From assembly GCA_021324155.1 (NCBI GenBank), contig JAJPJQ010000046.1:1-62730 (forward strand): a stretch of 62,730 nucleotides of DNA, written 5' to 3'. Below, in pieces: positions 1 through 62,730 of the stretch (position 1 is the first letter of the stretch; every line of letters starts with the position of its first letter). The notes beneath the pieces are model-generated. The model was not told the origin of the DNA. It worked only from the letters and a program-made list of their open reading frames with translations, and made no database searches. The translations under genes and the position numbers were made by a program. The DNA is from Pseudomonadota bacterium (GTDB taxonomy: Bacteria; Desulfobacterota; Binatia; UBA9968).

Positions 1-1011
1 CCCGTCGACGGGAAGCGCTTCATGCTCGCGTTCCTCGCCGGCTTCGAGGTCGAATGCAAAATCTCCGAGTGGATGCTGCCGCAGCACTATCTGCGGGGCA
101 TGCATTCGAGCGCGACGGTCGGCACCTTCGGCGCATTTGCCGCGGCGGCGAAGCTCCTCGGCCTACAAGGGGAGCGGCTGCTCAACGGCTTCGGCATCGC
201 AGCGAGCTTCGCCGCCGGGATTCGGTGCAATTTCGGCACCATGACCAAGCCGCTGCACGTCGGCCGCGCGGCGGAAAACGGAGTGGTCGCGGCGCTGCTG
301 GCGGCGCGCGGCTTCGGCGCCGACCCGGCGGCGCTCGACGGCCCATGGGGCTTTTTCGCCGTTCACGGCGGCGGCGTCAGCAGCGATAAGATCGCGCAGG
401 GCTTCGGCAAGGTCTGGAGCATCGTCGAGCCCGGAGTCTCGATCAAGCCGTATCCGTGCGGCGTGCTGACGCACCCGACGATCGATCTCATGCTGAAGCT
501 TGTCACGGAGAATGACGTCGCTGCGCAGGACATCGAAACCGTCAAAGTGTACGCCGGCACGAATATTCTCAAGCCGATCCGTTACCCGGTGGCGGCGAAC
601 CATCTGCAGGCGAAATTTTCGCTGCCCGCGGCGCTCGCGATGATCGCGCTCGCGCGCAAGGCAGGTAAACGCGAGTTCTCCGACGCCTTCGTCGCGAGCG
701 CGCCGATGCAGGCGATGCAGCGACGCATCCAGACCGAGCTCGATCCGGAGATCGAAAAGCTGGGTTTCGACAAGATGCGCTCGCGCATCGCGATTCGGTT
801 GAAGAACGGGCGGACTGTCGAAGGACGGGCGGACGAGCGCTACCGTGGCGGGCCGGATCATCCGTTGACGGACGCCGAAGTCGAAGCCAAGGCGCGCTCC
901 TGCTGCGAAGGGGTTCTGAGCGAAAAAAAACAGGCGGCTCTCATCGAGGCCGCCTGGTCGGTTACCCGGCTAAACGAAGCCGGCGTGTTAATGGAAGCCG
1001 TTAATCCGTAA
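1..1011 (+). CDS. MmgE/PrpD family protein (5' end outside window)
   Basis: The frame is open from the first base, so the N-terminus lies upstream of the window. The visible part has the features of the MmgE/PrpD fold, the family of 2-methylcitrate dehydratase and cis-aconitate decarboxylase: a HSSATVGTFGA-like stretch, the GTMTKPLHVG motif and a PYPCG motif. The visible 336 residues are consistent with the C-terminal three quarters of a family member of roughly 450 residues. No prpB, prpC or other propionate gene is visible, so the substrate cannot be named. It converges on the DUF748 gene with only 6 bases between the stop codons. Confidence 0.85.
   Translation, partial: PVDGKRFMLAFLAGFEVECKISEWMLPQHYLRGMHSSATVGTFGAFAAAAKLLGLQGERLLNGFGIAASFAAGIRCNFGTMTKPLHVGRAAENGVVAALLAARGFGADPAALDGPWGFFAVHGGGVSSDKIAQGFGKVWSIVEPGVSIKPYPCGVLTHPTIDLMLKLVTENDVAAQDIETVKVYAGTNILKPIRYPVAANHLQAKFSLPAALAMIALARKAGKREFSDAFVASAPMQAMQRRIQTELDPEIEKLGFDKMRSRIAIRLKNGRTVEGRADERYRGGPDHPLTDAEVEAKARSCCEGVLSEKKQAALIEAAWSVTRLNEAGVLMEAVNP
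922..956 (-). terminator. Rho-independent terminator of the DUF748 gene, inside the PrpD-like coding sequence
   Basis: Read on the minus strand there is a perfect 8-bp stem (949-956 with 931-938), a 10-base loop and a run of eight T. It follows the stop of the minus-strand DUF748 gene by about 60 bases. The element lies within the last 90 bases of the convergent PrpD-like gene, so the same bases encode its C-terminal residues. Confidence 0.7.
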
Positions 1012-1017
1012 GCTCAC

Positions 1018-2757
1018 TCACCGTGTGACCGTTTCTGCTCCCTGAGTATTTCTCGCCGTGTTGGGCTGTTGCTGCGCCGCCGGCTTCTGCGCCGACGGCT
1101 TTTCACTCGCCGGCGCGGTGGTCGCGTTCTGGTTTCTACGCGCGACCTGGACGTTGCCCTCCTGAAGCTCGCGGTCGAAGCCGGGCAGGATCGCCTTGAA
1201 GAAAGCGTTTTGCACGAGGTTGACGACCATCTGCCAAGTGCTCGTCTGCGGCGACTCGACGTCGCCGCTGATCGGCACGACGGTCGCGACTTCCTTGCGC
1301 GGCCGGTTCTTCAATATATTTGACAGCCCCTGAATGACTTTCACATAAGTCTTATGCCAGAAGCTCTCTTCCTGACCCGGCCGCTGGTCGACGACTTGGA
1401 GGTTGCTGAAGAGCGGCTTGACGTAGCCGTCGATCTTTCCTTGGCGTATCTTGATTTCCGAGAACATCGAGAAATTTCCCGCCGCCACGTCGAAGTTGGC
1501 GTAGGACCGCATGAGGTCGCTCATTGTAGTCATGTCGGTGTTCTCGATCGCGAGATTTAGGTCCACGTTCGGCCCCTTGTCCTCGGGGCGGAAGGCGACA
1601 TCGATACGCGTCGGTCCGCTACCCTGGAACCGGCCCGTGATATGCGCCCGCGCCGGACCTTCTTTAAACTGGTTGCTCAAATTCTCGACGACGATCTTCG
1701 CATTATCCAAAAAGATGCGGTACGGCTTCGGCTGCGCGACCTGGTTGACATAGCCGATGCGGCCTTCGAGCTCGAGACGCTGGAGCTTAAACTCGAGGTC
1801 CGATTTGTTCGCCGTCTCGCGCGCGGTCTTGCCCGCCTCTTTAGTCGCCTTCTCCGTCGGCGCCGTACTCACGTCGCGGTGCAGATAGTCGGCGTCGAGG
1901 CCTTTGACAGACACCGTGCCGATCTGAAAATTGGCGATTTCGGCGTTGTATTCGAACGCCGCCTTCGCCGAGAGCACACCTTTGCGCACATCGAATTCAT
2001 ATCTTTGAGTGATCGGCTTGAAGTAGTCGAGCGTGATCTGCTCGAGGTCCAAATCGCCTTTTAGCCCGATATGAGGCTTGGCGAGAAAATCCGCATGGCC
2101 GTCGAAGGTCGCCTTACCGCTATCGAAGACGACGGCGTTGAAAGTCACGGGCGAAGGATACACTCCCTTCTCGGACTTTACATTGCGGATATTCTCCGCC
2201 TCGAAATTGAGTTTCGTGAGATGCAGCGGCTTGAACGGGCCGCGATCGGCGTAGGTGACATCCGCGTTGCTGATCGCGAAGCGGTTGATCAAAAGCGGGT
2301 ATGCCGCGTAGAGAGCGTCCTGCCACCCTTTGTCCTTGATCGACGTGTCACTCTTCGCCTCGGCCGTGAAATTCGCCAAGTTTAGATAGAGCTTTGGATT
2401 GTTGAACTGAAAGTCGCCGACCAGCCGGCCGTGCAGCAAGGCTCCCCAGTGCACACTCGCATGCATGTCGGGAATGTAGGCGATCGGCGGGTCCGGATGC
2501 GCCTGCTGGTACAAATACATCTGTTCGAGATCCAGCGACAGGCCGATCGGATGGAAGTCGAGCTTCCCGATTCGCACACTATAACCGGTCAAGCGCGCGT
2601 TCATGTCGCGCTCAACTTTACCCCGGAGCGGCTCGTCGATCATATACGCCAAGATGAATAAAAGCAGCAGCAGGAATGCGATGACGCCCGCAGTCCACAG
2701 AAACCAGCGCCGGTGCAGAGTTTCGCCCATCCAATCTGGCATCGGTACGGTTCTCAT
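1018..2757 (-). CDS. DUF748 (AsmA-like) membrane-anchored protein
   Basis: A 579-residue protein with one N-terminal membrane helix (about residues 18-38) and a long beta-rich periplasmic part. The run after the helix (RLTGYSVRIGKLDFHPIGLSL) and the later DLNLAIENTDMTTM segment fit the DUF748 family, which is related to AsmA/TamB-type proteins of the envelope. The last 40 residues are Ala/Gln/Pro-rich and probably disordered. AsmA-like proteins are linked to lipid transport or outer-membrane homeostasis, but no specific role is shown here. The start at 2757 has only a weak ribosome binding site; a start six codons later is possible. Confidence 0.8.
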   Translation of the reverse strand: MRTVPMPDWMGETLHRRWFLWTAGVIAFLLLLLFILAYMIDEPLRGKVERDMNARLTGYSVRIGKLDFHPIGLSLDLEQMYLYQQAHPDPPIAYIPDMHASVHWGALLHGRLVGDFQFNNPKLYLNLANFTAEAKSDTSIKDKGWQDALYAAYPLLINRFAISNADVTYADRGPFKPLHLTKLNFEAENIRNVKSEKGVYPSPVTFNAVVFDSGKATFDGHADFLAKPHIGLKGDLDLEQITLDYFKPITQRYEFDVRKGVLSAKAAFEYNAEIANFQIGTVSVKGLDADYLHRDVSTAPTEKATKEAGKTARETANKSDLEFKLQRLELEGRIGYVNQVAQPKPYRIFLDNAKIVVENLSNQFKEGPARAHITGRFQGSGPTRIDVAFRPEDKGPNVDLNLAIENTDMTTMSDLMRSYANFDVAAGNFSMFSEIKIRQGKIDGYVKPLFSNLQVVDQRPGQEESFWHKTYVKVIQGLSNILKNRPRKEVATVVPISGDVESPQTSTWQMVVNLVQNAFFKAILPGFDRELQEGNVQVARRNQNATTAPASEKPSAQKPAAQQQPNTARNTQGAETVTR

Positions 2758-2870
2758 AACTACAGTTTACCCCATGCCGAGCACGTGCAATCGAGGGTAG
2801 TTACCCGAGTCGTGTGCGGGGGTAATCACCCGAGGCGAGTTACCAAAAACTTACAGCGGGCGAAACGGCG

Positions 2871-4541
2871 TTACGCCTCGGAGCAGCTAACGAGCGGGGT
2901 GACGGAAGGCGGTAACAGTTCAACGCCTGAAGCGATTGCGATTCGTACACCGCGCTGCGTGGTAAGATATTTCATCTCGCGCAGAACGCGCATGAAGAGT
3001 TCCGGACGGAACTTATAATTCTCGACCCAGCCCATCTTAGTGAAGGACCATAAGCGGCTGGTGTCGGCCAGCCGCTTGAGCGATTCGAAGCCGATGCGTT
3101 TGCGCTCCTCCGGCCATTTGAGCTCGAATAAGTCCGGCAGCGCGGCGGGCGCGGAAAGCGGCAGCCCTTTTAGAAAATTGATGATGCGCGTCGCGACGAA
3201 GAGCGTGTAGATGTCTTCGCGCTCAAAGTCATTGCCGTTGAAAGCCATTGCGGTGAGACGCGATCGTATGTAATCGGCGTCGGTAAAGCTCTCGCGGCGG
3301 GCGATCGGGGCGTTGGGCGTGCGATAAAAGGGCGACGCGCCGAGCAGCACGGGCAGCCGCGCGTTGAACGCAAGCGTTTGGATCATGCTCGCGAGGCTTT
3401 CGTTCGGAAGCCCGAGAATTTGGTATGAGGTGATTTTCAAACCGAGCCGGTGCGCCTTATCGACAACCTTTAAATACGCTCCCAGCGTGTGCGGCCGCTT
3501 GGTCGTCTCGCGCACCGTCTTGTCCGAGCTCACCAGCGCGAGATTCAACCGCGAGAAACCGGCGGCCGCCATCAGCTCCAGCGCTTCGTCGTCGAGACTC
3601 AGGTAGCTGATGCCGTTCATCGCGACGAGCTCCAGCGCGCCGGCGGGATAGCGCGCGATGATGCGGCGGCAGAGCTCTTTGAAGGCGGCTTTATAATACG
3701 TCAGGTTGTCGTCCTCGAAATCGATGACGCGATAACCCTGCCGGTAGCGCGCGTCGATTTCGTCAAGGACGTTCTCCAGCGATCGGAGCCGGTACTTCGT
3801 GCCGAACGTCGTATGCACCGAACAGAACGAGCAGCGGTGCGGGCAGCTCCGCGAGGTGATCATGAAAGTCATCGGCTTCGCCCCGAGGCGATAACGCTCG
3901 GGCGCGAAGTCGCCGAGATCGGGAAAGGGCAAGTCGTCGATCGGGAAATTCTCCTCGATCGGATTAAAAACGATCTCGCCGTCCTTTTTGTACGCGAGAT
4001 TCGGCACCGCCTCGACAGGTCGGCGCCCGAGGAAGAATTGCAGAAATTCCACGAACGGCCGCTCGCCTTCGCCGCGAACGACATAATCGACGAACCGCGA
4101 CGCGAGCAGCGATTCGGGCGCCGCCGAGGCGTGCGAGCCGCCGAAGACGACCGCGGCGGCCGAGCGGCGCTTCACGCGGCGCGCGACCTCCAGCGCCTCG
4201 CGGTAATACGGCGTAAACAGCGACGAGACGCCGACGACGTCCGCGTTCAACGCGGCCAAATCCGCCTCGATGTCGTCAAAGGATGCGCCGAAGTGATAGT
4301 AGTGATGGAACGTGGAAAAAGGCGAGCGGTCGGCGACCGGATAGTATTCCCTCAAATCGGCGAGCGGCGGCGGAATCGCGGCGGTGCGCCGTCCGCCGCG
4401 GTGATAGTCGCGTACGATCACGTCGACGCCGGGCAGATGTTTCTCGACCGCCGCTTTGAGATAGCAGAGGCCGATCGGCTGCAGCCGCACGTCGGTGTCG
4501 TAGAAGTCCTCGACGGGCGGTTGCACCAGGACGACTTTCAT
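2871..4541 (-). CDS. B12-binding domain radical SAM protein
   Basis: A protein of 556 residues. Residues 1-170 look like a cobalamin-binding Rossmann domain (DVVGVSSLF and VVFGGSHAS segments). The radical SAM domain follows with the cluster motif CPHRCSFC (Cys233, Cys237, Cys240). The frame is open for 132 more codons upstream, but that extension is low-complexity, overlaps the divergent gene at 4578 and lacks family features, so I start at MKVVLVQPP. Such proteins catalyse methylation or rearrangement reactions in lipid, cofactor or natural-product synthesis. The substrate is unknown. It is divergent from the binding-protein gene at 4578, with 36 bases between the starts. Confidence 0.85.
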   Translation of the reverse strand: MKVVLVQPPVEDFYDTDVRLQPIGLCYLKAAVEKHLPGVDVIVRDYHRGGRRTAAIPPPLADLREYYPVADRSPFSTFHHYYHFGASFDDIEADLAALNADVVGVSSLFTPYYREALEVARRVKRRSAAAVVFGGSHASAAPESLLASRFVDYVVRGEGERPFVEFLQFFLGRRPVEAVPNLAYKKDGEIVFNPIEENFPIDDLPFPDLGDFAPERYRLGAKPMTFMITSRSCPHRCSFCSVHTTFGTKYRLRSLENVLDEIDARYRQGYRVIDFEDDNLTYYKAAFKELCRRIIARYPAGALELVAMNGISYLSLDDEALELMAAAGFSRLNLALVSSDKTVRETTKRPHTLGAYLKVVDKAHRLGLKITSYQILGLPNESLASMIQTLAFNARLPVLLGASPFYRTPNAPIARRESFTDADYIRSRLTAMAFNGNDFEREDIYTLFVATRIINFLKGLPLSAPAALPDLFELKWPEERKRIGFESLKRLADTSRLWSFTKMGWVENYKFRPELFMRVLREMKYLTTQRGVRIAIASGVELLPPSVTPLVSCSEA

Positions 4542-4577
4542 GGTCGTCTTATAAACGATCCCGCTCGGGGATGAAAC

Positions 4578-5564
4578 ATGCGCCGTCCAACATTTGCGTT
4601 TCTGCTGTCCGTCGGTTTTTTGATTTTCGCCGCCGGAGAGAAATCTTTTTCTGCGGAGAAAAGCGTTAAAGCTGTACCGGTGCGCATCGGCGTCGTTTCG
4701 CGCAGCACACTCGACATGCCCTATTACGTCGCGCGCGACCGGGGTTTTTTCCGTGAGGAAGGACTCGAGGTCGAGATCGTGCTGGTGCGCTCGAGCCTCT
4801 CCGTCCAGGCGCTCCTCAGCGGCAGCATCGCCTTCGCGACCGCGACCGGCACGGCGGTCAGCGCCGCGGTGAGCGGCGCCGACGTGCGGGTCATCTTCGC
4901 GATGACCGACCGCCCGTCGTTCGATCTCATCGCGCATCCGTCGATCGCCACGATCCAGCAGCTCCGCGGCCGCAAGATCGGCTACGGCGGCATCGGCGGC
5001 CTGTCGGAGACGATCGTGCGGCAGATTCTCACGTCCAATCGCGTGAGCCTCGATCAGGTCACCTTCCTCGCGCTCAACGCGAGCGATCTCACGTATCCGT
5101 CGCTCAAGGCCGGCGTCATCGACGCGGCGATGCTGCAGATTCCGCCGACTTTTCTCGCCCAGGACGAAGGCTATCGCAAGCTCGCCGCCGGCGCGGACTA
5201 TTACCGCGTCGTGCAGGGCGGGCTGACGACGACGCGGGCGGTGCTTTCGGAGCGTCCCGAGCTCGCCGTGCGAATGATTCGCGCCGCGCTGCGCGCGGTG
5301 CGGCTGATCAAGAGCGACCGCAAGTATGCGCTCGACTTCATGAAAGGCCCCTACCTGGAGCTCGGCAAAGAGCGGGATCGTTTCGTCGAGCGGATTTACG
5401 AAGCCGCGGCGCAGGGATATCTCGCGACTGGCGCGGTGGATGAAAGCTTGCAGCGCGAGATGATCGCGACCGCCGCGCGACGCTTGAAGCCGCCGCCCGC
5501 CGTGCCCGCAGAGCGCGTGTTCGATTTCACGCCGGCGCTGAAAGCGGCGGAAGCGGTTCGTTGA
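4578..5564 (+). CDS. NMT1/SsuA-type ABC transporter substrate-binding protein
   Basis: A 328-residue exported protein. The N-terminus has a basic start and a hydrophobic segment ending near residue 26, consistent with a signal peptide. The mature part (VRIGVVSRSTLDMPYYVARDRGFFREEGL) is typical of the NMT1/THI5-like family that feeds nitrate, sulfonate or pyrimidine-precursor ABC importers. No permease or ATPase lies beside it; the nearest SsuC-like permease is about 3 kb away on the other strand. Genomes of this kind often carry many such orphan binding proteins. The ligand cannot be read from sequence. A purine-rich GGGGATG segment 4-10 bases ahead supports the start. Confidence 0.8.
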   Translation: MRRPTFAFLLSVGFLIFAAGEKSFSAEKSVKAVPVRIGVVSRSTLDMPYYVARDRGFFREEGLEVEIVLVRSSLSVQALLSGSIAFATATGTAVSAAVSGADVRVIFAMTDRPSFDLIAHPSIATIQQLRGRKIGYGGIGGLSETIVRQILTSNRVSLDQVTFLALNASDLTYPSLKAGVIDAAMLQIPPTFLAQDEGYRKLAAGADYYRVVQGGLTTTRAVLSERPELAVRMIRAALRAVRLIKSDRKYALDFMKGPYLELGKERDRFVERIYEAAAQGYLATGAVDESLQREMIATAARRLKPPPAVPAERVFDFTPALKAAEAVR

Positions 5565-5607
5565 GGGTCCGATGGATCCGGGATGCCGCCGCGTTGCAGC
5601 AGCATAT

Positions 5608-6672
5608 CTACTTCAGCAGCGCAGTGTATTCTTTGACCGTCTTGTCGTAATCGCGGCCCGAGGCCTCCACGTCCACGACGTAGCTGCGCTTGCCCTGCAG
5701 CGCCGCGACTTCCTTGACGAGCGGGAGATTGTCGCGCGCCGGCGCCATCGCGTTCGCGCGCGTATACTGGCCGGTTGATTCGGACGTCAGGATAAAATCG
5801 TACAGCAAGATCGCCGCGTACGGATGCGGGGCGACTTTCGGCATCATGTTGATGACCGGAACGACGATCACCGGCTCCGGCACGGAGTAAACGACCGGCG
5901 CGTTCAGGTCCAGCAGGTCCTTGACGTTGTTGAGATAGACGCCGAGGCCGCACAGTTCCTCGCCGGCGGCGACGAGCTGCGCGCGCAGCGTGCTTCCACG
6001 CCGAAGGAACACACCGTTTTGCCTGAAGCCCGCGATCAGCCTTGCCGCTTCCTCCCGGCCGTAGTTCTGCTGCAGCGCATAAAACCATTCGTAGCGCGTG
6101 TCGTCGATGGAAAACTCGCGTTTCCATTTCGGGTCCAAAAAATCTTTCCAATCGCCGGGCGCCGCTTTCACCCGCGGTTTATTGCAGATGATCGCTTGCA
6201 CGTTGCCGAAGTATGCGACCCACCAGCCGGCGGCGTCTTTCATGTTCGTTCGCAGCTGGGCGGCTTCCGGCGACAGATACGGAATGATAACGCCGGCGTC
6301 TTTCATGCCCGCAAACGTCACGGCGCTCGTGCCGATGATATCGATATCGTCCTTGCCGGCGCGATGCTCGCGCAGAATTCTTTCCGCGAGCACTCTGCCG
6401 CTTTGGCGGACATATTCGACTTCGATTGTGGGATAGCGCTTGCGAAAAATCTGAAGCGACGGCTCGGACCAGGCTTGCGGAGTCGAGGAGGCCCAGCGCA
6501 CCCTGCCTTCCTTGCGCGCCTCGCCTTCGACGCGCGCCAGCCGCTCCGCGGGAGACAAGCCGCGCAACGTCTTTAGCGCGTCCTCGACGCTCGCGCCGCG
6601 CGCGCCATGAATAGGCACGAAAAGAACCTGGAACGAAGCGATGACCAAGAACGCGGCAATTCGAGTGATCAT
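5608..6672 (-). CDS. Extracellular solute-binding protein (iron/spermidine type, SBP_bac family)
   Basis: A 354-residue protein with an N-terminal signal peptide (cleavage likely near residue 27, after GARGA). The fold resembles periplasmic binding proteins of the Fe3+/putrescine cluster: EGKVRW-like start of domain I, FRKRYPTIEVEYV and a YEWFYALQQNYG segment. No permease or ATPase gene is next to it. It converges on the binding protein ending at 5564. Ligand unknown; ferric iron, thiamine or small organic anions are all seen in the family. Confidence 0.78.
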   Translation of the reverse strand: MITRIAAFLVIASFQVLFVPIHGARGASVEDALKTLRGLSPAERLARVEGEARKEGRVRWASSTPQAWSEPSLQIFRKRYPTIEVEYVRQSGRVLAERILREHRAGKDDIDIIGTSAVTFAGMKDAGVIIPYLSPEAAQLRTNMKDAAGWWVAYFGNVQAIICNKPRVKAAPGDWKDFLDPKWKREFSIDDTRYEWFYALQQNYGREEAARLIAGFRQNGVFLRRGSTLRAQLVAAGEELCGLGVYLNNVKDLLDLNAPVVYSVPEPVIVVPVINMMPKVAPHPYAAILLYDFILTSESTGQYTRANAMAPARDNLPLVKEVAALQGKRSYVVDVEASGRDYDKTVKEYTALLK

Positions 6673-6792
6673 CGAAGACCTCCGCCTGGATCGCGGAACT
6701 CCAGGTGTCCGGATACAAGCCGCCGTTACGCAAAAACTCCCTTCGCCGCCGGCATACGCCCAGGGAACGGGCTTCCAAATATAGCTAGGCTT

Positions 6793-7473
6793 TTAGGCGA
6801 TTTGGGCCAGGTAGGCGCCAAGCTTATTTTCTTTGATAACCAGAAAGTGCTCTTTGTTCGTCTCGATAAGCCCCAGGTTTTTGAATCGCTGCATAAACAT
6901 GCTGATTCGGGGCCGCGTAGTGCCGACCATCTCCGATAGCTCTTCGTGCGATATCTTGAGCTCGATGCGAATGCTGCGAGGGTCCTTCTTGCCCATGGTA
7001 CGGGCCAGCTGCAGCAGTGTCTGGCCGAGCCGCTGCTCGCTGTCGACCAGCACCAAGTTAGCGATCACCTGCTGCTGGTCGGCGACCCGCACCGCCAGAT
7101 AGCGGACGAATCCCTCAACCAGCGCATCGCGCTGCAGCCGCGCGAAAAACTGACTTGCGGGGATGCGTTTCACGATCGTGACTTTCATCGCGACCGCCGT
7201 TTCCACGCGCCCGCTCACACCGGACAAGCACAGTTCGCCGAAAATGTCGCCCGCGCTGTGGATGGCGAGAAGGCATTCCTTGCCCTCGGGCGAGTCCATG
7301 ACAAGCTTCACCTGCCCGCTCTCGATGTAATAGACCATCTCGTCCCGTTCGCCGACCGTGTAGACGTTCTCATGCCGGGCAAACTTCACGGCGCGGGAAT
7401 TCCGCGTCTCGCGCAGCAGCGATTCACCCAGTTGTTTTTTAAACAGGTCGGCTTGTGGAGTCTCTTGAATCAT
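6793..7473 (-). CDS. Crp/Fnr family transcriptional regulator, copy 1
   Basis: A 226-residue regulator with an N-terminal cyclic-nucleotide-binding-type beta roll (about 30-120), a dimerisation helix (130-150) and a C-terminal winged helix (about 165-220, recognition helix around TTRPRISMFMQRF). The phosphate-binding cassette keeps GEL, but the Arg-Ser pair of CRP reads Glu-Thr (VETAVAM), so classical cAMP binding is unlikely. Two cysteines (KECLL and GELCL) are shared with the paralogue at 22941, which has the same length with no gaps and looks about two-thirds identical. There are too few cysteines for an FNR cluster. It sits at the edge of the island of genes with the class II palindrome and is a prime candidate to bind it. 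I see no such palindrome in its own promoter. Confidence 0.9.
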   Translation of the reverse strand: MIQETPQADLFKKQLGESLLRETRNSRAVKFARHENVYTVGERDEMVYYIESGQVKLVMDSPEGKECLLAIHSAGDIFGELCLSGVSGRVETAVAMKVTIVKRIPASQFFARLQRDALVEGFVRYLAVRVADQQQVIANLVLVDSEQRLGQTLLQLARTMGKKDPRSIRIELKISHEELSEMVGTTRPRISMFMQRFKNLGLIETNKEHFLVIKENKLGAYLAQIA

Positions 7474-7566
7474 GATCGCGTTTCTTGTTGTCGAAACCGA
7501 CCTGAAGATACGTCGGCGTAGTTGTCTGGTCGGTCGTTCGCCCTCGGCTGCTCGGCCGATAGTATC

Positions 7567-7935
7567 TTACCCCCTTCCACGCTCCGAGTCCAAATTACCC
7601 CTGCTCAATATGCGAAGCTGCTTGCGTATGAAACCCGGCTCCAGTCCGAGCGCCGCGCAAATGGAGACGAAAGAGAAAATCGCCCGCCCATCGTCGCTAA
7701 AGAACCAAGTTTCGGCGGCCTGGGCCTCGCCAATATCGAACCGGTTCTGAAAACAAACAAAGGCGTTTTCCAGCACCGCGCAGAGCAACGCGGTCTCCGG
7801 ACACACCGCGGGATGGGCTTCAGCGCCAAAAAAAAGCTCCGGCCCTCCGTCCGACGGCCGTATTCGCAACAGCTCCGGGCGGCCGGAGCGAGCGGGCGAA
7901 GGCCGTGTCTGATTCGAGGGACTATGTGTGTGCAC
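7567..7935 (-). CDS. Conserved hypothetical protein
   Basis: A 122-residue soluble protein with no signal or membrane helix. The central CPETALLCAVLENAFVCF and AAETWFFSDD segments and the C-terminal FSFVSICAALGLEPGFIRKQL look like a small conserved family I recall from soil Deltaproteobacteria with no assigned function; this is memory, not a search. I use the GTG start at 7935 because an AAGGAAG sequence lies at good spacing. The first 30 residues are Pro/Arg/Ser-rich and may not be conserved. Confidence 0.55.
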   Translation of the reverse strand: MHTHSPSNQTRPSPARSGRPELLRIRPSDGGPELFFGAEAHPAVCPETALLCAVLENAFVCFQNRFDIGEAQAAETWFFSDDGRAIFSFVSICAALGLEPGFIRKQLRILSRGNLDSERGRG

Positions 7936-7958
7936 TGTACTCTTCCTTTAGAGCGGCG

Positions 7959-8312
7959 CTAGATCGGATTGTGCCCGCTTTTGCCTTTGGAAAAACATCG
8001 GTCGAGGAAATCGCCCACCGGGCCTCGTCCGGCTCGTTTAACAATAAGCTCCAATTGCCCGTTATCGAGCCAAATCCCTTTGCATTGGCGGCAGCGATCC
8101 AGGACTAATTCCATGAAGTTGTAGCTTTCGAATTTCCCCGCGCACTTGGGGCAAATCCGTGCGCGCTCCTCGCGCACCGCCGATGCCGCGGTTTGCATGT
8201 CGGTCCTTGCCTTTCCGATCAACTCTCGGTCTTTCTCGGCGAAATAGAAGTCTTCGGCACCCCGCTCGGCGAACGCGTCTTTCTTGCCCGGACGATTCTT
8301 TTCGTTTTCCAT
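7959..8312 (-). CDS. Zf-TFIIB zinc-ribbon protein
   Basis: A 117-residue protein. The N-terminal half is charged. The C-terminal half carries a zinc ribbon with CPKC and CRQC knuckles followed by KGIWLDNGQLE, the signature of the zf-TFIIB family (PF13453). These proteins are common in bacteria, with unproven roles in nucleic-acid or protein binding. It is followed on the same strand by the hypothetical gene starting at 7935, 23 bases away, so the two may be co-transcribed. Confidence 0.75.
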   Translation of the reverse strand: MENEKNRPGKKDAFAERGAEDFYFAEKDRELIGKARTDMQTAASAVREERARICPKCAGKFESYNFMELVLDRCRQCKGIWLDNGQLELIVKRAGRGPVGDFLDRCFSKGKSGHNPI

Positions 8313-8419
8313 GCTTCGTCTCAGTCGTGAGTGCGCCCGGCAAACCGTTCAGTCGATAAAGACGTGCGGGCGACCCATGGAAGCTGATCGTATTCAACTC
8401 TAGAAGTCCAGTTAATGCA

Positions 8420-9289
8420 TCACGCAGATGCTCCTACTTTCGGCCGCCACCCATCGAAGCGGCGTTCGAGATTATTCAAGGCTTCGGTCAGGATCATGCC
8501 GGTAATGGCAAAGATCAGCACGCCGACGAAAACCTTGTCGGTCTGGAATGTGGCGCCGGCAACCGTGACCATGAAACCGATCCCCGCCGTCGCCGCGTAA
8601 AGCTCTCCGACCATAACGCCGACCAGGCCGCGCCCGACGCCGAGCCTCAGTCCCGTGAGGATAAAGGGCACGGTCGAAGGCAGCACCACAGTGGCGAAGA
8701 TTTTCCATTCCGAAGCGCCGAAACTCTTGGCGGCGTTCAGCAAACTCTTCGGCGTAGTCTTCACCCCATCGCGCGCGTTGATGAGGATCGGGAAAACTGC
8801 GCCGAGGAAAATGATGCCGACCTTGGATAAAATGCCGATGCCGAGCCAGATAATGACAAGCGGCAGCAAGGCGACGCGCGGTGTCGCGTTCATGGCGTTA
8901 ATAAAAGGATCGAAGATGTGGCTCATTTTTTTGTACCAGCCGACGGCGACCCCGAACGGAACGGCGACTACGACCGAAAGCAGATAGCCCCAGAAAAATT
9001 CCGTCCCACTGACGTAGAGATCGTGATAGATCTCCCCTTCGGCGAACATCCCGTACGCGGCCTTCGCGACCAGCGAAGGCGCGCTCATGAACATCGGGTT
9101 GACGCGTAGCATGGGAATTGGATTATAGACGCTCCATGCGCCGCCCATGAACTCCCACACTGCGAGAAAAACGCTGACCGAGAGCAGCCCGAGGATTTTC
9201 TTTTCCTGGTTGAGATAAAGTTTGTGGAGCCACGAAGCTTCGGCCAGCCGCACGTCTAATAAAGGTTCTTCAACGGTTACATCGGCCAT
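8420..9289 (-). CDS. ABC transporter permease (SsuC/TauC type)
   Basis: A 289-residue inner-membrane permease with about six helices and the ABC coupling loop EWKIFATVVLPSTVPFILTGLRLG (EAA motif). It resembles the permeases of nitrate, sulfonate and taurine importers. No ATPase or binding protein is adjacent; the NMT1-type protein at 4578 is the nearest possible partner. A TAGGAG sequence lies 7-8 bases before the ATG. The gene follows the one at 9366 by 76 bases on the same strand and could share its promoter. Confidence 0.85.
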   Translation of the reverse strand: MADVTVEEPLLDVRLAEASWLHKLYLNQEKKILGLLSVSVFLAVWEFMGGAWSVYNPIPMLRVNPMFMSAPSLVAKAAYGMFAEGEIYHDLYVSGTEFFWGYLLSVVVAVPFGVAVGWYKKMSHIFDPFINAMNATPRVALLPLVIIWLGIGILSKVGIIFLGAVFPILINARDGVKTTPKSLLNAAKSFGASEWKIFATVVLPSTVPFILTGLRLGVGRGLVGVMVGELYAATAGIGFMVTVAGATFQTDKVFVGVLIFAITGMILTEALNNLERRFDGWRPKVGASA

Positions 9290-9365
9290 AAATCAACTCC
9301 TACGCTCGTGCCGCTTACCGCGCCGTAAGTTTCTTGCACGCGACTCGCCTTTGCGGTGCGCGCAT

Positions 9366-9995
9366 TCAATAGGCATAAGCGACCGCATCTTTCGATTTCA
9401 CCTCGGCGAGCTCGAAGTACAGCTTGTAATCCCTCGCCCATATACGGCTGTCTTTTTCCGAATAGGGCGCATGGCCGGGGAAGTCTTTCGGCTGCACGCC
9501 GATCAGCGTGATCGCGGTGACGCCCGGCTCGATGTAATTCCAGTTGACGGACACTGTCTGTTTTCCCATGCCGCCTTCTTTGACTTCCATATTGGCGTAG
9601 CCGGTTAAGCTGTATCCCTGCACCGCGGTGATCGGCGTGGTGACGCGGATCTGCGTCATGACGTCCGATGCGGATTGAAGTCCCCGGTTTCGCGTCAGCA
9701 CCGCGATCCACAAATGCGAAGCGAATTCCTTCTTGAACTTATCCATTTCCGTCTTGCCGTCCGGCCCGCCGAATTGCGGCGCGGCGCCGGCTAAGACCGG
9801 CTGAAGGTTGGCGGGCGTCAGGGCAAATACCTGCGTCTCGAACGCAACGCGCGTGATGTTAGGGACTTGCAGATCGAGAACCTGCAAGGCGTTACGAGAG
9901 TTCACATAAGCCCGGTAACCGAAGAACAAGATCAGAATCAGACCGCTCACGAGCACGGCGGTGCTTTTTCCGCTGATGTCCCTGGGAATTTCCAT
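9366..9995 (-). CDS. Membrane-anchored hypothetical protein, probable regulon member
   Basis: A 209-residue protein with a short cytoplasmic start, one membrane helix (about residues 11-28) and a soluble part presumably in the periplasm. I do not recognise a family. A strong AGGAGG precedes the ATG. About 100 bases upstream is a copy of the island's class II palindrome with a CATCCT -10-like box, which suggests Crp/Fnr-type control with the envelope genes. The gap to the downstream permease (76 bases) allows an operon. Confidence 0.6.
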   Translation of the reverse strand: MEIPRDISGKSTAVLVSGLILILFFGYRAYVNSRNALQVLDLQVPNITRVAFETQVFALTPANLQPVLAGAAPQFGGPDGKTEMDKFKKEFASHLWIAVLTRNRGLQSASDVMTQIRVTTPITAVQGYSLTGYANMEVKEGGMGKQTVSVNWNYIEPGVTAITLIGVQPKDFPGHAPYSEKDSRIWARDYKLYFELAEVKSKDAVAYAY

Positions 9996-10098
9996 AAATC
10001 CTCCTGTCTTAATTGACCGCGGATCGCTCTACGGCGTCGGGCCCCAACAAAAAACCGCGCGAGAGAAGCTCGCACCGGACACATTTCTCCATGTTGGT

Positions 10099-10158
10099 AG
10101 GATGGCAGGGACGGAAAATGATTGCTGTCTATTATTGAACGTTACGGCAAGAAGCTAT
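10099..10158 (-). promoter_or_regulatory. Class II palindrome promoter upstream of the gene at 9995
   Basis: On the plus strand the operator reads TGTCTATT-ATTGAACG (10126-10141). Read toward the minus-strand gene it is followed by GCAAT and, 30-35 bases after the centre, by CATCCT (10099-10104) as the -10-like box. The predicted start of transcription is near 10092. About 60 bases around the operator closely match the site at 13536. Confidence 0.65.
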
Positions 10159-10159
10159 C

Positions 10160-10574
10160 CCGCTTCAGGCGTGAGCGAAACTCAGCGGGTTTAAGCATGC
10201 AACTCGCTGAATCTATAGAGTTTCCGGCTCGTGCGGGATGCACGACGGCACCGGCCCGATCGAAAAACTGCTGAGGGCGCTCTAGTTCCGATCAGGCCGT
10301 TCGATGAGATCTTTTGCGGTCTACTGTGATTGATCCGGGTACGCCGGTCTTCGTCTACGTCATGAAAATTTTTCCCTGCAGCTCGGACGTGCCATCTTCT
10401 TCTTTCTTATCGCTCATAAGCGATCGAGCGTACCCGGATCGATCGAGCAGGCGTCAATGCTCAAGCTCCGATGAACACGAAAACAGTCATCATACTGTCT
10501 CATCGGAACGCGCCGAAGGTTGAGTGCGTGTCTTCTCCGCTTTTTGAAAGGCAGCTTTAAGCTGCTCGACTTCT
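10160..10574. other. Non-coding stretch with nested inverted repeats
   Basis: No convincing gene is present. Visible structure: a perfect 13-base inverted repeat (10332-10344 with 10428-10440) enclosing 83 bases; inside it a 6-bp hairpin (10409-10424); then a compound stem-loop at 10467-10507 built from an 8-bp outer stem (TCCGATGA/TCATCGGA) and a 5-bp inner stem (ACAGT/ACTGT). The density of inverted repeats suggests a structured RNA or a relic of a small mobile element. Nothing shows transcription directly. Confidence 0.4.
10551..10565 (-). terminator. Possible weak terminator after the Trp/Tyr-rich repeat protein
   Basis: A 15-base palindrome (GCAGCTT-T-AAGCTGC) starts 10 bases after the stop codon at 10575 in minus-strand direction and is followed by a short T/A-rich run. 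The loop is very tight and the T tract poor, so this may be only a palindrome. Confidence 0.3.
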
Positions 10575-11585
10575 TTACGTAGCTTTTTCCTGCCCCTTCC
10601 CCTGGCGCTGCTCTTTCTCTTGATTTTGTCCCTTCTCCCGAGGCTGTCCTTTCTCCTGACGCTGGCCCTTTTCCTGGCCGTTGTCCTGCTGGCCTTTATC
10701 CTGCGACTGACCTCTTTCTTCACGCTGGGCTTTCTTCTCCTGGGGCTGCGATTTGTCCTGACTTTGGCCTTTTTCTTGGTACTTCTCCTGAGGCTGAGCT
10801 TTCTCTTGCCGCGGCGATTTCTCCTGCTGCGACTTGTCCTGACTTTGGGCTTTCTCCTGAGGCTGCGACTTCGTCGGGCGTTGTCGTTTCTCTTGCGGCT
10901 GGAGGTTGTCCTGGCGCTGCGTTTTTTCCTTAGGGTCGGGGCCTTTGACGACCCGCTCCGCCTTATCGCGCGCCCTTTCGCCTCCCTGTGACTGCCGCTC
11001 GAGAATCGTCGTCTGCCGCTGCCGGACATAATCGTCCTTAGGCTCATAGCGATAGCGCTCGTTGCGAATCGTTATTTGCTGCGAGGGCGCGGGGTAATGA
11101 TTTTTGTCGTACTTTTTCTGGTATACAGGTAACGGCGCCGCGGCATAGCTTCTTCCCCGATCCCAATGTTCCCAGTCGTGCCGGCTGGATTCCCATTGGG
11201 GACCCCAGTGGTTACCCCAGCGCGGCGGTCGATCGTTGTCCCAGCCGCTCCAGTAGCGCGGCCGGACGCGGTAGTAGCGGTACGGGATAACCAGAATGAC
11301 CTGAGGCACGTACACCGGCTCGACGAAGACCCACGGTCCGTTGTACCAGGAGCTGGAATACCAGTAGCCGTCCTCCACGTTGAAGTCCCAGAATAGACCG
11401 TCGTAGAAGAAATAGTTGGCGCGCACGCTCGGCGCGTAATAAACGGGGTAATTGGGAATCACCTCCAGTCGTGGAAAGACCGGGAGGTCGATCCCGATGC
11501 TCACTCTCACCTGAGCCTCTGCAGTGAGCGTACCCAGCAGCATGACGAACAGCGTGACGACCACTAGCTTGGCAACATTTCTCAT
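10575..11585 (-). CDS. Exported Trp/Tyr-rich protein with a Gln/Lys/Glu repeat tail
   Basis: A 336-residue protein. The signal peptide ends near residue 24 (LTAEAQ). Residues 25-160 are rich in Tyr, Trp, Pro and Arg (FYDGLFWDF, WYSSSWYNGPW), like exported YXWGXW-type proteins. From about 185 onward the chain is a low-complexity tail of near-hexamer units on the theme QEKGQ, QDKSQ and PQEK, about 25 in all, ending at the C-terminus. I start at 11585 because GGGAGA lies 7 bases ahead; the upstream ATG at 11600 would include that site in coding sequence. The tail may bind polyanions or be disordered. A degenerate copy of the island's operator lies upstream. Confidence 0.75.
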   Translation of the reverse strand: MRNVAKLVVVTLFVMLLGTLTAEAQVRVSIGIDLPVFPRLEVIPNYPVYYAPSVRANYFFYDGLFWDFNVEDGYWYSSSWYNGPWVFVEPVYVPQVILVIPYRYYRVRPRYWSGWDNDRPPRWGNHWGPQWESSRHDWEHWDRGRSYAAAPLPVYQKKYDKNHYPAPSQQITIRNERYRYEPKDDYVRQRQTTILERQSQGGERARDKAERVVKGPDPKEKTQRQDNLQPQEKRQRPTKSQPQEKAQSQDKSQQEKSPRQEKAQPQEKYQEKGQSQDKSQPQEKKAQREERGQSQDKGQQDNGQEKGQRQEKGQPREKGQNQEKEQRQGKGQEKAT

Positions 11586-11712
11586 TTCGTTCTCCCTCAT
11601 TGTTGGATACTAAGTTTTAGGTGCGGCACCTCAGCGATGCGGGTCGCGCTTCTTACGCGGGACAAATGGACTAATTTACAAGCGTTCAATCTGCGACCGG
11701 AATACGGCGACA

Positions 11713-11745
11713 GCAGGAATCTTGGATGCTTTTGAAAACATTATC
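11713..11745 (-). promoter_or_regulatory. Degenerate copy of the island operator
   Basis: The plus-strand sequence keeps one half-site (CTTGGATGC) and the A/T-rich arm (TTTGAAAACATTAT) found at the other operators, but the second half-site is lost and no good -10 box stands at the expected distance. It lies about 130 bases upstream of the gene starting at 11585. Confidence 0.3.
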
Positions 11746-11764
11746 CTGAGGCCCGCCATGGGCA

Positions 11765-11953
11765 TCACCTAACCGCGATTGTCTGGAGGTTCCCTATAAC
11801 CCCAAAGACTTGAAGCAGCCACAGCACCACTCCAATCACGACGACGATATTGATAATATTTTTTATCTTTCCGTCCATCGGAATATAGTTGTTCACGAGC
11901 CAGAGGATTACCCCGATTACGACCAGTACAACGACAAGATTGATAAGCGGCAT
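11765..11953 (-). CDS. Thivi_2564-family small membrane protein
   Basis: A 62-residue protein with two hydrophobic helices (about 3-23 and 35-55) around a short polar loop (IPMDGKIKNI). This is the pattern of the Thivi_2564 family: helix, NxYIPMDxxIKxIIN, helix. Function unknown; often found near stress genes. It follows the first entericidin gene on the same strand across a strong hairpin and may be co-transcribed with it. Confidence 0.8.
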   Translation of the reverse strand: MPLINLVVVLVVIGVILWLVNNYIPMDGKIKNIINIVVVIGVVLWLLQVFGVIGNLQTIAVR

Positions 11954-12021
11954 ATTGCACCCCTCGTATTCCGAAACCTTGAAATTAATACTACCCTGCC
12001 CGAGCTTTTAGGCCCGGCTTA

Positions 12022-12044
12022 GCCTGGCGGCTCCGCCGCCAGGC
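12022..12044 (-). terminator. Strong GC hairpin downstream of entericidin 1
   Basis: A perfect 10-bp stem (GCCTGGCGGC with GCCGCCAGGC) and a 3-base loop lie 25-47 bases after the entericidin stop. No T tract follows, so it may act as an mRNA-stabilising or processing hairpin rather than a true terminator. Confidence 0.45.
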
Positions 12045-12068
12045 CTTCCGGTCAATTCAGTGGCCGGA

Positions 12069-12209
12069 CTACATGCGTCTCTTCACTGCGTCCGCGGCAT
12101 CCTGAGTCTTTTCGCCCCCGCGCTCGATGTCTTGCCCCACGCCATGGACCGTGTTGCAGCCCGCGGCCAGCAACACACCGGCTGCTAGTGCCAGCAATAA
12201 TCTTTTCAT
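12069..12209 (-). CDS. Entericidin A/B family lipoprotein, copy 1
   Basis: A 46-residue protein. MKRLLLALAAGVLLAAGC is a lipoprotein signal with the cysteine at 18, followed by NTVHGVGQDIERGGEKTQDAADAV, the conserved entericidin body. E. coli entericidins are small cell-envelope lipoproteins with toxin or antidote roles under stress. AAGGAGAT lies 6 bases ahead of the ATG. The gene follows the BON gene (gap about 80 bases) and is likely expressed with it. A near-copy lies at 21934. Confidence 0.9.
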   Translation of the reverse strand: MKRLLLALAAGVLLAAGCNTVHGVGQDIERGGEKTQDAADAVKRRM

Positions 12210-12291
12210 TTCAATCTCCTTGTTTGGATCAGCTCCACACTTTCCGTCCGTTATCCGTTCTCTTCTCTTTTCAGCGCGGCGAGCGGCACAC

Positions 12292-13341
12292 TTAACTCAC
12301 CGGTGTAGCGACACGGAGGTCGTCCTTGACCGCGCGTACGCCCTCGATCGAACGCGCAAGCACTGCCGCGTCCAGGCGCCGCGGCCCGGTCGAGACGGTC
12401 CCTGTCAGCCGCACTACGCCGTTCTTCACCTCTACGCCGATGTCCTTGAATTCAGCTTTTTCAAAGGCCTTCTTCACGTCTCGCTCGATGTCCTCGTCGC
12501 GCGCTTTTACCGCCGCCTCTTTCGCTCTCGTCATCACCTGCAACTCGTTCACGACGCGTTTTACGCCGCTCACCTTGCGGGCATCCTCGGCGGCGGCCTT
12601 TTTCGCCTCCTGAGAATGCACGATACCGAAGAGCGTCACGACCCCCGCCCGCGTTTCCACGTTGATGTCGTGCGCCGGCGTCCGGCTGTCGGTCACCAAA
12701 CGCATTTTGGTTGCCGAGGTGATCCATAGATCGCTGGCGGCACCCCAAATTCCGTAGTCCTTGCTGGACCGTTTCGCCGCGGGGTCATGCCAGATCTCCG
12801 CATCGGCCAGCGCATCGGGACTCTTGATCTCAGACGCGACCCGCTCTACTCCCGGCACCCAGGCTACATCCTCTACAGCGCGCAGGTGAGCGCTCAAGGT
12901 CTTTGCCGTGCCGGACAGCAGCACTACGCCCTTGTTGACGGACTTTACCGAAATACTGCTGTCCTTAAGTGAAGCATCGTCCTGCAATGCCTTTTCAACC
13001 CGCTGCTTCAGTGCGTCATCGGATAGCTGCACCGCCTTTTCGCGCGGCGGGGTAACGACCTGCAAGAGGTTGCGAACCTCCATAACGCCGTCGATCTTCC
13101 TGGCGACGCTCTCTGCTTTCGCCTTCTCCTCAGCGGTACGCACCTTGCCGTGCAAGGTGACTTTGCCGAGGATCGTGTCCACGTGGATGGCGGTCCCGCC
13201 GACACCCTCCGCGGTTAGAAGGCTAAGCTTGGTCTTGGTGGTGATCCAAGCGTCCGGCACGGCCGCATCGGCCGGCGCTGTCATGGCAGCGGCCAGCACG
13301 ATCGCGAGCACGCTGTATTTTATCCGTAATGTTGCACTCAT
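12292..13341 (-). CDS. BON-domain periplasmic protein with four BON repeats
   Basis: A 349-residue exported protein with a signal peptide ending near residue 27. Four BON domains follow, at about 28-98, 105-175, 195-270 and 280-348, each with the V.L.G.V core (KVTLHGKVR, GVVLLSGTA, GVVTLFGIV, GVVRLTGTV). BON domains bind phospholipid or other envelope surfaces; OsmY, with two, is an osmotic-stress protein. Four in one chain is more than usual. The class II palindrome at 13536 lies about 200 bases upstream with a -10-like box. The two entericidin-type small genes downstream may share the transcript. Confidence 0.9.
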   Translation of the reverse strand: MSATLRIKYSVLAIVLAAAMTAPADAAVPDAWITTKTKLSLLTAEGVGGTAIHVDTILGKVTLHGKVRTAEEKAKAESVARKIDGVMEVRNLLQVVTPPREKAVQLSDDALKQRVEKALQDDASLKDSSISVKSVNKGVVLLSGTAKTLSAHLRAVEDVAWVPGVERVASEIKSPDALADAEIWHDPAAKRSSKDYGIWGAASDLWITSATKMRLVTDSRTPAHDINVETRAGVVTLFGIVHSQEAKKAAAEDARKVSGVKRVVNELQVMTRAKEAAVKARDEDIERDVKKAFEKAEFKDIGVEVKNGVVRLTGTVSTGPRRLDAAVLARSIEGVRAVKDDLRVATPVS

Positions 13342-13508
13342 GATTTTTCCTCCGTTGCCGTCTGCTGCCTTCGGTATGATTCTCTCTATCCGCCTAATTT
13401 CTCCGCACTTTCTTACCCAACCTTCTTTGCGGCTACTTACCGCTTCCCGGTTGCGTGTTCGATCTTTCGCAAGGGAAGATCGCGGCGGACCGACTTTCGC
13501 ATGGCGAG

Positions 13509-13570
13509 AGGATGACTGAATGGAGAAAGGATTGCTGTCTACTTTTGTACGTTAGACAAGAAACTATTGC
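13509..13570 (-). promoter_or_regulatory. Class II palindrome promoter of the BON gene
   Basis: Operator TGTCTACT-TTTGTACG at 13536-13551 on the plus strand. In the minus direction GCAAT follows, and CATCCT (13509-13514) stands at bases 30-35 from the centre. The site matches the one at 10126 over about 60 bases. The predicted start is near 13502, giving a leader of about 160 bases. With the plus-strand site at 13613 it makes the 13342-13702 gap a divergent control region. Confidence 0.7.
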
Positions 13571-13600
13571 GCTTTAGGCGACTGCCAAGTTGGGTCTTGC

Positions 13601-13655
13601 TTTAAAAAAAGATGTCCAATGTTGAACAGAGGCCCGGTCCGCTTTCATGTAAAAG
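13601..13655 (+). promoter_or_regulatory. Class II palindrome promoter of the PLD gene
   Basis: Operator TGTCCAAT-GTTGAACA at 13613-13628, preceded by a T3A7 run and followed at bases 30-35 from the centre by TAAAAG (13650-13655). This is the only copy that points to the plus strand, and it is the one placed before a plus-strand gene. The predicted start is near 13662, about 40 bases before the ATG at 13703. Confidence 0.65.
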
Positions 13656-13702
13656 CAAAGATTATCCGGATGCCCCAATCTCAGAATTTAAGTGCCTAAG
13701 TA

Positions 13703-14959
13703 ATGAAGTATCTAAAATTGTCGTTTCTGGTTGTGCTCCTGCTTTCGGCCTGCGCAGCCATTACGCCGATCAACGAGATGCCGCATATCGTGCTCGGCGA
13801 AGCCTCATTTTATCCCACGCTATCGGCCCACACCGACTCTTCGATTATAAGCGGCAATCGGGTCGAGCTTTTGTTCAACGGCGAGCAGATATTTCCCGCG
13901 ATGCTTCGAGCGATCCGCAGCGCCGAGAAAAGCATTACTTACCAGCAATACTTTTTCGAAGACGGCGCCGTCGCCCGCGAGTTCGCCGAGGCCTTCGCCG
14001 AGCGCTGCCGCGCGGGCGTCGAAGTAAAATTATTGATCGACTCGCTCGGAGGCGGCAGCATTTCTCAAGAGATGAAGGATCTATGGAAAAACGCGGGCTG
14101 CCAGCTGGAGTGGTTCGAGCGTATCAAGGTCTATCAGTTCATCACGCCGTGGGAGCTTTTAAATTATAATCACCGAAGTCATCGCCGCATCCTCGTGATC
14201 GATGGAAAAATCGGCTTCACCGGCGGTCACGGCTTGAGCGACGCCTGGACCGGCGACGGGCGGACGGCTGAGCACTGGCGCCAGACGGACGTCAGAGTCG
14301 AAGGGCCGATCGTCCAGCAACTGCAAGCCGCTTTCGTCGAAAGCTGGCGGAGGACGACGGGGAACGTCCTCGGCGACGAGAGGTATTTTCCCGCGTTCGC
14401 TGTGGCGGGAAAAGTTTATGCGCAGGTAGTCAAAAGCTCGCCGCTCGGCGGCAGCTTCGGGTCCTATCTGCTGTTCCTGCTCTCGATCGCGTCGGCGCAA
14501 AAAAGCATCCACATCGCGAATCCCTATTTCTTCCCGGATCCCAGGATCGAAGAGGCGCTGATCAACGCCGTGAAAAGGGGCGTGCGGGTGGTGGTGCTCA
14601 CTCCGGCAAAAAGCGACCATATAACGACCTCTGCGGCAAGCCACAGCGGTTTTGGCTCCTTCCTGCGCGGAGGCATTGAAATCTACGAATATAAACCGGC
14701 TCTCATGCACGCCAAGGCAATGGTCGTGGACGGCGTATGGGCGACGGTTGGAAGCGCGAACCTCGATTACCGTTCTCTCGCGATCAATGAAGAGCTCAAT
14801 CTCGTCGTATACGATACTGCGTTTGCTCAGCAGCTGGAAAAATCTTTTCAGGAAGATTTGAAGTATTCCAAAAAGCTGACTTACGAATCGTGGAATTCGC
14901 GTCCCCTGTGGGACAAAATCAAAGAAGTGTTCACGAGCCCGATAAAAGAACAGTTGTGA
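13703..14959 (+). CDS. Phospholipase D family protein, cardiolipin-synthase-like
   Basis: A 418-residue protein with a lipoprotein-type signal (VVLLLSAC, cysteine 17). It has two PLD half-domains. The second HKD motif is canonical (HAKAMVVDGVWATVGSANLDYRS). The first reads HRRILVIDGKIGFTGG, with Arg where the motif Lys is expected. The order and the NHRSHRR context resemble ClsB/ClsC cardiolipin synthases, which join two phosphatidylglycerol molecules or use phosphatidylethanolamine. Its promoter carries the island palindrome, which fits membrane remodelling under stress. The ribosome binding site is weak. Confidence 0.85.
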   Translation: MKYLKLSFLVVLLLSACAAITPINEMPHIVLGEASFYPTLSAHTDSSIISGNRVELLFNGEQIFPAMLRAIRSAEKSITYQQYFFEDGAVAREFAEAFAERCRAGVEVKLLIDSLGGGSISQEMKDLWKNAGCQLEWFERIKVYQFITPWELLNYNHRSHRRILVIDGKIGFTGGHGLSDAWTGDGRTAEHWRQTDVRVEGPIVQQLQAAFVESWRRTTGNVLGDERYFPAFAVAGKVYAQVVKSSPLGGSFGSYLLFLLSIASAQKSIHIANPYFFPDPRIEEALINAVKRGVRVVVLTPAKSDHITTSAASHSGFGSFLRGGIEIYEYKPALMHAKAMVVDGVWATVGSANLDYRSLAINEELNLVVYDTAFAQQLEKSFQEDLKYSKKLTYESWNSRPLWDKIKEVFTSPIKEQL

Positions 14960-14964
14960 GGACT

Positions 14965-15198
14965 TCAGCGGCCGTCGATCCACTCCCTGGCCCGTCGCAG
15001 CGCATAATCGTCCGCTTCGATCTCGGTCGCAAAAGCTACATGGAATTGATACTGATCCCTTGAAAAAGTGCTTACTTCCGACTCGCCGTCCGCTTCAAAT
15101 CGCTTCCAGACGTATTGGGGAATCCATGCGCCGTTTTTTTCCCGCTGAAACGATTCGCCCTGAATAAGGTAACCTCTGTAGGAAACACTGGGTTTCAT
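14965..15198 (-). CDS. Small conserved-looking hypothetical protein
   Basis: A 77-residue soluble protein (KPSVSYRGYLIQGESFQRE ... RAREWIDGR) with no motif I recognise. GAAGGAG lies 6 bases ahead of the ATG at 15198, which decides this start over the ATG at 15222, although the latter overlaps the GH130 stop codon as ATGA. It is the last gene of the GT4-GH130 unit and converges on the PLD gene. Confidence 0.6.
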   Translation of the reverse strand: MKPSVSYRGYLIQGESFQREKNGAWIPQYVWKRFEADGESEVSTFSRDQYQFHVAFATEIEADDYALRRAREWIDGR

Positions 15199-15218
15199 TT
15201 TTACTCCTTCGGATAGAT

Positions 15219-16160
15219 TCATTTTTTCTCGTCGAGACGTTCGAGCATCGCGCGAATACTGCCGGTGGCGAGCGAGATGTTCGAATCGGCCGCGCCATAA
15301 TATAACCGCAGCGTATCCCCGTCCGGGGCGACTGTCGCGCCGCAAGGGAAGACGACGTGGTCGACGTCGCCGCGCTGCTCGTAAATTTCCTCGGGGCCGA
15401 ACACCCATTCGTCGGTGCGCTTTAAGCATCGTTCCGGTTCGCGCAAGTCGAAGAGCGCGAGGCCCAACCGGTAAATACAGCCGGAGGGCGTCTGCCGCAC
15501 GCCGTGATAAATCACCAGCCAGCCCTGCGGTGTTTCGATCGGCGGCGGCGATAGGCCAATTTTATTAGCGTCCCACCACGCGCCGTGTCGCGCTTCTAGT
15601 ATCAGCTTGTGGTCACCCCAGTGGCGGAGGTCGAGCGAGTAGGATATCCACATGTGGGCGCGGGGGGCGCTTACCGGACGATGGACCAGGAGCCACTGAC
15701 CGTTGACGCGATGCGGAAAGAGGGCGGCATCCTTGTCTTCCGGCGACATGATGACGCCATAGCGCTCGAACTCGTGGAAATCTTTGGTCACAGCCAGAGA
15801 AACTCCGGGCCCGTCGCGCGTGTAAGCAGTATAGACAATCGCATATTTGCCCAGCTCGGGAACATAGGTGATGCGCGGATCTTCGATGCCCCATATCTCC
15901 TCGGGAAAATGCTCGGGATCTGCGGGCAACGTCGGCTGCGGGTCGACTTGCCAATTGTCGACGCCGTTGGCCGAGCGCGCAGCACAGAGATGAGAAAGAC
16001 CGCGTCGGTCCTCCACGCGGCAGAGCAGCAGCGTCGTCCCGTCCGGCAGCAGCGTCGCGCCCGGATTGAAAACGGTGTGGACCGAATAGGGCCAGTCGGC
16101 CGCGGTCAGGATGGGATTATGCTTATGACGCGAGAAGAGCTCGGGTTGCCGGTTGTTCAT
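15219..16160 (-). CDS. GH130 family glycoside phosphorylase or hydrolase
   Basis: A 313-residue five-bladed-propeller protein. It has the GH130 features HNPIL at the start, FNPGA, the EDPRIT catalytic region and FPCGAT near the end. Most characterised members are beta-mannoside phosphorylases acting on mannosyl-glucose or mannooligosaccharides; some are hydrolases. The start overlaps the end of the upstream glycosyltransferase gene by 38 bases, so the two are translationally coupled and probably act on the same glycan. Confidence 0.85.
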   Translation of the reverse strand: MNNRQPELFSRHKHNPILTAADWPYSVHTVFNPGATLLPDGTTLLLCRVEDRRGLSHLCAARSANGVDNWQVDPQPTLPADPEHFPEEIWGIEDPRITYVPELGKYAIVYTAYTRDGPGVSLAVTKDFHEFERYGVIMSPEDKDAALFPHRVNGQWLLVHRPVSAPRAHMWISYSLDLRHWGDHKLILEARHGAWWDANKIGLSPPPIETPQGWLVIYHGVRQTPSGCIYRLGLALFDLREPERCLKRTDEWVFGPEEIYEQRGDVDHVVFPCGATVAPDGDTLRLYYGAADSNISLATGSIRAMLERLDEKK

Positions 16161-18444
16161 TCTGTTCGGTCCTTCTAAGTTGGAGACTGTTCTCGGCCAG
16201 CCGAAGCTCCAGCAGCGCCTGAAGAAAAGCGAGCGTAGACTCGGCCCCCTGATTCTCGTTCACGCGGTCGGCGTGCAGACCGTCGCGACATCCGCCGGTG
16301 GTCGGATCGTACATCGAGAGGTTCAAGTCGTTACGCCCGAGGAACCACTCGAAGATGCGCCGCGCCTCCTTGCGCCAGCGATTATCGCCCGTGATCCGCT
16401 CCGCCTCCAGGCACGCGGAGATCATCGCTTGACCCTCCACGGGCTGCTGGTCGAAGCGTGCGCGCGCGCCGCCGCGCTGATAAAAACCGTTCGACCCGAT
16501 GGGGACGAAATGACTGTCTTCTCCGCCGGCATGCTGGAGCTTGACCAGCCACGCGAGCGACTCCACGCCGGCGACGATCATGTCGTCGCCCGGTATCGAC
16601 TGACCGCTCACCAGCAAGGCATGCGGCAGCAAGGCGTTGCAATAGCTGAGGCTGTTTTCATACCAGAGCCAGTCGTCGCACCGCTGGCTTCGATACATTT
16701 CCAGGAGCCGACCGGCCAGTTCGTCCCGCACCTGGCTCGCCATGCGGTCGCCTTCGAAGCGCTTGAGATATTCATGGAGGCCGATGAGCGCTAACGCCCA
16801 CGCCCTCGGGCTGGTCGTGCTGAGGATCGCGGGCAGAGCCTGCTCGAACAGCCAACTGGCCATGCTGTGCAGCGCGGGCAGATTGGATCGACCCAAAACG
16901 GTGCCGAGCGCGCACAGCGCGCGGCCGTGGCAGTCGTCCGAACCGTTTTCTTCGAGCCAGTGCCGCTGGTAATTCATGAAGTTGCGAAAGCGCTTGGTCT
17001 CGGCATTGAAGGCGTACCAGACGAATGCGAGATAGCGCGAAGCCAAGTCGAAGGCCCCTTCGGCGCCGGATTCCTCGAGCAGGGTGCTGGTCATAAGCGC
17101 GCGGGCGTTGTCGTCGGTGCAGTAGCCGTGATGATAGTTGGGCACCGTGAAGATCGCGTGCTGCAGCATGCCCGTCTCGTCCGCCATGTGGCGCAAATGA
17201 TCGAGATTCAGCGCCGGCAGTTCGACCGGACCTTGATCGAACGTCCTGACCGCGATGCCCGGAGAGGCGAATTGATGCCGCTCGGCGCGCGCCCGTAAAA
17301 AACTCTCCATGTAGCGCGCGGCGACCTGAGGCCAGATCATCTGCCGGCCGTAAAGATAGGCGCGCTTGCGCATGGCGTGGCGTTTGCCCTCGTTGTCGAG
17401 CAGGTCGATGACCTGCCGCGCCACCGCCGCCGGGTCGCGGAATGGCACGAGCGCGCCGCGCTCCTCGGCCAGCATCTCCTCGGCATGCCAATACGGCGTC
17501 GATATGACCGCCTTGCCCGCGCCGACCGTGTAGGCGAGCGTGCCGGAAGTGATTTGCGCGGGGTTGAGATAGGGCGTGATGTAAATATCCGCCGCGCCGA
17601 TGAACTTGACGAGCTCCTCGAGGCTTACGAATCGGTTATAGAAGATCACCTGACCTTCCACACCTTTTTCTCGCGCCATACATTGCAGCGACAATCGGTA
17701 AGTTTCGCCCTCGCTGCGCTTGACGTGGGGATGAGTCGCGCCGACGACCATGTACACGACATTGGGATGGCGCGACAATATGGCAGGAAGGGCTGCGATG
17801 ACGTTTTCGATGCCTTTGTTCGGCGATAGTAGCCCGAAGCTAAGCAGCACTGTTTTTCCCTCCACGCCGAAGAGGTCTTTATGAAAACTCGGATCGGCAA
17901 ATGGCAGGTCGGGGATGCCGTGGGGGATCAAATCGATTTTTTCCGGAACCACGCGATAAATCTTTTCCAGGAACTCCGCGCCGCGCTTGCTCATAACGAC
18001 CAGCCGGTCCGAAAGGGCCGCGACTTCCTCCAGCACGCGCCGCTGGTCGGTGTCGGGCTCGCGAAGAATCGTATGCAAAGTCGTGACGACGGGCATGCGC
18101 AATGCGCGCAGCATCGCCAGGATATGGCTGCCCGCACGCCCGCCGAAGATGCCGTATTCGAACTGCAGGGAGACGAGATCCACGTTGTTGCTGTTCAGGA
18201 AATCGGCGCCGCGATGATAAGAGTCGATGTCCTGTTCGGTCAGCTCGAAGCGGACGCGCGACGGATAGTCGTAACCGGCCTGTTGATCGTTGACCGGCAA
18301 GGCGATGCACGTCGTCGCGGCATATTCCGCGGCGATCGCCTCGCACAAATCGGTGGTGAATGTGGCGATGCCGCACTGGCGCGGCATGTAGTTGCCGATA
18401 AATCCGATTCGATTGATATTGGCCTCCGACACGGTGTCTTCCAT
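16123..18444 (-). CDS. GT4 glycosyltransferase with a C-terminal alpha-helical (alpha/alpha-toroid-like) domain
   Basis: About 773 residues. The first half is a GT-B glycosyltransferase of family 4: GNYMPRQCGIATFTTDL at the N-terminus, LLSFGLLSPNKGIENVI in the donor domain, and the acidic donor-site region around YITPYLNPAQITSGTLAYTVG. The second half (about 420-760) is rich in paired helices (YCTDDNARALM, WLEENGSDDCHGRALCALG), as in toroidal glycoside-processing domains. I start at MEDTVSE because a GAAAGGGAG segment precedes it. The link to GH130 suggests synthesis or turnover of a mannose-containing glycan. Confidence 0.8.
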   Translation of the reverse strand: MEDTVSEANINRIGFIGNYMPRQCGIATFTTDLCEAIAAEYAATTCIALPVNDQQAGYDYPSRVRFELTEQDIDSYHRGADFLNSNNVDLVSLQFEYGIFGGRAGSHILAMLRALRMPVVTTLHTILREPDTDQRRVLEEVAALSDRLVVMSKRGAEFLEKIYRVVPEKIDLIPHGIPDLPFADPSFHKDLFGVEGKTVLLSFGLLSPNKGIENVIAALPAILSRHPNVVYMVVGATHPHVKRSEGETYRLSLQCMAREKGVEGQVIFYNRFVSLEELVKFIGAADIYITPYLNPAQITSGTLAYTVGAGKAVISTPYWHAEEMLAEERGALVPFRDPAAVARQVIDLLDNEGKRHAMRKRAYLYGRQMIWPQVAARYMESFLRARAERHQFASPGIAVRTFDQGPVELPALNLDHLRHMADETGMLQHAIFTVPNYHHGYCTDDNARALMTSTLLEESGAEGAFDLASRYLAFVWYAFNAETKRFRNFMNYQRHWLEENGSDDCHGRALCALGTVLGRSNLPALHSMASWLFEQALPAILSTTSPRAWALALIGLHEYLKRFEGDRMASQVRDELAGRLLEMYRSQRCDDWLWYENSLSYCNALLPHALLVSGQSIPGDDMIVAGVESLAWLVKLQHAGGEDSHFVPIGSNGFYQRGGARARFDQQPVEGQAMISACLEAERITGDNRWRKEARRIFEWFLGRNDLNLSMYDPTTGGCRDGLHADRVNENQGAESTLAFLQALLELRLAENSLQLRRTEQNEQPATRALLAS

Positions 18445-18520
18445 GACGATGCTCCCTTTCCGACGGTCCAAATAAACGAAAGAAGGCGGTTACCCGGCGG
18501 GGACCGCACCTGCTAGATAC

Positions 18521-18817
18521 CTATGCTCTCAAAATTGTTTTTCTCGAGGACCAAAACGCGGAGCACTGCCGCATGAGGCCAACAACAGCGATGGCGCCGA
18601 GAACTGCGGTGGCAATATTGCTCGACGGGGTGCTTTCTCCAATGACGATCCAGAAAAATAAATAGCCGCCGATCGACGCGCCGATTATCCCGAAGAAAAC
18701 ATCCAAGACTTTTGCATAGCCTGGAAGGCGAGTATCCGCGTAGCCTTTTTTTCCAATCACCTTCCCCGTCAACCAACCCGTGATTCCGCCGGCGAAGATC
18801 CACGCTATACCGCTCAT
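18521..18817 (-). CDS. GlsB/YeaQ/YmgE family stress-response membrane protein
   Basis: A 98-residue protein of three or so hydrophobic helices with the family pattern GITGWLTGKVIGK and DVFFGIIGASIGGYLF. The family (formerly transglycosylase-associated) is induced by several stresses; its biochemical role is open. A GGAGG lies 4 bases ahead of the ATG. It has a long leader: a class II palindrome promoter is centred near 19055 and an 11-bp hairpin (18843-18869) sits just before the ribosome binding site. The last 15 residues are basic and depart from the usual short family end. Confidence 0.88.
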   Translation of the reverse strand: MSGIAWIFAGGITGWLTGKVIGKKGYADTRLPGYAKVLDVFFGIIGASIGGYLFFWIVIGESTPSSNIATAVLGAIAVVGLMRQCSAFWSSRKTILRA

Positions 18818-18842
18818 GGAGCCTCCATGATCTTAGCACGAC

Positions 18843-18869
18843 CCGAAGAGGGGACATGCCCCTCTTCGG
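18843..18869 (-). promoter_or_regulatory. Strong hairpin in the glsB leader
   Basis: A perfect 11-bp stem (CCGAAGAGGGG with CCCCTCTTCGG) and a 5-base loop end about 26 bases upstream of the GlsB start codon, next to its ribosome binding site and downstream of the palindrome promoter. No T run follows. It may control translation or transcript stability. Confidence 0.45.
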
Positions 18870-19020
18870 ATCGGAAGGCGTGTTCGGTTCGACCGCGCTA
18901 GCAGCGGTCTAGTGGGAGGTCGAATTCGTAACCTCAAAGGTCTCATATTGCGGAGCCCTTCAACCACTCCAGCCAGCGCCTTCAAGACTCTCTCTCGCCG
19001 CGTTTTTAATACTCTCCTCA

Positions 19021-19083
19021 AACTTACACGGAGCGCCGAGAGATTGACGTCCAATATTGGACGCTGTGAAATAGGAATTTATC
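19021..19083 (-). promoter_or_regulatory. Class II palindrome promoter of glsB
   Basis: A perfect 16-base palindrome, CGTCCAAT-ATTGGACG (19048-19063). In the minus direction TCAAT follows, and TAAGTT (19021-19026) stands at bases 30-35 from the centre. The A/T-rich arm is at 19068-19083. The predicted start is near 19013, giving a leader of about 195 bases. Confidence 0.7.
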
Positions 19084-19101
19084 GGCCATGCGGTGCCCCC
19101 A

Positions 19102-19524
19102 CTAATCCGTTCCGATCTCCGGAGTGCCGGTATCCAAGTCCCCTCGACCGATCGCAGCGCGCGCCGTCCGCGCGAGGTTTTCATACCGAAGGCGAAAGCG
19201 CTCGAGGTCTGCTTCTTCCAGCCCTTCGAGATCGAGGAAAGCGTTGTGCGCCCCTTCGATGGCGCGAATCAGCTCGTCGAGCTTCAGTTGGACCGAGTGA
19301 CTGTCGCGATTCTGCGTATTCTGGATCAAAAAAACCATCAGGAATGTGGCGATCGTCGTGCCGGTGTTTATGACGAGCTGCCAGGTGTCGCTGAATTTGA
19401 ATATTGGGCCTGCGAGCGCCCAGGCCACAACGATGAAAGCGGCGGCTATGAATGCCGCCGGATGCCCAGTGGCGCGCGCGGTCCACTTCGCGAAGCGAGA
19501 AAAGCGCGATGAAGAATAAATCAT
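19102..19524 (-). CDS. Low-affinity iron permease family protein
   Basis: A 140-residue membrane protein with two clear helices (about 25-42 and 52-70) and a soluble C-terminal helix rich in Glu and Leu. The INTGTTIATFLMVFLIQNTQNRD segment is the signature of the low-affinity iron permease family (PF04120). The family name comes from yeast Fet4; in bacteria the cargo is unproven. Its ATG overlaps the stop of the upstream PBP gene by 4 bases (ATGA). Confidence 0.85.
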   Translation of the reverse strand: MIYSSSRFSRFAKWTARATGHPAAFIAAAFIVVAWALAGPIFKFSDTWQLVINTGTTIATFLMVFLIQNTQNRDSHSVQLKLDELIRAIEGAHNAFLDLEGLEEADLERFRLRYENLARTARAAIGRGDLDTGTPEIGTD

Positions 19525-21851
19525 CTAGGGGCCTCGGCCATCGCCGCGGTGTGCGGCGATTCGGCCGTCAAGTAATAGTTGATGCCCTGTTCCAGCTGGG
19601 CGGGAAACTGCGGCACGGGTCCCACGAGCTTGTCGCCGTAGACGGTCAGCATGATTTCTCTGAACACGGGGAGCGCGACCCTGGCACCGGTCTCTTTGGT
19701 TCCGAGGGAACGGTTATCGTCAAAGCCGATGCGGACGCCGATAGTGATGCCTTCGGGACCGTAAGTCGAACCGACAAACAGCGCATCCCTGAAGTCGTTG
19801 GTCGTTCCCGTCTTTCCTATAACGGCGATCGGGAAATCTCTGGAGTCGAGCGCATGGGCCGTGCCGCCGGGAATGCGCACGACGCCGCGCAGGCCTTCCT
19901 GAATGAGCGGCAGCGCCTCCTCGCCGAGATCGACCGGCAGCTCGTCGTCGTCGATGTCGAACAACACAGCCCCCGAATCTTCGACAAGTTGTCGGATCAA
20001 GTGGGGTTGAGCAAGAACGCCCGACGCGATCGTGCGGTATGCATTGCTCAGCTCGAGCAAATTAACCTCGGAAGCGCCCAAAGCCGTCGTCATATAAGGA
20101 TGCAACGCCGTGCGGACTCCTAAGCTTCGCGAGGTTTTGAGCACGCTGGCGATGCCGACCTGCTTCGCGATCCAAACCGCGACGGCGTTTCTCGACTCCG
20201 CGAGCGCCTCCCGCAGCGGAATCATTCCCTTGAACTCGCCGTCGTAATTCGCGATCCATTTCACGCCCGCTCCATCCGGGACGCTGATGGGCTCGTCGGG
20301 CACTATGGATTGAAGATTGAATGTTCCCTGTTGAAACGCCGCGAGATAAACCATGGGTTTCATCGCGGAGCCGGGTTGGCGCAGGGACTTCGTGACGCGG
20401 TTGAAGTCGCTGTATGCCGCCGCGCGGTTGCGGTAGAAGCGACGGCCGCCGGTCTCGGCGAGGATGCTCGCGTCCTTATTTTTCAACACGACCACCGAGC
20501 CCTGGATGACCCCTTTGGCGCTCGGGTGCCGCCGTTCATAAAATTCTAGACCGCGCTCCAGCGCATCGTTCGTGATTCGCTGCACTCCGGCATCGACGGT
20601 CGAGTGCACCTGAATGCGTCCTTGGAGCAGGTCTTCGAGACCGACCTCTAGATGCCGATCTTTAATCTCCTGAAGAACGCTTTCAACGACCGCGGCCGTC
20701 TGCAGCTTGTTTTTGTTTCCCGCGACTGTCCGAATCGGGCGCCGGACCGCCGCGCTCGCGGCCGCTCGGGAAATAAAACCATTCGCCGCCATCAGCATCA
20801 GCGTCTGATTTCTGCGCTGTAAGACTTTGTCGGTCCGGGCCGCGTTGGGCGCGTACGCGAGCGGCGACTTTGCGATGCCGGCGAGCAGCGCCGCCTTGTC
20901 GGCGTCATCCGCGGTGAAAGCGCCGAGCGGCCGGCCGAAATAATATTCCGCCGCCCGGGCGAATCCGTACTGCCCGCGTCCCATGTAAATGAAGCTCGCG
21001 TAGCGGGCGAAAATTTCCTCCTTGGCTCGGCGTTTCGAACCGAAACGCTGCCGCATTTCTGTCTCGAGCCACAAAGACAGGCGAATTTCTGCCAGCTTGC
21101 GAAACGCCATATTGACGTTTCGCGCGCCGATCGCGAAGGACAGAATGCGCGGCAATAGCCCGCGGTGCCGGAGCTGGCTGCTGTTTTCTTCGGCCGTGAG
21201 CGCGTTAAGGAAATATCCGCGCACGAGCTGTTGCGTGATCGTCGATCCGCCTTGCGGAAAAATGATCGGATCATCGACTCCGTCCGATCTCGACAGCCCG
21301 ACGAGGCGGGCCAGAAGAGTTCGCAGCCTGACTTTCCACAAAACGCGGGGAATTCCGGAGTAGTCGACACCGCTATGCGAGAAGAAGTTTTTGTCCTCCG
21401 CGGCGAGAATCGCATCGCGGACAATGGGGGGAATGCCTTTATATTCGGCGATCTGCCGATGTTCCCTGGCTAGCTCGGTGAGCGGCAAGCCATGGACATC
21501 GTAGACGTGGCCGATCGTGGGAAACTCGAAGGCGGCGAAGGCGCGCACATCCGGCAGATCCCTACGATCGAAATAGACGTGAGAGAATCCGATCGCAACG
21601 AGGAGCGCCACGATCGCCATGACGCCGATCAGGACATAAACGACACCGCTCTTCCATCCGAGTCCGGTCAGGCGGATACGACCAACGCTCGGAGCCGCCG
21701 CCAGCGCAGCGCGACCCATGCGCCTCGACCAGGCCGGAGCGAAACTCACAGAAGCCCAGCACGCGCGCAGATACGGTCCCGGGTGAGGGACGATCCCGAG
21801 ACCCACCAGTCCGGTGGCCACAGCCAGCACAAACAGGAACAGGTACAGCAT
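19521..21851 (-). CDS. Class A penicillin-binding protein (transglycosylase/transpeptidase)
   Basis: A 776-residue bifunctional peptidoglycan synthase. Two N-terminal hydrophobic segments (1-25 and about 68-90) precede a GT51 domain with AAEDKNFFSHSGVDYSGIPR and GGSTITQQLVRGYFL, which carry the catalytic Glu residues. The transpeptidase domain has SAMK (active-site Ser), SRN and KTGTT. Two membrane segments are more than the single anchor usual in PBP1. It is coupled to the low-affinity iron permease gene by a 4-base overlap. No copy of the island palindrome is upstream. Confidence 0.92.
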   Translation of the reverse strand: MLYLFLFVLAVATGLVGLGIVPHPGPYLRACWASVSFAPAWSRRMGRAALAAAPSVGRIRLTGLGWKSGVVYVLIGVMAIVALLVAIGFSHVYFDRRDLPDVRAFAAFEFPTIGHVYDVHGLPLTELAREHRQIAEYKGIPPIVRDAILAAEDKNFFSHSGVDYSGIPRVLWKVRLRTLLARLVGLSRSDGVDDPIIFPQGGSTITQQLVRGYFLNALTAEENSSQLRHRGLLPRILSFAIGARNVNMAFRKLAEIRLSLWLETEMRQRFGSKRRAKEEIFARYASFIYMGRGQYGFARAAEYYFGRPLGAFTADDADKAALLAGIAKSPLAYAPNAARTDKVLQRRNQTLMLMAANGFISRAAASAAVRRPIRTVAGNKNKLQTAAVVESVLQEIKDRHLEVGLEDLLQGRIQVHSTVDAGVQRITNDALERGLEFYERRHPSAKGVIQGSVVVLKNKDASILAETGGRRFYRNRAAAYSDFNRVTKSLRQPGSAMKPMVYLAAFQQGTFNLQSIVPDEPISVPDGAGVKWIANYDGEFKGMIPLREALAESRNAVAVWIAKQVGIASVLKTSRSLGVRTALHPYMTTALGASEVNLLELSNAYRTIASGVLAQPHLIRQLVEDSGAVLFDIDDDELPVDLGEEALPLIQEGLRGVVRIPGGTAHALDSRDFPIAVIGKTGTTNDFRDALFVGSTYGPEGITIGVRIGFDDNRSLGTKETGARVALPVFREIMLTVYGDKLVGPVPQFPAQLEQGINYYLTAESPHTAAMAEAPR

Positions 21852-21933
21852 AGCCCGCCCTAGATGGGTCTCGCCTTACCGCCACTGTCCGTTCGAAAGC
21901 GCTCAAAGACAATGGACTTAAGCCGGGCGCCCG

Positions 21934-22074
21934 CTATCTGCTTCTCTGCACGGCGTCAGCGGCGTCCTGGGTTGCTTCGCCCCCGCGCTCGATATCTTGT
22001 CCCATGCCATGGATCGTGTTGCAGCCCGCGGCGAGCAGCGTACCGAATGCAAGCGCCAACAATAATAGTTTCAT
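21934..22074 (-). CDS. Entericidin A/B family lipoprotein, copy 2
   Basis: A 46-residue lipoprotein precursor with the cysteine at 18. It is the same length as the copy at 12069 and differs at only about ten positions. A purine-rich GGAGGATGAA precedes the ATG. A class II palindrome with a perfect-distance TAAGCT box lies just upstream, which makes this one of the clearest regulon members. The PBP gene follows 82 bases downstream in the transcription direction. Confidence 0.9.
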   Translation of the reverse strand: MKLLLLALAFGTLLAAGCNTIHGMGQDIERGGEATQDAADAVQRSR

Positions 22075-22107
22075 TTCATCCTCCGTGATTGACTACCATC
22101 GGCACTC

Positions 22108-22170
22108 AGCTTACTCGGACTCGGCAGACATTGCTGTCCTGTACTGGACGGAATCGAAAAAAAGCTATCG
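22108..22170 (-). promoter_or_regulatory. Class II palindrome promoter of entericidin 2
   Basis: Operator TGTCCTGT-ACTGGACG at 22135-22150 (plus strand). In the minus direction GCAAT follows, and TAAGCT (22108-22113) stands at bases 30-35 from the centre. The A-rich arm GAATCGAAAAAAAGCTATC is at 22151-22169. The predicted start near 22101 is about 27 bases before the ATG. Confidence 0.75.
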
Positions 22171-22229
22171 GGCGGCGCGAAAAAAGCAGCCGGCCGATTG
22201 GTGCCGGACGAATCCGCAGGTCCGAGGGG

Positions 22230-22367
22230 TCATCGCGAGGGCAGCGGAAGCAGGCAGGAAAAAGCCCAAAACAACAGCAACAGCACCAGAACGACAGTCT
22301 GCAAAGGAGTCCTCGTCAGCCTAAAGATCCCCGGCCGCTCCGGTGTATCGGTCGTTACACCCGCCAA
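22230..22367 (-). CDS. Possible 45-residue single-helix membrane protein (TTG start)
   Basis: An open frame beginning with TTG 12 bases after the stop of the gene at 22379, with GAGG five bases ahead. It encodes a polar N-terminus (AGVTTDTPERPGIFRLTRTP) and one hydrophobic helix (VVLVLLLLFWAFSCLLPL). The charge pattern, the single helix and the position behind a membrane gene are gene-like, but no family is recognised and the start codon is unusual. Confidence 0.35.
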   Translation of the reverse strand: MAGVTTDTPERPGIFRLTRTPLQTVVLVLLLLFWAFSCLLPLPSR

Positions 22368-22378
22368 AATAACCTCAT

Positions 22379-22873
22379 TTAGGCACGCTCTTCGGCGAAC
22401 AACCTATCGGTTGCTCCCGGTGTGCTCACGTCGAGAAGTTTATCGAACAGAGCGCGGTAGTGCACAACCGCCTCGCGCAGCGCGACGCCGTCCGGGTGCT
22501 CGCGCAGGGCGAGCGCCTGCGTTGCGCGGTAATTAGCCATGATGTCCGGATGATCCGTTGCAACGGCGGCTGGCCGATCTTCGAAATCCCCGATGGGATA
22601 CCCGCGTTTTTGCATGATGTCGCGCGCCAGCTGCTCGGCCTCGCCGACGGTCCACTCGGGATTCGTGACGAAGCGGCGCTGTAACGATTCCCACGCTTCA
22701 GTGAATCGCGCCGTCTCCGTCGGCGTTAGGGGACGGATTTCCAGCCCGTCCTTGCGGTTTCGATTCGGTCTGGTTCGCATGAGGAACCAGAAAACGCGCA
22801 CGGCGACCATTAGCAAGATGGCGGCGGAGATCGCCGCCCAAAGTTGAATTTCGATCGTTGCGAACATTTTCAT
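22379..22873 (-). CDS. Membrane-anchored hypothetical protein
   Basis: About 164 residues: a membrane helix near the N-terminus (about 8-28), a basic linker, then a soluble helical domain (RFTEAWESLQRRFVTNPEWTVGEAEQLARDIMQKRGYP) ending in HYRALFDKLL. Similar proteins occur in many soil bacteria without a known role. Three in-frame ATGs lie within 12 bases; GAGG or GGAG fits the second or third, so the start is uncertain by two codons. It follows the second Crp/Fnr gene on the same strand after about 65 bases. Confidence 0.7.
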   Translation of the reverse strand: MKMFATIEIQLWAAISAAILLMVAVRVFWFLMRTRPNRNRKDGLEIRPLTPTETARFTEAWESLQRRFVTNPEWTVGEAEQLARDIMQKRGYPIGDFEDRPAAVATDHPDIMANYRATQALALREHPDGVALREAVVHYRALFDKLLDVSTPGATDRLFAEERA

Positions 22874-22940
22874 CTCCATCCTCGCTGCGCGCTTCGCTTC
22901 ACCAATGCTTGGCTTGGCTTTGTTTTAGGCGTGCGGCCTG

Positions 22941-23621
22941 TCAGCCGAGGTTGGCCACATAATCGGCGAGCTTCACCTCTTTGATGACGAGAAACTCATC
23001 TGGGTTCGTCTCGATCAGCCCCAGGTTGTGAAACCTTTGCATGAAAATACTGACCCTGGATTGCGTCGCGCCCACCATGCGCGACAATTCTTCGTGGCTT
23101 ATTTTCAGTTCGATGCGAATGCTGTGGGGATCGCGCTTGCCCATCGTCCGCGCGAGCCGGAGCAGCGTTTTGCCGAGCCGCTGTTCGCTGTCGACCGTCA
23201 CCAGATTGGAGATGATCTGCTGCTGGTCGGCGATGCGCACCGCGAGATACTGGACAAACCCCTCGAACAGCGATTCGTCTTTCAACCGCGCAAAGAAGCG
23301 ATCGCAAGGTATTTGCTTTAAAACCGTTTCCTGCATCGCGACCGCCGTTTCCGCCCGCGCGTCCAAGCCGGACAAACACAGCTCGCCGAAAACATCTCCC
23401 GCGGCATGAATGGCGAGGATGCACTCCCTGCCTTCCGTGGCGAGCATGAGCAGCTTGATCTGCCCGCTCTCGATGAAATAAACTTTTTCGTCCTTATCGC
23501 CGTGGCTGTAAACGGTTGCATTCGCCGCCATCTTGATAGCGGTGGAATTCACGGTTTCGAGCCTGAGCGAATCGCGGAGCTTCTGCTTGAACGCGTCCAC
23601 TTGGGGATACTCTTCAATCAT
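22941..23621 (-). CDS. Crp/Fnr family transcriptional regulator, copy 2
   Basis: A 226-residue paralogue of the protein at 6793, alignable end to end without gaps. Sensor beta roll 30-120, dimer helix 130-150, winged helix 165-220 with the recognition helix near ATQSRVSIFMQRF. The phosphate-binding cassette again has Glu-Thr in place of Arg-Ser. Three cysteines (RECI, GELCL, IPCDR) are too few for an FNR-type cluster. It lies 42 bases after a small lipoprotein gene that has its own palindrome promoter, so it is probably autoregulated, the usual arrangement for a dedicated regulator. Confidence 0.9.
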   Translation of the reverse strand: MIEEYPQVDAFKQKLRDSLRLETVNSTAIKMAANATVYSHGDKDEKVYFIESGQIKLLMLATEGRECILAIHAAGDVFGELCLSGLDARAETAVAMQETVLKQIPCDRFFARLKDESLFEGFVQYLAVRIADQQQIISNLVTVDSEQRLGKTLLRLARTMGKRDPHSIRIELKISHEELSRMVGATQSRVSIFMQRFHNLGLIETNPDEFLVIKEVKLADYVANLG

Positions 23622-23663
23622 GATCCATCCATCATATACTATACGAGCGGAATTTTTTACCCT

Positions 23664-23885
23664 TTAACGCGAGTCGCCGCGCCGGTCGGAATCCCCACGC
23701 CCGTCGTAATCCCCGCGTCGATCCCGATCGTCGCGCCGGTCGCTTCTTTCATAGCGATTGTAGTATCCGCGGTTGTCCCTCGAATACCGCCCGTCGTTAT
23801 CGCGGTAGTTCCACTCACACGCGCTCGCAGCCAGCATCGAGCCGGCCAAGACTATTGCGCCCATGATTATTCCTAATTTTGCCAT
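23664..23885 (-). CDS. Small lipoprotein with Asp/Arg/Gly/Tyr-rich repeats
   Basis: A 73-residue precursor. The signal peptide ends in LAASAC with the cysteine at 23, a lipobox-like site. The mature part is a low-complexity string of Asp, Arg, Gly, Tyr and Ser (RDNRGY, RRDDRDRRGD, GRGDSDRRGD). The role is unknown. It heads the unit that includes the second Crp/Fnr gene and has a well-placed palindrome promoter about 70 bases upstream. Confidence 0.65.
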   Translation of the reverse strand: MAKLGIIMGAIVLAGSMLAASACEWNYRDNDGRYSRDNRGYYNRYERSDRRDDRDRRGDYDGRGDSDRRGDSR

Positions 23886-23921
23886 TAAAACCTCCAGCTC
23901 ATTTTGGTGACTATCAATTCC

Positions 23922-23983
23922 AGCGTACCACCGGCCGCGCCACGCCGGTGTCCAATCTTGGACCGTTTCACAACATTAACGCG
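23922..23983 (-). promoter_or_regulatory. Class II palindrome promoter of the lipoprotein-crp2 unit
   Basis: Operator TGTCCAAT-CTTGGACC at 23949-23964 on the plus strand. In the minus direction TACGCT (23922-23927) stands at bases 30-35 from the centre; the GCAAT block is not kept. The predicted start near 23915 is 30 bases before the ATG at 23885. Because crp2 is the next gene, this is a candidate autoregulatory site. Confidence 0.7.
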
Positions 23984-24002
23984 GGGCCGAGAGCTCGTCG
24001 AT

Positions 24003-24191
24003 TTAAGGAGCGTCTTCGCGGCAGCGCTTTGCGTCGGCCCTGAGCGTCCAGGCCCTCATTTCGTTCAAGTCGCAAAGGCAGGGAACGAGGATCAGTTTTA
24101 CCTCGGCGGCCGACGCTTCCTGGCGGCGCACCTTCATGCTGGCGTGTCGCGAGATCTTTTGCTCCGAGATATCGTTTTTTATTTGACTCAT
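24003..24191 (-). CDS. Possible 62-residue hypothetical protein
   Basis: A small open frame (MSQIKNDISEQKISRHASMKVRRQ...) with GGAG 7 bases ahead of the ATG. No hydrophobic segment or motif is recognised. It is the last of a run of five small minus-strand genes starting at 25116. The composition is plausible for a small soluble protein, but chance cannot be excluded. Confidence 0.4.
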   Translation of the reverse strand: MSQIKNDISEQKISRHASMKVRRQEASAAEVKLILVPCLCDLNEMRAWTLRADAKRCREDAP

Positions 24192-24224
24192 GGACCGCTC
24201 CGTTTTGTTGAAAGCCGTTACTCT

Positions 24225-24452
24225 CTAATCTCTACTGCTGCCCTGGGGGAATTGGCAATTTACATTGAACTCATCAGTGTCAGCGTCCTGTATGTTGCCT
24301 AAGTGTTCAAAACTCTCCTGCAACTTAGAGCGCGCCGTCTTCTTTCTGCGCTCATAAGCAACGAGGGAACGCGGGCTGCTGGACCAGGTGCGCCCGTGGT
24401 CCGCGCTGTACAGCTCGAAGCTCTGGCCCTTGATCTCGACTTGCTTGAGCAT
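24225..24452 (-). CDS. Hypothetical small protein (75 residues)
   Basis: A soluble protein starting MLKQVEIKGQSFELYSADHGRTWSSSPRSLVAYERRKK. The ELYS..HGRTWSSSPRSL stretch reads like a small conserved domain, but I cannot name it. It lies between the small genes at 24504 and 24003 on the same strand, with gaps of 30-50 bases, and probably belongs to the DUF3309-headed unit. Confidence 0.55.
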   Translation of the reverse strand: MLKQVEIKGQSFELYSADHGRTWSSSPRSLVAYERRKKTARSKLQESFEHLGNIQDADTDEFNVNCQFPQGSSRD

Positions 24453-24503
24453 GGACGCCTCTCCGACAGGTTCTGGATTCGGATACGACCAAAAAGGTCG
24501 ATC

Positions 24504-24728
24504 TTACTTTCTCCCGGGTGGTTGCACTTTCAGCCAGATTGTTCTGGCTTCCGCCGTAACGAGAACGACACCTGCGGCGAGCAGCATCGCCGTGGCCACC
24601 ATCGGCGGCACCTGCCAGATATTTTGGCCCCCGGCCGTGGTTTGCATGCTGAAACCCTGATAGGCAAAGGCCGTGATTCCGAGGATGATTGCCGCGATAC
24701 CCACAACCATGCTTCGAGTGATACGCAT
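24504..24728 (-). CDS. Small two-helix membrane protein (DUF3185-like)
   Basis: A 74-residue protein with hydrophobic helices at about 7-25 and 43-60, and AYQGFSMQTTAGGQNIWQVPP between them. Small proteins with the same helix, G(F/Y)xYxT linker and second helix layout occur in many Proteobacteria, some annotated DUF3185. Function unknown. It is in the probable operon headed by the DUF3309 gene. Confidence 0.6.
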   Translation of the reverse strand: MRITRSMVVGIAAIILGITAFAYQGFSMQTTAGGQNIWQVPPMVATAMLLAAGVVLVTAEARTIWLKVQPPGRK

Positions 24729-24767
24729 AAATTCCTTTTGCTGTGTTGAGCTTTGTTGTTAAAGCGC

Positions 24768-24938
24768 CTATCCGCCTGAATGCTGCCGTTTCTCTTCCTG
24801 ATAGGCTTGGTGTTCGGCTTCAGCGTCGGTTAGGACCAGGTCTTGGTTCCGAACATCTTTAATCTTCTGTGCCTTTCTCGACAGGCCTTGGATGCTCTCG
24901 AGAAAGTTCTTGATCACCGCCAGAAACATGGACTTCAT
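24768..24938 (-). CDS. Small hypothetical protein (56 residues)
   Basis: An open frame starting MKSMFLAVIKNFLESIQGL, mostly amphipathic and charged (DAEAEHQAYQEEKRQHSGG at the C-terminus). AAGGAGAT stands about 9 bases ahead of the ATG. The gap to the upstream DUF3309 gene is 28 bases, so co-transcription is likely. No family recognised. Confidence 0.6.
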   Translation of the reverse strand: MKSMFLAVIKNFLESIQGLSRKAQKIKDVRNQDLVLTDAEAEHQAYQEEKRQHSGG

Positions 24939-24966
24939 CGGATTTAATCTCCTTCTCGCCAGCCCG

Positions 24967-25116
24967 TTAAAGTCGGCCGGCCAAGAGCAAAACGACCAAT
25001 ACGATTACCGCAATGCCGACGACTCCCGATGGGGTATAACCATACGAGTGATAACCCCAGCCGGGGAGGCCGCCTATCAGAAACAGAACCAGAATAATCA
25101 GCAGTAATAGTCCCAT
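24967..25116 (-). CDS. DUF3309 family small membrane protein
   Basis: A 49-residue protein with a hydrophobic helix, a Gly/Trp/Tyr-rich loop (LIGGLPGWGYHSYGYTPSG) and a second helix (VVGIAVIVLVVLLLAGRL). This is the DUF3309 layout, including the conserved PxWGYxxxxGYxPSG loop. The family is common in stress-associated clusters; no function is proven. It heads a unit of five small genes and has a palindrome promoter upstream. Confidence 0.88.
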   Translation of the reverse strand: MGLLLLIILVLFLIGGLPGWGYHSYGYTPSGVVGIAVIVLVVLLLAGRL

Positions 25117-25141
25117 CGTCAGGTACCCCCAGTTGATATTA

Positions 25142-25201
25142 AGCTTAGTTTACCCCCATGTTATTGCCGTCTAATAATGGACGCTTTGAAAAGAATTATT
25201 G
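25142..25201 (-). promoter_or_regulatory. Class II palindrome promoter of the DUF3309 operon
   Basis: Operator CGTCTAAT-AATGGACG at 25168-25183. In the minus direction GGCAAT follows, and TAAGCT (25142-25147) stands at bases 29-34 from the centre, one base closer than in most copies. The arm TTTGAAAAGAATTATTG lies at 25185-25201. Confidence 0.72.
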
Positions 25202-25298
25202 GGGCCGATGACGTGCCTGCCGGAGGAATCTCCTTCGGTGTTGCACACGCGAAGGAGACGCCCCGGCAAGGCATTAGTCGAGGTGGGATCGATGTTGT

Positions 25299-26231
25299 CT
25301 AGTAGTCGCTGCGGACCAGCACCTCGACGCGTCGGTCTTGCGCCAGCTTCGCGTCGCCGTATGAACCCGACTGTATCTTCGCAGACGGCACGCCCGCCTT
25401 GATCAGGGCGTTACGAACGGCCCTGACACGACGCTCGCTCAGGTCGTCGCTGCGCGGGTTGGTGTTCGTATCGTCGATTCCGATTCGCAGCGATGGATTC
25501 TGCTTCATGTAATCGGCGATCTCGGAGACCTTGCTCGCGTCGGAAGCCTGAATGTCGACTTTATTGGAGTCGAACCAAAACTCCCTAAACGAGGTCCATA
25601 GGGCAACCGAGCCCGCGGGGCCCTGGCTGCCGATCGCACCAATTGATCCTTGCTCGCCTGCGCGACCGGCACGACCGGCCGGACCGGCGCTACCGGCGGT
25701 CAGGCTGCCTTGCGCGCCCGTCTGTCCGGTTGTCCCTTGCTCACCTGTGGGACCGGCGCGGCCGGCTGGACCAGCGGGACCGACCAGCGTCGCGCCCTGA
25801 GCGCCTTTATCTCCGGTAATGCCTTGATCGCCTGCGCGGCCGGCGGGGCCGGCCGGGCCGGCAGGACCGACCATGCTATAGCCTTGGGCTCCCGTCTCAC
25901 CCCTCAGGCCCTGGGCGCCCGCGGGGCCGGCAGGACCTGTCACACCGGCACGGCCGACAACGACCGCGCCTGGAGCGCCTGTCTCACCGGTCTGGCCGCG
26001 GAGGCCGGCGGGACCCGGGGGACCTTCTACGCCAGCAGGACCTGACATGCTATATCCCGCAGCTCCGCGCTCGCCGGCCGGACCGCGTGCGCCCATCGGA
26101 CCGGCTGGTCCGTCAGGACCGGCAGGACCGACCAGGCTGGGCCCTCGCTGCACCTCGGTATTGCGCGGTTGCGCAGTGCTGCAACCCACGGCAAACAGCG
26201 CCGCGGCCGCCACTAACATTATTCTCTTCAT
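25299..26231 (-). CDS. Collagen-like lipoprotein with C-terminal OmpA-like domain, copy 1
   Basis: A 310-residue precursor with a lipoprotein signal (cysteine 17). About 170 residues of Gly-X-Y collagen-like sequence follow, organised as five units of about 29 residues, each opening with an interruption such as YSMVGPAG, AVVVGRAG or ATLVGPAG and closing in GAQG. The C-terminus is an OmpA-like peptidoglycan-binding domain (FWFDSNKVDIQ, LSERRVRAVRNAL), but the usual GH(T/A)D loop reads GIDDTNTNPRSDDL, so binding may be weakened. The layout suggests a rigid rod linking a membrane to the wall. A palindrome promoter and a conserved leader lie upstream. Confidence 0.88.
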   Translation of the reverse strand: MKRIMLVAAAALFAVGCSTAQPRNTEVQRGPSLVGPAGPDGPAGPMGARGPAGERGAAGYSMSGPAGVEGPPGPAGLRGQTGETGAPGAVVVGRAGVTGPAGPAGAQGLRGETGAQGYSMVGPAGPAGPAGRAGDQGITGDKGAQGATLVGPAGPAGRAGPTGEQGTTGQTGAQGSLTAGSAGPAGRAGRAGEQGSIGAIGSQGPAGSVALWTSFREFWFDSNKVDIQASDASKVSEIADYMKQNPSLRIGIDDTNTNPRSDDLSERRVRAVRNALIKAGVPSAKIQSGSYGDAKLAQDRRVEVLVRSDY

Positions 26232-26259
26232 CCGAACCTCCTTTGGGTTGGACTGTTTT

Positions 26260-26320
26260 AGAGGGCTCAGTCAGGCTTACTGAAAAATTTCGAGTAACCT
26301 CAGAAAAAAAACCCTATGCC
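26260..26320 (-). promoter_or_regulatory. Conserved 5' leader element, copy 1
   Basis: About 60 bases of the leader of the collagen-OmpA gene match the leader of its paralogue (27761-27825), including GGCATAGGGTTTTTT, GTAAGCC and CCTCTAA blocks on the minus strand. The similarity is clear by eye and lies outside any coding sequence. It begins about 16 bases after the predicted transcription start and ends about 28 before the ATG. Confidence 0.55.
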
Positions 26321-26342
26321 GTAAAACCCCTTTGACGGCTTC

Positions 26343-26403
26343 ATGATAGACGGACTCGGTAAGGGATTGCCGTCCAATCTTGGACGCTTTCGAAAAAATT
26401 ATT
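26343..26403 (-). promoter_or_regulatory. Class II palindrome promoter of collagen-OmpA copy 1
   Basis: Operator CGTCCAAT-CTTGGACG at 26371-26386, nearly perfect. In the minus direction GGCAAT follows, and TATCAT (26343-26348) stands at bases 31-36 from the centre. The arm TTTCGAAAAAATTATTG is at 26388-26404. The predicted start near 26336 gives a leader of about 105 bases. Confidence 0.75.
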
Positions 26404-26522
26404 GAAGAGGATTTAGCTCGTGAGTTGAACCGCGAGCTGGAAGAAAAAGATCTGCTCGGCTACTGGAATATCTGACGTAACAGCCAAAAATCGCTTGGCC
26501 GGTTGTCATTGGCGCAGTTATA

Positions 26523-26729
26523 TCAATTCATGCGCGCTGGGCCCTGAACGGGCGCCGCGACGAAGTTTTTCGTAGGCAATCCTTCGCGCAGCATCTCGAC
26601 AAACGCCTCTCGAGTGATCTTATAACCCTCCCGGCCGTTTTCGGAAAACTCAAAGGCCAAATCGCTCGCTTCCGCAAGGAACTTCCTGAAAGTAGCCCCG
26701 GTTATTTTATTGTCAGCTTCTATTTTCAT
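26523..26729 (-). CDS. Small hypothetical protein (68 residues)
   Basis: A soluble protein starting MKIEADNKITGATFRKFLAEASDL, mostly helical, with EFSENGREGYKITREAFVEML in the middle. A strong AAGGAGAG precedes the ATG. It follows the second collagen-OmpA gene on the same strand after 112 bases. No family is recognised. Confidence 0.65.
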   Translation of the reverse strand: MKIEADNKITGATFRKFLAEASDLAFEFSENGREGYKITREAFVEMLREGLPTKNFVAAPVQGPARMN

Positions 26730-26841
26730 GGCCCCTCTCCTTCCGGGACGCTTCGCCGGAGAACCCTTCCACGGGGTCGGCCGCGGAGGAAGTTCTCCGG
26801 CAAAGCACGCCCGACGGCAGCATGCGGATGGATCTTGCCTG

Positions 26842-27735
26842 CTACCTGCTAGCCGTGTCGGTGCCGATCAGCACTTCGACGCGCCGATCGCGCTGCCAGC
26901 ACGCCGCATTGGACTCGCCACACTGGAGCCGCTGTTCCCCGAAGGCTCCCGTCTTGATCCGGTCGCTCTGCACTCCGGCCTTGGCCAGCGCGTCACGAAC
27001 GGCGTCGACACGACGTTGGCTCAGGGCCTGGTTATATTCGTCCGTGCCGCGCGGGTCCGCGTGGCCGTCGATTCCGACCGTCGCGGATGAATTCTGCCGC
27101 ATGTAGGCCGCGATCTCAGATACCTTGTTCATGTCGTTCGACCGGATGTCGGACTTGTCGGTATCGAAGTGGAAATCCTTGAACGAAGCCCACTGCTGCA
27201 CGGCGCCGGCGGCGCCGCGCGCGCCTGCCACACCGGCTGGGCCTTGCGCGCCCATCTGTCCCATCGGCCCTTGCGCGCCTGCGGGACCGGCTGCGCCGTC
27301 CCGGCCGGCGGGGCCTTGCACGCCCGCAACACCAAAGGGGCCGCCGAAAGGAGTCACCTTACCGAACTGATCGACGCGAACATTGCGCCGGTCGCCCTTT
27401 GGAGTCGTGAGATCGATGGAATACTCCACGGAATAGAGGATTTGATATCCTCCATTACTGGTCATTTGGTAGCAGGTTGTGTTATAGCCGCCGCTGTAGC
27501 CGTAGGGCCTGTCCACCCTGTAGCCCGGGAGATTTTTATTCCCATAAGCTTGGGCCAAATCCCTCGCCTCATCTTCGGTTATTTTCTCATTCGTAATCTT
27601 TGGCTGCGGACAGTCGGTGCTATGATCGCCCCATCCGCCCCACCAACCTCGCGGCCCTTCCTGCTGCTGAGCCGCCGCTGCGATGGGCAGCGCCAGCAAT
27701 CCGGCTGCCGCTATCACTGATATCGTTCTTTTCAT
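26842..27735 (-). CDS. Collagen-like exported protein with C-terminal OmpA domain, copy 2
   Basis: A 297-residue protein: signal peptide (about 1-21), a beta-rich N-terminal module (about 22-130) with PepSY-like ITEDEARDLAQAYGNK, a Gly-X-Y stretch (about 135-185, GPAGRDGAAGPAGAQGPMG), then an OmpA-like domain (FHFDTDKSDIR, VGIDGHADPRGTDEYN, LSQRRVDAV) with a canonical peptidoglycan-binding loop. GAGGAGG lies 6 bases before the ATG at 27735; the open frame extends 38 codons further but overlaps the promoter. It shares promoter, leader and layout with copy 1, but its collagen part is much shorter. Confidence 0.88.
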   Translation of the reverse strand: MKRTISVIAAAGLLALPIAAAAQQQEGPRGWWGGWGDHSTDCPQPKITNEKITEDEARDLAQAYGNKNLPGYRVDRPYGYSGGYNTTCYQMTSNGGYQILYSVEYSIDLTTPKGDRRNVRVDQFGKVTPFGGPFGVAGVQGPAGRDGAAGPAGAQGPMGQMGAQGPAGVAGARGAAGAVQQWASFKDFHFDTDKSDIRSNDMNKVSEIAAYMRQNSSATVGIDGHADPRGTDEYNQALSQRRVDAVRDALAKAGVQSDRIKTGAFGEQRLQCGESNAACWQRDRRVEVLIGTDTASR

Positions 27736-27760
27736 CACAAACCTCCTCGATGAACTGATT

Positions 27761-27825
27761 AGAGGGTTTAAGTCGGGCTTACCGGAACATTCCAAGCAAC
27801 CACCAGAAGTAAAAAACCCTATGCC
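27761..27825 (-). promoter_or_regulatory. Conserved 5' leader element, copy 2
   Basis: The counterpart of 26260-26320. It shares GGCATAGGGTTTTTT, GTAAGCC and CCTCTAA blocks in the same order and at nearly the same spacing, about 13 bases after the predicted transcription start and 25 before the ATG. Confidence 0.55.
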
Positions 27826-27844
27826 TAGAGCCGTCGACTGCGCC

Positions 27845-27903
27845 ACCATAGACTGGCCGTGCAGGAATAGCTGTCTAATCGTGAACGTTTCTGAAAAGAA
27901 TAT
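27845..27903 (-). promoter_or_regulatory. Class II palindrome promoter of collagen-OmpA copy 2
   Basis: Operator TGTCTAAT-CGTGAACG at 27872-27887. In the minus direction GCTAT follows, and TATGGT (27845-27850) stands at bases 30-35 from the centre. The arm TTTCTGAAAAGAATATC is at 27888-27904. The predicted start is near 27838. Confidence 0.7.
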
Positions 27904-27981
27904 CTCGAGGCGTGGGATCGCTCTAATTCACCGAGCGAGGAAGCCGGGTGCAGAGAAAAGCTGCGGGTCAGAGGTAGATCG

Positions 27982-28083
27982 TCAATGAAATCCACCGTCG
28001 TGGACCTTCGAAGAACGTTTATTCCAGCGGTGCCAGCCGCCCGCCGCTAATAAAGCCAAAATACCAAGGATAAAGAGTTCCAA
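27982..28083 (-). CDS. Possible 33-residue membrane protein (TTG start)
   Basis: Starting at TTG with GGAGG about 9 bases ahead, the frame encodes ELFILGILALLAAGGWHRWNKRSSKVHDGGFH: one hydrophobic helix, an aromatic interface and a basic tail, the usual pattern of a short membrane protein. The nearby ATG at 28090 leads to a different, less convincing frame. It lies between the histidine kinase gene and collagen-OmpA copy 2, on the same strand. Confidence 0.4.
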   Translation of the reverse strand: MELFILGILALLAAGGWHRWNKRSSKVHDGGFH

Positions 28084-28139
28084 GATGCATTACCTCCATT
28101 TACGTTTGAACCGTTTGATTGATGTCTAATATCCTCGTA

Positions 28140-29420
28140 TCAAGCGTGAATCGCCCGCTCGATGTTTGTGAGCAGCTGGCGGGGTTCATACGGCTTCGGG
28201 ACGAGTGCACTTAAAGTTCCATTTGCCAATTGCGACTTTACCTCGGCAGATAGAAACCCGCTTGCGAGGATGCCTTTAAGCTTGGGGTTCATTTGTTTCA
28301 TGATCCGAAACGCTTCCCAGCCATTCAACTTCGCCAGTCCCAAGTCGAGAACCACCACGGCGATCGCGTCTCTAAATCGGCGATGCACTTCGACCGCTTC
28401 TGCCCCGTCTCTGGCCGTCAGGACATTGAAACCTTCGTCGGTCAGGAAAGTTTCCATCAACTTCAGCTGCTCCAGTTCGTCTTCGACGAAAAGAACCGTC
28501 TCGCCGTGTCCGGCTGGAGTCTTCGCTTCCTTGGCGGCGAATGTTTCCGCCGCCTCCGCTAATACCGCCGGTTCTTTCGGGATCGGTAGATAGATATTGA
28601 AGGTCGAGCCGCGCCCCGGTTCGCTCGCGACGTCGATAAAGCCGTTTTGACTTTGGACAATGGCATAGGTTACCGAGAGACCGAGCCCCGTTCCTTTGCC
28701 CGGCGCCTTGGTGGTAAAAAAGGGCTCGAAAATATGGCGCCTGGTCGCCTCTTCCATGCCGGACCCCGTGTCGGCCACGCTGATGCTTACATAGCGCTCC
28801 GCTTCGGCATCGTGGAAGCGTTTGCGAATTTCCATGCCGGCTATTGTTCGGGTCCGTACCGTAAGCTTGCCGCCGCCGGCCATCGCATCCTTGGCATTGA
28901 CGCAAAGATTCAACACGGCTTGGTTGATCTGATTCGCGTCCGCCATGATGTTCGGTATTTCGCCGTCGAGCTCCGAGACAATCGTAAGCGTCGTGGGAAA
29001 AGCCTCGGTCATGAAGTCGACCAGCGGTCGCAGCAAACCGTTGACGTCTGTCGGCTCGTGCTTCGCTTCGCTCTTGCCGGCGGTGGCGAGCAGCTGTCGC
29101 GCTAAGACTGTCCCTTGCTCCACCGCGCGGACGATAGCCCGGCCGGCCTTGACGACCTTTTCCGGCGCGACCTTGTGCTCGACGAGGGCCGAGGCGTATC
29201 CTTGGACGATATGGAGAATGTTATTGAAGTCGTGCACGAGTCCGGCCGCCAGCGTGCCGATGCTCTCGAGCTTCTGCGACTGGCGCAGCTGCTCGCGCAG
29301 CTGCTTGCTGTCTTCCAGCGCGTGCGAAAGATCGGCGTTACGCTTGATTAACTCCTCGTTGTTATCTTCGGTGCGCGGCGCTAAAGCTTTCGCGGATGGT
29401 TCGAGTGTTTTTCGAAACAT
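28140..29420 (-). CDS. Histidine kinase-receiver hybrid without an input domain
   Basis: A 426-residue cytoplasmic protein. A coiled coil (about 20-50) leads into a HisKA-type dimer helix with the phospho-acceptor in LVHDFNN (His63), then an ATPase domain with N box ([10 protein letters not shown], 171-180), G1 (ADTGSGM) and G2 (GTGLGLS). The C-terminal receiver domain has the acidic pair at 313-314, phospho-acceptor Asp359 and Lys409. No membrane helix, PAS or GAF domain is present, so the signal must come through a partner. A palindrome promoter lies upstream, placing it in the stress regulon. No separate output regulator is adjacent. Confidence 0.9.
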
Positions 29421-29433
29421 TGCATCCTCCGAG

Positions 29434-29509
29434 TATACGACCTGTAAACGTATACGGGCGGAGGAACGGGGGCTGTCTAATTTTGTACGGGCTTCGAAAG
29501 ATTTATTCG
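29434..29509 (-). promoter_or_regulatory. Class II palindrome promoter of the histidine kinase, with an extra inverted repeat
   Basis: Operator TGTCTAAT-TTTGTACG at 29474-29489. In the minus direction TACGTT (29448-29453) stands at bases 29-34 from the centre, and the arm CTTCGAAAGATTTATTCG is at 29492-29509. A 7-bp inverted repeat, GTATACG/CGTATAC (29434-29440 and 29450-29456), overlaps the -10 region and could be a second operator. Confidence 0.68.
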
Positions 29510-29568
29510 TCCGACCCCGTGCTTGCAGGGTAATTCTGGACGTGGCTGGCCGGCAGTGGAACTGAAAT

Positions 29569-29644
<76 letters not shown>

Positions 29645-29847
29645 GCGATGTGCTGATCGGATGCTTCGAGCGTTACGACAAAGGTAAGAGAGTGAGGATA
29701 AAAAGTCAAATCCGTGATGATGGCGATGACGTTAACGCGTACTATCCCAAATTGGCGCGAGACCTAGCGTTCAGGAAATGCGACCGAGGTCTTGAACCGC
29801 AATTTATATGGATGATAGGTTGGCAGCTTATGAAAGGAGGGTGATTG

Positions 29848-30360
29848 ATGAAATTTAAAATCGCCTTTTTTACTTTTCTACTCGTTGCGGCTCTGGCCGC
29901 CAACGCATCTGCCGCCGACAAAGGCAAAGGCCCCGGCGGCAACAAAGGTGCCCCTGCCGCGGGGGGCGGTCGGACCGATTTCGCGCTGTTCGACGGCACC
30001 AACCCCACTGAAGTCGAGTTCGGCGCGCAGTGCGGCGCGACGCTCGGCGGCGGCCAAGCCGTCCAGTTCACCTATTATGTGACGGTCTCGAATTGGAGCA
30101 CGGAAACGAAAGTTCTAAGAGTTTTGTACGCCGACGGCGAGGAGATGGCGCGCTACCAGATTCCCGCCGGCACATCGTTCGCCTTCACCCAGGCCGCCGG
30201 CGGAACCGCGGGCGTCGACGATTTCGTCAGGATCTTCGGCGAAGGAGCGGCTCCTGTCGGGCTCGCCGGCTCCGTGAGCGTCTCCGTCCCGGCGGCGGCG
30301 AAGCCGCATCCGAGCGTCGGCACCAGTTTCTGCACGACTCTGACGACGCAGCCGCAGTAA
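29848..30360 (+). CDS. Exported hypothetical protein
   Basis: A 170-residue precursor with a signal peptide ending near residue 22 (ANASAAD) and a Gly/Ala-rich linker. The mature beta-rich domain has two cysteines (in QCGATLG and SFCTTL) that could form a disulfide. I do not recognise a family. The AAAGGAGGGTG sequence and the ATG at 29848 give a near-ideal start; an in-frame TTG directly before is less likely. A rho-independent terminator follows. Confidence 0.7.
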   Translation: MKFKIAFFTFLLVAALAANASAADKGKGPGGNKGAPAAGGGRTDFALFDGTNPTEVEFGAQCGATLGGGQAVQFTYYVTVSNWSTETKVLRVLYADGEEMARYQIPAGTSFAFTQAAGGTAGVDDFVRIFGEGAAPVGLAGSVSVSVPAAAKPHPSVGTSFCTTLTTQPQ

Positions 30361-30384
30361 AGTCGTCTCCAGCCAAGCAATCAC

Positions 30385-30424
30385 GGGCCTCCGCGCCGCA
30401 GCGGCGCAGAGGCCCGTTTTTTTC
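30385..30424 (+). terminator. Rho-independent terminator after the exported protein gene
   Basis: A GC-rich stem-loop (GGGCCTC-C-GCGCC with GGCGC-A-GAGGCCC, one mismatch, 5-base loop) is followed by seven T. It starts 25 bases after the stop at 30360 and lies just before the convergent recN stop. Confidence 0.85.
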
Positions 30425-30430
30425 CGCGTC

Positions 30431-32128
30431 TTACCGTCCGCTCCTAACCATCTCTTCGGCGTGACGCAGCGCCTTGTCGGTCACCTTGACGCCGGCGAGC
30501 ATGCGCGCGACCTCGGCGACGCGCTCGCGCTCGCCCAGACGCTTGACGCGCGTGAACGTCCGCCCGCGAGCGACTTCCTTCTCGATGGCGTAGTGGGCAT
30601 CCGCGAGCGCGGCGATCTGCGGCAGGTGTGTCACGCAGATCACCTGGTGCGCGGCGGCGACTTTCTTCAATTTCTGTCCGACGATTTCCGCCACACGGCC
30701 GCCGATGCCGGCGTCGACCTCATCGAAGAGCAGCGTCGGGATCTCGCCGCGCGCGAGCGTGAGCGACTTGATCGCGAGCATGAGCCGAGAGAGCTCGCCG
30801 CCGGAGGCGATCCGCGCGAGCGGCTTGACCGGCTCGCCGGGATTGGGCGAGAAATAAAATTCGACCTCGTCGGTACCGCGCTCGGTCAATTGCTTCCCGC
30901 CGGCAGCGAATGGCGGCGCGTCCGCCGTTTCCGCATCGTCGGCAAAGCGCGCCTCGAAGCTCGTGCCCGCCATGCCGAGCGCGGCGAGCTCCTTCTCCAT
31001 CTCTTTCTTGAATTTTCCCGCGGCTTTGCGGCGCTCGCGCGCGAGCGCCTCGGCTGCTTCCCACGCAGAGCGGCGCGCCGTCTCGACGGCGTGCTCCAGC
31101 GCCGGAATTTCCTCGGCGCCGTGCTCGAGGCTCTTTAGCTGCGCGGCGATCTCCTCGCCGCGCCGGACGATGTCTTCGATCGTGCCGGAATATTTTCGCT
31201 TGAGCCGGCCGATCTCCGCGAGCCGCGATTCCATTTGCTCCTGCTCCGCCGGATCGAAGCGGACCTGACCTGTATGCCGACGCAACAGAGCCGCCGCCTC
31301 TTCGAGCTGCGCGGCGGCCGCATCGAGCAGCTCGACCGCCGGGCTCAGCGCGCTGTCGATGCGCGCCAGTTCTCGCAACCGTGATGCGTAGCGGCCGACG
31401 CGGCCCGCCACGGCCTCGTCGCCTTCGTAGAGCAGCTCCTCGCCTTCCTGGCAGCCCTGGTAAAGCTTTTCGGCGTGCATGAGAATGTTTCTTTTTTCTT
31501 TCAGCTTCTCCTCTTCGCCGGGCTCCAGCGCGGCGCGCGCGATCTCTTCCATCTGCGAGCGCAGCCATTCCTCCTCGCGCCGCGTCTTCTCCAGCGACTC
31601 GCGCGCGCGGCTGAGCTCGTTCCACGCCGCGGCGAGCGCCGCGTATTTGCGCGCCATGTCCGCCGCTTTTTCGTCGAGACCGGCGTAGCTGTCGAGCAGT
31701 TCCAGATGGCTTTCGGGCTTCAACAGCGCCTGATGTTCGTGCTGGCCGTAGATATGAATCAGCGCCGGACCGATGTCGGATAAAATCGCCAGCGGGCACA
31801 AGCCGCCGTTCAAGTAAACGCGATTTTTTCCCGAGCGGCTGACGACGCGCTTGACCACGAGCTCGTCGTCGACATCGTGCCCCGCGTGTTTGAGTTTTTC
31901 CGCAAGCGCCGGCGGAAACGATTCAAACAGCGCTTCGACGCTCGCTTCGTCCTCACCGTGGCGGATGAGTTCGGTCGAAGCGCGCGCACCGGCGGCGATG
32001 CCCAGCGCGCCGAGTACGATCGTCTTCCCCGCGCCCGTTTCGCCGGTGAGCGCGACCAGGCCCGCCTCGAGCTCGAGCGCCGCTTCGTCGATGACTGCGA
32101 AGTTCTTGATTCTTAGCTCGCGCAGCAC
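30431..32128 (-). CDS. recN: DNA repair protein RecN
   Basis: A 565-residue SMC-like ATPase of recombinational double-strand-break repair. The Walker A motif GETGAGKT is at residues 29-36, a long coiled coil fills the middle, and the C-terminal head has LLFDEVDAGIGG (Walker B) and VTHLPQIAALADAHY, a RecN signature. The open frame runs on to 32281, but the homologous start is the GTG at 32128 (VLRELRIKNFAVID). The stop of the NAD kinase gene lies 13 bases upstream, so the two are an operon, as in many bacteria. Confidence 0.95.
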   Translation of the reverse strand: MLRELRIKNFAVIDEAALELEAGLVALTGETGAGKTIVLGALGIAAGARASTELIRHGEDEASVEALFESFPPALAEKLKHAGHDVDDELVVKRVVSRSGKNRVYLNGGLCPLAILSDIGPALIHIYGQHEHQALLKPESHLELLDSYAGLDEKAADMARKYAALAAAWNELSRARESLEKTRREEEWLRSQMEEIARAALEPGEEEKLKEKRNILMHAEKLYQGCQEGEELLYEGDEAVAGRVGRYASRLRELARIDSALSPAVELLDAAAAQLEEAAALLRRHTGQVRFDPAEQEQMESRLAEIGRLKRKYSGTIEDIVRRGEEIAAQLKSLEHGAEEIPALEHAVETARRSAWEAAEALARERRKAAGKFKKEMEKELAALGMAGTSFEARFADDAETADAPPFAAGGKQLTERGTDEVEFYFSPNPGEPVKPLARIASGGELSRLMLAIKSLTLARGEIPTLLFDEVDAGIGGRVAEIVGQKLKKVAAAHQVICVTHLPQIAALADAHYAIEKEVARGRTFTRVKRLGERERVAEVARMLAGVKVTDKALRHAEEMVRSGR

Positions 32129-32141
32129 GGAAGAACCGGGC

Positions 32142-32993
32142 TTATCGCTCGCCCCACTTGAGCTTGTTGCGCAGGATTTCGAAGTAGCCGCGCGACGGCA
32201 TGCGGACGAGCGAGACCGGCACGCCGTAGTCCAAGACCTCGACGACGTCGCCGTCCTGCAGCTGCATGCCCTGCTGCCCATCGGGACTCAGAAAAACCGT
32301 GTCGCCGGCCGAGCGGAGCGTCACGCGGATCGTCGATTTGCTCGACACGACGATCGGCCGGTTCGTGAGCGTGTGCGGGCAAATCGGGCAGAGCAAGACC
32401 GCGCCGAGCGACGGATAAAGAATCGGCCCGCCAGCAGCAAGCGAGTAAGCCGTCGAGCCGGTCGGCGTCGAGATGATCAGGCCGTCGGCGCGGTAGGTGC
32501 AGAGATATTCCTTGCCGACGTAGGTCTCGAGGTCGATGATATGCGAGCGCGCGCCTTTGGTAATGACAGCGTCGTTGAGCACGCGGAATTTTTTCGGCTT
32601 GTTGCGCTTGCGATAGAGATTCACCGCGAGCGTCATGCGCTTCTCGACGGTGAAATGGCCGTCGAGCGTTTCCTCCAGCACGTTCTCGAGCTCGTCGACG
32701 GCGACTTCGGTGATGAAGCCCAAGCCGCCCATGTTGACGCCGAGGATCGGCACGTTGGGCCGCTCGACCAGCCGCGCGACGCTGAGCAGCGTGCCGTCGC
32801 CGCCGAGCACGACGATGAGATCGGCCCCTTTCGCCATCTGCTGCTTGCTGCACGAGCGCGCTCCGTTTTTATACAGGCCGGTCTCGACCAGAACGTGGCG
32901 CTTTTTTTCCTTGAGCCACGGCACCAGCCAGCGGACCATCTCGGCGGCTTTCGGCTCTTCGTATTTGGCGACCAGACCGACGACGCGGATCAT
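32142..32993 (-). CDS. nadK: NAD kinase
   Basis: A 283-residue NAD/poly-P kinase that makes NADP from NAD. It has the GGDGTLL motif with the catalytic Asp, NMGGLGFITEV, and the TPTGSTAYSLAAGGPI nucleotide loop. I start at the ATG at 32993 (MIRVVGLVAKYEE); the 31-residue upstream extension is not family-like. It is followed at once by recN, the common nadK-recN order. Confidence 0.93.
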   Translation of the reverse strand: MIRVVGLVAKYEEPKAAEMVRWLVPWLKEKKRHVLVETGLYKNGARSCSKQQMAKGADLIVVLGGDGTLLSVARLVERPNVPILGVNMGGLGFITEVAVDELENVLEETLDGHFTVEKRMTLAVNLYRKRNKPKKFRVLNDAVITKGARSHIIDLETYVGKEYLCTYRADGLIISTPTGSTAYSLAAGGPILYPSLGAVLLCPICPHTLTNRPIVVSSKSTIRVTLRSAGDTVFLSPDGQQGMQLQDGDVVEVLDYGVPVSLVRMPSRGYFEILRNKLKWGER

Positions 32994-33094
32994 CGAAATG
33001 AAACCCCGCTCGACCTTACCACAGCGAAGAAAATAATGTCTATGATTTATAGGCGGGTGGGAGCGGAGCGATGGTATCTCCGCCATTAATTTCG

Positions 33095-33185
33095 GAGCCC
33101 TCCGACGAGCTCAGGGCGAACGGAATAAGAATGTCGTTTGATGACAACATGCAATTCGGTTCGTGCCGAGCCTGTCGAAGCACCG
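33095..33185. repeat. Pair of inverted REP-like palindromic elements
   Basis: Two related elements face each other: 33095-33123 (contains ACGAGCTCAGGGCGAACGG) and 33157-33185 (contains CGGTTCGTGCCGAGCCTGTC). Their cores, TGAGC(T/C)TGTCGAA-like on one strand and its complement on the other, resemble a dispersed extragenic palindrome I recall from many GC-rich genomes. They lie in the gap between the nadK start and the end of the xanthine-dehydrogenase-type gene. Confidence 0.6.
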
Positions 33186-33192
33186 TTGGGTT

Positions 33193-35436
33193 CTACGCCG
33201 CGGGTTTGTGCGACTTCAGCGCAAAGTAAATTTTCTCCGACGTCAGCGGCAGGTCCATCACCCGCACGCCGGCCGCCGCGTCGAGGGCGTTGGCGACCGC
33301 CGCGGCGGTCGCGATGATGCCGTTCTCGCCGATCTGCTTGGCGGCGAACGGACCGGGCCCCGAGGGGTCCTCGATCAGGACGGTGTCGAGCGGCGGGATG
33401 TCGGCAATCGCAGGGATACGGTAGTCGCCGAAACTCGCGGTTAGGACCTTGCCGTTCTCGGTCACGACCTCCTCCATGAGCGCATAACCCAATCCCTGGA
33501 CGAGGCCGCCCTCGATCTGTCCCTGGTGCGTGAGCGGGTTGATGACCGTGCCCACGTCGTGGGCGGTGATCATTCGTTTGACTTCCATCTTCCCGGTCTC
33601 GCGGTCGACCTGGACCTCGGCGATCTGCGCCACGAAAGCGGCGACGGGCGACCGGCCTTTCACCTCGTAGCTCTTGCGCACACGCACGCCGCCGTTCCCG
33701 CCGGACGCGCGGCGGCAGACTTCGGCGAAGGCGACCGATTTTTTCCCGTTGGAAAATTTCCCGCGCGCGAGCTTCACGTCGTCCGGCGCCGAGCCGAGCA
33801 TCGCCGCGGCGATAGCAGTCAATTGCTCGCGCAGCGCCTCTGCGGCCAGCAGCACCGCGTGGCCGCTCATGTTCGTGATCTTGCTGCCGCCCGGCGCGGC
33901 GTCGTTCTCGAATGTCTCGGTATCGCCGATCTCCGCGCGGATGTCCGCGGCCGGAATCGTCAGCACCTCGGCTGCGATCTGCGCGAGCAGCGTGTGCGTT
34001 CCCGTGCCGATGTCCGGCACGGCAGTGAGGATCGTGAGCTTACCGTCCGGCGCGGCGGCGATCTCCGCGTTCGCGAGCCCCGAGCCGCCGACATGGCGGA
34101 ACGAGACGCCGATGCCGAGCCCCGTGCCCTCGGCCCGCCGCTTGCCCCACCCGGCTTTTTTCGCGGCCGCGAGCAACGTCTCGCGGCAGCGCACCTTGTC
34201 GACGGCGCGGCCGCCGGGCAGCTTGTAGCCGTCGGCGATAAGGTTCTTCAAACGGAAGTCGAGCGGGTCGAGACCGAGCGCTTTGGCGAGCAGATCGGTG
34301 TGCGATTCGCAGGCGAAGACGGTCTGCGGCTGGCCGGGCGCGCGATAATAGCCACACGGCACGCCGTTGGTATAAATGCCGTACGAGCGAATCGCGTAAT
34401 TGGGAATGCGGTAGACGCCGGTCGCGTGCGTGCCGCCGCCCAGGTTCGGCACCTCGCCGGGCTTGAACGATGCGTATGCGCCGCTGTTGAAGATCACATC
34501 CGCGCTGCGCGCGACGATCGTGCCGTCCTTTTTGACCCCGCTCTTGATGCGGATCACCGAAGCATGGCGCGGATCTCCGGCGGTCAGCTCCTCGTTATAG
34601 GTCATGACCATCTTCACCGGCCGCCCCGACACCTTGGAGAGGTGGTAGCAGATGGGAATGTCCATTAGCGCGCCCTTACCGCCGAAGTCGCCGCCCACGG
34701 CGACGACATGCACGCGGATGCGGTCTTTGGGAATCTCGAGCTGCCGCGACAAATGGGATTTGACGCGGAACGGCGCCTTGCAGGAGGCCCAGATATCGAC
34801 GCCGCCTCCATCGCTGACCGAGACGACGACCGAATGCGGCTCGATGTAAGCCTGATGCGCGAGGCCGGTCTTGAACGTATGCTCGATGACGACGTCGGCT
34901 TCTTTAAAGCCGGCCTCGACGTCGCCCGCGGTCCAGTTCTGAATCGCGAAGACGTTGGGCAGCGTCTCCGGCGGCGCGTGAAAGCCTTTATACGACGGCA
35001 GCTCCTCGTGCACGAGCGGCGCGCCTGGCTGCATCGCTTTGACGGGATCGAAGATCGCGGGCAATTCTTCATACTCGACTTCGATCAGCGATAACGCCTC
35101 GTCGGCCGCTTCGAGGCCCTCGGCCGCGACAGCGGCGACCTTCTCGGCCATGAAGCGGACTTTTCCCTGCGCTAGCACCGGCGTGTCCTGAAGACTCAAG
35201 CCGACGCGATTGGGCGGCAGGTCCGCGCCGGTGAGAACCGCCTGAACGCCTTTTACCTTCTTCGCCTTATCGGTATTCACGCGCAGGATGCGCGCGTGGA
35301 CGTAAGGGCTGCGCAGGCAACGGCCCCACAGCATCCCAGGGAGATTCACGTCTGCTGTGTAGACCGTCTTACCGCCGACCTTCTCCGCGCCTTCGATGCG
35401 CGGTGCCGGCGCGCCGACTACATTCAATTTCATCAT
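33193..35436 (-). CDS. Xanthine dehydrogenase/aldehyde oxidase family molybdopterin-binding subunit
   Basis: A 747-residue catalytic (large) subunit of the molybdenum hydroxylase family. An N-terminal aldehyde-oxidase a/b hammerhead domain (about 12-125) precedes the molybdopterin-binding domains, with VGGDFGGKG, a YYRAPGQPQTVF substrate-pocket region and the C-terminal IGENG glutamate loop. The FAD and 2Fe-2S subunits normally beside it are absent, so it may pair with subunits elsewhere or work alone. Substrate unknown. AAAGGAAG precedes two adjacent ATGs (35436 and 35433). Confidence 0.88.
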   Translation of the reverse strand: MMKLNVVGAPAPRIEGAEKVGGKTVYTADVNLPGMLWGRCLRSPYVHARILRVNTDKAKKVKGVQAVLTGADLPPNRVGLSLQDTPVLAQGKVRFMAEKVAAVAAEGLEAADEALSLIEVEYEELPAIFDPVKAMQPGAPLVHEELPSYKGFHAPPETLPNVFAIQNWTAGDVEAGFKEADVVIEHTFKTGLAHQAYIEPHSVVVSVSDGGGVDIWASCKAPFRVKSHLSRQLEIPKDRIRVHVVAVGGDFGGKGALMDIPICYHLSKVSGRPVKMVMTYNEELTAGDPRHASVIRIKSGVKKDGTIVARSADVIFNSGAYASFKPGEVPNLGGGTHATGVYRIPNYAIRSYGIYTNGVPCGYYRAPGQPQTVFACESHTDLLAKALGLDPLDFRLKNLIADGYKLPGGRAVDKVRCRETLLAAAKKAGWGKRRAEGTGLGIGVSFRHVGGSGLANAEIAAAPDGKLTILTAVPDIGTGTHTLLAQIAAEVLTIPAADIRAEIGDTETFENDAAPGGSKITNMSGHAVLLAAEALREQLTAIAAAMLGSAPDDVKLARGKFSNGKKSVAFAEVCRRASGGNGGVRVRKSYEVKGRSPVAAFVAQIAEVQVDRETGKMEVKRMITAHDVGTVINPLTHQGQIEGGLVQGLGYALMEEVVTENGKVLTASFGDYRIPAIADIPPLDTVLIEDPSGPGPFAAKQIGENGIIATAAAVANALDAAAGVRVMDLPLTSEKIYFALKSHKPAA

Positions 35437-35461
35437 GACTTCCTTTCGTCTGAGCTACTCC

Positions 35462-35551
35462 AGTTTCGAGTTACGAGTTTCGGGTTTCGAGACGTATCGC
35501 CTTTTCGTACTGGCCCGATTTACTCGAAACTAGAACTAGAAACTCGAAACT
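35462..35551. repeat. Degenerate short repeat spacer (TTTCGAGT type)
   Basis: The gap between phnE and the molybdopterin gene holds repeated variants of TTTCGAGT on one strand and the complement, ACTCGAAAC, on the other (35462-35494 and 35522-35551), able to fold into a stem. No gene or promoter element is seen. Two other intergenic gaps (43495-43580 and 50515-50565) hold different short degenerate repeats. Confidence 0.5.
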
Positions 35552-35557
35552 TTTGAT

Positions 35558-36490
35558 TTATACGACCCACTCTCTCAGCCGCGAGCTGCCGTAATCGACG
35601 AGCATGACGAGAACGATCAGGACGACGACGATCGCGGCCGCCTCCTGATACTGAAACGTGCGGAAGCTCGTGTTCATCAGATAACCGATGCCGCCCGCGC
35701 CGATCAAGCCCAGCACGGATGCCGAGCGAATATTCGTCTCGAAACGGTACAGCGTGAAAGAGATCAGGTCCGGCAGGATCTGCGGCACGACCGCGAAAGC
35801 GAGCACCTGCGAATAGCCGGCGCCGGTTGCGCGGATCGCTTCGACGACGCCTTCGTCGATGTTCTCGACCGATTCCGACAGCAGCTTGCCGAGGACGGTT
35901 GCGGTGTGAATGAAGAGCGCCATCGTTCCGGCGAACGCGCCGAGACCGACGGCAGCGACGAAGAGCAGACCGAGCGCGAGGTCGGGAATCGTACGGATAA
36001 AATTGAGCATGCCGCGGACCGCCGAGTACACCAGCGGATGCGGCGTCGTGTTACGCGCGGCGAGGAACGCGAGCGGAAACGCCACGATGAGCGCGAGGAA
36101 AGTTCCGGCGAGCGCCATCTGGATTGTCTCGAGCGTCGCGCCTACGATCGTCTGGGGAAACGTCGCCTCCCACCAGCGCCGTTTGATCCTTTGCTCCTCC
36201 GCCGACATCGGCAGCGGCAGCAGCAGCTTCGGAAGCGAGAGACCTTCGGGAAGAAAGTAGCTTTGCGCGTCCGTAACCTTCGAGAAATCGGGCGGCAGCA
36301 TGCGGTTGATCGTATCGACGATCTGCGGTACGCCGCGCACCAGCTCGGCGGGCCGGATCTTCGCGCCCTGGAACGACCACAAAAGCAGGAGCACCAGGGC
36401 GGCCGCGCCCACAAAAAAGCGCGGCCCGCGCCGCGGCTCGGGCGGCGCTTCGGAAAATATATCGTTATCGGCTCCCGCGGATTGTGCCAC
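35558..36490 (-). CDS. phnE: Phosphonate ABC transporter permease PhnE
   Basis: A 310-residue inner-membrane permease with a cytoplasmic N-terminus, a first helix near 28-43 and at least five more helices. The family signature and EAA-type loop (YSQVLAFAVVPQILPDLISF) are present, followed by RSASVLGLIGAGGIGYLM. The GTG start has GGAGGG at good spacing. It would form an importer with the PhnC and PhnD encoded 6-8 kb away on the same strand (42706-44485); the rest of the locus is interposed. The 5'-nucleotidase gene ends 34 bases upstream. Confidence 0.9.
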   Translation of the reverse strand: MAQSAGADNDIFSEAPPEPRRGPRFFVGAAALVLLLLWSFQGAKIRPAELVRGVPQIVDTINRMLPPDFSKVTDAQSYFLPEGLSLPKLLLPLPMSAEEQRIKRRWWEATFPQTIVGATLETIQMALAGTFLALIVAFPLAFLAARNTTPHPLVYSAVRGMLNFIRTIPDLALGLLFVAAVGLGAFAGTMALFIHTATVLGKLLSESVENIDEGVVEAIRATGAGYSQVLAFAVVPQILPDLISFTLYRFETNIRSASVLGLIGAGGIGYLMNTSFRTFQYQEAAAIVVVLIVLVMLVDYGSSRLREWVV

Positions 36491-36523
36491 TTGGCCCTCC
36501 GGGATCTCTTGGGACGCGGAGGT

Positions 36524-38044
36524 TTACTTGCTCTCCACGCGCTGAATTCTCCCCTCTTCCTTCGCGCTCACGGGACCCTTCTCCAGCGCCTCGGAAAAGA
36601 GATCGCGCAACGGGGTCTGGAAATCCACCCGGCCGCGCGCGCCGGGAAACATCGTATAGCCGTCGCCGCCGTCGGCGACAAAGCGGTTGACGACGACGGT
36701 GTACTCGCGGCCGGATTCGAGCGGCGCGCCTTTGAAGCGCAGCTCTTTGACGCGCGAACCGAGCGCCGCGGCGGGATCGAAGCGGAGTTCGAGCCCGGCG
36801 AGCTGCAAAAAGCGGCCCGATTCCGGAATCCGACTCACACTGTTTTCCATCGCCTGCCGCAGCTCGCCGCCTTTCACCTTGACGGAAATGAGCGGATCGT
36901 TATAAGGCAGCGTACGCATGATTTGCTTGAGCGTCACGGAACCGGCGGGAATATTACCGCGGATCGCGCCGCCGTTGATGAGCGCGATCTCCGCGCCGGA
37001 CTGCTTTAGCGCGAGATCGGCGAGGAGATTGCCGAAATTGGTCTCGCGCGAGCGCACGTCGACACTCTCGCCTTCCAGGTCGACCGCTGAGAATCCTACG
37101 ACGCGGCTGGTTTCGACTTCGAGCCGCTGCGCGTAGTCGCGCACCAGGGCGGCGAGTCGCGGGTCCTCGGCGAGCGTCGAATCGATGAAGATGTTTTGCG
37201 CCTCGGCGCTGCGCTTGTTTTTCGCGACGACGAGGTCGAGCCGCCCCAGCGTGCGCGCCTGCTGATGGCTCTTGACGAAAATGGGCGCGCGCGGCGTTAC
37301 TGCGACGCGACCGCCCAACGGCCTGCCAGCGCCGGCGAGAATCAGTCCGCCAAATCCCGGCGTGTGGCCGCCGACGATGACATCGATCTCCGGCACCGCC
37401 CGGGCGAGCTCCAGGTCCTCGTCGGTCTCCTCGTGCGTCAGCGCGATAATCAGGTCGGCGCGGCCCTTGAGCTCCGCGATCGCGCTTCTGGCGGCCTCGA
37501 AAGGATGGCGGAACTGCACGTCTTTCGTCACAGCTGGCGCGAATAGATCGGGAAAGACCTTCCGGCCGATCAGGCCGAGCAATCCGACGCGCAATCCGCC
37601 GACTTTTTTGATGACGTAATGGTCGCAGATGCCGCTCTCTTTGGGCGTCACATTGGTGCAAAGAAAGGGAAACCGCGCCTTTGTATTCAGCTCGCGCAAG
37701 TGAGTCAGGCCGAAGTCGAAGTCGTGGTTCCCGAGACCGAGCGCGTCGTAAGCCATGAGATTCATTGCCTCGATATCCGGCGCGCCGCGAAAGACCGATG
37801 ACATCGCGGTGCCGATCACGAGATCGCCGCTGTCGACCAAAAGGACGTTTTTGACTTCCGCTTTGATCTTTTCGATCAGCGCCGCACGACGAGCGACACC
37901 GCCGAGGCCTTTGTAGGGTCCGTCGTCGATCGGCTGGAGCGTGCCGTGGTGCTCGCTCGTATGGAGTATCGTGAGCTCGGCGGCGCGGACCGTCGCGCTG
38001 TAGAAGACGATGATTACGAGCGCGATCGGGAGGCGCAACTTCAT
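36524..38044 (-). CDS. Periplasmic 5'-nucleotidase/2',3'-cyclic phosphodiesterase (UshA-like)
   Basis: A 506-residue precursor. The signal peptide ends near residue 21, then a metallophosphoesterase domain has DSGDLVIGTAM, GNHDFDFG, LTHEETDEDLEL and GGHTPGF. A C-terminal 5'-nucleotidase domain follows (NGGAIRGNIPAG, FVADGGDGYTMF). UshA-type enzymes release phosphate from nucleotides in the periplasm. The start at 38044 (MKLRLPIALV) is chosen over a long in-frame upstream extension that runs over the divergent gene. Its place beside phnE fits a phosphorus-scavenging locus. Confidence 0.88.
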   Translation of the reverse strand: MKLRLPIALVIIVFYSATVRAAELTILHTSEHHGTLQPIDDGPYKGLGGVARRAALIEKIKAEVKNVLLVDSGDLVIGTAMSSVFRGAPDIEAMNLMAYDALGLGNHDFDFGLTHLRELNTKARFPFLCTNVTPKESGICDHYVIKKVGGLRVGLLGLIGRKVFPDLFAPAVTKDVQFRHPFEAARSAIAELKGRADLIIALTHEETDEDLELARAVPEIDVIVGGHTPGFGGLILAGAGRPLGGRVAVTPRAPIFVKSHQQARTLGRLDLVVAKNKRSAEAQNIFIDSTLAEDPRLAALVRDYAQRLEVETSRVVGFSAVDLEGESVDVRSRETNFGNLLADLALKQSGAEIALINGGAIRGNIPAGSVTLKQIMRTLPYNDPLISVKVKGGELRQAMENSVSRIPESGRFLQLAGLELRFDPAAALGSRVKELRFKGAPLESGREYTVVVNRFVADGGDGYTMFPGARGRVDFQTPLRDLFSEALEKGPVSAKEEGRIQRVESK

Positions 38045-38158
38045 GGGTTCTCGAAGAAAAATGCATACTCCAACGGCCGCACAATGTCCATCGAAGCGCC
38101 GGTTGGCGACGTTGACCAAAACTTCCACCTGGGCTAGTCTCGCTGGAAACCGGACTCG

Positions 38159-39142
38159 ATGAAAAGGATCGCTCTCCATCTCTGCTTCATCGCCCTGCTT
38201 CTCGCGGCCGCCGCAGCGGCCGCCGCCCCGGCGCCGCGCCCCTGGAAAATCGCGATTTTGCTCGCGCAGTCGGGTCCGTCGGAGGACCAGACGACCCGCG
38301 GTCTGCGCGAAGGGCTCAAGGATCTGGGCTACGCCGAGCGCAAGAACGTCGTCATCGAGATCAACGATCTGAAAGGCAAAAGTGCGGCGCTCGATCCGGC
38401 GGCGGCGGAGCTCGCCCGCAAGGGCGGCATCGACCTCATCTTCACCAACGGCACGCGTGCCACGCGCGCGGCGATGACGGCGACCAAAACGATTCCGATC
38501 GTCTTCCGTCACCCCGCCGATCCCGTCGCCATGGGGTTCATCAAATCGATGGAGCGGCCGGGCGGCAATGTCACAGGGATCGCGGCCTTCTCCGGCCGCA
38601 CGGTCGAGGAGCGCGTGCTGATTTTGAAAACGTTCGCGCCGCGCGTGCGCCGCGTGCACATCTTCTACGACCCGAATAACGCTTTCGCGCGCGAGAACTT
38701 CGTCGCGGCGAAGCAGGCGGCCGAGCGCAACGGCCTCGAGGTCAGCGAGCATTCGATAAAGACTCCGGATGAGCTGAAGACCGCCCTCGCCTCACTGACG
38801 AAAAGCGACGAGAATGCTATCTTCGAAGTCTCGGACGATCTCATCGAGAGTCAGGCGGAGCTTCTCTTCGATGCGGCGCGGCAGAACGGAATGCCGAGCA
38901 TGTTCGAAGGCGCCGACTGGGCGATCAAAGGCAGTCTGCTGAGCTACGGTGCGAGCTATTACCAGATGGGCCGGCAGGCGGCGCGTATCGTCAACCGCAT
39001 CTTTCGCGGGGAGAAGCCTGCGAACGTCGCAGCGGAGCGCGCGAACAAATACGACCTTATCGTGAACCTTCGCATGGCGAAAGCGATCGGTCTCGTGATC
39101 CCGCCCGAGACGTTGAAGAAAGCCGACAAGGTCGTTCGCTAG
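38159..39142 (+). CDS. ABC-type substrate-binding protein (TrpX/ABC_sub_bind family)
   Basis: A 327-residue precursor with a signal peptide ending near residue 22. The mature two-lobed protein has AILLAQSGPSEDQTTRGLREGLKDLGY, PAAAELARKGGIDLIFTNGTRAT and YYQMGRQAARIVNRIFRGEKPANV, as in the ABC_sub_bind family of putative amino-acid or tryptophan binding proteins. Its stop is one base before the start of the cyclic-nucleotide/DASS fusion gene, so the two are translationally linked. No ABC permease or ATPase adjoins it. Confidence 0.85.
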   Translation: MKRIALHLCFIALLLAAAAAAAAPAPRPWKIAILLAQSGPSEDQTTRGLREGLKDLGYAERKNVVIEINDLKGKSAALDPAAAELARKGGIDLIFTNGTRATRAAMTATKTIPIVFRHPADPVAMGFIKSMERPGGNVTGIAAFSGRTVEERVLILKTFAPRVRRVHIFYDPNNAFARENFVAAKQAAERNGLEVSEHSIKTPDELKTALASLTKSDENAIFEVSDDLIESQAELLFDAARQNGMPSMFEGADWAIKGSLLSYGASYYQMGRQAARIVNRIFRGEKPANVAAERANKYDLIVNLRMAKAIGLVIPPETLKKADKVVR

Positions 39143-39143
39143 C

Positions 39144-41804
39144 ATGGCCGATCTCGCCGATACGATACAAAAAATCTCCATTTTCTCGTCGCTCTCGCGC
39201 GAGGACATCGCCAAAGTTCTGGGAAAGCTCGAAGAGCTTACCTATGCGCCCGGCACGACCATCATCAAGCAGGGCGACGTGGGGGACGCGTTTTACTTGA
39301 TCCACTCCGGCGCGGTCGAGGTGGTGCTCGAAGGCTTCGGCGGGCGATCGGAGTCACTCGCGGTGCTCGGGCCGCAGGAAGCGTTCGGCGAGATGGCGCT
39401 GTTCTCGGGCGATCCGCGTTCGGCGACCGTTGTCGCCGTCAAAGATACGACGGTGTGGCGCCTCTCGCGCGACGCGTGGAACGATCTGATTGAAAAACAC
39501 CCGCAGTGGCCGCTGCATTTCTGCGCCGTCTTGAGCAAGCGTCTGGCGCGCGTCGAGCATGCCTATTCGACCGGCCGCGAGGCCTTCAACTCCCTCGCCG
39601 AGGAATTCTACGGCTCGCGTCCGCCCGAAGAGCAGCGATTCTTCCGCCACGCCGCGCTGCTGGAGACCATCGATCCGGAGACGATGGAATTTGTGCTGGA
39701 TATGGAGGGGTCGAAAGGCTACCTCGCGCACATCGAAGCGTCGCACGCGCCCTTGATTCACGCGACTAACGGCGGACGCCGCCAACTCCACGGCTTTTTC
39801 CGCGATCTCCTGATCTCGAAGCTGGTGGCGCAGGAAGGTGACGATGCCAAACGCCGGCTTCATTCCCACCTCGCCGCGCGCTTCGAGGAATTGAAGGATT
39901 GGGCCGCGGCGCTGCGCCAGCGCGTAGAGGCCGAGGAATGGTCCGCGGCCGCCGACACGATCGCGGCGCACAAAGACGATCTGCTGACGGATTCGGCGTC
40001 GCTTCTCAAGCAGGCGCTGGAGAAAATGCCGCCGGATATTTTCTACCGCGACCTCCGCCTAGTCCACACCAAAGCCGATACGCTCGCCCGCCTCGAAGAT
40101 TTCACCGGCGCCGTGCGCACGTACAAAGAAATCCTCTCGCAACGCGCCGGGTCGACTGCGCCAGCCTCCGTCGCGCGTTATCAGCAGATGGCAAACGCGT
40201 TCGTCGAGAAAAAGGATTATGCGCAGGCGCTGAACTATCTGCGCGGCGCGCTCAATTTGCTGGAAAAAAGCGACGTGTCGATGCCGACCGATATGCGCGA
40301 AGCTTTTCGCGAACAGCCGGAGCCGCGTGCGCTGGCCGCCGGCGCGCAAGATACCGCCGAGCACCGGCGCTGGTCGCGCGCTTACGCGGCGCTTTCGGGC
40401 TTTCGCCGCCCCTCGATGAGCCGCTGGATCGGCGGCATCCTCGGCGTCACGGTTTGGGCCTATCTTTGGTTCGTCCAGCCCGACATCGGTCTCGAGGCCG
40501 ACGGTATGCGGCCGTTTGCGCTGCTCGCGCTGACGCTCATTTTCTGGGCGTTTTGGGTTTTTCCCGACTACGGCGTGGCGCTCATCTTCGTTCTCGCCAT
40601 GATCCTGACGGGCTTAAGTCCTCCCGAAGAGGCGCTGGGCGGCTTCGCGAGCACAACTTGGTTCATGACACTCGGCGTCTTGGGGCTCGGCGCGGCAATC
40701 ACGAGCTCAGGATTATTTTATCGGCTCTCGCTCGGCCTCGTGCGCTTTTTTCCGCTGACCTACTACTGGCAGATTACCGCGCTGGGCTTCATGGGCGTCG
40801 TGATCACCGCGCTGATTCCCCAGCAGACCGCGCGCACGGCGATCAGCAGCCAGATGCTGCTGAACCTCTCCGAGAGCTTGGGTTACAAGACGCCTTCGAG
40901 GGCTTCGACCGGTCTTTTCGCCGCAACGTTTTTAGGCCTGGGCCAGCTGGGCTTTCTGTACCTCACCGGGTCGACCTCGAACCTGCTCGCCTGGGGCCTT
41001 CTGCCAAAAGACGTGCGCGCGCAGTTCACCTGGGGCTACTGGTTCGTCGCCGCGCTGCCGCCGACGCTCGTCGTGATCGCTATCATGGTCGTAGCGATCG
41101 TCTTTCTGTATCCGCCGGAGTCGAAGCCGCAGATCTCGTACAAGATGGTCGAGAACCAACTGGAAATATTGGGACCGGTGTCGAAGAACGAGTGGATCAC
41201 GCTCACGATGCTCGTGTTCATGGTCGGCGGATGGCTGACTCAGCCGTACCACAAGATCGACAGCGCCTGGATCTCACTGATCGGCCTCTGCGTGTTGATC
41301 AATTCCGGCGTGCTCGGCTGGGGCATGGTGAAGAAGGGCATCGACTGGGAAATGCTCATCTATCTCGGGGCGACGCTCAGCATTCCCTCGATTCTCACTA
41401 AGGCGAAGATCGACCAGTGGCTGGTCGGCTTCATCTCGCCGGTAATCATGCCGTATGTCGATTACCCGGCGGTCTCGTTCATCATGATTGCGCTGTTCAT
41501 CTATGTCATGAAGCTCTTTTTCACGAGCGGCCTCGCGGTCATCACGCTGTCGATCGTTTTGATCCCGCTCGCGGTCGACATGCAAATTAGCCCGTGGATC
41601 ATCATCATGCTGATTCTGATCGCGACCGAAGTGTGGTTCTTCCCGTTCCAGGTCGATTGGCACACCCTCGCGATGGCGACGACCGAGGGAAAGGGATTTT
41701 CCTACCGCCTGATGGGGCGGATCAATCCGATCTACGCGGTCGCCTACCTGCTCGCGCTGATCGCGGCGATTCCCTTCTGGAGATATCTGGGATTGATCGG
41801 CTAG
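39144..41804 (+). CDS. Fusion of a cyclic-nucleotide-binding domain, a MalT-like/TPR helical region and a DASS (SLC13) transporter
   Basis: An 886-residue protein. Residues about 12-130 are a cNMP-binding domain with a canonical cassette (FGEMALFSGDPRSATV, Arg92-Ser93 kept). Residues about 150-400 resemble the helical and TPR part of MalT-type regulators: FFRHAALLETIDPETMEFVL, LHGFFRDLLISKL, LHSHLAARFEEL. From about 428 a membrane domain of 11 or more helices has DASS features (SQMLLNLSES, a STSNLLAWG loop, and FTSGLAVITL and WHTLAM segments). DASS proteins import di- and tricarboxylates or sulfate with Na+. The fusion suggests allosteric control by a cyclic nucleotide. The adjacent binding-protein gene is likely translationally coupled. 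Confidence 0.85.
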   Translation: MADLADTIQKISIFSSLSREDIAKVLGKLEELTYAPGTTIIKQGDVGDAFYLIHSGAVEVVLEGFGGRSESLAVLGPQEAFGEMALFSGDPRSATVVAVKDTTVWRLSRDAWNDLIEKHPQWPLHFCAVLSKRLARVEHAYSTGREAFNSLAEEFYGSRPPEEQRFFRHAALLETIDPETMEFVLDMEGSKGYLAHIEASHAPLIHATNGGRRQLHGFFRDLLISKLVAQEGDDAKRRLHSHLAARFEELKDWAAALRQRVEAEEWSAAADTIAAHKDDLLTDSASLLKQALEKMPPDIFYRDLRLVHTKADTLARLEDFTGAVRTYKEILSQRAGSTAPASVARYQQMANAFVEKKDYAQALNYLRGALNLLEKSDVSMPTDMREAFREQPEPRALAAGAQDTAEHRRWSRAYAALSGFRRPSMSRWIGGILGVTVWAYLWFVQPDIGLEADGMRPFALLALTLIFWAFWVFPDYGVALIFVLAMILTGLSPPEEALGGFASTTWFMTLGVLGLGAAITSSGLFYRLSLGLVRFFPLTYYWQITALGFMGVVITALIPQQTARTAISSQMLLNLSESLGYKTPSRASTGLFAATFLGLGQLGFLYLTGSTSNLLAWGLLPKDVRAQFTWGYWFVAALPPTLVVIAIMVVAIVFLYPPESKPQISYKMVENQLEILGPVSKNEWITLTMLVFMVGGWLTQPYHKIDSAWISLIGLCVLINSGVLGWGMVKKGIDWEMLIYLGATLSIPSILTKAKIDQWLVGFISPVIMPYVDYPAVSFIMIALFIYVMKLFFTSGLAVITLSIVLIPLAVDMQISPWIIIMLILIATEVWFFPFQVDWHTLAMATTEGKGFSYRLMGRINPIYAVAYLLALIAAIPFWRYLGLIG

Positions 41805-41808
41805 CTCG

Positions 41809-42690
41809 CTATTCCAGCGTGTAGGTCTTCAAAAACTCCGGGATAATGACTTTGATCGCGCCTTCGACCGCGAGAATATCGCGCTTGAAGCGCTCGGCTC
41901 GTTTTCGCCTAGGAGGCGGCAGCGCCTGAGAAAAGGGCGCGCGCCACTCGTCGAAGTGCTGCATGATGATCGTCTTAGGCTTGAGCGCCTTGAGAGCGCT
42001 CTTCAGATCGTAAGCGCGGCCCGGCTCGGCGAGCAGCGCCCAATCGGGATTCAGACCGGGCAGCTTTGCTTCGACGAAATTGGCCGTGCTCTGGTGCAGC
42101 ACCTTGCGGTTCCCGAAGGTGAAGACGTAGACGAAGCTGCCGCCCTCGACGAAATGCCGGCCGAGGATCCGGCTCACCGGCGAGACGAGCTCTTTCGTCT
42201 CGCTGACTTCGTACTGTCCCTGCGGGACGCCGTGGCGGCTTTCGATCACCTCGACGGAAAAATCCTCAAAGTCCAATTTCTCGCCGCCCTTGATCGCCGT
42301 CAATCGAGCGCGATCGATGCCGGCGCTCAGCATGAGGTTGGCAGTGGTTTGTGAGCCGATGACCTTAGCGCCGAATTTTTTCGCGATAAACGGAACGTCG
42401 GCGGCATGGTCGGCATGGCTGTGGCCGACGAAGATGTAGTCGGCCGCCTTAATCTGCTCCAGCACGGCCGCCTCGTCGGACTGCCACTCGCGCTCGCGGG
42501 CGGCCGTCCGGCGCGTGAGAAACGGATCGATCAGGATGGTCGTCTTGCCGACCCGGATGTCCCAGCCGACGACACCGAGCCATTTGAGCGTGACTTTTTC
42601 CGCCGTGCCGTTCGCATCGGCGGCGCCGCCTGAATGCGGAAACGAGAGAAAGAAAAACGCGAGCAGGATCAGGGCGGGATGCGTTTTCAT
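41809..42690 (-). CDS. MBL-fold metallohydrolase (UlaG-like), exported
   Basis: A 293-residue precursor with a signal peptide (about 1-23). The metallo-beta-lactamase fold shows LKWLGVVGWDIRVGKTTILIDPFLTRR and the metal motif HSHADHAAD. UlaG-type proteins hydrolyse lactones or phosphodiesters. The periplasmic location and the neighbours (phnC 16 bases upstream, 5'-nucleotidase nearby) suggest a phosphoester substrate, by inference only. It converges on the fusion gene with 4 bases between the stops. Confidence 0.8.
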   Translation of the reverse strand: MKTHPALILLAFFFLSFPHSGGAADANGTAEKVTLKWLGVVGWDIRVGKTTILIDPFLTRRTAAREREWQSDEAAVLEQIKAADYIFVGHSHADHAADVPFIAKKFGAKVIGSQTTANLMLSAGIDRARLTAIKGGEKLDFEDFSVEVIESRHGVPQGQYEVSETKELVSPVSRILGRHFVEGGSFVYVFTFGNRKVLHQSTANFVEAKLPGLNPDWALLAEPGRAYDLKSALKALKPKTIIMQHFDEWRAPFSQALPPPRRKRAERFKRDILAVEGAIKVIIPEFLKTYTLE

Positions 42691-42705
42691 TCGCGACTCC
42701 GATAA

Positions 42706-43479
42706 TTATTTTCTTTGGTAGATGTCCTCCACGACCGCGTCGGTCAGCTGCTTCACCGGGCCGTCGAAGAAAACCCGTCCTTCCTTGAGACCGACGACCC
42801 GGTCGGCGTACTCGCGCGTCAGGTCGAGCGTATGCAGGCTCACGAGCGCCGTGATGCCGTCCTCACGGCAGACGCGCTTTAAAATATCGAGTACGACGCG
42901 CGAGAGCTTGGGGTCGAGACTCGACACCGGCTCGTCGGCGAGAATAAGCGCAGGGCTTTGCATCAGCGTGCGCGCGATGGCGACGCGCTGCTGCTCGCCG
43001 CCGGAAAGCTGGTCCGCGCGCTTGTAGGCGTGCGGCAGCAGGCCGACGCGCTTGAGATTGACGAGTGCCTGACGGCGCTCGTCACGGCTGAAAAACCGTA
43101 GGCAGCTCTTCACGCTCGACTGGTAGCCGAGCGCGCCGGAGAGGACGTTTTCAATCACCGTCAGGCGCTTGACGATGTTGTAGTGCTGAAAGATCATGCC
43201 GACTCTGCGCCGGTAGAGCCGCATGTCGGCCCGTCCCAGCTTTGCAACGTCGATCTTCGCGCCGTCGGCGGCGGGAGCGAAGGTCGCGCGCGGCAGGTAA
43301 ATCGCACCGCCGGTCGGCTCGACGAGGCGGTTGACGCAGCGAAGCAGCGTGGACTTTCCCGAGCCCGACAGCCCGATGACGCCCACGAACTCGCCCTTTT
43401 CGACGCTGAGATCGATGCCGGCGAGCACCTGTGTCGCGCCGTAGCTCTTGTGCAGCCCCCTGATCTCTAAAATCGACAT
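42706..43479 (-). CDS. phnC: Phosphonate ABC transporter ATP-binding protein PhnC
   Basis: A 257-residue ABC ATPase. Walker A GLSGSGKST is near residues 36-44, LSGGEQQRVAIARTL (ABC signature) near 165, and LILADEPVSSLD (Walker B) follows. The ATYLPRATF-like insertion and SLH-type switch (ALVSLHTLDL) are typical of PhnC rather than amino-acid importer ATPases. It forms an operon with phnD upstream (88-base gap) and the MBL gene downstream. Confidence 0.9.
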   Translation of the reverse strand: MSILEIRGLHKSYGATQVLAGIDLSVEKGEFVGVIGLSGSGKSTLLRCVNRLVEPTGGAIYLPRATFAPAADGAKIDVAKLGRADMRLYRRRVGMIFQHYNIVKRLTVIENVLSGALGYQSSVKSCLRFFSRDERRQALVNLKRVGLLPHAYKRADQLSGGEQQRVAIARTLMQSPALILADEPVSSLDPKLSRVVLDILKRVCREDGITALVSLHTLDLTREYADRVVGLKEGRVFFDGPVKQLTDAVVEDIYQRK

Positions 43480-43494
43480 GCCCGTGCAGGCGTA

Positions 43495-43580
43495 TTCGAG
43501 TGCTGGAGTATCGGAGTGTTGTAATTACTATCATTACTCCATCACTCCATTTATAGTTATTTTATAGTTATTTTTTCTTG
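43495..43580. repeat. A/T-rich degenerate repeat spacer between phnD and phnC
   Basis: The gap has several GGAGT(A/G)-like units on one strand and ACTCCA units on the other, plus a direct repeat of TTATAGTTATTT near 43549-43570. It can form a weak stem. No gene is seen. It may be a recombination-prone or structured spacer between the two genes. Confidence 0.4.
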
Positions 43581-44485
43581 AGTGCTTCTTTAAGATTAAT
43601 GCCGGCGCTCTTGAAGGCCGCGCGCACCGAATCGTAGTCTTGATCGCTGGCGGGCATAAAACCGTCGATCTGGTAGAGGTCGCGCAGCATCTTCTGTCCC
43701 GCTGGATCTTTGCCGAGAGCCAGGAAGGTATCGGTGATCTTCTTGGCCACAGCGGGATCGAGATCCGCGCGATAGACGAGATTGTCCGAGGGAATCGGCT
43801 CCGAGTAGGCGATCGCGCGGATCTGCTGCTGCTCTTCGGGATTTTTCAAATACTGCATCCAGGCGGCGTCCTTGCCGTCGGTGAAATTGGCGAACGTCGC
43901 GCCGGCGTCGACCTTGCGGTGTAGTACCGCTAGGACTGTCGCGTCGTGGCCGCCGGAATAAAGGACATGCGCGAAGTCCTTGCCCGGATCGATGCCCTGC
44001 TCCAAAAACATCTTGCGCGGGATGATGTGGCCGGTCGTCGAGAGCGGGTCGCCGAAAGCGAAGGTCTTGTTCTTGAGATCGTTCAGCGTCTTGATGCCGC
44101 TGTCCGACCGCGTGATGATCGCGGCGTAATACGCGGCGCGGCCTTTGCGATGCGACTTCAGCGCGACCTGGATGTTCGCCTCGTTCTTCGCTAGGACGTA
44201 GGAAGCAGGGCTTAAAAAAGCGATGTCGAGCTTTTTCGCCCGCAGCGCCTCGACCACGCCCGTATAATCCGTCGCGACAAACGGCTCGACGTCCATGCCG
44301 AGCTCTTTGTGCAGAATGTCGACGATCGGCTGGGCGTTTTGCGCAACCTGCTGGACGTTCTCGGAAGGCACGAAGCCGACCCGGAGAACACCCTTCGAGG
44401 ATTTCGCCCCGCCGCAGCCGGTGAGCGTCGGGGCTGCGATGACGAGCAAGACAAAAAGCCATCGGCTCGCTCTCATTTCACGCAT
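43568..44485 (-). CDS. phnD: Phosphate/phosphite/phosphonate ABC transporter substrate-binding protein PhnD
   Basis: A 305-residue lipoprotein (lipobox TLTGC near residue 24). PhnD-type features: LRVGFVPSENVQQVAQNAQPIVDILHKELGMDVEPFVATDYTGVVEALRAKKLDIAFLSP and the GGHDATVLAVLHRKVDAGA segment. It binds a phosphorus oxyanion; phosphonate, phosphite and phosphate are all possible. Transcribed toward phnC. Expression may depend on phosphate status, but no Pho box is evident to me. Confidence 0.9.
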   Translation of the reverse strand: MREMRASRWLFVLLVIAAPTLTGCGGAKSSKGVLRVGFVPSENVQQVAQNAQPIVDILHKELGMDVEPFVATDYTGVVEALRAKKLDIAFLSPASYVLAKNEANIQVALKSHRKGRAAYYAAIITRSDSGIKTLNDLKNKTFAFGDPLSTTGHIIPRKMFLEQGIDPGKDFAHVLYSGGHDATVLAVLHRKVDAGATFANFTDGKDAAWMQYLKNPEEQQQIRAIAYSEPIPSDNLVYRADLDPAVAKKITDTFLALGKDPAGQKMLRDLYQIDGFMPASDQDYDSVRAAFKSAGINLKEALKKK

Positions 44486-44556
44486 AAATACTCGATGCTC
44501 TGCGCCCGCGCAACCGCGCGTTTGATTTCGCGCAAATAGGTCTAGAAAATAGCTTC

Positions 44557-45393
44557 ATGTGGAAACCGATCACGGTTCTTTTTGCGCTCGCCGGTCTCAC
44601 CGGCTGCGGCGGCGTGCACAATGCGGAGTTGAGCCAGCTCGAAAACGCCGCGCCGGCGGCGGCGACACGATTTTTTTATGAAACGCAGGGAGGCAAGGCC
44701 GAAGCGTTTATTGTGCGACCCGAGGGCAAAGGCCCTTTCCCGCTCATCGTTTTGGTGCACGGCCACAGCAGAAGCGGCAGAGGCGCGGAGGTATTGACCC
44801 CCGTCGCGGAGCTTTTCGCGAAGCATCTGTGCTACGCGGCCGTCGCCGTTTCGCTTCCCGGATACGGCGCCACCGAAGTCGCGAACGGCGCCGACCGGGA
44901 AGTGGTCACCGGCGTGCTCAACGACGGCATTGCAGCGCTTACCAGGCTTTCGTGGATCGACAGGCAAAAAATTGTACTCTACGGCTTTTCTCGCGGCGCG
45001 GTCTTCACCGCCGCGGCGATCTCGCGGCTGCCGCACCTGCGCGCCGTCGTGCTCCATTCGGGGGCTTATGACCTCGGCGAGCTTTATCGCGACACGTCCG
45101 CCGAATGGATTCGGCAAGTCCTCAATCCGACCGGTATGGCGCAGCCCAAGCTTTTCAACGTTCTTCCCGAAGTCGGTCGCTGGGGTGTTCCGACGCTGGT
45201 GCTGCACGGAGCGAAAGATCCGCTGCTTCCCGTCAATCAGGCTGAGATGCTCGATCAAAGTCTGACCGCCGCGCGCTTGCCGCACCGGACGGTGATCTTC
45301 CCCGACGCCGGCCACCGCCTGCCGCTCGACGGAATCGCCAAGGCGGTGTTTTCCTTTTTGCAGGAATATGTCGGTACGGGCTGCCGCCGCTAA
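44557..45393 (+). CDS. Alpha/beta hydrolase, lipoprotein
   Basis: A 278-residue lipoprotein precursor (lipobox LTGC near residue 17). The fold shows LIVLVHGHSRSG (oxyanion region), the nucleophile elbow GFSRG, an acid in GAKDPLLP and the catalytic His in DAGHRLPL. It looks like a dienelactone-hydrolase or prolyl-oligopeptidase-type esterase of the outer surface or periplasm. Substrate unknown. Its end overlaps the convergent TPR gene by 4 bases. Confidence 0.8.
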   Translation: MWKPITVLFALAGLTGCGGVHNAELSQLENAAPAAATRFFYETQGGKAEAFIVRPEGKGPFPLIVLVHGHSRSGRGAEVLTPVAELFAKHLCYAAVAVSLPGYGATEVANGADREVVTGVLNDGIAALTRLSWIDRQKIVLYGFSRGAVFTAAAISRLPHLRAVVLHSGAYDLGELYRDTSAEWIRQVLNPTGMAQPKLFNVLPEVGRWGVPTLVLHGAKDPLLPVNQAEMLDQSLTAARLPHRTVIFPDAGHRLPLDGIAKAVFSFLQEYVGTGCRR

Positions 45394-46226
45394 CGGTCGC
45401 TGATCTCGGCGAGAAGTTTTTCCGCCTCGCGTTTGTGCTTGGCGTCGTCCGAGAATTGGATCGGCTGGCCGAGCGAGTTTTTGAGCGCCGTCCGGGCGAG
45501 ATCGTATTTGCCCAGATCGACGTAGGTCTTGGCCAGTTCCAGGTGATGTGAGATCACCGTCGGGTTGATTGAAATCGCTTTTTTCAAATAATCGACGGAG
45601 GTGTTTAAATCACCGCGTGGTATCGAGCGCCACATAAAGGCCGAGGCGAACATCCGGCTCGCGCCGCCGACCTCCGCCATGCGCCGGTGCCATACGCCGT
45701 AAATGTGATAGGCGAAGCCGTTTTGCGGATCGGCTTCGATCGCCTTTTCGACCTCGGCGCGAATCTCGCCGGCGAGATCGATCTGTTTCGACGTCGGCGA
45801 CTGCGAGGCAATTTTGCCAAGAGACGCCGCGACGTAAAAATGGCCCCAGGTATTGTGCGGGTCGATCTTTACCGCCTTGCGGGCGAATTCCTCGGCGATG
45901 AGGAATTCCTTGAGCTTTTTTTCCTTGGCGTTCGGGTCCGAATCGGGAATCAAGTCGCCGATGTCGATGTGGCCGCGCGCAGATTTAGCCAGCGCTTCGA
46001 AGTTGTTGGGTTCGAGTTCGAGTACACGGGCGAGCGCGTGCAACGCCTCGCGTGTTTTGAACGCGGCGTAAAGAGAATCGGCCTGCTGCAGCAGATTGGA
46101 AGTTTCCGAGCCGTCGTTGATGCAGTGCGGACAGCCGACGCGTCCGATGGACTGCTGCGCGGCATACACGCCAGGCGCCGCCGACAGGACAATGAAAAAC
46201 AGGGTGCCGGAGAGCGCCTGTTTCAT
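45390..46226 (-). CDS. TPR-repeat protein, exported (RMD1-like)
   Basis: A 278-residue precursor with a signal peptide (about 1-22), a CPHC motif in GCPHCIND, then helical repeats: ALARVLELEPNNFEALAK, ARKAVKIDPHNTWGHFYVAASLGK, VEKAIEADPQNGFAYHIYGVWHR, LKKAISINPTVISHHLELAKTYVDLGKY. The layout resembles the TPR domain of eukaryotic RMD1-type proteins found in many bacteria. The CPHC pair could be redox-active or bind metal. It is followed by a thioesterase gene whose start lies just upstream in the same direction. Confidence 0.7.
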   Translation of the reverse strand: MKQALSGTLFFIVLSAAPGVYAAQQSIGRVGCPHCINDGSETSNLLQQADSLYAAFKTREALHALARVLELEPNNFEALAKSARGHIDIGDLIPDSDPNAKEKKLKEFLIAEEFARKAVKIDPHNTWGHFYVAASLGKIASQSPTSKQIDLAGEIRAEVEKAIEADPQNGFAYHIYGVWHRRMAEVGGASRMFASAFMWRSIPRGDLNTSVDYLKKAISINPTVISHHLELAKTYVDLGKYDLARTALKNSLGQPIQFSDDAKHKREAEKLLAEISDR

Positions 46227-46229
46227 CGC

Positions 46230-46598
46230 TCAACGTAACGGCGTTGTTTTGCCGCTGTCGTCAATCGCCACATACACCACCTCCGCCTTTGTGACAGTCA
46301 CCCGTTTATTCGGCTCGCTATAGCGCTCTGCCTCGACGTCAACGCGCACCGTGACCGAGGTCCTGCCTTCTTTTACAACCTCCGTATAGAAGCTTACCAC
46401 ATCTCCGACGTAAACCGGAGCGATAAAACCGACCTCGTGCATGGCGCGCGTAACGAAATCCTTCGCCGCGTACTCGCGCGCGGTCACCGCCCCGGCGAGG
46501 TCGATGTGGCTCAAAATAATCCCGCCGAAGATCGTGCCGCGCGCGTTCGTGTCCTTCGGCAGCATGGTGACCTTAAGCGCAAGCTTTCTCTCGGCCAT
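46230..46598 (-). CDS. Acyl-CoA thioesterase (YciA/hotdog family)
   Basis: A 122-residue single hotdog domain with NARGTIFGGIILSHIDLAGAVTA (active-site helix with Asp), VGDVVSFYTEV and ERYSEPNKRVTV, as in YciA and related broad acyl-CoA thioesterases. It hydrolyses acyl-CoA to free acid and CoA. The downstream TPR gene starts four bases after its stop, so the two are likely one transcript. Confidence 0.88.
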   Translation of the reverse strand: MAERKLALKVTMLPKDTNARGTIFGGIILSHIDLAGAVTAREYAAKDFVTRAMHEVGFIAPVYVGDVVSFYTEVVKEGRTSVTVRVDVEAERYSEPNKRVTVTKAEVVYVAIDDSGKTTPLR

Positions 46599-46647
46599 GC
46601 GGCGCTTCCCCAGCGAACGTTTTCAATCGGCGACAACGATCGTGAGT

Positions 46648-47565
46648 TCAAACGTAGGCAAGCCAGCGGGAATACTTCTTGTCTTTTCCCTTGATGATGT
46701 CGAAAAAGGCGCTCTGTAACTCGTGCGTCGCCGGCCCGGGGCAGCGTTCTCCCACTTTGCGGTTGTCCACTTCGCGGATCGGAGTCAGCTCCGCCGCCGT
46801 GCCCGTGAAGAAAGCCTCGTCGGCGGTGTAAAGCTCGTCGCGCGTGAACCGCTCCTCCACGACTTCGTAACCCTTGTCTCGCGCCAGCTCGACCACGGAA
46901 TCGCGCGTGATGCCGGCGAGAATCGAAGTCAGCGGGGTCGTCTTGATGCGACGGCCGCGCGCGATGAAGATGTTCTCGCCGCTAGCTTCGGCTACGTATC
47001 CGTCCGGATCGAGCATGATCGCCTCGTCATAGCCGGCGTTTTTCACTTCGCTCTTCGCCAGCACCGAGTTGATATAGTTGCCGGACACCTTGCTTTTCGT
47101 CATCATGACATTCACGTGGTGGCGTGTGTAGGATGACACCTTGGCCCGGATGCCGTTTTTGATGCCGTCATCGCCGAGATAGGCGCCCCACGACCAAGCG
47201 GCGATCGCGATATGGATCGGATTGTCCGGCGCGTAAAGCCCCATCTCTCCGAGACCGACGAAGGCGATCGGCCGTATGTAGCATTCTTTCAGCCCATTGG
47301 CGCGCACGACGTCGAGAATGGCCTTTTTGATCTCCTCGAAGCTGCGCGGAAGAGGAAAACCGAGGATTTTTCCCGAATCGAACAATCGCCGGACGTGCTC
47401 GTCGAGCCGGAACACGGCCGAGCGGCCGTCTTCCAGAGCATAGCAGCGGATTCCCTCGAAATATCCCGTTCCGTAATGGAGCGCGTGAGTCAGGACGTGA
47501 ACTTTCGCCTTGTCCCAGTCCATCATCTCGCCGTCGAGCCAGATTTTCTTGCCGGTTAACGCCAT
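46648..47565 (-). CDS. ilvE: Branched-chain amino acid aminotransferase
   Basis: A 305-residue class IV aminotransferase, close to the usual length. PLP-binding Lys159 lies in KSKVSGNYINSVLAK; other class IV markers are HYGTGYFEGIRCY, DGYVAEASGENIF and the GITRDSV phosphate loop. It transfers the amino group in the last step of Ile, Leu and Val synthesis. No other ilv or leu gene is adjacent. Confidence 0.93.
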   Translation of the reverse strand: MALTGKKIWLDGEMMDWDKAKVHVLTHALHYGTGYFEGIRCYALEDGRSAVFRLDEHVRRLFDSGKILGFPLPRSFEEIKKAILDVVRANGLKECYIRPIAFVGLGEMGLYAPDNPIHIAIAAWSWGAYLGDDGIKNGIRAKVSSYTRHHVNVMMTKSKVSGNYINSVLAKSEVKNAGYDEAIMLDPDGYVAEASGENIFIARGRRIKTTPLTSILAGITRDSVVELARDKGYEVVEERFTRDELYTADEAFFTGTAAELTPIREVDNRKVGERCPGPATHELQSAFFDIIKGKDKKYSRWLAYV

Positions 47566-47620
47566 AAATTGCCTAGCAATTCCGGAGTATCTTTTGCGTC
47601 ATTGTACTCATATCAAGTCC

Positions 47621-47655
47621 AAATAAAAAGGGCCGCCACAGCGCGTGGCGGCCCT
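47621..47655 (-). terminator. Rho-independent terminator of the HU gene
   Basis: In the minus direction a perfect 10-bp stem (GGGCCGCCAC with GTGGCGGCCC), a 5-base loop and a TTTTTATTT tail follow the stop of the HU gene by 22 bases. It also separates that unit from ilvE. Confidence 0.88.
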
Positions 47656-47676
47656 GATGATAATGAATCCCAGGGG

Positions 47677-47946
47677 TTACAAGCCGCGCTTCAAGTCCGG
47701 CGCCGGTTTAAAACCGACCGTGCGGCTCGCTTTGATGGCCATTTCATCGCCCGTCTGCGGATTTCTGCCTTTTCGCGCTTTACGCGACCGCACGGTAAAT
47801 GTGCCGAACCCCGGGACCTGAAACCGCTTGTCTTTCTTGATGGCCCGCGCAAGGCTGTCGAAGATCGCGTCCACGGCTTCTCCCGCCGTCGACTTGTTCA
47901 GCCCCGCCGCTTTCGCCACCGCGTTGACGAGATCCCCTTTCGTCAT
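47677..47946 (-). CDS. hup: HU family DNA-binding protein
   Basis: An 89-residue HU/IHF-type nucleoid protein with MTKGDLVNAVAKAAGL at the N-terminus, the dimer core FGTFTVRSRKARKGRNPQTG and the beta-arm Pro in NPQTG. Bends DNA non-specifically and compacts the nucleoid. It is a monocistronic gene with a strong terminator. The upstream gap of about 155 bases is A/T-rich. Confidence 0.95.
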   Translation of the reverse strand: MTKGDLVNAVAKAAGLNKSTAGEAVDAIFDSLARAIKKDKRFQVPGFGTFTVRSRKARKGRNPQTGDEMAIKASRTVGFKPAPDLKRGL

Positions 47947-48101
47947 GCGTCCCTCCCTCTACGTTCGTGTGACGACGATTAAAAATTTGTCGCTAAAAAT
48001 TTTTTGAAAAACAGGCGCCATAATTCCGAATCCGCAAAGAAATGTCAACAAAAAAAGTTGGAAAAAAATTTTCAGCAGCGAGCCCTCGGCTTTTAGCGCC
48101 A

Positions 48102-49067
48102 TCAAATTTTTTTTCTCTGCTGATTGCCTGCCGGAGAGAGTCGGTTGCCGATTTTTTCGTACAGCACTCCGTAGCGTATGCCCTGATCGCTGACGATCGC
48201 TTCGTCGACGCCGAAGAGATTCAGAATCCTCTCGATCAAAAGCGCGCCCGCGAGAATGACATCGGCGCGCATCGGCTCGAGGCCGGCGATTTGCTTGCGC
48301 TCGGCGACGGTCTTCGCTTGATACAGCGCCGCCTGGCGCTCGATCTCGGCGCGGCGCAAGCGGGAGCCGTGCACCTCGCTGTGCGAATAATGGCGCAGCC
48401 CCTTTTGCACTGCAGCCATCGTGGTGAAGGTTCCGGCGATGCCGACCATTACGGGAGCCGATATCTTTCCGCCCCAGTCGGCCTGCAACTTTCCGAGCGA
48501 TTGATCCACGGCCGCGACGAGGCGAGCGGATTCATCCGGCGAGACCGGATCGCTGCGGAAGTGACGCTCGGTCAGGCGCACGGCGCCGACATCGATGCTG
48601 GCCCAGCCCTGGAGCTTGCCGTCGCGCGCCCAGATGAATTCGGTGCTGCCGCCGCCCACGTCCACGACGAGCACCTGCGAGGCGTCGATATTCAGCCCTT
48701 TACGTACCGACAGATAGGAATACGCCGCCTCTTCCGCTCCCGAGAGAACCCGCAGGTCGACTTTCAACTCGCGCTTCAGCCGCTCGATGAAAGTTTTGGC
48801 GTTAACAGCGTCACGCAGCGCGCTGGTGCCGACTGCCACGACTTCGTCCACGCCGCACTGCCGGCATTCGCGCATGTATTCGCGCAGCACCGCCATCGCG
48901 CGCTCCATCCCCGCGCCCGACAGCGAGCGCGTTTGGTCGACGCCTTGGCCGAGTCGCGGGATTTCGCTGCGATCATTGAGGACAGTGAAGGAGCCGTCGG
49001 CAGCGACGTCGGCGACCAGCATCAGGATCGTGTTCGTTCCGACGTCGATGGCAGCGAATTTGGACAT
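48102..49067 (-). CDS. Ppx/GppA family exopolyphosphatase
   Basis: A 321-residue sugar-kinase/Hsp70-fold phosphatase of the Ppx/GppA family. Residues 1-20 (FAAIDVGTNTILMLVADV) and VLVVDVGGGSTEFIW are the phosphate-1 and phosphate-2 loops. It acts on polyphosphate or pppGpp; the short length, lacking the C-terminal HD domain, fits a polyphosphatase. It lies downstream of trmFO, with a 52-base gap. Confidence 0.88.
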   Translation of the reverse strand: MSKFAAIDVGTNTILMLVADVAADGSFTVLNDRSEIPRLGQGVDQTRSLSGAGMERAMAVLREYMRECRQCGVDEVVAVGTSALRDAVNAKTFIERLKRELKVDLRVLSGAEEAAYSYLSVRKGLNIDASQVLVVDVGGGSTEFIWARDGKLQGWASIDVGAVRLTERHFRSDPVSPDESARLVAAVDQSLGKLQADWGGKISAPVMVGIAGTFTTMAAVQKGLRHYSHSEVHGSRLRRAEIERQAALYQAKTVAERKQIAGLEPMRADVILAGALLIERILNLFGVDEAIVSDQGIRYGVLYEKIGNRLSPAGNQQRKKI

Positions 49068-49119
49068 AACGAGAAACAGTTACCCGTTTCACGTGTCCGG
49101 ATGCAAGTCGAGAATATAC

Positions 49120-50469
49120 CTAATGGCTTTGAACTTTCAGGGCGGGAGACGGGCCGCGCTGCTCGCCGATTGCCGCGAGCCAGATTTCGATATCGGCGAG
49201 CGCCCGCTCGACCATGAGCTCTTTTTTTATTTTCTTCGGCGGTGCTGGCGAGAGCGGCGGCAAAATGCCGAAATTCACATTCATGGGCTGGAAGTCTTTG
49301 CGCTCCGGATCGGTAATGTAAGCGAGCAGCGACCCCAAAGCCGTCGTCGCGGGCGGGGCGACGGCGCGCTCGCGGCGCACAAGACGCGCGGCATTGATGC
49401 CGGCGAGAAGACCCGAGGCCGCCGATTCGATGTAGCCCTCGACGCCGGTGATCTGTCCGGCGAAGAAGATATGCTGTCGCGCGCGCCATTGCAGCGTCGG
49501 GCGCAGCTGGCGCGGCGCGTCGATGAACGTGTTGCGGTGAAGGCTGCCGAAGCGGACGAACTCCGCGTGCGCCAAGCCCGGAACGAGCGCGAAGACGCGC
49601 TTCTGCTCGGGATAGGTCATCTTCGTCTGGAATCCGACCATGTTGTAAAGCGTCCGCTCGCGGTTCTCCTGGCGCAGCTGGACGACGGCGAAAGGCCTTT
49701 TCCCCGAGCGCGGATCGGTGAGACCGGTCGGCCGCATCGGTCCGAAGGCCAGCGTCTCGCGCCCGCGCCGCGCCATCTCCTCGATCGGCAGACATCCCTC
49801 GAAGTAGCGCAAGTCCTCGAAATCGTGCGCCGGCACTTTTTCCGCCGCGAGCAGCGCGTCGATAAACGCTTCGTACTCCTCGCGCGTGAACGGCAGGTTG
49901 ATGTAGTCGTCACCGCCGCGGTCATAGCGCGAAGCCGAAAAGGCGATCGACCTATCGATCGACTCGGCCGTGACGATCGGCGAGATGGCATCATAATAAT
50001 AGAGCTGGCGCGCACCCAGCATCGATTCGAGCGAGCGCGACAGCGCCGGCGAAGTCAGCGGACCGGAAGCGACGATGGTCACGCCGTCGGCGGGAACGGC
50101 TTCTAACTCGGCGCGGATAATTTTGACTCCCGGCAGCGACTCGACCTCCGCAGTGACGGCGGCGGCGAAGCGATCGCGGTCGACGGCGAGCGCGCTGCCG
50201 GCCGGCACGCGGCACGCTTCGGCGGTCCGGATGATCAGCGAATCGAGCCGCCGCATCTCCTCTTTCAAGAGGCCGGCGGCGTTGGTCAGCGACGCGGAGC
50301 GTAACGAGTTGCTGCACACGAGCTCAGCGAGATCCGCGGTCGCATGCGCCTCCGTCGCGCGCTGCGGGCGCATCTCATAAAGCTCGACGCCGACGCCGCG
50401 GCGCGCGAGCTGCCAGGCAGCCTCTGCGCCGGCCAGGCCGCCGCCGATGATAACCACGGGACGTGTCAT
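49120..50469 (-). CDS. trmFO: Methylenetetrahydrofolate-tRNA-(uracil-54-C5)-methyltransferase TrmFO
   Basis: A 449-residue FAD enzyme that makes ribothymidine-54 in tRNA with methylene-tetrahydrofolate. It has an N-terminal Rossmann motif ([20 protein letters not shown]), LVCSNSLRS, the Cys in [16 protein letters not shown] and the [14 protein letters not shown]-like C-terminal motif ([20 protein letters not shown]). dprA-topA-trmFO order, as here, is widely conserved. Confidence 0.95.
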
Positions 50470-50545
50470 GTGAGAATATGAAAAGGGAAAATGACGATGC
50501 CGTCAAGGCAAAAGAAAAAAGGCGAAAAGCCGGAACTTTTTACTT

Positions 50546-52855
50546 TTAACTTTTGACTTGCGCCTCAATGTGTTCGACCGGCGCGTCTTCGATTTTGAGC
50601 TTGTAGCCGCATTCTTTTTTGTGGCATTGGCGCACGCGGCCCGCGCGCTTGGTGATCTTCTCGACGGTGATGGGAAAGCCGCATTGCGGGCAGGCTTCGG
50701 CGACCGGCTTGTCCCAAACCGCGAACTTGCAATCGGGGTAGCGCTCGCAGCTGTAGAACAATTTCCCGCGCCGCGATTTTCTTTGCTGCAGGCTCCCCTG
50801 CTTGCATTCCGGGCATTGCACGCCCGTGTCGATGGGCTTCTCGAGGCCGCGGATGTTCTTGCATTCGGGGTAGCCGCTGCAACCGAGGAACCGTCCGTAC
50901 TTGCCCCAGCGCAGCACCATCGGCCGGCCGCACTGCTCACAGGTTTCGTTGATCTCTTCTTCCTTGGCGGCCTCGATCTCGCCGTTCTCGCCGCGCGTGA
51001 AGTTTTTGGTATTTTTGCACTCGGGATACTGCGGGCAGGCGAGGAACTCGCCGTTGCGGCCCCATTTGATCACCATATTCGAGCCGCACTTCTCGCACGC
51101 GATGTCGGTCGGCACCTCCTGCCGCTTGACGTCGCGCATCTCCTTATCGGCCTTCTTGAGGTCTTTTGAAAAGGAGCTGTAGAAGCGCTTCATCGCCTTC
51201 TGCCAGTCCTGCTTCCCCTCCTCGACCTTGTCGAGCACGTCCTCCATGCCGGCGGTGAACTTGACGTTGAGAATATCCGGAAAAGCGTCGACGAGCAGAT
51301 CGGTAACCAGAAAACCGAGCTCGGTCGGCGCGAGCGTGCGCCGCTCGTCGAGCGATATGTACTCGCGGTTCAGGATATTCGAGACGATGCTCGCGTACGT
51401 CGACGGCCGGCCGATGCCGTCCTCCTCCAGCTCTTTGATCAGCGTCGCCTGCGTGAAGCGCGGCGGCGGCTGCGTGAAGTGCTGGCGCGGCTCGAGGCCG
51501 AGCAGCTTCAGCGTATCGCCGGGCCTGAGGTCGGGCAGCGTCGCGTCCTGTTCGTCGTCGCCGTCGTCGCGGCCTTCAGTGTAGACGCGAATGAACCCGT
51601 CGAACTTGAGCTGCTGTCCGGTGGCGCGAAACAAGGCGTCGCCGACCTGGATGTCGAAGCCGGTCTGATCGTAGACCGCAGGACCCATCTGGCTCGCGAC
51701 GAAGCGCGCCCAAATGAGCGAGTAGAGCGCGAAATCCTCGCGCCTGAGGAAGCGGCGGACGCGCTCCGGCGGATAATCCATCGACGTCGGGCGGATCGCC
51801 TCGTGCGCGTCCTGCACGCTTTTCTTCGAGCGGTAGACGTTGGGCTTCTCCGGCACATACGACTTGCCGTACTGTCCCTCGACGAAGCGGCGCACATCGT
51901 TGATCGCGTCGTTCGAGACGCGCGTCGAATCGGTCCGCATGTACGTGATGAGGCCGACCGAGCCTTCGTCACCGAGCTCGACGCCTTCGTAGAGACGCTG
52001 GGCAATCTGCATCGTGCGCTGCGGCTGGAAGCCGAGCTTGCGCGACGCCTCCTGCTGGAGCTTGCTCGTGATGAACGGCGGCGTGGGGAAACGCCGGCGC
52101 TCTTTTTTCTCGACGTCGGTGATCGTCCACGATTTGCTTTCGAGCCCCGAGGTGATCTCGCGCATCGCCGCTTCGTTTTCGATGCGCTTGTCCTTGTTGT
52201 CGATTTTGTCGCCGCGCCACTGCGTCAGCCGCGCCGTGAAGGCAGGCGGCAGACGCCCTTCGAGATTCGCCGTAAGCGACCAGTACTCGACCGGCACGAA
52301 CGCCTTGATCTCGCGCTCGCGCTCGCACACGAGCCGCACGGCGACCGACTGCACGCGGCCGGCGCTCAAGCCGCGGCGCACTTTCTTCCACAGGATCGGA
52401 CTGATCTGATAGCCGACGAGACGGTCGAGGATGCGGCGAGCGATCTGCGCTTCGAACTTCTGCTTGTCGAGCTTCTTCGGGTTGGCGATCGCGTCCTGTA
52501 CGGCCTTGCGCGTGATCTCGTTGATCAGCACACGGTGGATGCGGAAATGGTTTTTCCCGAGCTGATCGGCGATGTGCCAAGCGATCGCCTCGCCCTCGCG
52601 ATCGGGGTCGGAGGCAAGATAGATATTGTCTTTGCCCTTCGCCGCCGACTTGAGCTCGTCGACAACCTTCTTCTTCCCCTGAATGACGTGGAAATCCGGC
52701 TTAAAGTCTTTCTTGATGTCGACGCCAAGCTTGCTCTTGGGCAGATCGACGATGTGGCCGACTGAAGCCTTTACCTGAAAATCGCGGCCGAGATATTTGC
52801 CGAGCGTCTTCGCCTTTGCGGGCGATTCTACGATGACCAGATTCTTAGCTGCCAT
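50546..52855 (-). CDS. topA: DNA topoisomerase I
   Basis: A 769-residue type IA topoisomerase that relaxes negative supercoils. The Toprim domain has the acidic triad in DPDRE (83-87), the active-site Tyr305 is in GLITYMRTDS, and four C-terminal Cys4 zinc ribbons follow (CEKC, CEQC, CPEC and CPQC knuckles from about 600 on). The last ribbon reads CHKKECGY. The gene lies between dprA and trmFO with gaps of about 45-75 bases. The gap to trmFO holds a T/A-rich degenerate repeat. Confidence 0.95.
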   Translation of the reverse strand: MAAKNLVIVESPAKAKTLGKYLGRDFQVKASVGHIVDLPKSKLGVDIKKDFKPDFHVIQGKKKVVDELKSAAKGKDNIYLASDPDREGEAIAWHIADQLGKNHFRIHRVLINEITRKAVQDAIANPKKLDKQKFEAQIARRILDRLVGYQISPILWKKVRRGLSAGRVQSVAVRLVCEREREIKAFVPVEYWSLTANLEGRLPPAFTARLTQWRGDKIDNKDKRIENEAAMREITSGLESKSWTITDVEKKERRRFPTPPFITSKLQQEASRKLGFQPQRTMQIAQRLYEGVELGDEGSVGLITYMRTDSTRVSNDAINDVRRFVEGQYGKSYVPEKPNVYRSKKSVQDAHEAIRPTSMDYPPERVRRFLRREDFALYSLIWARFVASQMGPAVYDQTGFDIQVGDALFRATGQQLKFDGFIRVYTEGRDDGDDEQDATLPDLRPGDTLKLLGLEPRQHFTQPPPRFTQATLIKELEEDGIGRPSTYASIVSNILNREYISLDERRTLAPTELGFLVTDLLVDAFPDILNVKFTAGMEDVLDKVEEGKQDWQKAMKRFYSSFSKDLKKADKEMRDVKRQEVPTDIACEKCGSNMVIKWGRNGEFLACPQYPECKNTKNFTRGENGEIEAAKEEEINETCEQCGRPMVLRWGKYGRFLGCSGYPECKNIRGLEKPIDTGVQCPECKQGSLQQRKSRRGKLFYSCERYPDCKFAVWDKPVAEACPQCGFPITVEKITKRAGRVRQCHKKECGYKLKIEDAPVEHIEAQVKS

Positions 52856-52901
52856 AAAAATTTAATGAATAATCGCGGGGATTTGTTTTAAGCCCCGGTC
52901 G

Positions 52902-54041
52902 TTACATTACCTGAAATTTTTTTCCCGGCAATTGCCTGAGCAATCCCCGGATCTCGAGATCGAGCAGAATCTCGGAAGTTTTTCCCGGACTGATGCCGCT
53001 CTGCTCGATGATTTCATCGATCTGGCGCGGAGCGCCGGCGACAAGCGCAAATATTTTTTTCGCTTCCGCGCTCAAATCGGCCGGCAACACCGGTTGAGGT
53101 TTCTCCGCCGTCTCGGCTCGCGGAACCAGCTGCGGAGCGATTTCTTCGATGATGTCTTCGACACGCTCGACGAGCTTGGCGCCCTGGCGGATCAAGCGGT
53201 GCGGGCCGCGGCTGCGGCTCGCGCCCGCGGCGCCGGGAACCGCGAAAACCTCGCGGCCCTGTTCGAGCGCCAGCGCCGCCGTGATGAGCGAGCCGCTCTT
53301 CTCGGTGGCCTCGACAACGACGACGCCGACGGCGAAACCGCTGATGATGCGGTTACGCGCCGGAAAATGAAACGAGAGCGGCGGCGTCGCGATCGGCAAC
53401 TCCGAGACGACGGCGCCGCGCTCGCAAATGCGCCGGTAGAGCTTCTCGTTTTCGCGCGGATAAATCACGTCGATGCCGGAGCCCAGGACGGCGATCGTCC
53501 GGCCGCCGGCGTCGAGTGCCGCTTCATGAGCGGCCGCGTCGATGCCGCGCGCCATGCCGCTTACGATCGTAAAGCCGAGCGCGGCGAGTCCGCGACTCAG
53601 CTCGCGCGTCAGGCCGAGCCCGTATTCGCTCGCCGCGCGCGTGCCGACGATTGCGACCGCGCGCTCGTCGCTGCCCGCGAGCTCGCCTTTGACGTAGAGA
53701 AACGGCGGCGGATCGGCGATCGCCTTCAGCCGCGCTGGGTACAACGGGCTGCTATAGGGCACGATGCTCGCACCCGCCGCGGCGGCGCGCGTCAGCTCTT
53801 TTTGGATCTCGTCCCATTCCGAAAAGCGCAGCAGTCCTTCGGCAACTGGCCGGTCGAGTCCCGGAACTCTCGCGAGCGTTTCCGCGGGAGCGGACAGCGC
53901 GCGGATCGGATCGTCGAAAAAATCCGCCAGCTTTTTGAACGTCGTCGGCCCGAGACCGCGAACGCGCGCGAGCGCGAGCCACGGCGCGGCCGCGCTCGCA
54001 TGCGGCGCCGAAGACGCCGCGATGTCGGCGATTGTCTCCAT
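52902..54041 (-). CDS. dprA: DNA-processing protein DprA (Smf)
   Basis: A 379-residue protein that loads RecA on incoming single-stranded DNA during transformation. A SAM/HhH-like N-terminal part (LARVRGLGPTTFKKLADFF) precedes the Rossmann-like DprA domain (VAIVGTRAASEYGLGLTRELSRGLA, GGRTIAVLGSGIDVIYPREN, GSLITAALALEQGREVFAVPG) and a C-terminal winged helix (IDEIIEQSGISPGKTSEILLDLEIRGLL). The ATG at 54041 is chosen because the open frame upstream is not conserved in character. The downstream gene is topA. Confidence 0.93.
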   Translation of the reverse strand: METIADIAASSAPHASAAAPWLALARVRGLGPTTFKKLADFFDDPIRALSAPAETLARVPGLDRPVAEGLLRFSEWDEIQKELTRAAAAGASIVPYSSPLYPARLKAIADPPPFLYVKGELAGSDERAVAIVGTRAASEYGLGLTRELSRGLAALGFTIVSGMARGIDAAAHEAALDAGGRTIAVLGSGIDVIYPRENEKLYRRICERGAVVSELPIATPPLSFHFPARNRIISGFAVGVVVVEATEKSGSLITAALALEQGREVFAVPGAAGASRSRGPHRLIRQGAKLVERVEDIIEEIAPQLVPRAETAEKPQPVLPADLSAEAKKIFALVAGAPRQIDEIIEQSGISPGKTSEILLDLEIRGLLRQLPGKKFQVM

Positions 54042-54229
54042 TTTACCTTGCCCGCGTGTACCGGAGATGCCGGCCGCCGAGCACAGCCTTATAATGGTAT
54101 GCGAAAAACGCGCCAAATTCCAGCCGCGGCCCTCAAGGCTGGCAGGTTGCGTCTAGTGTGACTACGGTGAATTGAGCAATAAGTCAAGATTTCCGCCGAG
54201 ATCGACGGCATTTTTCTCGCCGCTCGCGT

Positions 54230-55675
54230 TCAGGATCGCCTTCGCGATCTTCCGCGGCGTTTCCCGGGATTCAATTTTCGTCTCCTGCTTTGCACATTTG
54301 TGCCTTCTTCGCGCCGCCCGCGGATCACCAATCTCAGCGGCGCGCCTTCGAAACCGAGCGCCTGGCGAAGCTGGTGGACGAGATAGCGCTCGTACGCCGC
54401 GCCGATCCCTTGGGCGAAGTTAACGAAGAGCGCAAACGTCGGCGGGCCGACGGCGATTTGCGTCGCGTAAAAAAACTTGACCGGCTTCCCCTGCGCGAGC
54501 GGAGGCTGATATTGCGCGAAGATCGCGCGCAGCGCCTGGTTCAGCGGCGACGTCGGTATTTTCAGTTTGTAGGCCGCCGCGACGCTCTTGACCGCCGCCA
54601 TCATCTTCCCGACGCCCTGCCCCGTCGCCGCGGAAATGAATTTGACCGGCGCGAAGTCGACGAACGGCAGCTTGCGGTAGACTTCCTGCCGGTACGCGCG
54701 CGGCTCTTTTTTATCCGCCGCGACGGCGTCCCATTTATTGACGGCGAGCACCAGCCCTTTGCCGCGCTCGGCCGCGTAGGCGAGAATCTGCGCGTCCTGG
54801 CTCGTCACGCCCTCGGGGCCGTCGATGATGTAAACGATGACGTCGCCACGGTCGATCGAGCCGAGCGAGCGCACGACGCTGTATTGCTCCAGGCGGTCGG
54901 CGACGCGCGCCTTGCGCCGGATGCCCGCGGTGTCGATCAGCGTGTACGACCTGCCGGCAAATTCGAGCGGCGTATCCAGCGCGTCGCGCGTCGTGCCCGG
55001 CGTCGCGTCGACCACCGAGCGCTCGTAGCCGAGCAGGCGATTCACGAGCGTCGACTTGCCGACGTTCGGCCTGCCGATGACGGCGAGCGCGAGCGGCTTC
55101 GTCTCTTTCTCTGTCGACGTCTCTGTCTCCTCGCCGGGGAACGTTTTGACGACGCGGTCGAGCAGCTCGCCGACGCCGATGCCGTGCTCGGCGGACACGG
55201 CCAGGATTTCCTCGACGCCCAGCGCGTAGAATTCGTAGAGGCCGTTTTCGCGCGCCCGGCTGTCGATCTTGTTGGCGGCGAAGAAAACCGGCTTCGGCAC
55301 CCTACGCAGCAGATCGACGGCTTCGCGGTCGAGCGGGTTGAGACCGGCTTTGCCGTCGAAGAGAAATAGGATCGCGTCCGCCTCTTCGATCGCGAGCCGC
55401 GTCTGCTCCTGTACCTGCTTTTTCAGCGCCGTCTCGGCTGCGGGCTCGAAGCCGCCGGTATCGATGACGAGAAATTTTCTCCCCGACCACTCGGCGGTGC
55501 CGTAGTTGCGGTCCCGCGTCACGCCCGGCAGATCGTGGACGATCGCCTTGCGCTCGCGCGTGAGGCGATTGAAGAGCGTCGACGTGCCGACGTTCGGCCG
55601 TCCGACCAGCGCCAGCACCGGCAGGCGGCGCGGCAACGCCGCGCTCGCAGAAATATTTTCGATCGTCTCGGCCAT
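54230..55675 (-). CDS. der: GTPase Der (EngA) with an altered first P-loop
   Basis: A 481-residue double-GTPase for 50S ribosome assembly. The first G domain begins at about 19, with GRPNVGTST (residues 25-33); the second (about 200-370) has the normal GRPNVGKST. A KH-like domain and a basic tail finish the chain. The invariant P-loop Lys of G domain 1 is Thr31 (codon ACG), a change explained by one base (55584) from AAG. Other G-domain 1 motifs (DTGG, NKID) look normal. The gene overlaps era by one base in a TAATG. Confidence 0.93.
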   Translation of the reverse strand: MAETIENISASAALPRRLPVLALVGRPNVGTSTLFNRLTRERKAIVHDLPGVTRDRNYGTAEWSGRKFLVIDTGGFEPAAETALKKQVQEQTRLAIEEADAILFLFDGKAGLNPLDREAVDLLRRVPKPVFFAANKIDSRARENGLYEFYALGVEEILAVSAEHGIGVGELLDRVVKTFPGEETETSTEKETKPLALAVIGRPNVGKSTLVNRLLGYERSVVDATPGTTRDALDTPLEFAGRSYTLIDTAGIRRKARVADRLEQYSVVRSLGSIDRGDVIVYIIDGPEGVTSQDAQILAYAAERGKGLVLAVNKWDAVAADKKEPRAYRQEVYRKLPFVDFAPVKFISAATGQGVGKMMAAVKSVAAAYKLKIPTSPLNQALRAIFAQYQPPLAQGKPVKFFYATQIAVGPPTFALFVNFAQGIGAAYERYLVHQLRQALGFEGAPLRLVIRGRREEGTNVQSRRRKLNPGKRRGRSRRRS

Positions 55676-56589
55676 TACAATCCCAATTCGTTCAGCGCGT
55701 TCGGGTCCTGCGTCCAGCCGGGGTCGACGCGGATGAACAGCTCGAGGAAAACTTTGCAGGCCAGAATTTTTTCCAGCTCCTCGCGCGCCTGCGTGCCGAT
55801 CTCCTTCAACATCGCGCCGCGCTTGCCGATGAGGATCGGCTTGTGCGTCTCGCGCTCGACGTGAATCGTCGCTTTGACGACGACGAGATTTTTCTCCGTT
55901 TTTTCCGTGAACTCGTCGATCGTCACGGCCGTGCCGTAAGGAATTTCCTCGCGCGTGCGGAGAAAGACTTTCTCGCGCACGATCTCGGCGGCGAGAAAAC
56001 GCTCGGTCTGGTCGGTGATCTCGCCCTCGGTGTAGTAGCGCGGTCCCTCCGGCAGCAGCTTCTCGATGCGATCGAGGGCGAGATCGACGCCATCGCCTTT
56101 GAGCGCGGTGATAGGAATGATCTCCCGCTCCGGCAGGAGCTCGGCCAAGCGCTGCATAACCGGCAGCAGCTTTCCTTTGGCGACGAGATCGATTTTATTC
56201 AGCAGGACGATGACGGGGGCGCCGAGCGGCTTCAGCCGGTCGGCGATCTCCTCATCGTCTTTGCGCAGCCCTTCGCGCGCGTCGACGAGCCACAGAATGC
56301 CGTCCACTTCTCCCAGCGTGTTGAGCGCGACGTCGACCATGCGCCGGTTGATCAGCGAGCGCGCGCGGTGAATACCCGGCGTGTCGAGAAAAATCGTTTG
56401 CGAACTATCGGTCGTGCGTATGCCGGCGATGCGGTTGCGCGTCGTCTGCGGCTTGGGCGAGACGATCGCGATCTTCTGCCCGAGCAGGCGGTTCAGCAGC
56501 GTCGACTTGCCGACGTTCGGCCGCCCGACGATCGCGACGTAGCCCGAGCGATGGCCGGGCGGCGTCTTTGCCGCGTCTTCTGCCGCCAT
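55675..56589 (-). CDS. era: GTPase Era
   Basis: A 304-residue GTPase with an N-terminal G domain (GRPNVGKST, DTPGIH, NKID) and a C-terminal KH domain (HVERETHKPILIGKRGAMLKEIG), as in Era, which binds the 3' end of 16S rRNA during 30S assembly. The P-loop is canonical, unlike that of the adjacent der. Translational coupling to der through the one-base overlap is likely. Confidence 0.95.
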   Translation of the reverse strand: MAAEDAAKTPPGHRSGYVAIVGRPNVGKSTLLNRLLGQKIAIVSPKPQTTRNRIAGIRTTDSSQTIFLDTPGIHRARSLINRRMVDVALNTLGEVDGILWLVDAREGLRKDDEEIADRLKPLGAPVIVLLNKIDLVAKGKLLPVMQRLAELLPEREIIPITALKGDGVDLALDRIEKLLPEGPRYYTEGEITDQTERFLAAEIVREKVFLRTREEIPYGTAVTIDEFTEKTEKNLVVVKATIHVERETHKPILIGKRGAMLKEIGTQAREELEKILACKVFLELFIRVDPGWTQDPNALNELGL

Positions 56590-56595
56590 AATTTG

Positions 56596-56943
56596 CTATC
56601 CGCGAAAGATGAAATACGCCGCGCCGACAAGGCACAGCCCCGCCCAGAGATAATCGAGCTTGATCGGCTGCTGCATGTAAAATACCGCGAACGGCGCGAA
56701 AACTGCGAGCGTTATGACTTCCTGCATAATTTTCAACTGCGCGAGACTGAGCTCGGTGTAGCCCATGCGGTTCGCCGGCACCTGGAGCAGGTATTCGAAC
56801 AGCGCGATGCTCCAGCTCACGAGCGCGGCGACATACCACGCCCTGTCCTGCAAATTTTTCAGATGCGCGTACCACGCGAAGGTCATGAAGATATTCGAGC
56901 AGACGAGCAGAAACGATGTTTGCACGATCGCGGGCATCTTCAC
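56596..56943 (-). CDS. DMT-like small membrane protein (DUF486)
   Basis: A 115-residue protein of four helices with TFAWYAHLKN, SWSIALFEYLLQVPANR and ELSLAQLKIMQEVITL, the DUF486 pattern, which is distantly related to small multidrug-resistance proteins. Function unknown. The gap to era is 6 bases and to the upstream gene 6 bases, so it is within an operon. Confidence 0.88.
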   Translation of the reverse strand: MKMPAIVQTSFLLVCSNIFMTFAWYAHLKNLQDRAWYVAALVSWSIALFEYLLQVPANRMGYTELSLAQLKIMQEVITLAVFAPFAVFYMQQPIKLDYLWAGLCLVGAAYFIFRG

Positions 56944-56949
56944 CTCAAT

Positions 56950-57291
56950 CTATTTCTTGAAGGCGTTTAGATTGACGCCGAGCTTGTCGCCGAGCCAGAG
57001 CGAGCGGTCAAGGTGATCGCCCTTGCCCTCGCCGGTCTCGGGGTGCACGAGGACGTCGAGCCCTTCGCGGTTGAGCATGAGCCACGGCACGACTTTCTCG
57101 AATTCCTCGGGAGCGAACAGCGCCTGATACATCGGTTTCAGATGCGGCCCGACGAGCTCGTCGTGCCAGCTGCCGAGCTTGACGTTGAACTCCGCGAGTC
57201 CTTCGCGCACGCGCGCAGCGATGGATTTGGTCTCCGGCGTATAATAAATATGTGCGTGATAGCCCCGAATATCCGCGATCGGCCGCGCCAT
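56950..57291 (-). CDS. DOPA 4,5-dioxygenase family protein
   Basis: A 113-residue protein with IRGYHAHIYYTPETKS and VHPETGEGKGDHLDRSLWLG, the two His-rich motifs of the DOPA dioxygenase family (PF08883), an extradiol ring-cleavage fold. In fungi and plants the family acts in betalain synthesis; bacterial substrates are not known. I start at the second Met (57291). It lies in the operon-like run from 59280 to 54230. Confidence 0.85.
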   Translation of the reverse strand: MARPIADIRGYHAHIYYTPETKSIAARVREGLAEFNVKLGSWHDELVGPHLKPMYQALFAPEEFEKVVPWLMLNREGLDVLVHPETGEGKGDHLDRSLWLGDKLGVNLNAFKK

Positions 57292-57347
57292 AATCACCTC
57301 CGCTGCTCGGAAATAATGCTAAGTTCGATTCGGCCAAGAAGCAAGGT

Positions 57348-57920
57348 CTATATTTCGTCGCGGCGAAAGCAGCCGACCACATGGTCGTTCACCATGCCGG
57401 TCGCCTGCATGTGCGCGTAGCAGATCGTCGAGCCGACGAACGTAAAGCCGCGGCGCTTGAGCTCGCCGCTCATCGCGTCGGACTCCGGTGTGCGCGCCGG
57501 AATATCCTTTACGGTGCGAAAGCGGTTGCGCTTCGTCTTTCCGCCGGTGAACTGCCAGATGAAGCGGTCGAACGTGCCGAATTCTTTTTGCACGGCGAGA
57601 AAAGCCCGCGCGTTCGTGACCGCCGCCGCGATCTTCAGCCGGTTGCGGATGATGCCGGGATCGGCGAGCAGCTTCTTGATTTTCGCCGCGTCGTAGCGCG
57701 CGACCTTCGCGGGGTCGAAGCGGTCGAACGCGCGCCGGTAATTCTCGCGCTTCTTGAGCACCGTCTCCCAGCTGAGGCCGGCCTGCGCGCCTTCAAGAAC
57801 GAGAAACTCGAACAGCGCCCGGTCGTCGTGGAGCGGCACGCCCCATTCGTTGTCGTGGTAGGCGATGAGAATGTCGGATTTCGCCCAGAAACAGCGGCGG
57901 CGCTGTGGCGGAGCTTTCAA
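57348..57920 (-). CDS. tag: DNA-3-methyladenine glycosylase I
   Basis: A 190-residue base-excision enzyme for 3-methyladenine. The zinc and base-pocket residues are visible: RRCFWAKSD (Cys10), YHDNEWGVPLHDDRALFEFL, and the C-terminal HMQATGMVNDHVVGCFRR that carries the metal His and Cys. The length is close to E. coli Tag (187). The ATG overlaps the stop of the upstream NAD(P)H:FMN reductase gene by 4 bases. Confidence 0.94.
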   Translation of the reverse strand: MKAPPQRRRCFWAKSDILIAYHDNEWGVPLHDDRALFEFLVLEGAQAGLSWETVLKKRENYRRAFDRFDPAKVARYDAAKIKKLLADPGIIRNRLKIAAAVTNARAFLAVQKEFGTFDRFIWQFTGGKTKRNRFRTVKDIPARTPESDAMSGELKRRGFTFVGSTICYAHMQATGMVNDHVVGCFRRDEI

Positions 57921-58495
57921 AGCGCGCCCTGGCGCAGGAGCGCGGCCCAGCGGGCGAGCGCGTCGAGCATCATTTTGATGCGCTCGCGGAGCTTCTCGTC
58001 GATGAGGTTTCCTTCGGCGTCGAAGCTCTTCGCCGCATGGGAGACGTAGATATCCGGCTTCGGTAGCACGAGCGTCTCGGTGAAAACGAACGACTGCCGG
58101 AGCGCGAGCTGCGCGCGCGCGGTCCCCATCTGGCCGCCGGACGCGCCCATCAGCGCCGCCGGCTTTTTTTGCAGCGGCGATTGGTTCGAAGGCCGCGACG
58201 CCCAGTCGACCGCATTTTTCAAAACGCCGGGCACCGAGTAGTTGTACTCCGGCGTCGCGATCAACAGCGCGTCGGCGGCGCGAATTTTATCCTTAAATTC
58301 GGCGACCGGCGGCGGCAATCCCTGCTCCTCGACGTCGGCGTTGTAGAGCGGAATCGGAGCGAGATCGAAGGTCTCGATCGCCATGCCTTCGGGCGCGACT
58401 TGAACGGCGGCGCGGATCAGGCCGCGATTGAACGAATTGCGCCGCAAACTACCGGCGAATGCCAGAACGCGGAGTTTTTCAGGACTCATAGGCAA
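57917..58495 (-). CDS. NAD(P)H-dependent FMN reductase family protein
   Basis: A 192-residue flavodoxin-like oxidoreductase with FAGSLRRNSFNRGLIRAA (FMN phosphate loop), the TPEYNYSVPGVLKNAVDW motif and GASGGQMGTARAQ, as in ChrR/YieF and SsuE-like quinone or chromate reductases. The 4-base overlap with tag suggests coupled translation. Confidence 0.9.
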   Translation of the reverse strand: MPMSPEKLRVLAFAGSLRRNSFNRGLIRAAVQVAPEGMAIETFDLAPIPLYNADVEEQGLPPPVAEFKDKIRAADALLIATPEYNYSVPGVLKNAVDWASRPSNQSPLQKKPAALMGASGGQMGTARAQLALRQSFVFTETLVLPKPDIYVSHAAKSFDAEGNLIDEKLRERIKMMLDALARWAALLRQGAL

Positions 58496-58504
58496 CTTCT
58501 CCGC

Positions 58505-58849
58505 CTAACCGACCTTCTGACGGGGCGCATCCTGGAACAGCGGCCGGCCGCCGCCGCAGTTCCAGCATTCGGTGAACTGGCCGTCGACTTCGATGCGGCA
58601 CTTCTTACAGCGCCACGGCTTGGCCGCCGGTCTGAGCGGCGCAAGCATGCGCTTTAAGACTCTCCGGGCCTCGGTGTAGCGCTGATCGTCGAGCACCCAC
58701 AGCTCGGGCCAGCATTCGATCGGCGGCAGCTCGCCCATCGCTCCGGCTAGATAAATATTTTTTACGGTGCAGCGGATACCGCCGCTCTCGAGCAGGTTCT
58801 TCAAATGGCTGATGACGAGCGGGCTCTGAGCCGTGTACAGCTTTTTCAT
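58505..58849 (-). CDS. DUF2007 domain protein with a C-terminal zinc ribbon
   Basis: A 114-residue protein. Residues 1-70 have the DUF2007 pattern (MKKLYTAQSPLVISHLKNLLESGGI, ELWVLDDQRYTEARRVL). The C-terminus has CKKC and CWNC, a probable zinc ribbon. DUF2007 proteins are thought to act in signal transduction, with no proven role. The longer open frame to 58939 overlaps the upstream gene; the ATG at 58849 overlaps it by 4 bases. Confidence 0.85.
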   Translation of the reverse strand: MKKLYTAQSPLVISHLKNLLESGGIRCTVKNIYLAGAMGELPPIECWPELWVLDDQRYTEARRVLKRMLAPLRPAAKPWRCKKCRIEVDGQFTECWNCGGGRPLFQDAPRQKVG

Positions 58850-59280
58850 GATTGCAGCGCCTGCTTGGCCCAATTGAGAATGATCTCCTTCTCGCCCGGC
58901 GCGAGTTTCGCGTCCGGGTGCATCAGAACATAGTACCACTGCGGCATCTTGTTCCCTTCGACCTGCTCGACGATCTCCTTAAATTTTCTCGCGCGGCGTC
59001 CGCCGGTGAATTGGCTCCAGGCGGAGAAATTGACCTCGCGCCGGCCTTCCGAGACGTCGCTCGAGATCAGCCAGGACACCGGCGCGAGGCGCGCATACCA
59101 CGGCCAGCGCGTCTCGTTCGAGTGGCAATCGTAGCACGAGCGCCGGAGGATTTTTTTCACGTCGTCGGGCGCCGCGATATCGCTCTCCACCGGCGGATTG
59201 GCGCGCTCGACCGGAACCAATTGAATCGCGGCGAGCGTCGCGGCGAAAACCACACCCGCCCGCATGAGCCATTTTCTCAT
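58846..59280 (-). CDS. Haem-binding domain (Haem_bd) protein
   Basis: A 144-residue protein with an N-terminal hydrophobic segment (about 6-20, signal or anchor). The CYDCHSNETRWPWY motif holds a CxxCH haem-attachment site and is the Haem_bd family core; VSWLISSDVSEGRREVNFSAW follows. Presumably a periplasmic c-type cytochrome-like protein. The start and the frame are supported by the 4-base overlap with the next gene (ATGA). Confidence 0.88.
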   Translation of the reverse strand: MRKWLMRAGVVFAATLAAIQLVPVERANPPVESDIAAPDDVKKILRRSCYDCHSNETRWPWYARLAPVSWLISSDVSEGRREVNFSAWSQFTGGRRARKFKEIVEQVEGNKMPQWYYVLMHPDAKLAPGEKEIILNWAKQALQS

Positions 59281-59337
59281 CGGCCTTGAGCTTCCTCCTA
59301 TGAAATCGGCGGCGGGAAAAGCCGCTGTTCGATGATT

Positions 59338-62300
59338 CTATGTGATCGGAGCGGCTTGTGCAAAGCGCGCGCGCCGCGATAAGGCGGCCCTCGGCCAGCG
59401 CCGCGCGGCAAGATCGGCGAGAAAAAGCAAAAGACCCAGACCCGCGAGGGGGTGCCAGACGGCGCGCGCCGCGGTGGCCTTTGACGGATGCGGCGTCATG
59501 AGCCGCTTGATTCCCTGTTCCCATTGATCGCTGCGCAACAGCTCGCCACCGGTCTCCTCCGCGACGCGGCTCAGCAGCGGCAGGTTCGGCCTGAGCTCGT
59601 GGTATTCGCGCGGGTAGGGAACGACGAACGGAACCGTTGCGATCGCCGCCGGCGCCGAGCCGGAGCCGTCTTCGTGAAGCGTCAACAGATACGAGCCGCG
59701 CTGGCCCGCGCTCAATCGGCCCTCGTAGCGGCCGGGCGCCGTCTGCCGGAACGCCGCGACCGAAGTCGCGCGTCCCGACGCCGTGACATTCCCGCGGAGG
59801 TTCAATCCGTCGGCGAAGCTTCCGCTCGGATTCACGAGATCGACAACGGCTTTAATCTGGTCGCCTTCCTGGCGAATGTCGGCGGTGACGCGGCCGGCGG
59901 CGGGAGCGCGCTGCGCGCTGCGTCCGAGCTGCCCGGCCCACTGGGGAAAATCGCGCCACGCGATCCATTCTCGGCCCCACCGTCCGGTGAGATCGGAAGT
60001 GAATGCGACGACCCTGCCGAGCCCGAGCCGCCAAGAAACGAGCAGCGGGTCGTCGCCGGCCTGCATGAGCAGATCCGATTGAGGCTTAGGGTGCGTGAGC
60101 ACGTAACCGAGAATCGGCGGCAGCCGCTCGGGCGCGATGCCTTTCAGCGCGCCCATCGCCGCGTTCATTGTCGGCCGGACGGCCTTCTCGACCAAAAGAT
60201 CGCGCGAGATGAGCAGCGTCTCGGTGGTAAAAATCTGCGGCACGGTTTGAGGATCGACGGCGGCGTAGCCGCGGCCCTTACCGTCGCGCGCAATCGCCGC
60301 CATGAGCCCCAGGTCTGCGTCCTCGCCGATCGCCACCGTCGAGACCGTGATTCCTTCGCGCGCCATTTTTCCGACGAGCCCGGGGAAGTCCGCCTTGTCG
60401 GTGAGCCCGTCGGAAAGCACTAGGACATGCTTGATCGACGCCTCTTTGGCGGCGAGCGCGCGCTCGGCCTCGACAATGGCTTTGTACATATCGGTGCCGC
60501 CGTCGGATTGCACCTCCGCGAGCCGGTCCGAGATCCATTCGCCCTTGCCGACGGCGCGGAAAGGCAGCAGCCATGTCCAGTTCGCGTCGAAGTTGAGAAT
60601 GCCGACCTGGTCGCGCGCGTTGAGCAGATCGGCGGCGGCGAGCGCGGCCGACTTCGCGAGATCGAGCTTGGTCGCGCCCTCAGGGCCCGACGCCATGCTG
60701 CCCGACTTATCGAGCACGAACAGCAGCGCGACGTGCGGCATCTCGATGCGCGTCGGCGGACGCATCTCGACCGGCAGAATGCGCTCGAGCGGCGTGCGGT
60801 AATAACCGCCGGCGCCGTAGCTCTGCGGCCCGCCGATCACGACGAGGCCGCCACCCAAGTCGCGGACGTAAGTCTCGAGCGTTTCCATCTTCGCCTGCGT
60901 CAACCGATAAGCCGGGACGTTGTCGAGCACGACGAGATCGAACGATGCGATATCGCCGAGCGTGAGCGGGCTTTGCTCCGGCGCCGTCTCGACGACCGCA
61001 TAGCCCTGAGCCGTCAGCGCGGCGGCAAACGCCGGGCGCGCGCCTGCCGCGGAACGAATATACAGGGCGCGCGGCGGTCCTTTGATATCGACGACGCCTT
61101 GGAGGCGGTTGTTCTCAGCGAGCGTATCGGCCGCCGATTCGACCCACAGCTCGTAGGTGTGGGTGCCGGGCTCGGCGAGATTTTCTTTGAAAGCGAGCCA
61201 GTTCGCGCCGGCATGAAGCGCAACCGCCTCATCCCGTCGGATAACGCCGTCGCGCAGAAGCTTCACGCGCGCGTCTGCGGCGGCCAAGCTCTCGATCGCG
61301 CCCTTGATCTCGAAAGTCGCGCCGCTCTCCGCCTGCTGCGGCACGAGCAGCTCGCCGACATAAACCTCGTTTTTGCCGCCGGCGAGGCTCACCGGCAGCA
61401 CGGATACGGCGATGCCGCGCGAGCGCAGCAGCGGCAGCGCCCGCGCCAGTTCGCCGCGCGTCTGGTTGCCGTCGGATATGAGCAAAATTTTCCCCTCGCG
61501 GCCGGCGCCGATCTGCGCCGCCGGCGCTTCGAGCGCCGCCTCGATGTCGGTCTCTTCGCGGCCGATCTCGGGTGAAAAATCCGCCGGCGGCGGGTCGCGG
61601 CGCGGAAAGAATTCCCATGACGGCTGGCGCCCGAAGAAAAGCAGTCCGGTGCGCGTGTCGCCGGTTTGGACGCGACGGACCTCGTGCAGGACCTCGACGG
61701 CTTTTTCTTTTCCTTCCTGTCCCACGCTGCGCGAGGCATCGACGGCGAGAACGACGTCGAGCGCCTGCGCGGCGTGAAAAAGCTTGGGGTTCCACAACGC
61801 GAGCAAAACCGCCGCGGCGGCCGCGAAGCGCAGCGCCAGCGGATAGAAGGCGGCGCCGCCGCGAAAAACGAGCCACGCCTCCGCGAGCAGAGCCGCTGTC
61901 GTCACCAGCAGGAGGAACGGCCACAGCGAAACGCCCGCCTCGACTGCTTCGCCGGCCGTTTGGGCTCGTTGACCCTGCCCGGCGGCGGAGCCGACGCGCG
62001 GGCGAATATCCGATTCGGATTCATTCAGCAGACTGACCGCGAATTGCCCCGCGCCGCTCGGCGTCTTGTACGTGTAAAAGCCCGCCTCGACTGTTTCGCT
62101 GAACGACAGCGGATTCGCCGCGGCGCGAAGCGTCTCATGAGTGCCCGACGGGCTCGTCACCTCGACCTGATTGTCCGCGGCGGCGAGCTGGATCGCGTAG
62201 GGCTTGCCGGCCTCGACGCGCGCGCCGGGAAATTCCACTCCGCGCGGCCGGAACCATTCGAAGGCGTTGCTGAAAAGGACCGGGAAGGCGACGCGCCAGG

Positions 62301-62730
62301 GCAGATCGGAGGCGAGCAGATCGAATCCGACGACCAGCGCTTTCAAGCGCGGCTGCTCGACCGCGAAGATCAGCGGGCCTTCCGGCGCGCGGGCGAGCAC
62401 CGTCGCGCCGGGCGCCGGCACGAGTCGAAGCGCTTCACGGATCGAAATATCGCTCAGGCTGACGCTCTCCGCGAGCGCGTGGTGGGCCGCGGCCGGCAAC
62501 AGCCGCGGTTTGGAGACTTTGCCGCGGGCCTCGAACGGCTTCGGTGCTGCGTTGATCACAATAAAATTCCCCTCGCCGAGCGCCGGCGGCGCGACACCGT
62601 CGAGAACGACGGCATCGAAAAGGCGAAAGCTTTCGGGATTCGCCTGATCGGTATGCGTGATTTGCAGATACGGCAGCGAGCGAAACAGCTTGTCGAGATA
62701 CGGATTGCCGCGGCCGACGTAAAGCACACG
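59338..62730 (-). CDS. Large VWA-domain membrane protein, glutamine-amidotransferase-like (N-terminus outside window)
   Basis: The frame is open to the window edge, so the N-terminus is missing; 1130 residues are visible. Two MIDAS-type segments are seen: AVDASRS (about 61730-61745) and LDKSGSMAS (about 60695-60715), each near a von Willebrand factor A fold. An amidotransferase-like region has VVIGGPQSYGAGGYYRTPLERILPVEM. A hydrophobic segment lies near the C-terminus (about residue 1095). Such proteins are encoded beside MoxR/BatA-type genes in many bacteria, and act in envelope or metal-chelatase-like assembly; neither partner gene is visible here. Confidence 0.85.
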   Translation of the reverse strand, partial: RVLYVGRGNPYLDKLFRSLPYLQITHTDQANPESFRLFDAVVLDGVAPPALGEGNFIVINAAPKPFEARGKVSKPRLLPAAAHHALAESVSLSDISIREALRLVPAPGATVLARAPEGPLIFAVEQPRLKALVVGFDLLASDLPWRVAFPVLFSNAFEWFRPRGVEFPGARVEAGKPYAIQLAAADNQVEVTSPSGTHETLRAAANPLSFSETVEAGFYTYKTPSGAGQFAVSLLNESESDIRPRVGSAAGQGQRAQTAGEAVEAGVSLWPFLLLVTTAALLAEAWLVFRGGAAFYPLALRFAAAAAVLLALWNPKLFHAAQALDVVLAVDASRSVGQEGKEKAVEVLHEVRRVQTGDTRTGLLFFGRQPSWEFFPRRDPPPADFSPEIGREETDIEAALEAPAAQIGAGREGKILLISDGNQTRGELARALPLLRSRGIAVSVLPVSLAGGKNEVYVGELLVPQQAESGATFEIKGAIESLAAADARVKLLRDGVIRRDEAVALHAGANWLAFKENLAEPGTHTYELWVESAADTLAENNRLQGVVDIKGPPRALYIRSAAGARPAFAAALTAQGYAVVETAPEQSPLTLGDIASFDLVVLDNVPAYRLTQAKMETLETYVRDLGGGLVVIGGPQSYGAGGYYRTPLERILPVEMRPPTRIEMPHVALLFVLDKSGSMASGPEGATKLDLAKSAALAAADLLNARDQVGILNFDANWTWLLPFRAVGKGEWISDRLAEVQSDGGTDMYKAIVEAERALAAKEASIKHVLVLSDGLTDKADFPGLVGKMAREGITVSTVAIGEDADLGLMAAIARDGKGRGYAAVDPQTVPQIFTTETLLISRDLLVEKAVRPTMNAAMGALKGIAPERLPPILGYVLTHPKPQSDLLMQAGDDPLLVSWRLGLGRVVAFTSDLTGRWGREWIAWRDFPQWAGQLGRSAQRAPAAGRVTADIRQEGDQIKAVVDLVNPSGSFADGLNLRGNVTASGRATSVAAFRQTAPGRYEGRLSAGQRGSYLLTLHEDGSGSAPAAIATVPFVVPYPREYHELRPNLPLLSRVAEETGGELLRSDQWEQGIKRLMTPHPSKATAARAVWHPLAGLGLLLFLADLAARRWPRAALSRRARFAQAAPIT

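Follow-up and report, generated by a model that had tools for sequence, protein, structure and literature searches.

Background

Among secondary carriers, an animal exchanger is known to be under the direct control of a cyclic nucleotide; in the literature examined, domain fusions only suggest the same for bacteria. The animal case is SLC9C1, a sperm Na+/H+ exchanger that, according to two papers, has a voltage sensor and a cyclic-nucleotide-binding (cNMP) domain and is gated by both cyclic nucleotide and voltage (PMC6052114, PMC10620091); being a secondary carrier with a cNMP domain on the same chain it resembles the protein described here, and it offers a precedent, by analogy, for a cNMP-gated secondary carrier (PMC6052114). 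On the bacterial side, MFS transporters fused to CNBDs are named in a review, in a passage that gives no function for them (PMC10710835); they resemble the present case in being secondary carriers from bacteria with a cNMP domain attached, and differ from it in having an MFS fold rather than a DASS core. As to the DASS family itself, the work on LaINDY describes how in exchangers Arg159 and His392 replace Na+ at the Na1 and Na2 sites (PMC7553777), and it should be kept in mind that the numbering of the LaINDY chain runs 3 ahead of that in the paper, as judged from four residues named there (PMC7553777).

The subject of this study is a protein encoded in a 62,730-nucleotide stretch of bacterial DNA (referred to below, as a whole, as the window), in which a cNMP domain, a winged-helix and TPR arm of MalT type and a DASS transport core lie on one chain. 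Comparisons of sequence and structure show the domains, the intact pocket residues, basic residues at both Na+ sites, the conserved gene pair formed with an upstream binding-protein gene, and the cyclase and phosphodiesterase (PDE) neighbourhoods. SLC9C1 differs from this protein in being animal, in belonging to another carrier family and in having a voltage-sensing domain and no MalT-type arm. The fusion joins the known class of carriers with a fused cyclic-nucleotide domain, to which it adds the MalT-type arm and, in its relatives, cyclase and PDE genes as neighbours. The account towards which we lean, with modest confidence, is that it is an elevator-type DASS carrier with an exchanger-like core, the activity of which would be set by cAMP or cGMP through the cNMP domain and the MalT-type arm.

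Domain organisation of the fusion protein

The features of the locus are collected in Table 1. Coordinates, strand, frame and domains were all confirmed for the open frame that the initial annotation had read as a cNMP, MalT-like/TPR and DASS fusion: the protein is real and conserved, and its domains had been correctly recognised. Prediction of the full structure, which had been proposed at the same time, was only partly successful, in that the domains could be modelled but their relative arrangement in the full-length model (pTM 0.49) is not usable.

Given that four copies of the gene (G023, G019, G021b and G022a) are interrupted by stops or frameshifts, one might ask whether the fusion could be an assembly artefact or a chance joining of adjacent frames. 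The probability of this is negligible, as there are 10 unbroken homologues in 10 other genomes, at 54-72% identity and almost full length, and it was on account of these end-to-end homologues that such a reading of 39144-41804 was rejected.

Table 1. Features of the fusion gene and of the gene preceding it, in window coordinates.
Feature	Coordinates	Strand	Basis or remark
PF04392 substrate-binding protein	38159..39142	+	PF04392 189.4 bits; 1 base before fusion gene
cNMP - MalT-type winged helix/TPR arm - DASS fusion	39144..41804	+	886 aa; ATG at 39144, stop ending at 41804 (ORF check of window)
Cyclic-nucleotide-binding domain, residues about 6-138	39159..39557	+	PF00027 (cNMP_binding) 90.6 bits, cut-off 27.5, at residues 33-119 (Pfam)
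Phosphate-binding cassette FGEMALFSGDPRSATVVA, residues 81-98, with Glu83 and Arg92-Ser93	39384..39437	+	
MalT/STAND-type winged helix and first arm helices, residues about 143-300, without NTPase	39570..40043	+	MalT 8bob_C, hmmsearch E 3.5e-6; VIA-align Z 14.7 (a value that helical arrangement alone could give, see text)
TPR-like helices, residues about 301-378	40044..40277	+	TPR family matches, model helices
Linker to membrane domain, residues about 379-423, probably disordered	40278..40412	+	pLDDT below 50 across residues 378-423 of predicted model
DASS transporter domain, residues 424-886, exchanger-like	40413..41801	+	PF00939 (Na_sulph_symp) 130.7 bits, cut-off 27, at residues 427-884 (Pfam); Foldseek
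First substrate motif QQT 560-562 and Arg564 (LaINDY Arg159, Na1 surrogate)	40821..40835	+	
Lys790 (LaINDY His392 position, Na2 surrogate) and second motif SGL 795-797	41511..41534	+	

The cyclic-nucleotide pocket

That the first part is a cyclic-nucleotide-binding domain follows from its PF00027 score, which is well over the cut-off, together with a cassette that has both the Glu and the Arg; PKA and PKG regulatory chains, as well as CRPs, are among the top PDB sequence matches of the domain. The Arg-Ser pair previously claimed for it is indeed present, and to judge from these residues the domain would bind cyclic nucleotide via Glu83 and Arg92. The pocket Arg is found in all 17 close copies covering the site (the next residue being Ser in 16 and Ala in one) and in all nine copies of a distant three-part clade. 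The pair had also been held to set the fusion apart from two regulators encoded in the same window, and this contrast survives only in part: one other CRP-type regulator (22941-23621) was found in the window, and no second one, and in the equivalent register, FGELCLSGLDARAETAVA, it has Arg-Ala, so that the Ser is absent but the Arg retained.

Counting against the favoured account, retention of the Arg is equally compatible with a non-nucleotide anionic ligand. A related alternative is that the cNMP fold acts as a structural or oligomerisation module, or as a sensor of some other ligand, in which case the transporter would not be cyclic-nucleotide-gated at all. Something of this kind would apply to six arm-less cNMP-DASS fusions (L044-L049), which retain the cNMP fold beside the DASS core yet have lost the pocket Arg in every case, implying that the cNMP domain there does something else; the absence of a linked cyclase from those flanks of the three-part f110/f112/f113 relatives that are covered (see below) points the same way. 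For the three-part protein itself we consider this alternative unlikely, as Arg92 and Gly82-Glu83 are present in 26/26 three-part copies that cover these positions, and genes for cyclases and PDEase_II are found clustered around the close copies. The pocket Arg is also present in three further arm-less fusions (L063, L064 and L066), the reading is ambiguous in a fourth (L097, in G510), and L065 (G026:C322) is broken into frames and shows traces of the arm. The sister fusions with a lost pocket Arg in other lineages constitute a natural control set.

The MalT-type arm

Single-sequence Pfam misses the MalT-like middle of the protein, giving there only TPR_12 at residues 309-375 with 23.7 bits, under its cut-off of 30.1. 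A profile of ten sequences (the window's included) covering residues 117-432 matches E. coli MalT (8bob_C) with profile positions 46-188 on MalT 266-409, i.e. over the winged helix and the first arm helices; three designed TPR proteins outscore MalT in this search, via the TPR part, and five TPR families match all ten members at E <= 5 (best 6.8e-8). The AlphaFold2 model of the middle part made from the 10-sequence alignment (mean pLDDT 81.0) has MalT as its first-ranking match in Foldseek (E 1.8e-3, with nothing under 1e-3). In VIA-align the same model superposes on MalT over 151 residues with an rmsd of 3.0 and a Z that could come from helical arrangement alone, since mostly helical models typically reach a best Z of 14 in this way, so that the claim of a MalT relationship is carried by the sequence profile; the runners-up were the STAND protein 6mfv (Z 12.0) and Apaf-1 (Z 9.8), with scores below 8 from rank 12 onward. 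The likeness to the winged helix and TPR portion of MalT, as originally proposed, is thus borne out by profile and fold searches.

As regards membership of the MalT/STAND group, the winged helix and the helical-repeat arm are present, whereas the P-loop NTPase (NOD) domain is not: no NTPase family appears among Pfam matches up to E 1 anywhere in the 886 residues, so that the middle part amounts to a STAND-type winged helix and arm minus its engine. What the protein shares with MalT, by profile and by fold, is the winged helix and the start of the superhelical arm; unlike MalT it has no NTPase and no detected DNA-binding domain, and its arm sits between a cNMP domain and a carrier. A STAND-type arm that lacks the ATPase would represent a possible lever within a membrane transporter.

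The transport core

The DASS assignment made at the outset holds both by sequence (PF00939) and by fold. With the NCBIfam model TIGR00785 (dass) the core scores 136.2 bits, short of the cut-off of 198.6, and judged by its sequence it is a divergent member of the family. Foldseek places AtDiT2.1 (TM 0.85 by target length, E 8.5e-17), AtDiT1 and LaINDY as the top three, and just four PDB sequences match at E <= 1e-3, namely two of LaINDY and those of chloroplast DiT1 and DiT2.1; by either measure, LaINDY and the chloroplast DiTs are the closest solved relatives.

With these exchangers the core shares an Arg at the Na1 site and a basic residue at the Na2 site: Arg564, aligned with LaINDY Arg159, is found in all 18 close rows covering it, while at the position of LaINDY His392 the aligned residue is Lys790, again without exception (16/16 close rows covering it). 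It differs from them in its SNT-type motifs, here QQT and SGL, and in that LaINDY Glu146 and His401 are not conserved, the sequence alignment placing Gly551 and Val799 there. Both SNT substrate motifs are in fact altered in all close rows, the first, which is SNT in DASS cotransporters, reading QQT, QQS or QKS and the second SGL, SFL, SRL or TRL, and the core has neither the two SNT motifs nor the open Na1 and Na2 sites of the cotransporter class (DASS-C). The distant three-part clade has Ala or Gly at the Arg564 position and Arg at the Lys790 position.

The substrate site of the core is, on this evidence, unusual. With Arg564 and Lys790 occupying the two Na+ sites, and neither SNT motif intact, it is doubtful that the protein is a Na+-driven importer; for the close copies Na+ coupling appears unlikely and membership of the exchanger class plausible. 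The function given in the initial annotation, that of an anion importer, is not supported, since it is the DASS exchangers that the core most resembles, and both of its Na+ sites are occupied by basic residues.

The binding protein encoded upstream

The gene one base upstream had been described as encoding a binding-protein partner, and PF04392 confirms the family. Its product has an N-terminus that looks by eye like a signal peptide, and the nearest NCBIfam model is NF041285 (TrpX), at 154.2 bits against a cut-off of 390. Of the 17 copies for which the upstream side could be assessed, 14 are immediately preceded by a PF04392 gene; none was found beside the G021b and G022a copies, or in the 1.4 kb upstream of the G034 copy. 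At the arm-less locus L066 (G235) a PF04392-like gene lies 4.3 kb from the fusion gene. A carrier encoded with a binding protein recalls the TRAP type, and in those 14 copies this feature is present, but the components themselves are not of that kind, the core being PF00939 and the binding protein PF04392, with no TRAP family among Pfam matches up to E 1. In the window's own genome there are 24 PF04392 proteins and only 2 PF02653 permeases, which leaves most of the former without an obvious ABC partner of the PF02653 family.

Both the frequent pairing with the fusion gene and the excess of PF04392 proteins over permeases would be explained if the PF04392 protein actually delivered substrate to the carrier, which would then be a DASS member dependent on a binding protein, with a TRAP-like logic. 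We know of no binding-protein-dependent DASS carrier. Similar proteins occur in an array of 17 together with a kinase and a cyclase (see below), the f110/f112/f113 three-part relatives lack the gene in the flanks covered, and there are the three close copies just mentioned where it was not found; such a delivery role is therefore somewhat unlikely. It is compatible with the favoured account of nucleotide control, and both can hold.

Cyclase and phosphodiesterase genes near the relatives

In 11 of the 15 genomes counted, the fusion gene has a class III cyclase gene no more than 5 kb away; given the number of cyclases that each of these genomes contains (3 to 16), chance would lead one to expect 0.36 genomes. 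The corresponding chance probability, 1.2e-15, assumes independent loci and so overstates the case, since cyclase neighbourhoods are partly inherited together. The four genomes lacking a linked cyclase are the window's own, G019, G034 and G022, and of these the contig ends within 1.4 kb on one side in G019, on both sides in G034, and on one side of one of the two G022 copies. Two genomes were excluded from the count, G030 because the gene is cut at the contig start (there is no cyclase in the 8.1 kb downstream) and G032 because only a 120-aa remnant is present, with a HAMP-cyclase gene 188 bp away. Counted by gene copy, the linkage is seen at 11 of 19, the G032 remnant making 20. The search models for cyclase, PDE and binding protein were built from genes found in this analysis; all 11 linked cyclases exceed the PF00211 cut-off.

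Two types predominate in the linked set. Rec-cyclases (PF00072 with PF00211) are linked in G029, G026, G017, G016, G024, G025, G021 and G020, and CHASE2-cyclases (PF05226 with PF00211) in G027, G014, G016 and G023, the latter lying downstream on the strand of the fusion in G016 (in overlapping frames) and G023 (at 489 bp), and being convergent with the transporter gene in G027, where a TPR-CHAT gene adjoins, and in G014. At three of the 20 copies (G023, G026 and G021b) the fusion gene has, at a distance of 1.1 kb or less, a gene for PDEase_II (PF02112, a class-II cAMP phosphodiesterase). The linked Rec-cyclases have the metal-binding Asp residues as well as the Asn/Arg pair, and have Arg or His where CyaB has its purine-selecting Lys; in view of this last substitution their activity and product are putative. 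On the evidence of gene order, the class III cyclase neighbours point to cAMP or cGMP as the messenger, and the cyclase and PDE neighbourhoods in relatives indirectly support cyclic-nucleotide control of the fusion. One lineage thus offers an intact-pocket carrier and, adjoining it in relatives, the enzymes likely to make and to destroy its messenger.

No linked cyclase or PDE was found at 20 distant loci (L044-L049, L063-L066 and L088-L097), some of which have short flanks, nor was either of these, or a binding protein, found in the flanks covered for the f110/f112/f113 relatives, several of these flanks being cut off within 1.5 kb. Nine class III cyclases are encoded in the genome from which the window comes. 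One of these, a Rec-cyclase on another contig (C13) with 76% identity to its linked counterpart in G029, stands at the end of a run of 17 PF04392 genes, within which a dCache-HAMP-GAF histidine kinase is also encoded; no DASS match was found on that contig, so that the linkage may really be one of cyclase to binding protein. The transporter may, then, belong to a binding-protein/kinase/cyclase module whose pieces are separated in its own genome. Several of these observations tell against the favoured account: the absence of any cyclase gene from the window, the pairing of the C13 Rec-cyclase with a binding-protein array and the convergent orientation of two CHASE2-cyclases, the lack of all three kinds of neighbour in the f110/f112/f113 flanks covered, and the replacement of the purine-selecting Lys.

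Proposed mechanism

As the protein has three parts and in relatives often lies beside cyclic-nucleotide enzymes, the transporter is probably switched directly by an internal messenger. In the scheme envisaged, an outside ligand would act through binding protein and kinase on the Rec-cyclase, and the cyclic nucleotide so made (cAMP or cGMP) would bind to the cytosolic cNMP domain through Glu83 and Arg92, movement of which would be relayed to the transport domain by the winged helix and TPR arm. The arm would have been borrowed from a MalT-like STAND protein, to serve as a lever or docking arm without ATPase, and the core would probably be Na+-independent and of exchanger type. The co-encoded binding protein might either hand substrate to the carrier or report substrate to the kinase/cyclase chain. 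The scheme is inferential as regards nucleotide binding, the direction of gating, the mode of exchange, the substrate and what the binding protein does.

A different use of the same parts would be as a transceptor, in which the DASS core senses substrate and the MalT-like arm signals to partners, with cyclic nucleotide as a co-signal and transport a minor matter. MalT itself is controlled by MalY and others, and besides the MalT/STAND fold of the arm one could cite here the alteration of both SNT motifs in all close rows and the presence nearby of a Rec-cyclase, a histidine kinase and orphan binding proteins. Neither a DNA-binding nor an enzymatic output domain was found by Pfam in the fusion protein, and the membrane core is strongly conserved, which makes a transceptor distinctly improbable. 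To return to direct switching of the carrier, its most elaborate version would be a full circuit in which binding proteins signal an extracellular ligand to a kinase and Rec-cyclase, PDEase_II erases the nucleotide, and the nucleotide opens a binding-protein-fed DASS exchanger via the MalT arm. Taken as a whole such a circuit is rather unlikely; were it true, no DASS carrier gated by a cyclic nucleotide would to our knowledge have preceded it, and possibly none dependent on a binding protein either.

Occurrence of the fusion and its relatives

Within the order to which the window's genome belongs, 17 of 35 genomes match the fusion protein at E <= 1e-30, and in 13 (its own included, and two of them with one internal stop) the match spans the whole protein or almost all of it; none of the ten genomes from the order's two other families matched. 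Matches occur in 27 of 148 genomes of the class, other families of which have an equivalent order of parts at 30-41% identity: eight genomes of f110/f112/f113 encode all three parts in a single open frame some 800-830 aa long, and in a ninth, G490, they are split over two frames. A draw of 395 genomes across the phylum, in which the window's class was sparsely represented, gave six matches to the window protein at E <= 1e-40 (again counting its own genome), and also six at 1e-30 with an arm-less query; beyond the class only G235 proved to have a cNMP-DASS fusion, without arm, the remaining four matches being open frames of 495-518 aa that look DASS-only. In these wide draws 2-3 first-look candidates were scored per genome, and misses are possible. 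Among 72,556 plasmid records, tblastn gave no match with the window protein at E <= 1e-20, or with the Thiohalocapsa fusion at E <= 1e-30.

The arm-less fusions (in Thiohalocapsa marina, Pleurocapsales, Planctomycetota, Thiotrichales and one Deltaproteobacteria MAG) resemble the window protein, at 25-30% identity, in having the cNMP fold directly before the DASS core, and differ from it in lacking the winged helix and TPR arm and, in L044-L049, the pocket Arg. The architecture had been put forward as one not previously known. No description of a cNMP-DASS fusion was recognised among the papers listed from the open-licence PMC literature, and for the three-part form the statement stands to that extent, whereas the two-part form occurs in four groups, namely Gammaproteobacteria, Planctomycetota, Cyanobacteria and Deltaproteobacteria (as judged by record title). 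In a tree of the DASS part, 16 close rows and nine f110-like rows each form one fully supported clade; how the clades join one another is not relied on, long branches being involved there. The close database matches are mostly 'Deltaproteobacteria bacterium' MAGs, with one 'Candidatus Binatia bacterium' and one 'Syntrophobacter sp. SbD2', and the lineage is taken to be Binatia; the fusion protein belongs to soil bacteria.

Relatives of the three-part protein

A sister clade of the three-part protein (cNMP domain, MalT-type winged-helix/TPR arm and DASS core) is formed by the proteins of loci L088-L096 (families f110, f112 and f113), which are some 800-830 aa long, have FGERALFSDRPRSATVVA as their cassette, i.e. 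the phosphate-binding motif of the cNMP domain, and carry D[SVT]T as HP1 motif, without an equivalent of the Na1-site surrogate Arg564. No binding-protein, cyclase or PDE genes were found in the available flanks of these loci.

In six arm-less fusions, where the cNMP fold directly precedes the DASS core (L044-L049, from Planctomycetota, Thiotrichales, Thiohalocapsa, Pleurocapsales and one Deltaproteobacteria MAG), the phosphate-binding Arg is absent from all six, so that these domains probably bind some other ligand or none. As to the CRP-type regulator of the window, the initial annotation, which had it lacking the Arg-Ser pair, was half right: the pair is indeed absent, but its Arg is retained.

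A stop or frameshift interrupts copies of the three-part gene in three related genomes (L053 in G021, L056 in G022 and L032 in G023), reflecting either sequencing error or decay.

Genomic surroundings

The binding-protein/transporter pair, lying on the opposite strand, splits a set of apparently phosphonate-type genes, an arrangement partially conserved among relatives. The gene convergent with that of the transporter, 4 bases away, encodes an MBL-fold hydrolase.

Coordinates of features in the window and on contig C13 of the same genome
Feature	Location	Strand	Remarks
CRP-type regulator	22941-23621	-	Arg-Ala at cassette position
PhnE-like	35558-36490	-	label by eye
MBL-fold hydrolase	41809-42690	-	PF00753/PF12706
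PhnC-like	42706-43479	-	label by eye
PhnD-like	43568-44485	-	label by eye
17 PF04392 binding-protein genes	C13:93213-113139	all one strand	L099, L109, L110

In two related genomes, G027 and G014 (L057, L058, L101, L102), a TPR-CHAT gene adjoining a CHASE2-cyclase gene sits between a phnC-like gene and the transporter; the TPR-CHAT call comes from a scan (PF12770) in G027 only, the G014 neighbour being similar in appearance.

The C13 array starts with a receiver-domain regulator (labelled by eye), contains a dCache-HAMP-GAF histidine kinase gene and has a Rec-cyclase gene at its end; PF02653 permeases number only two across the whole genome.
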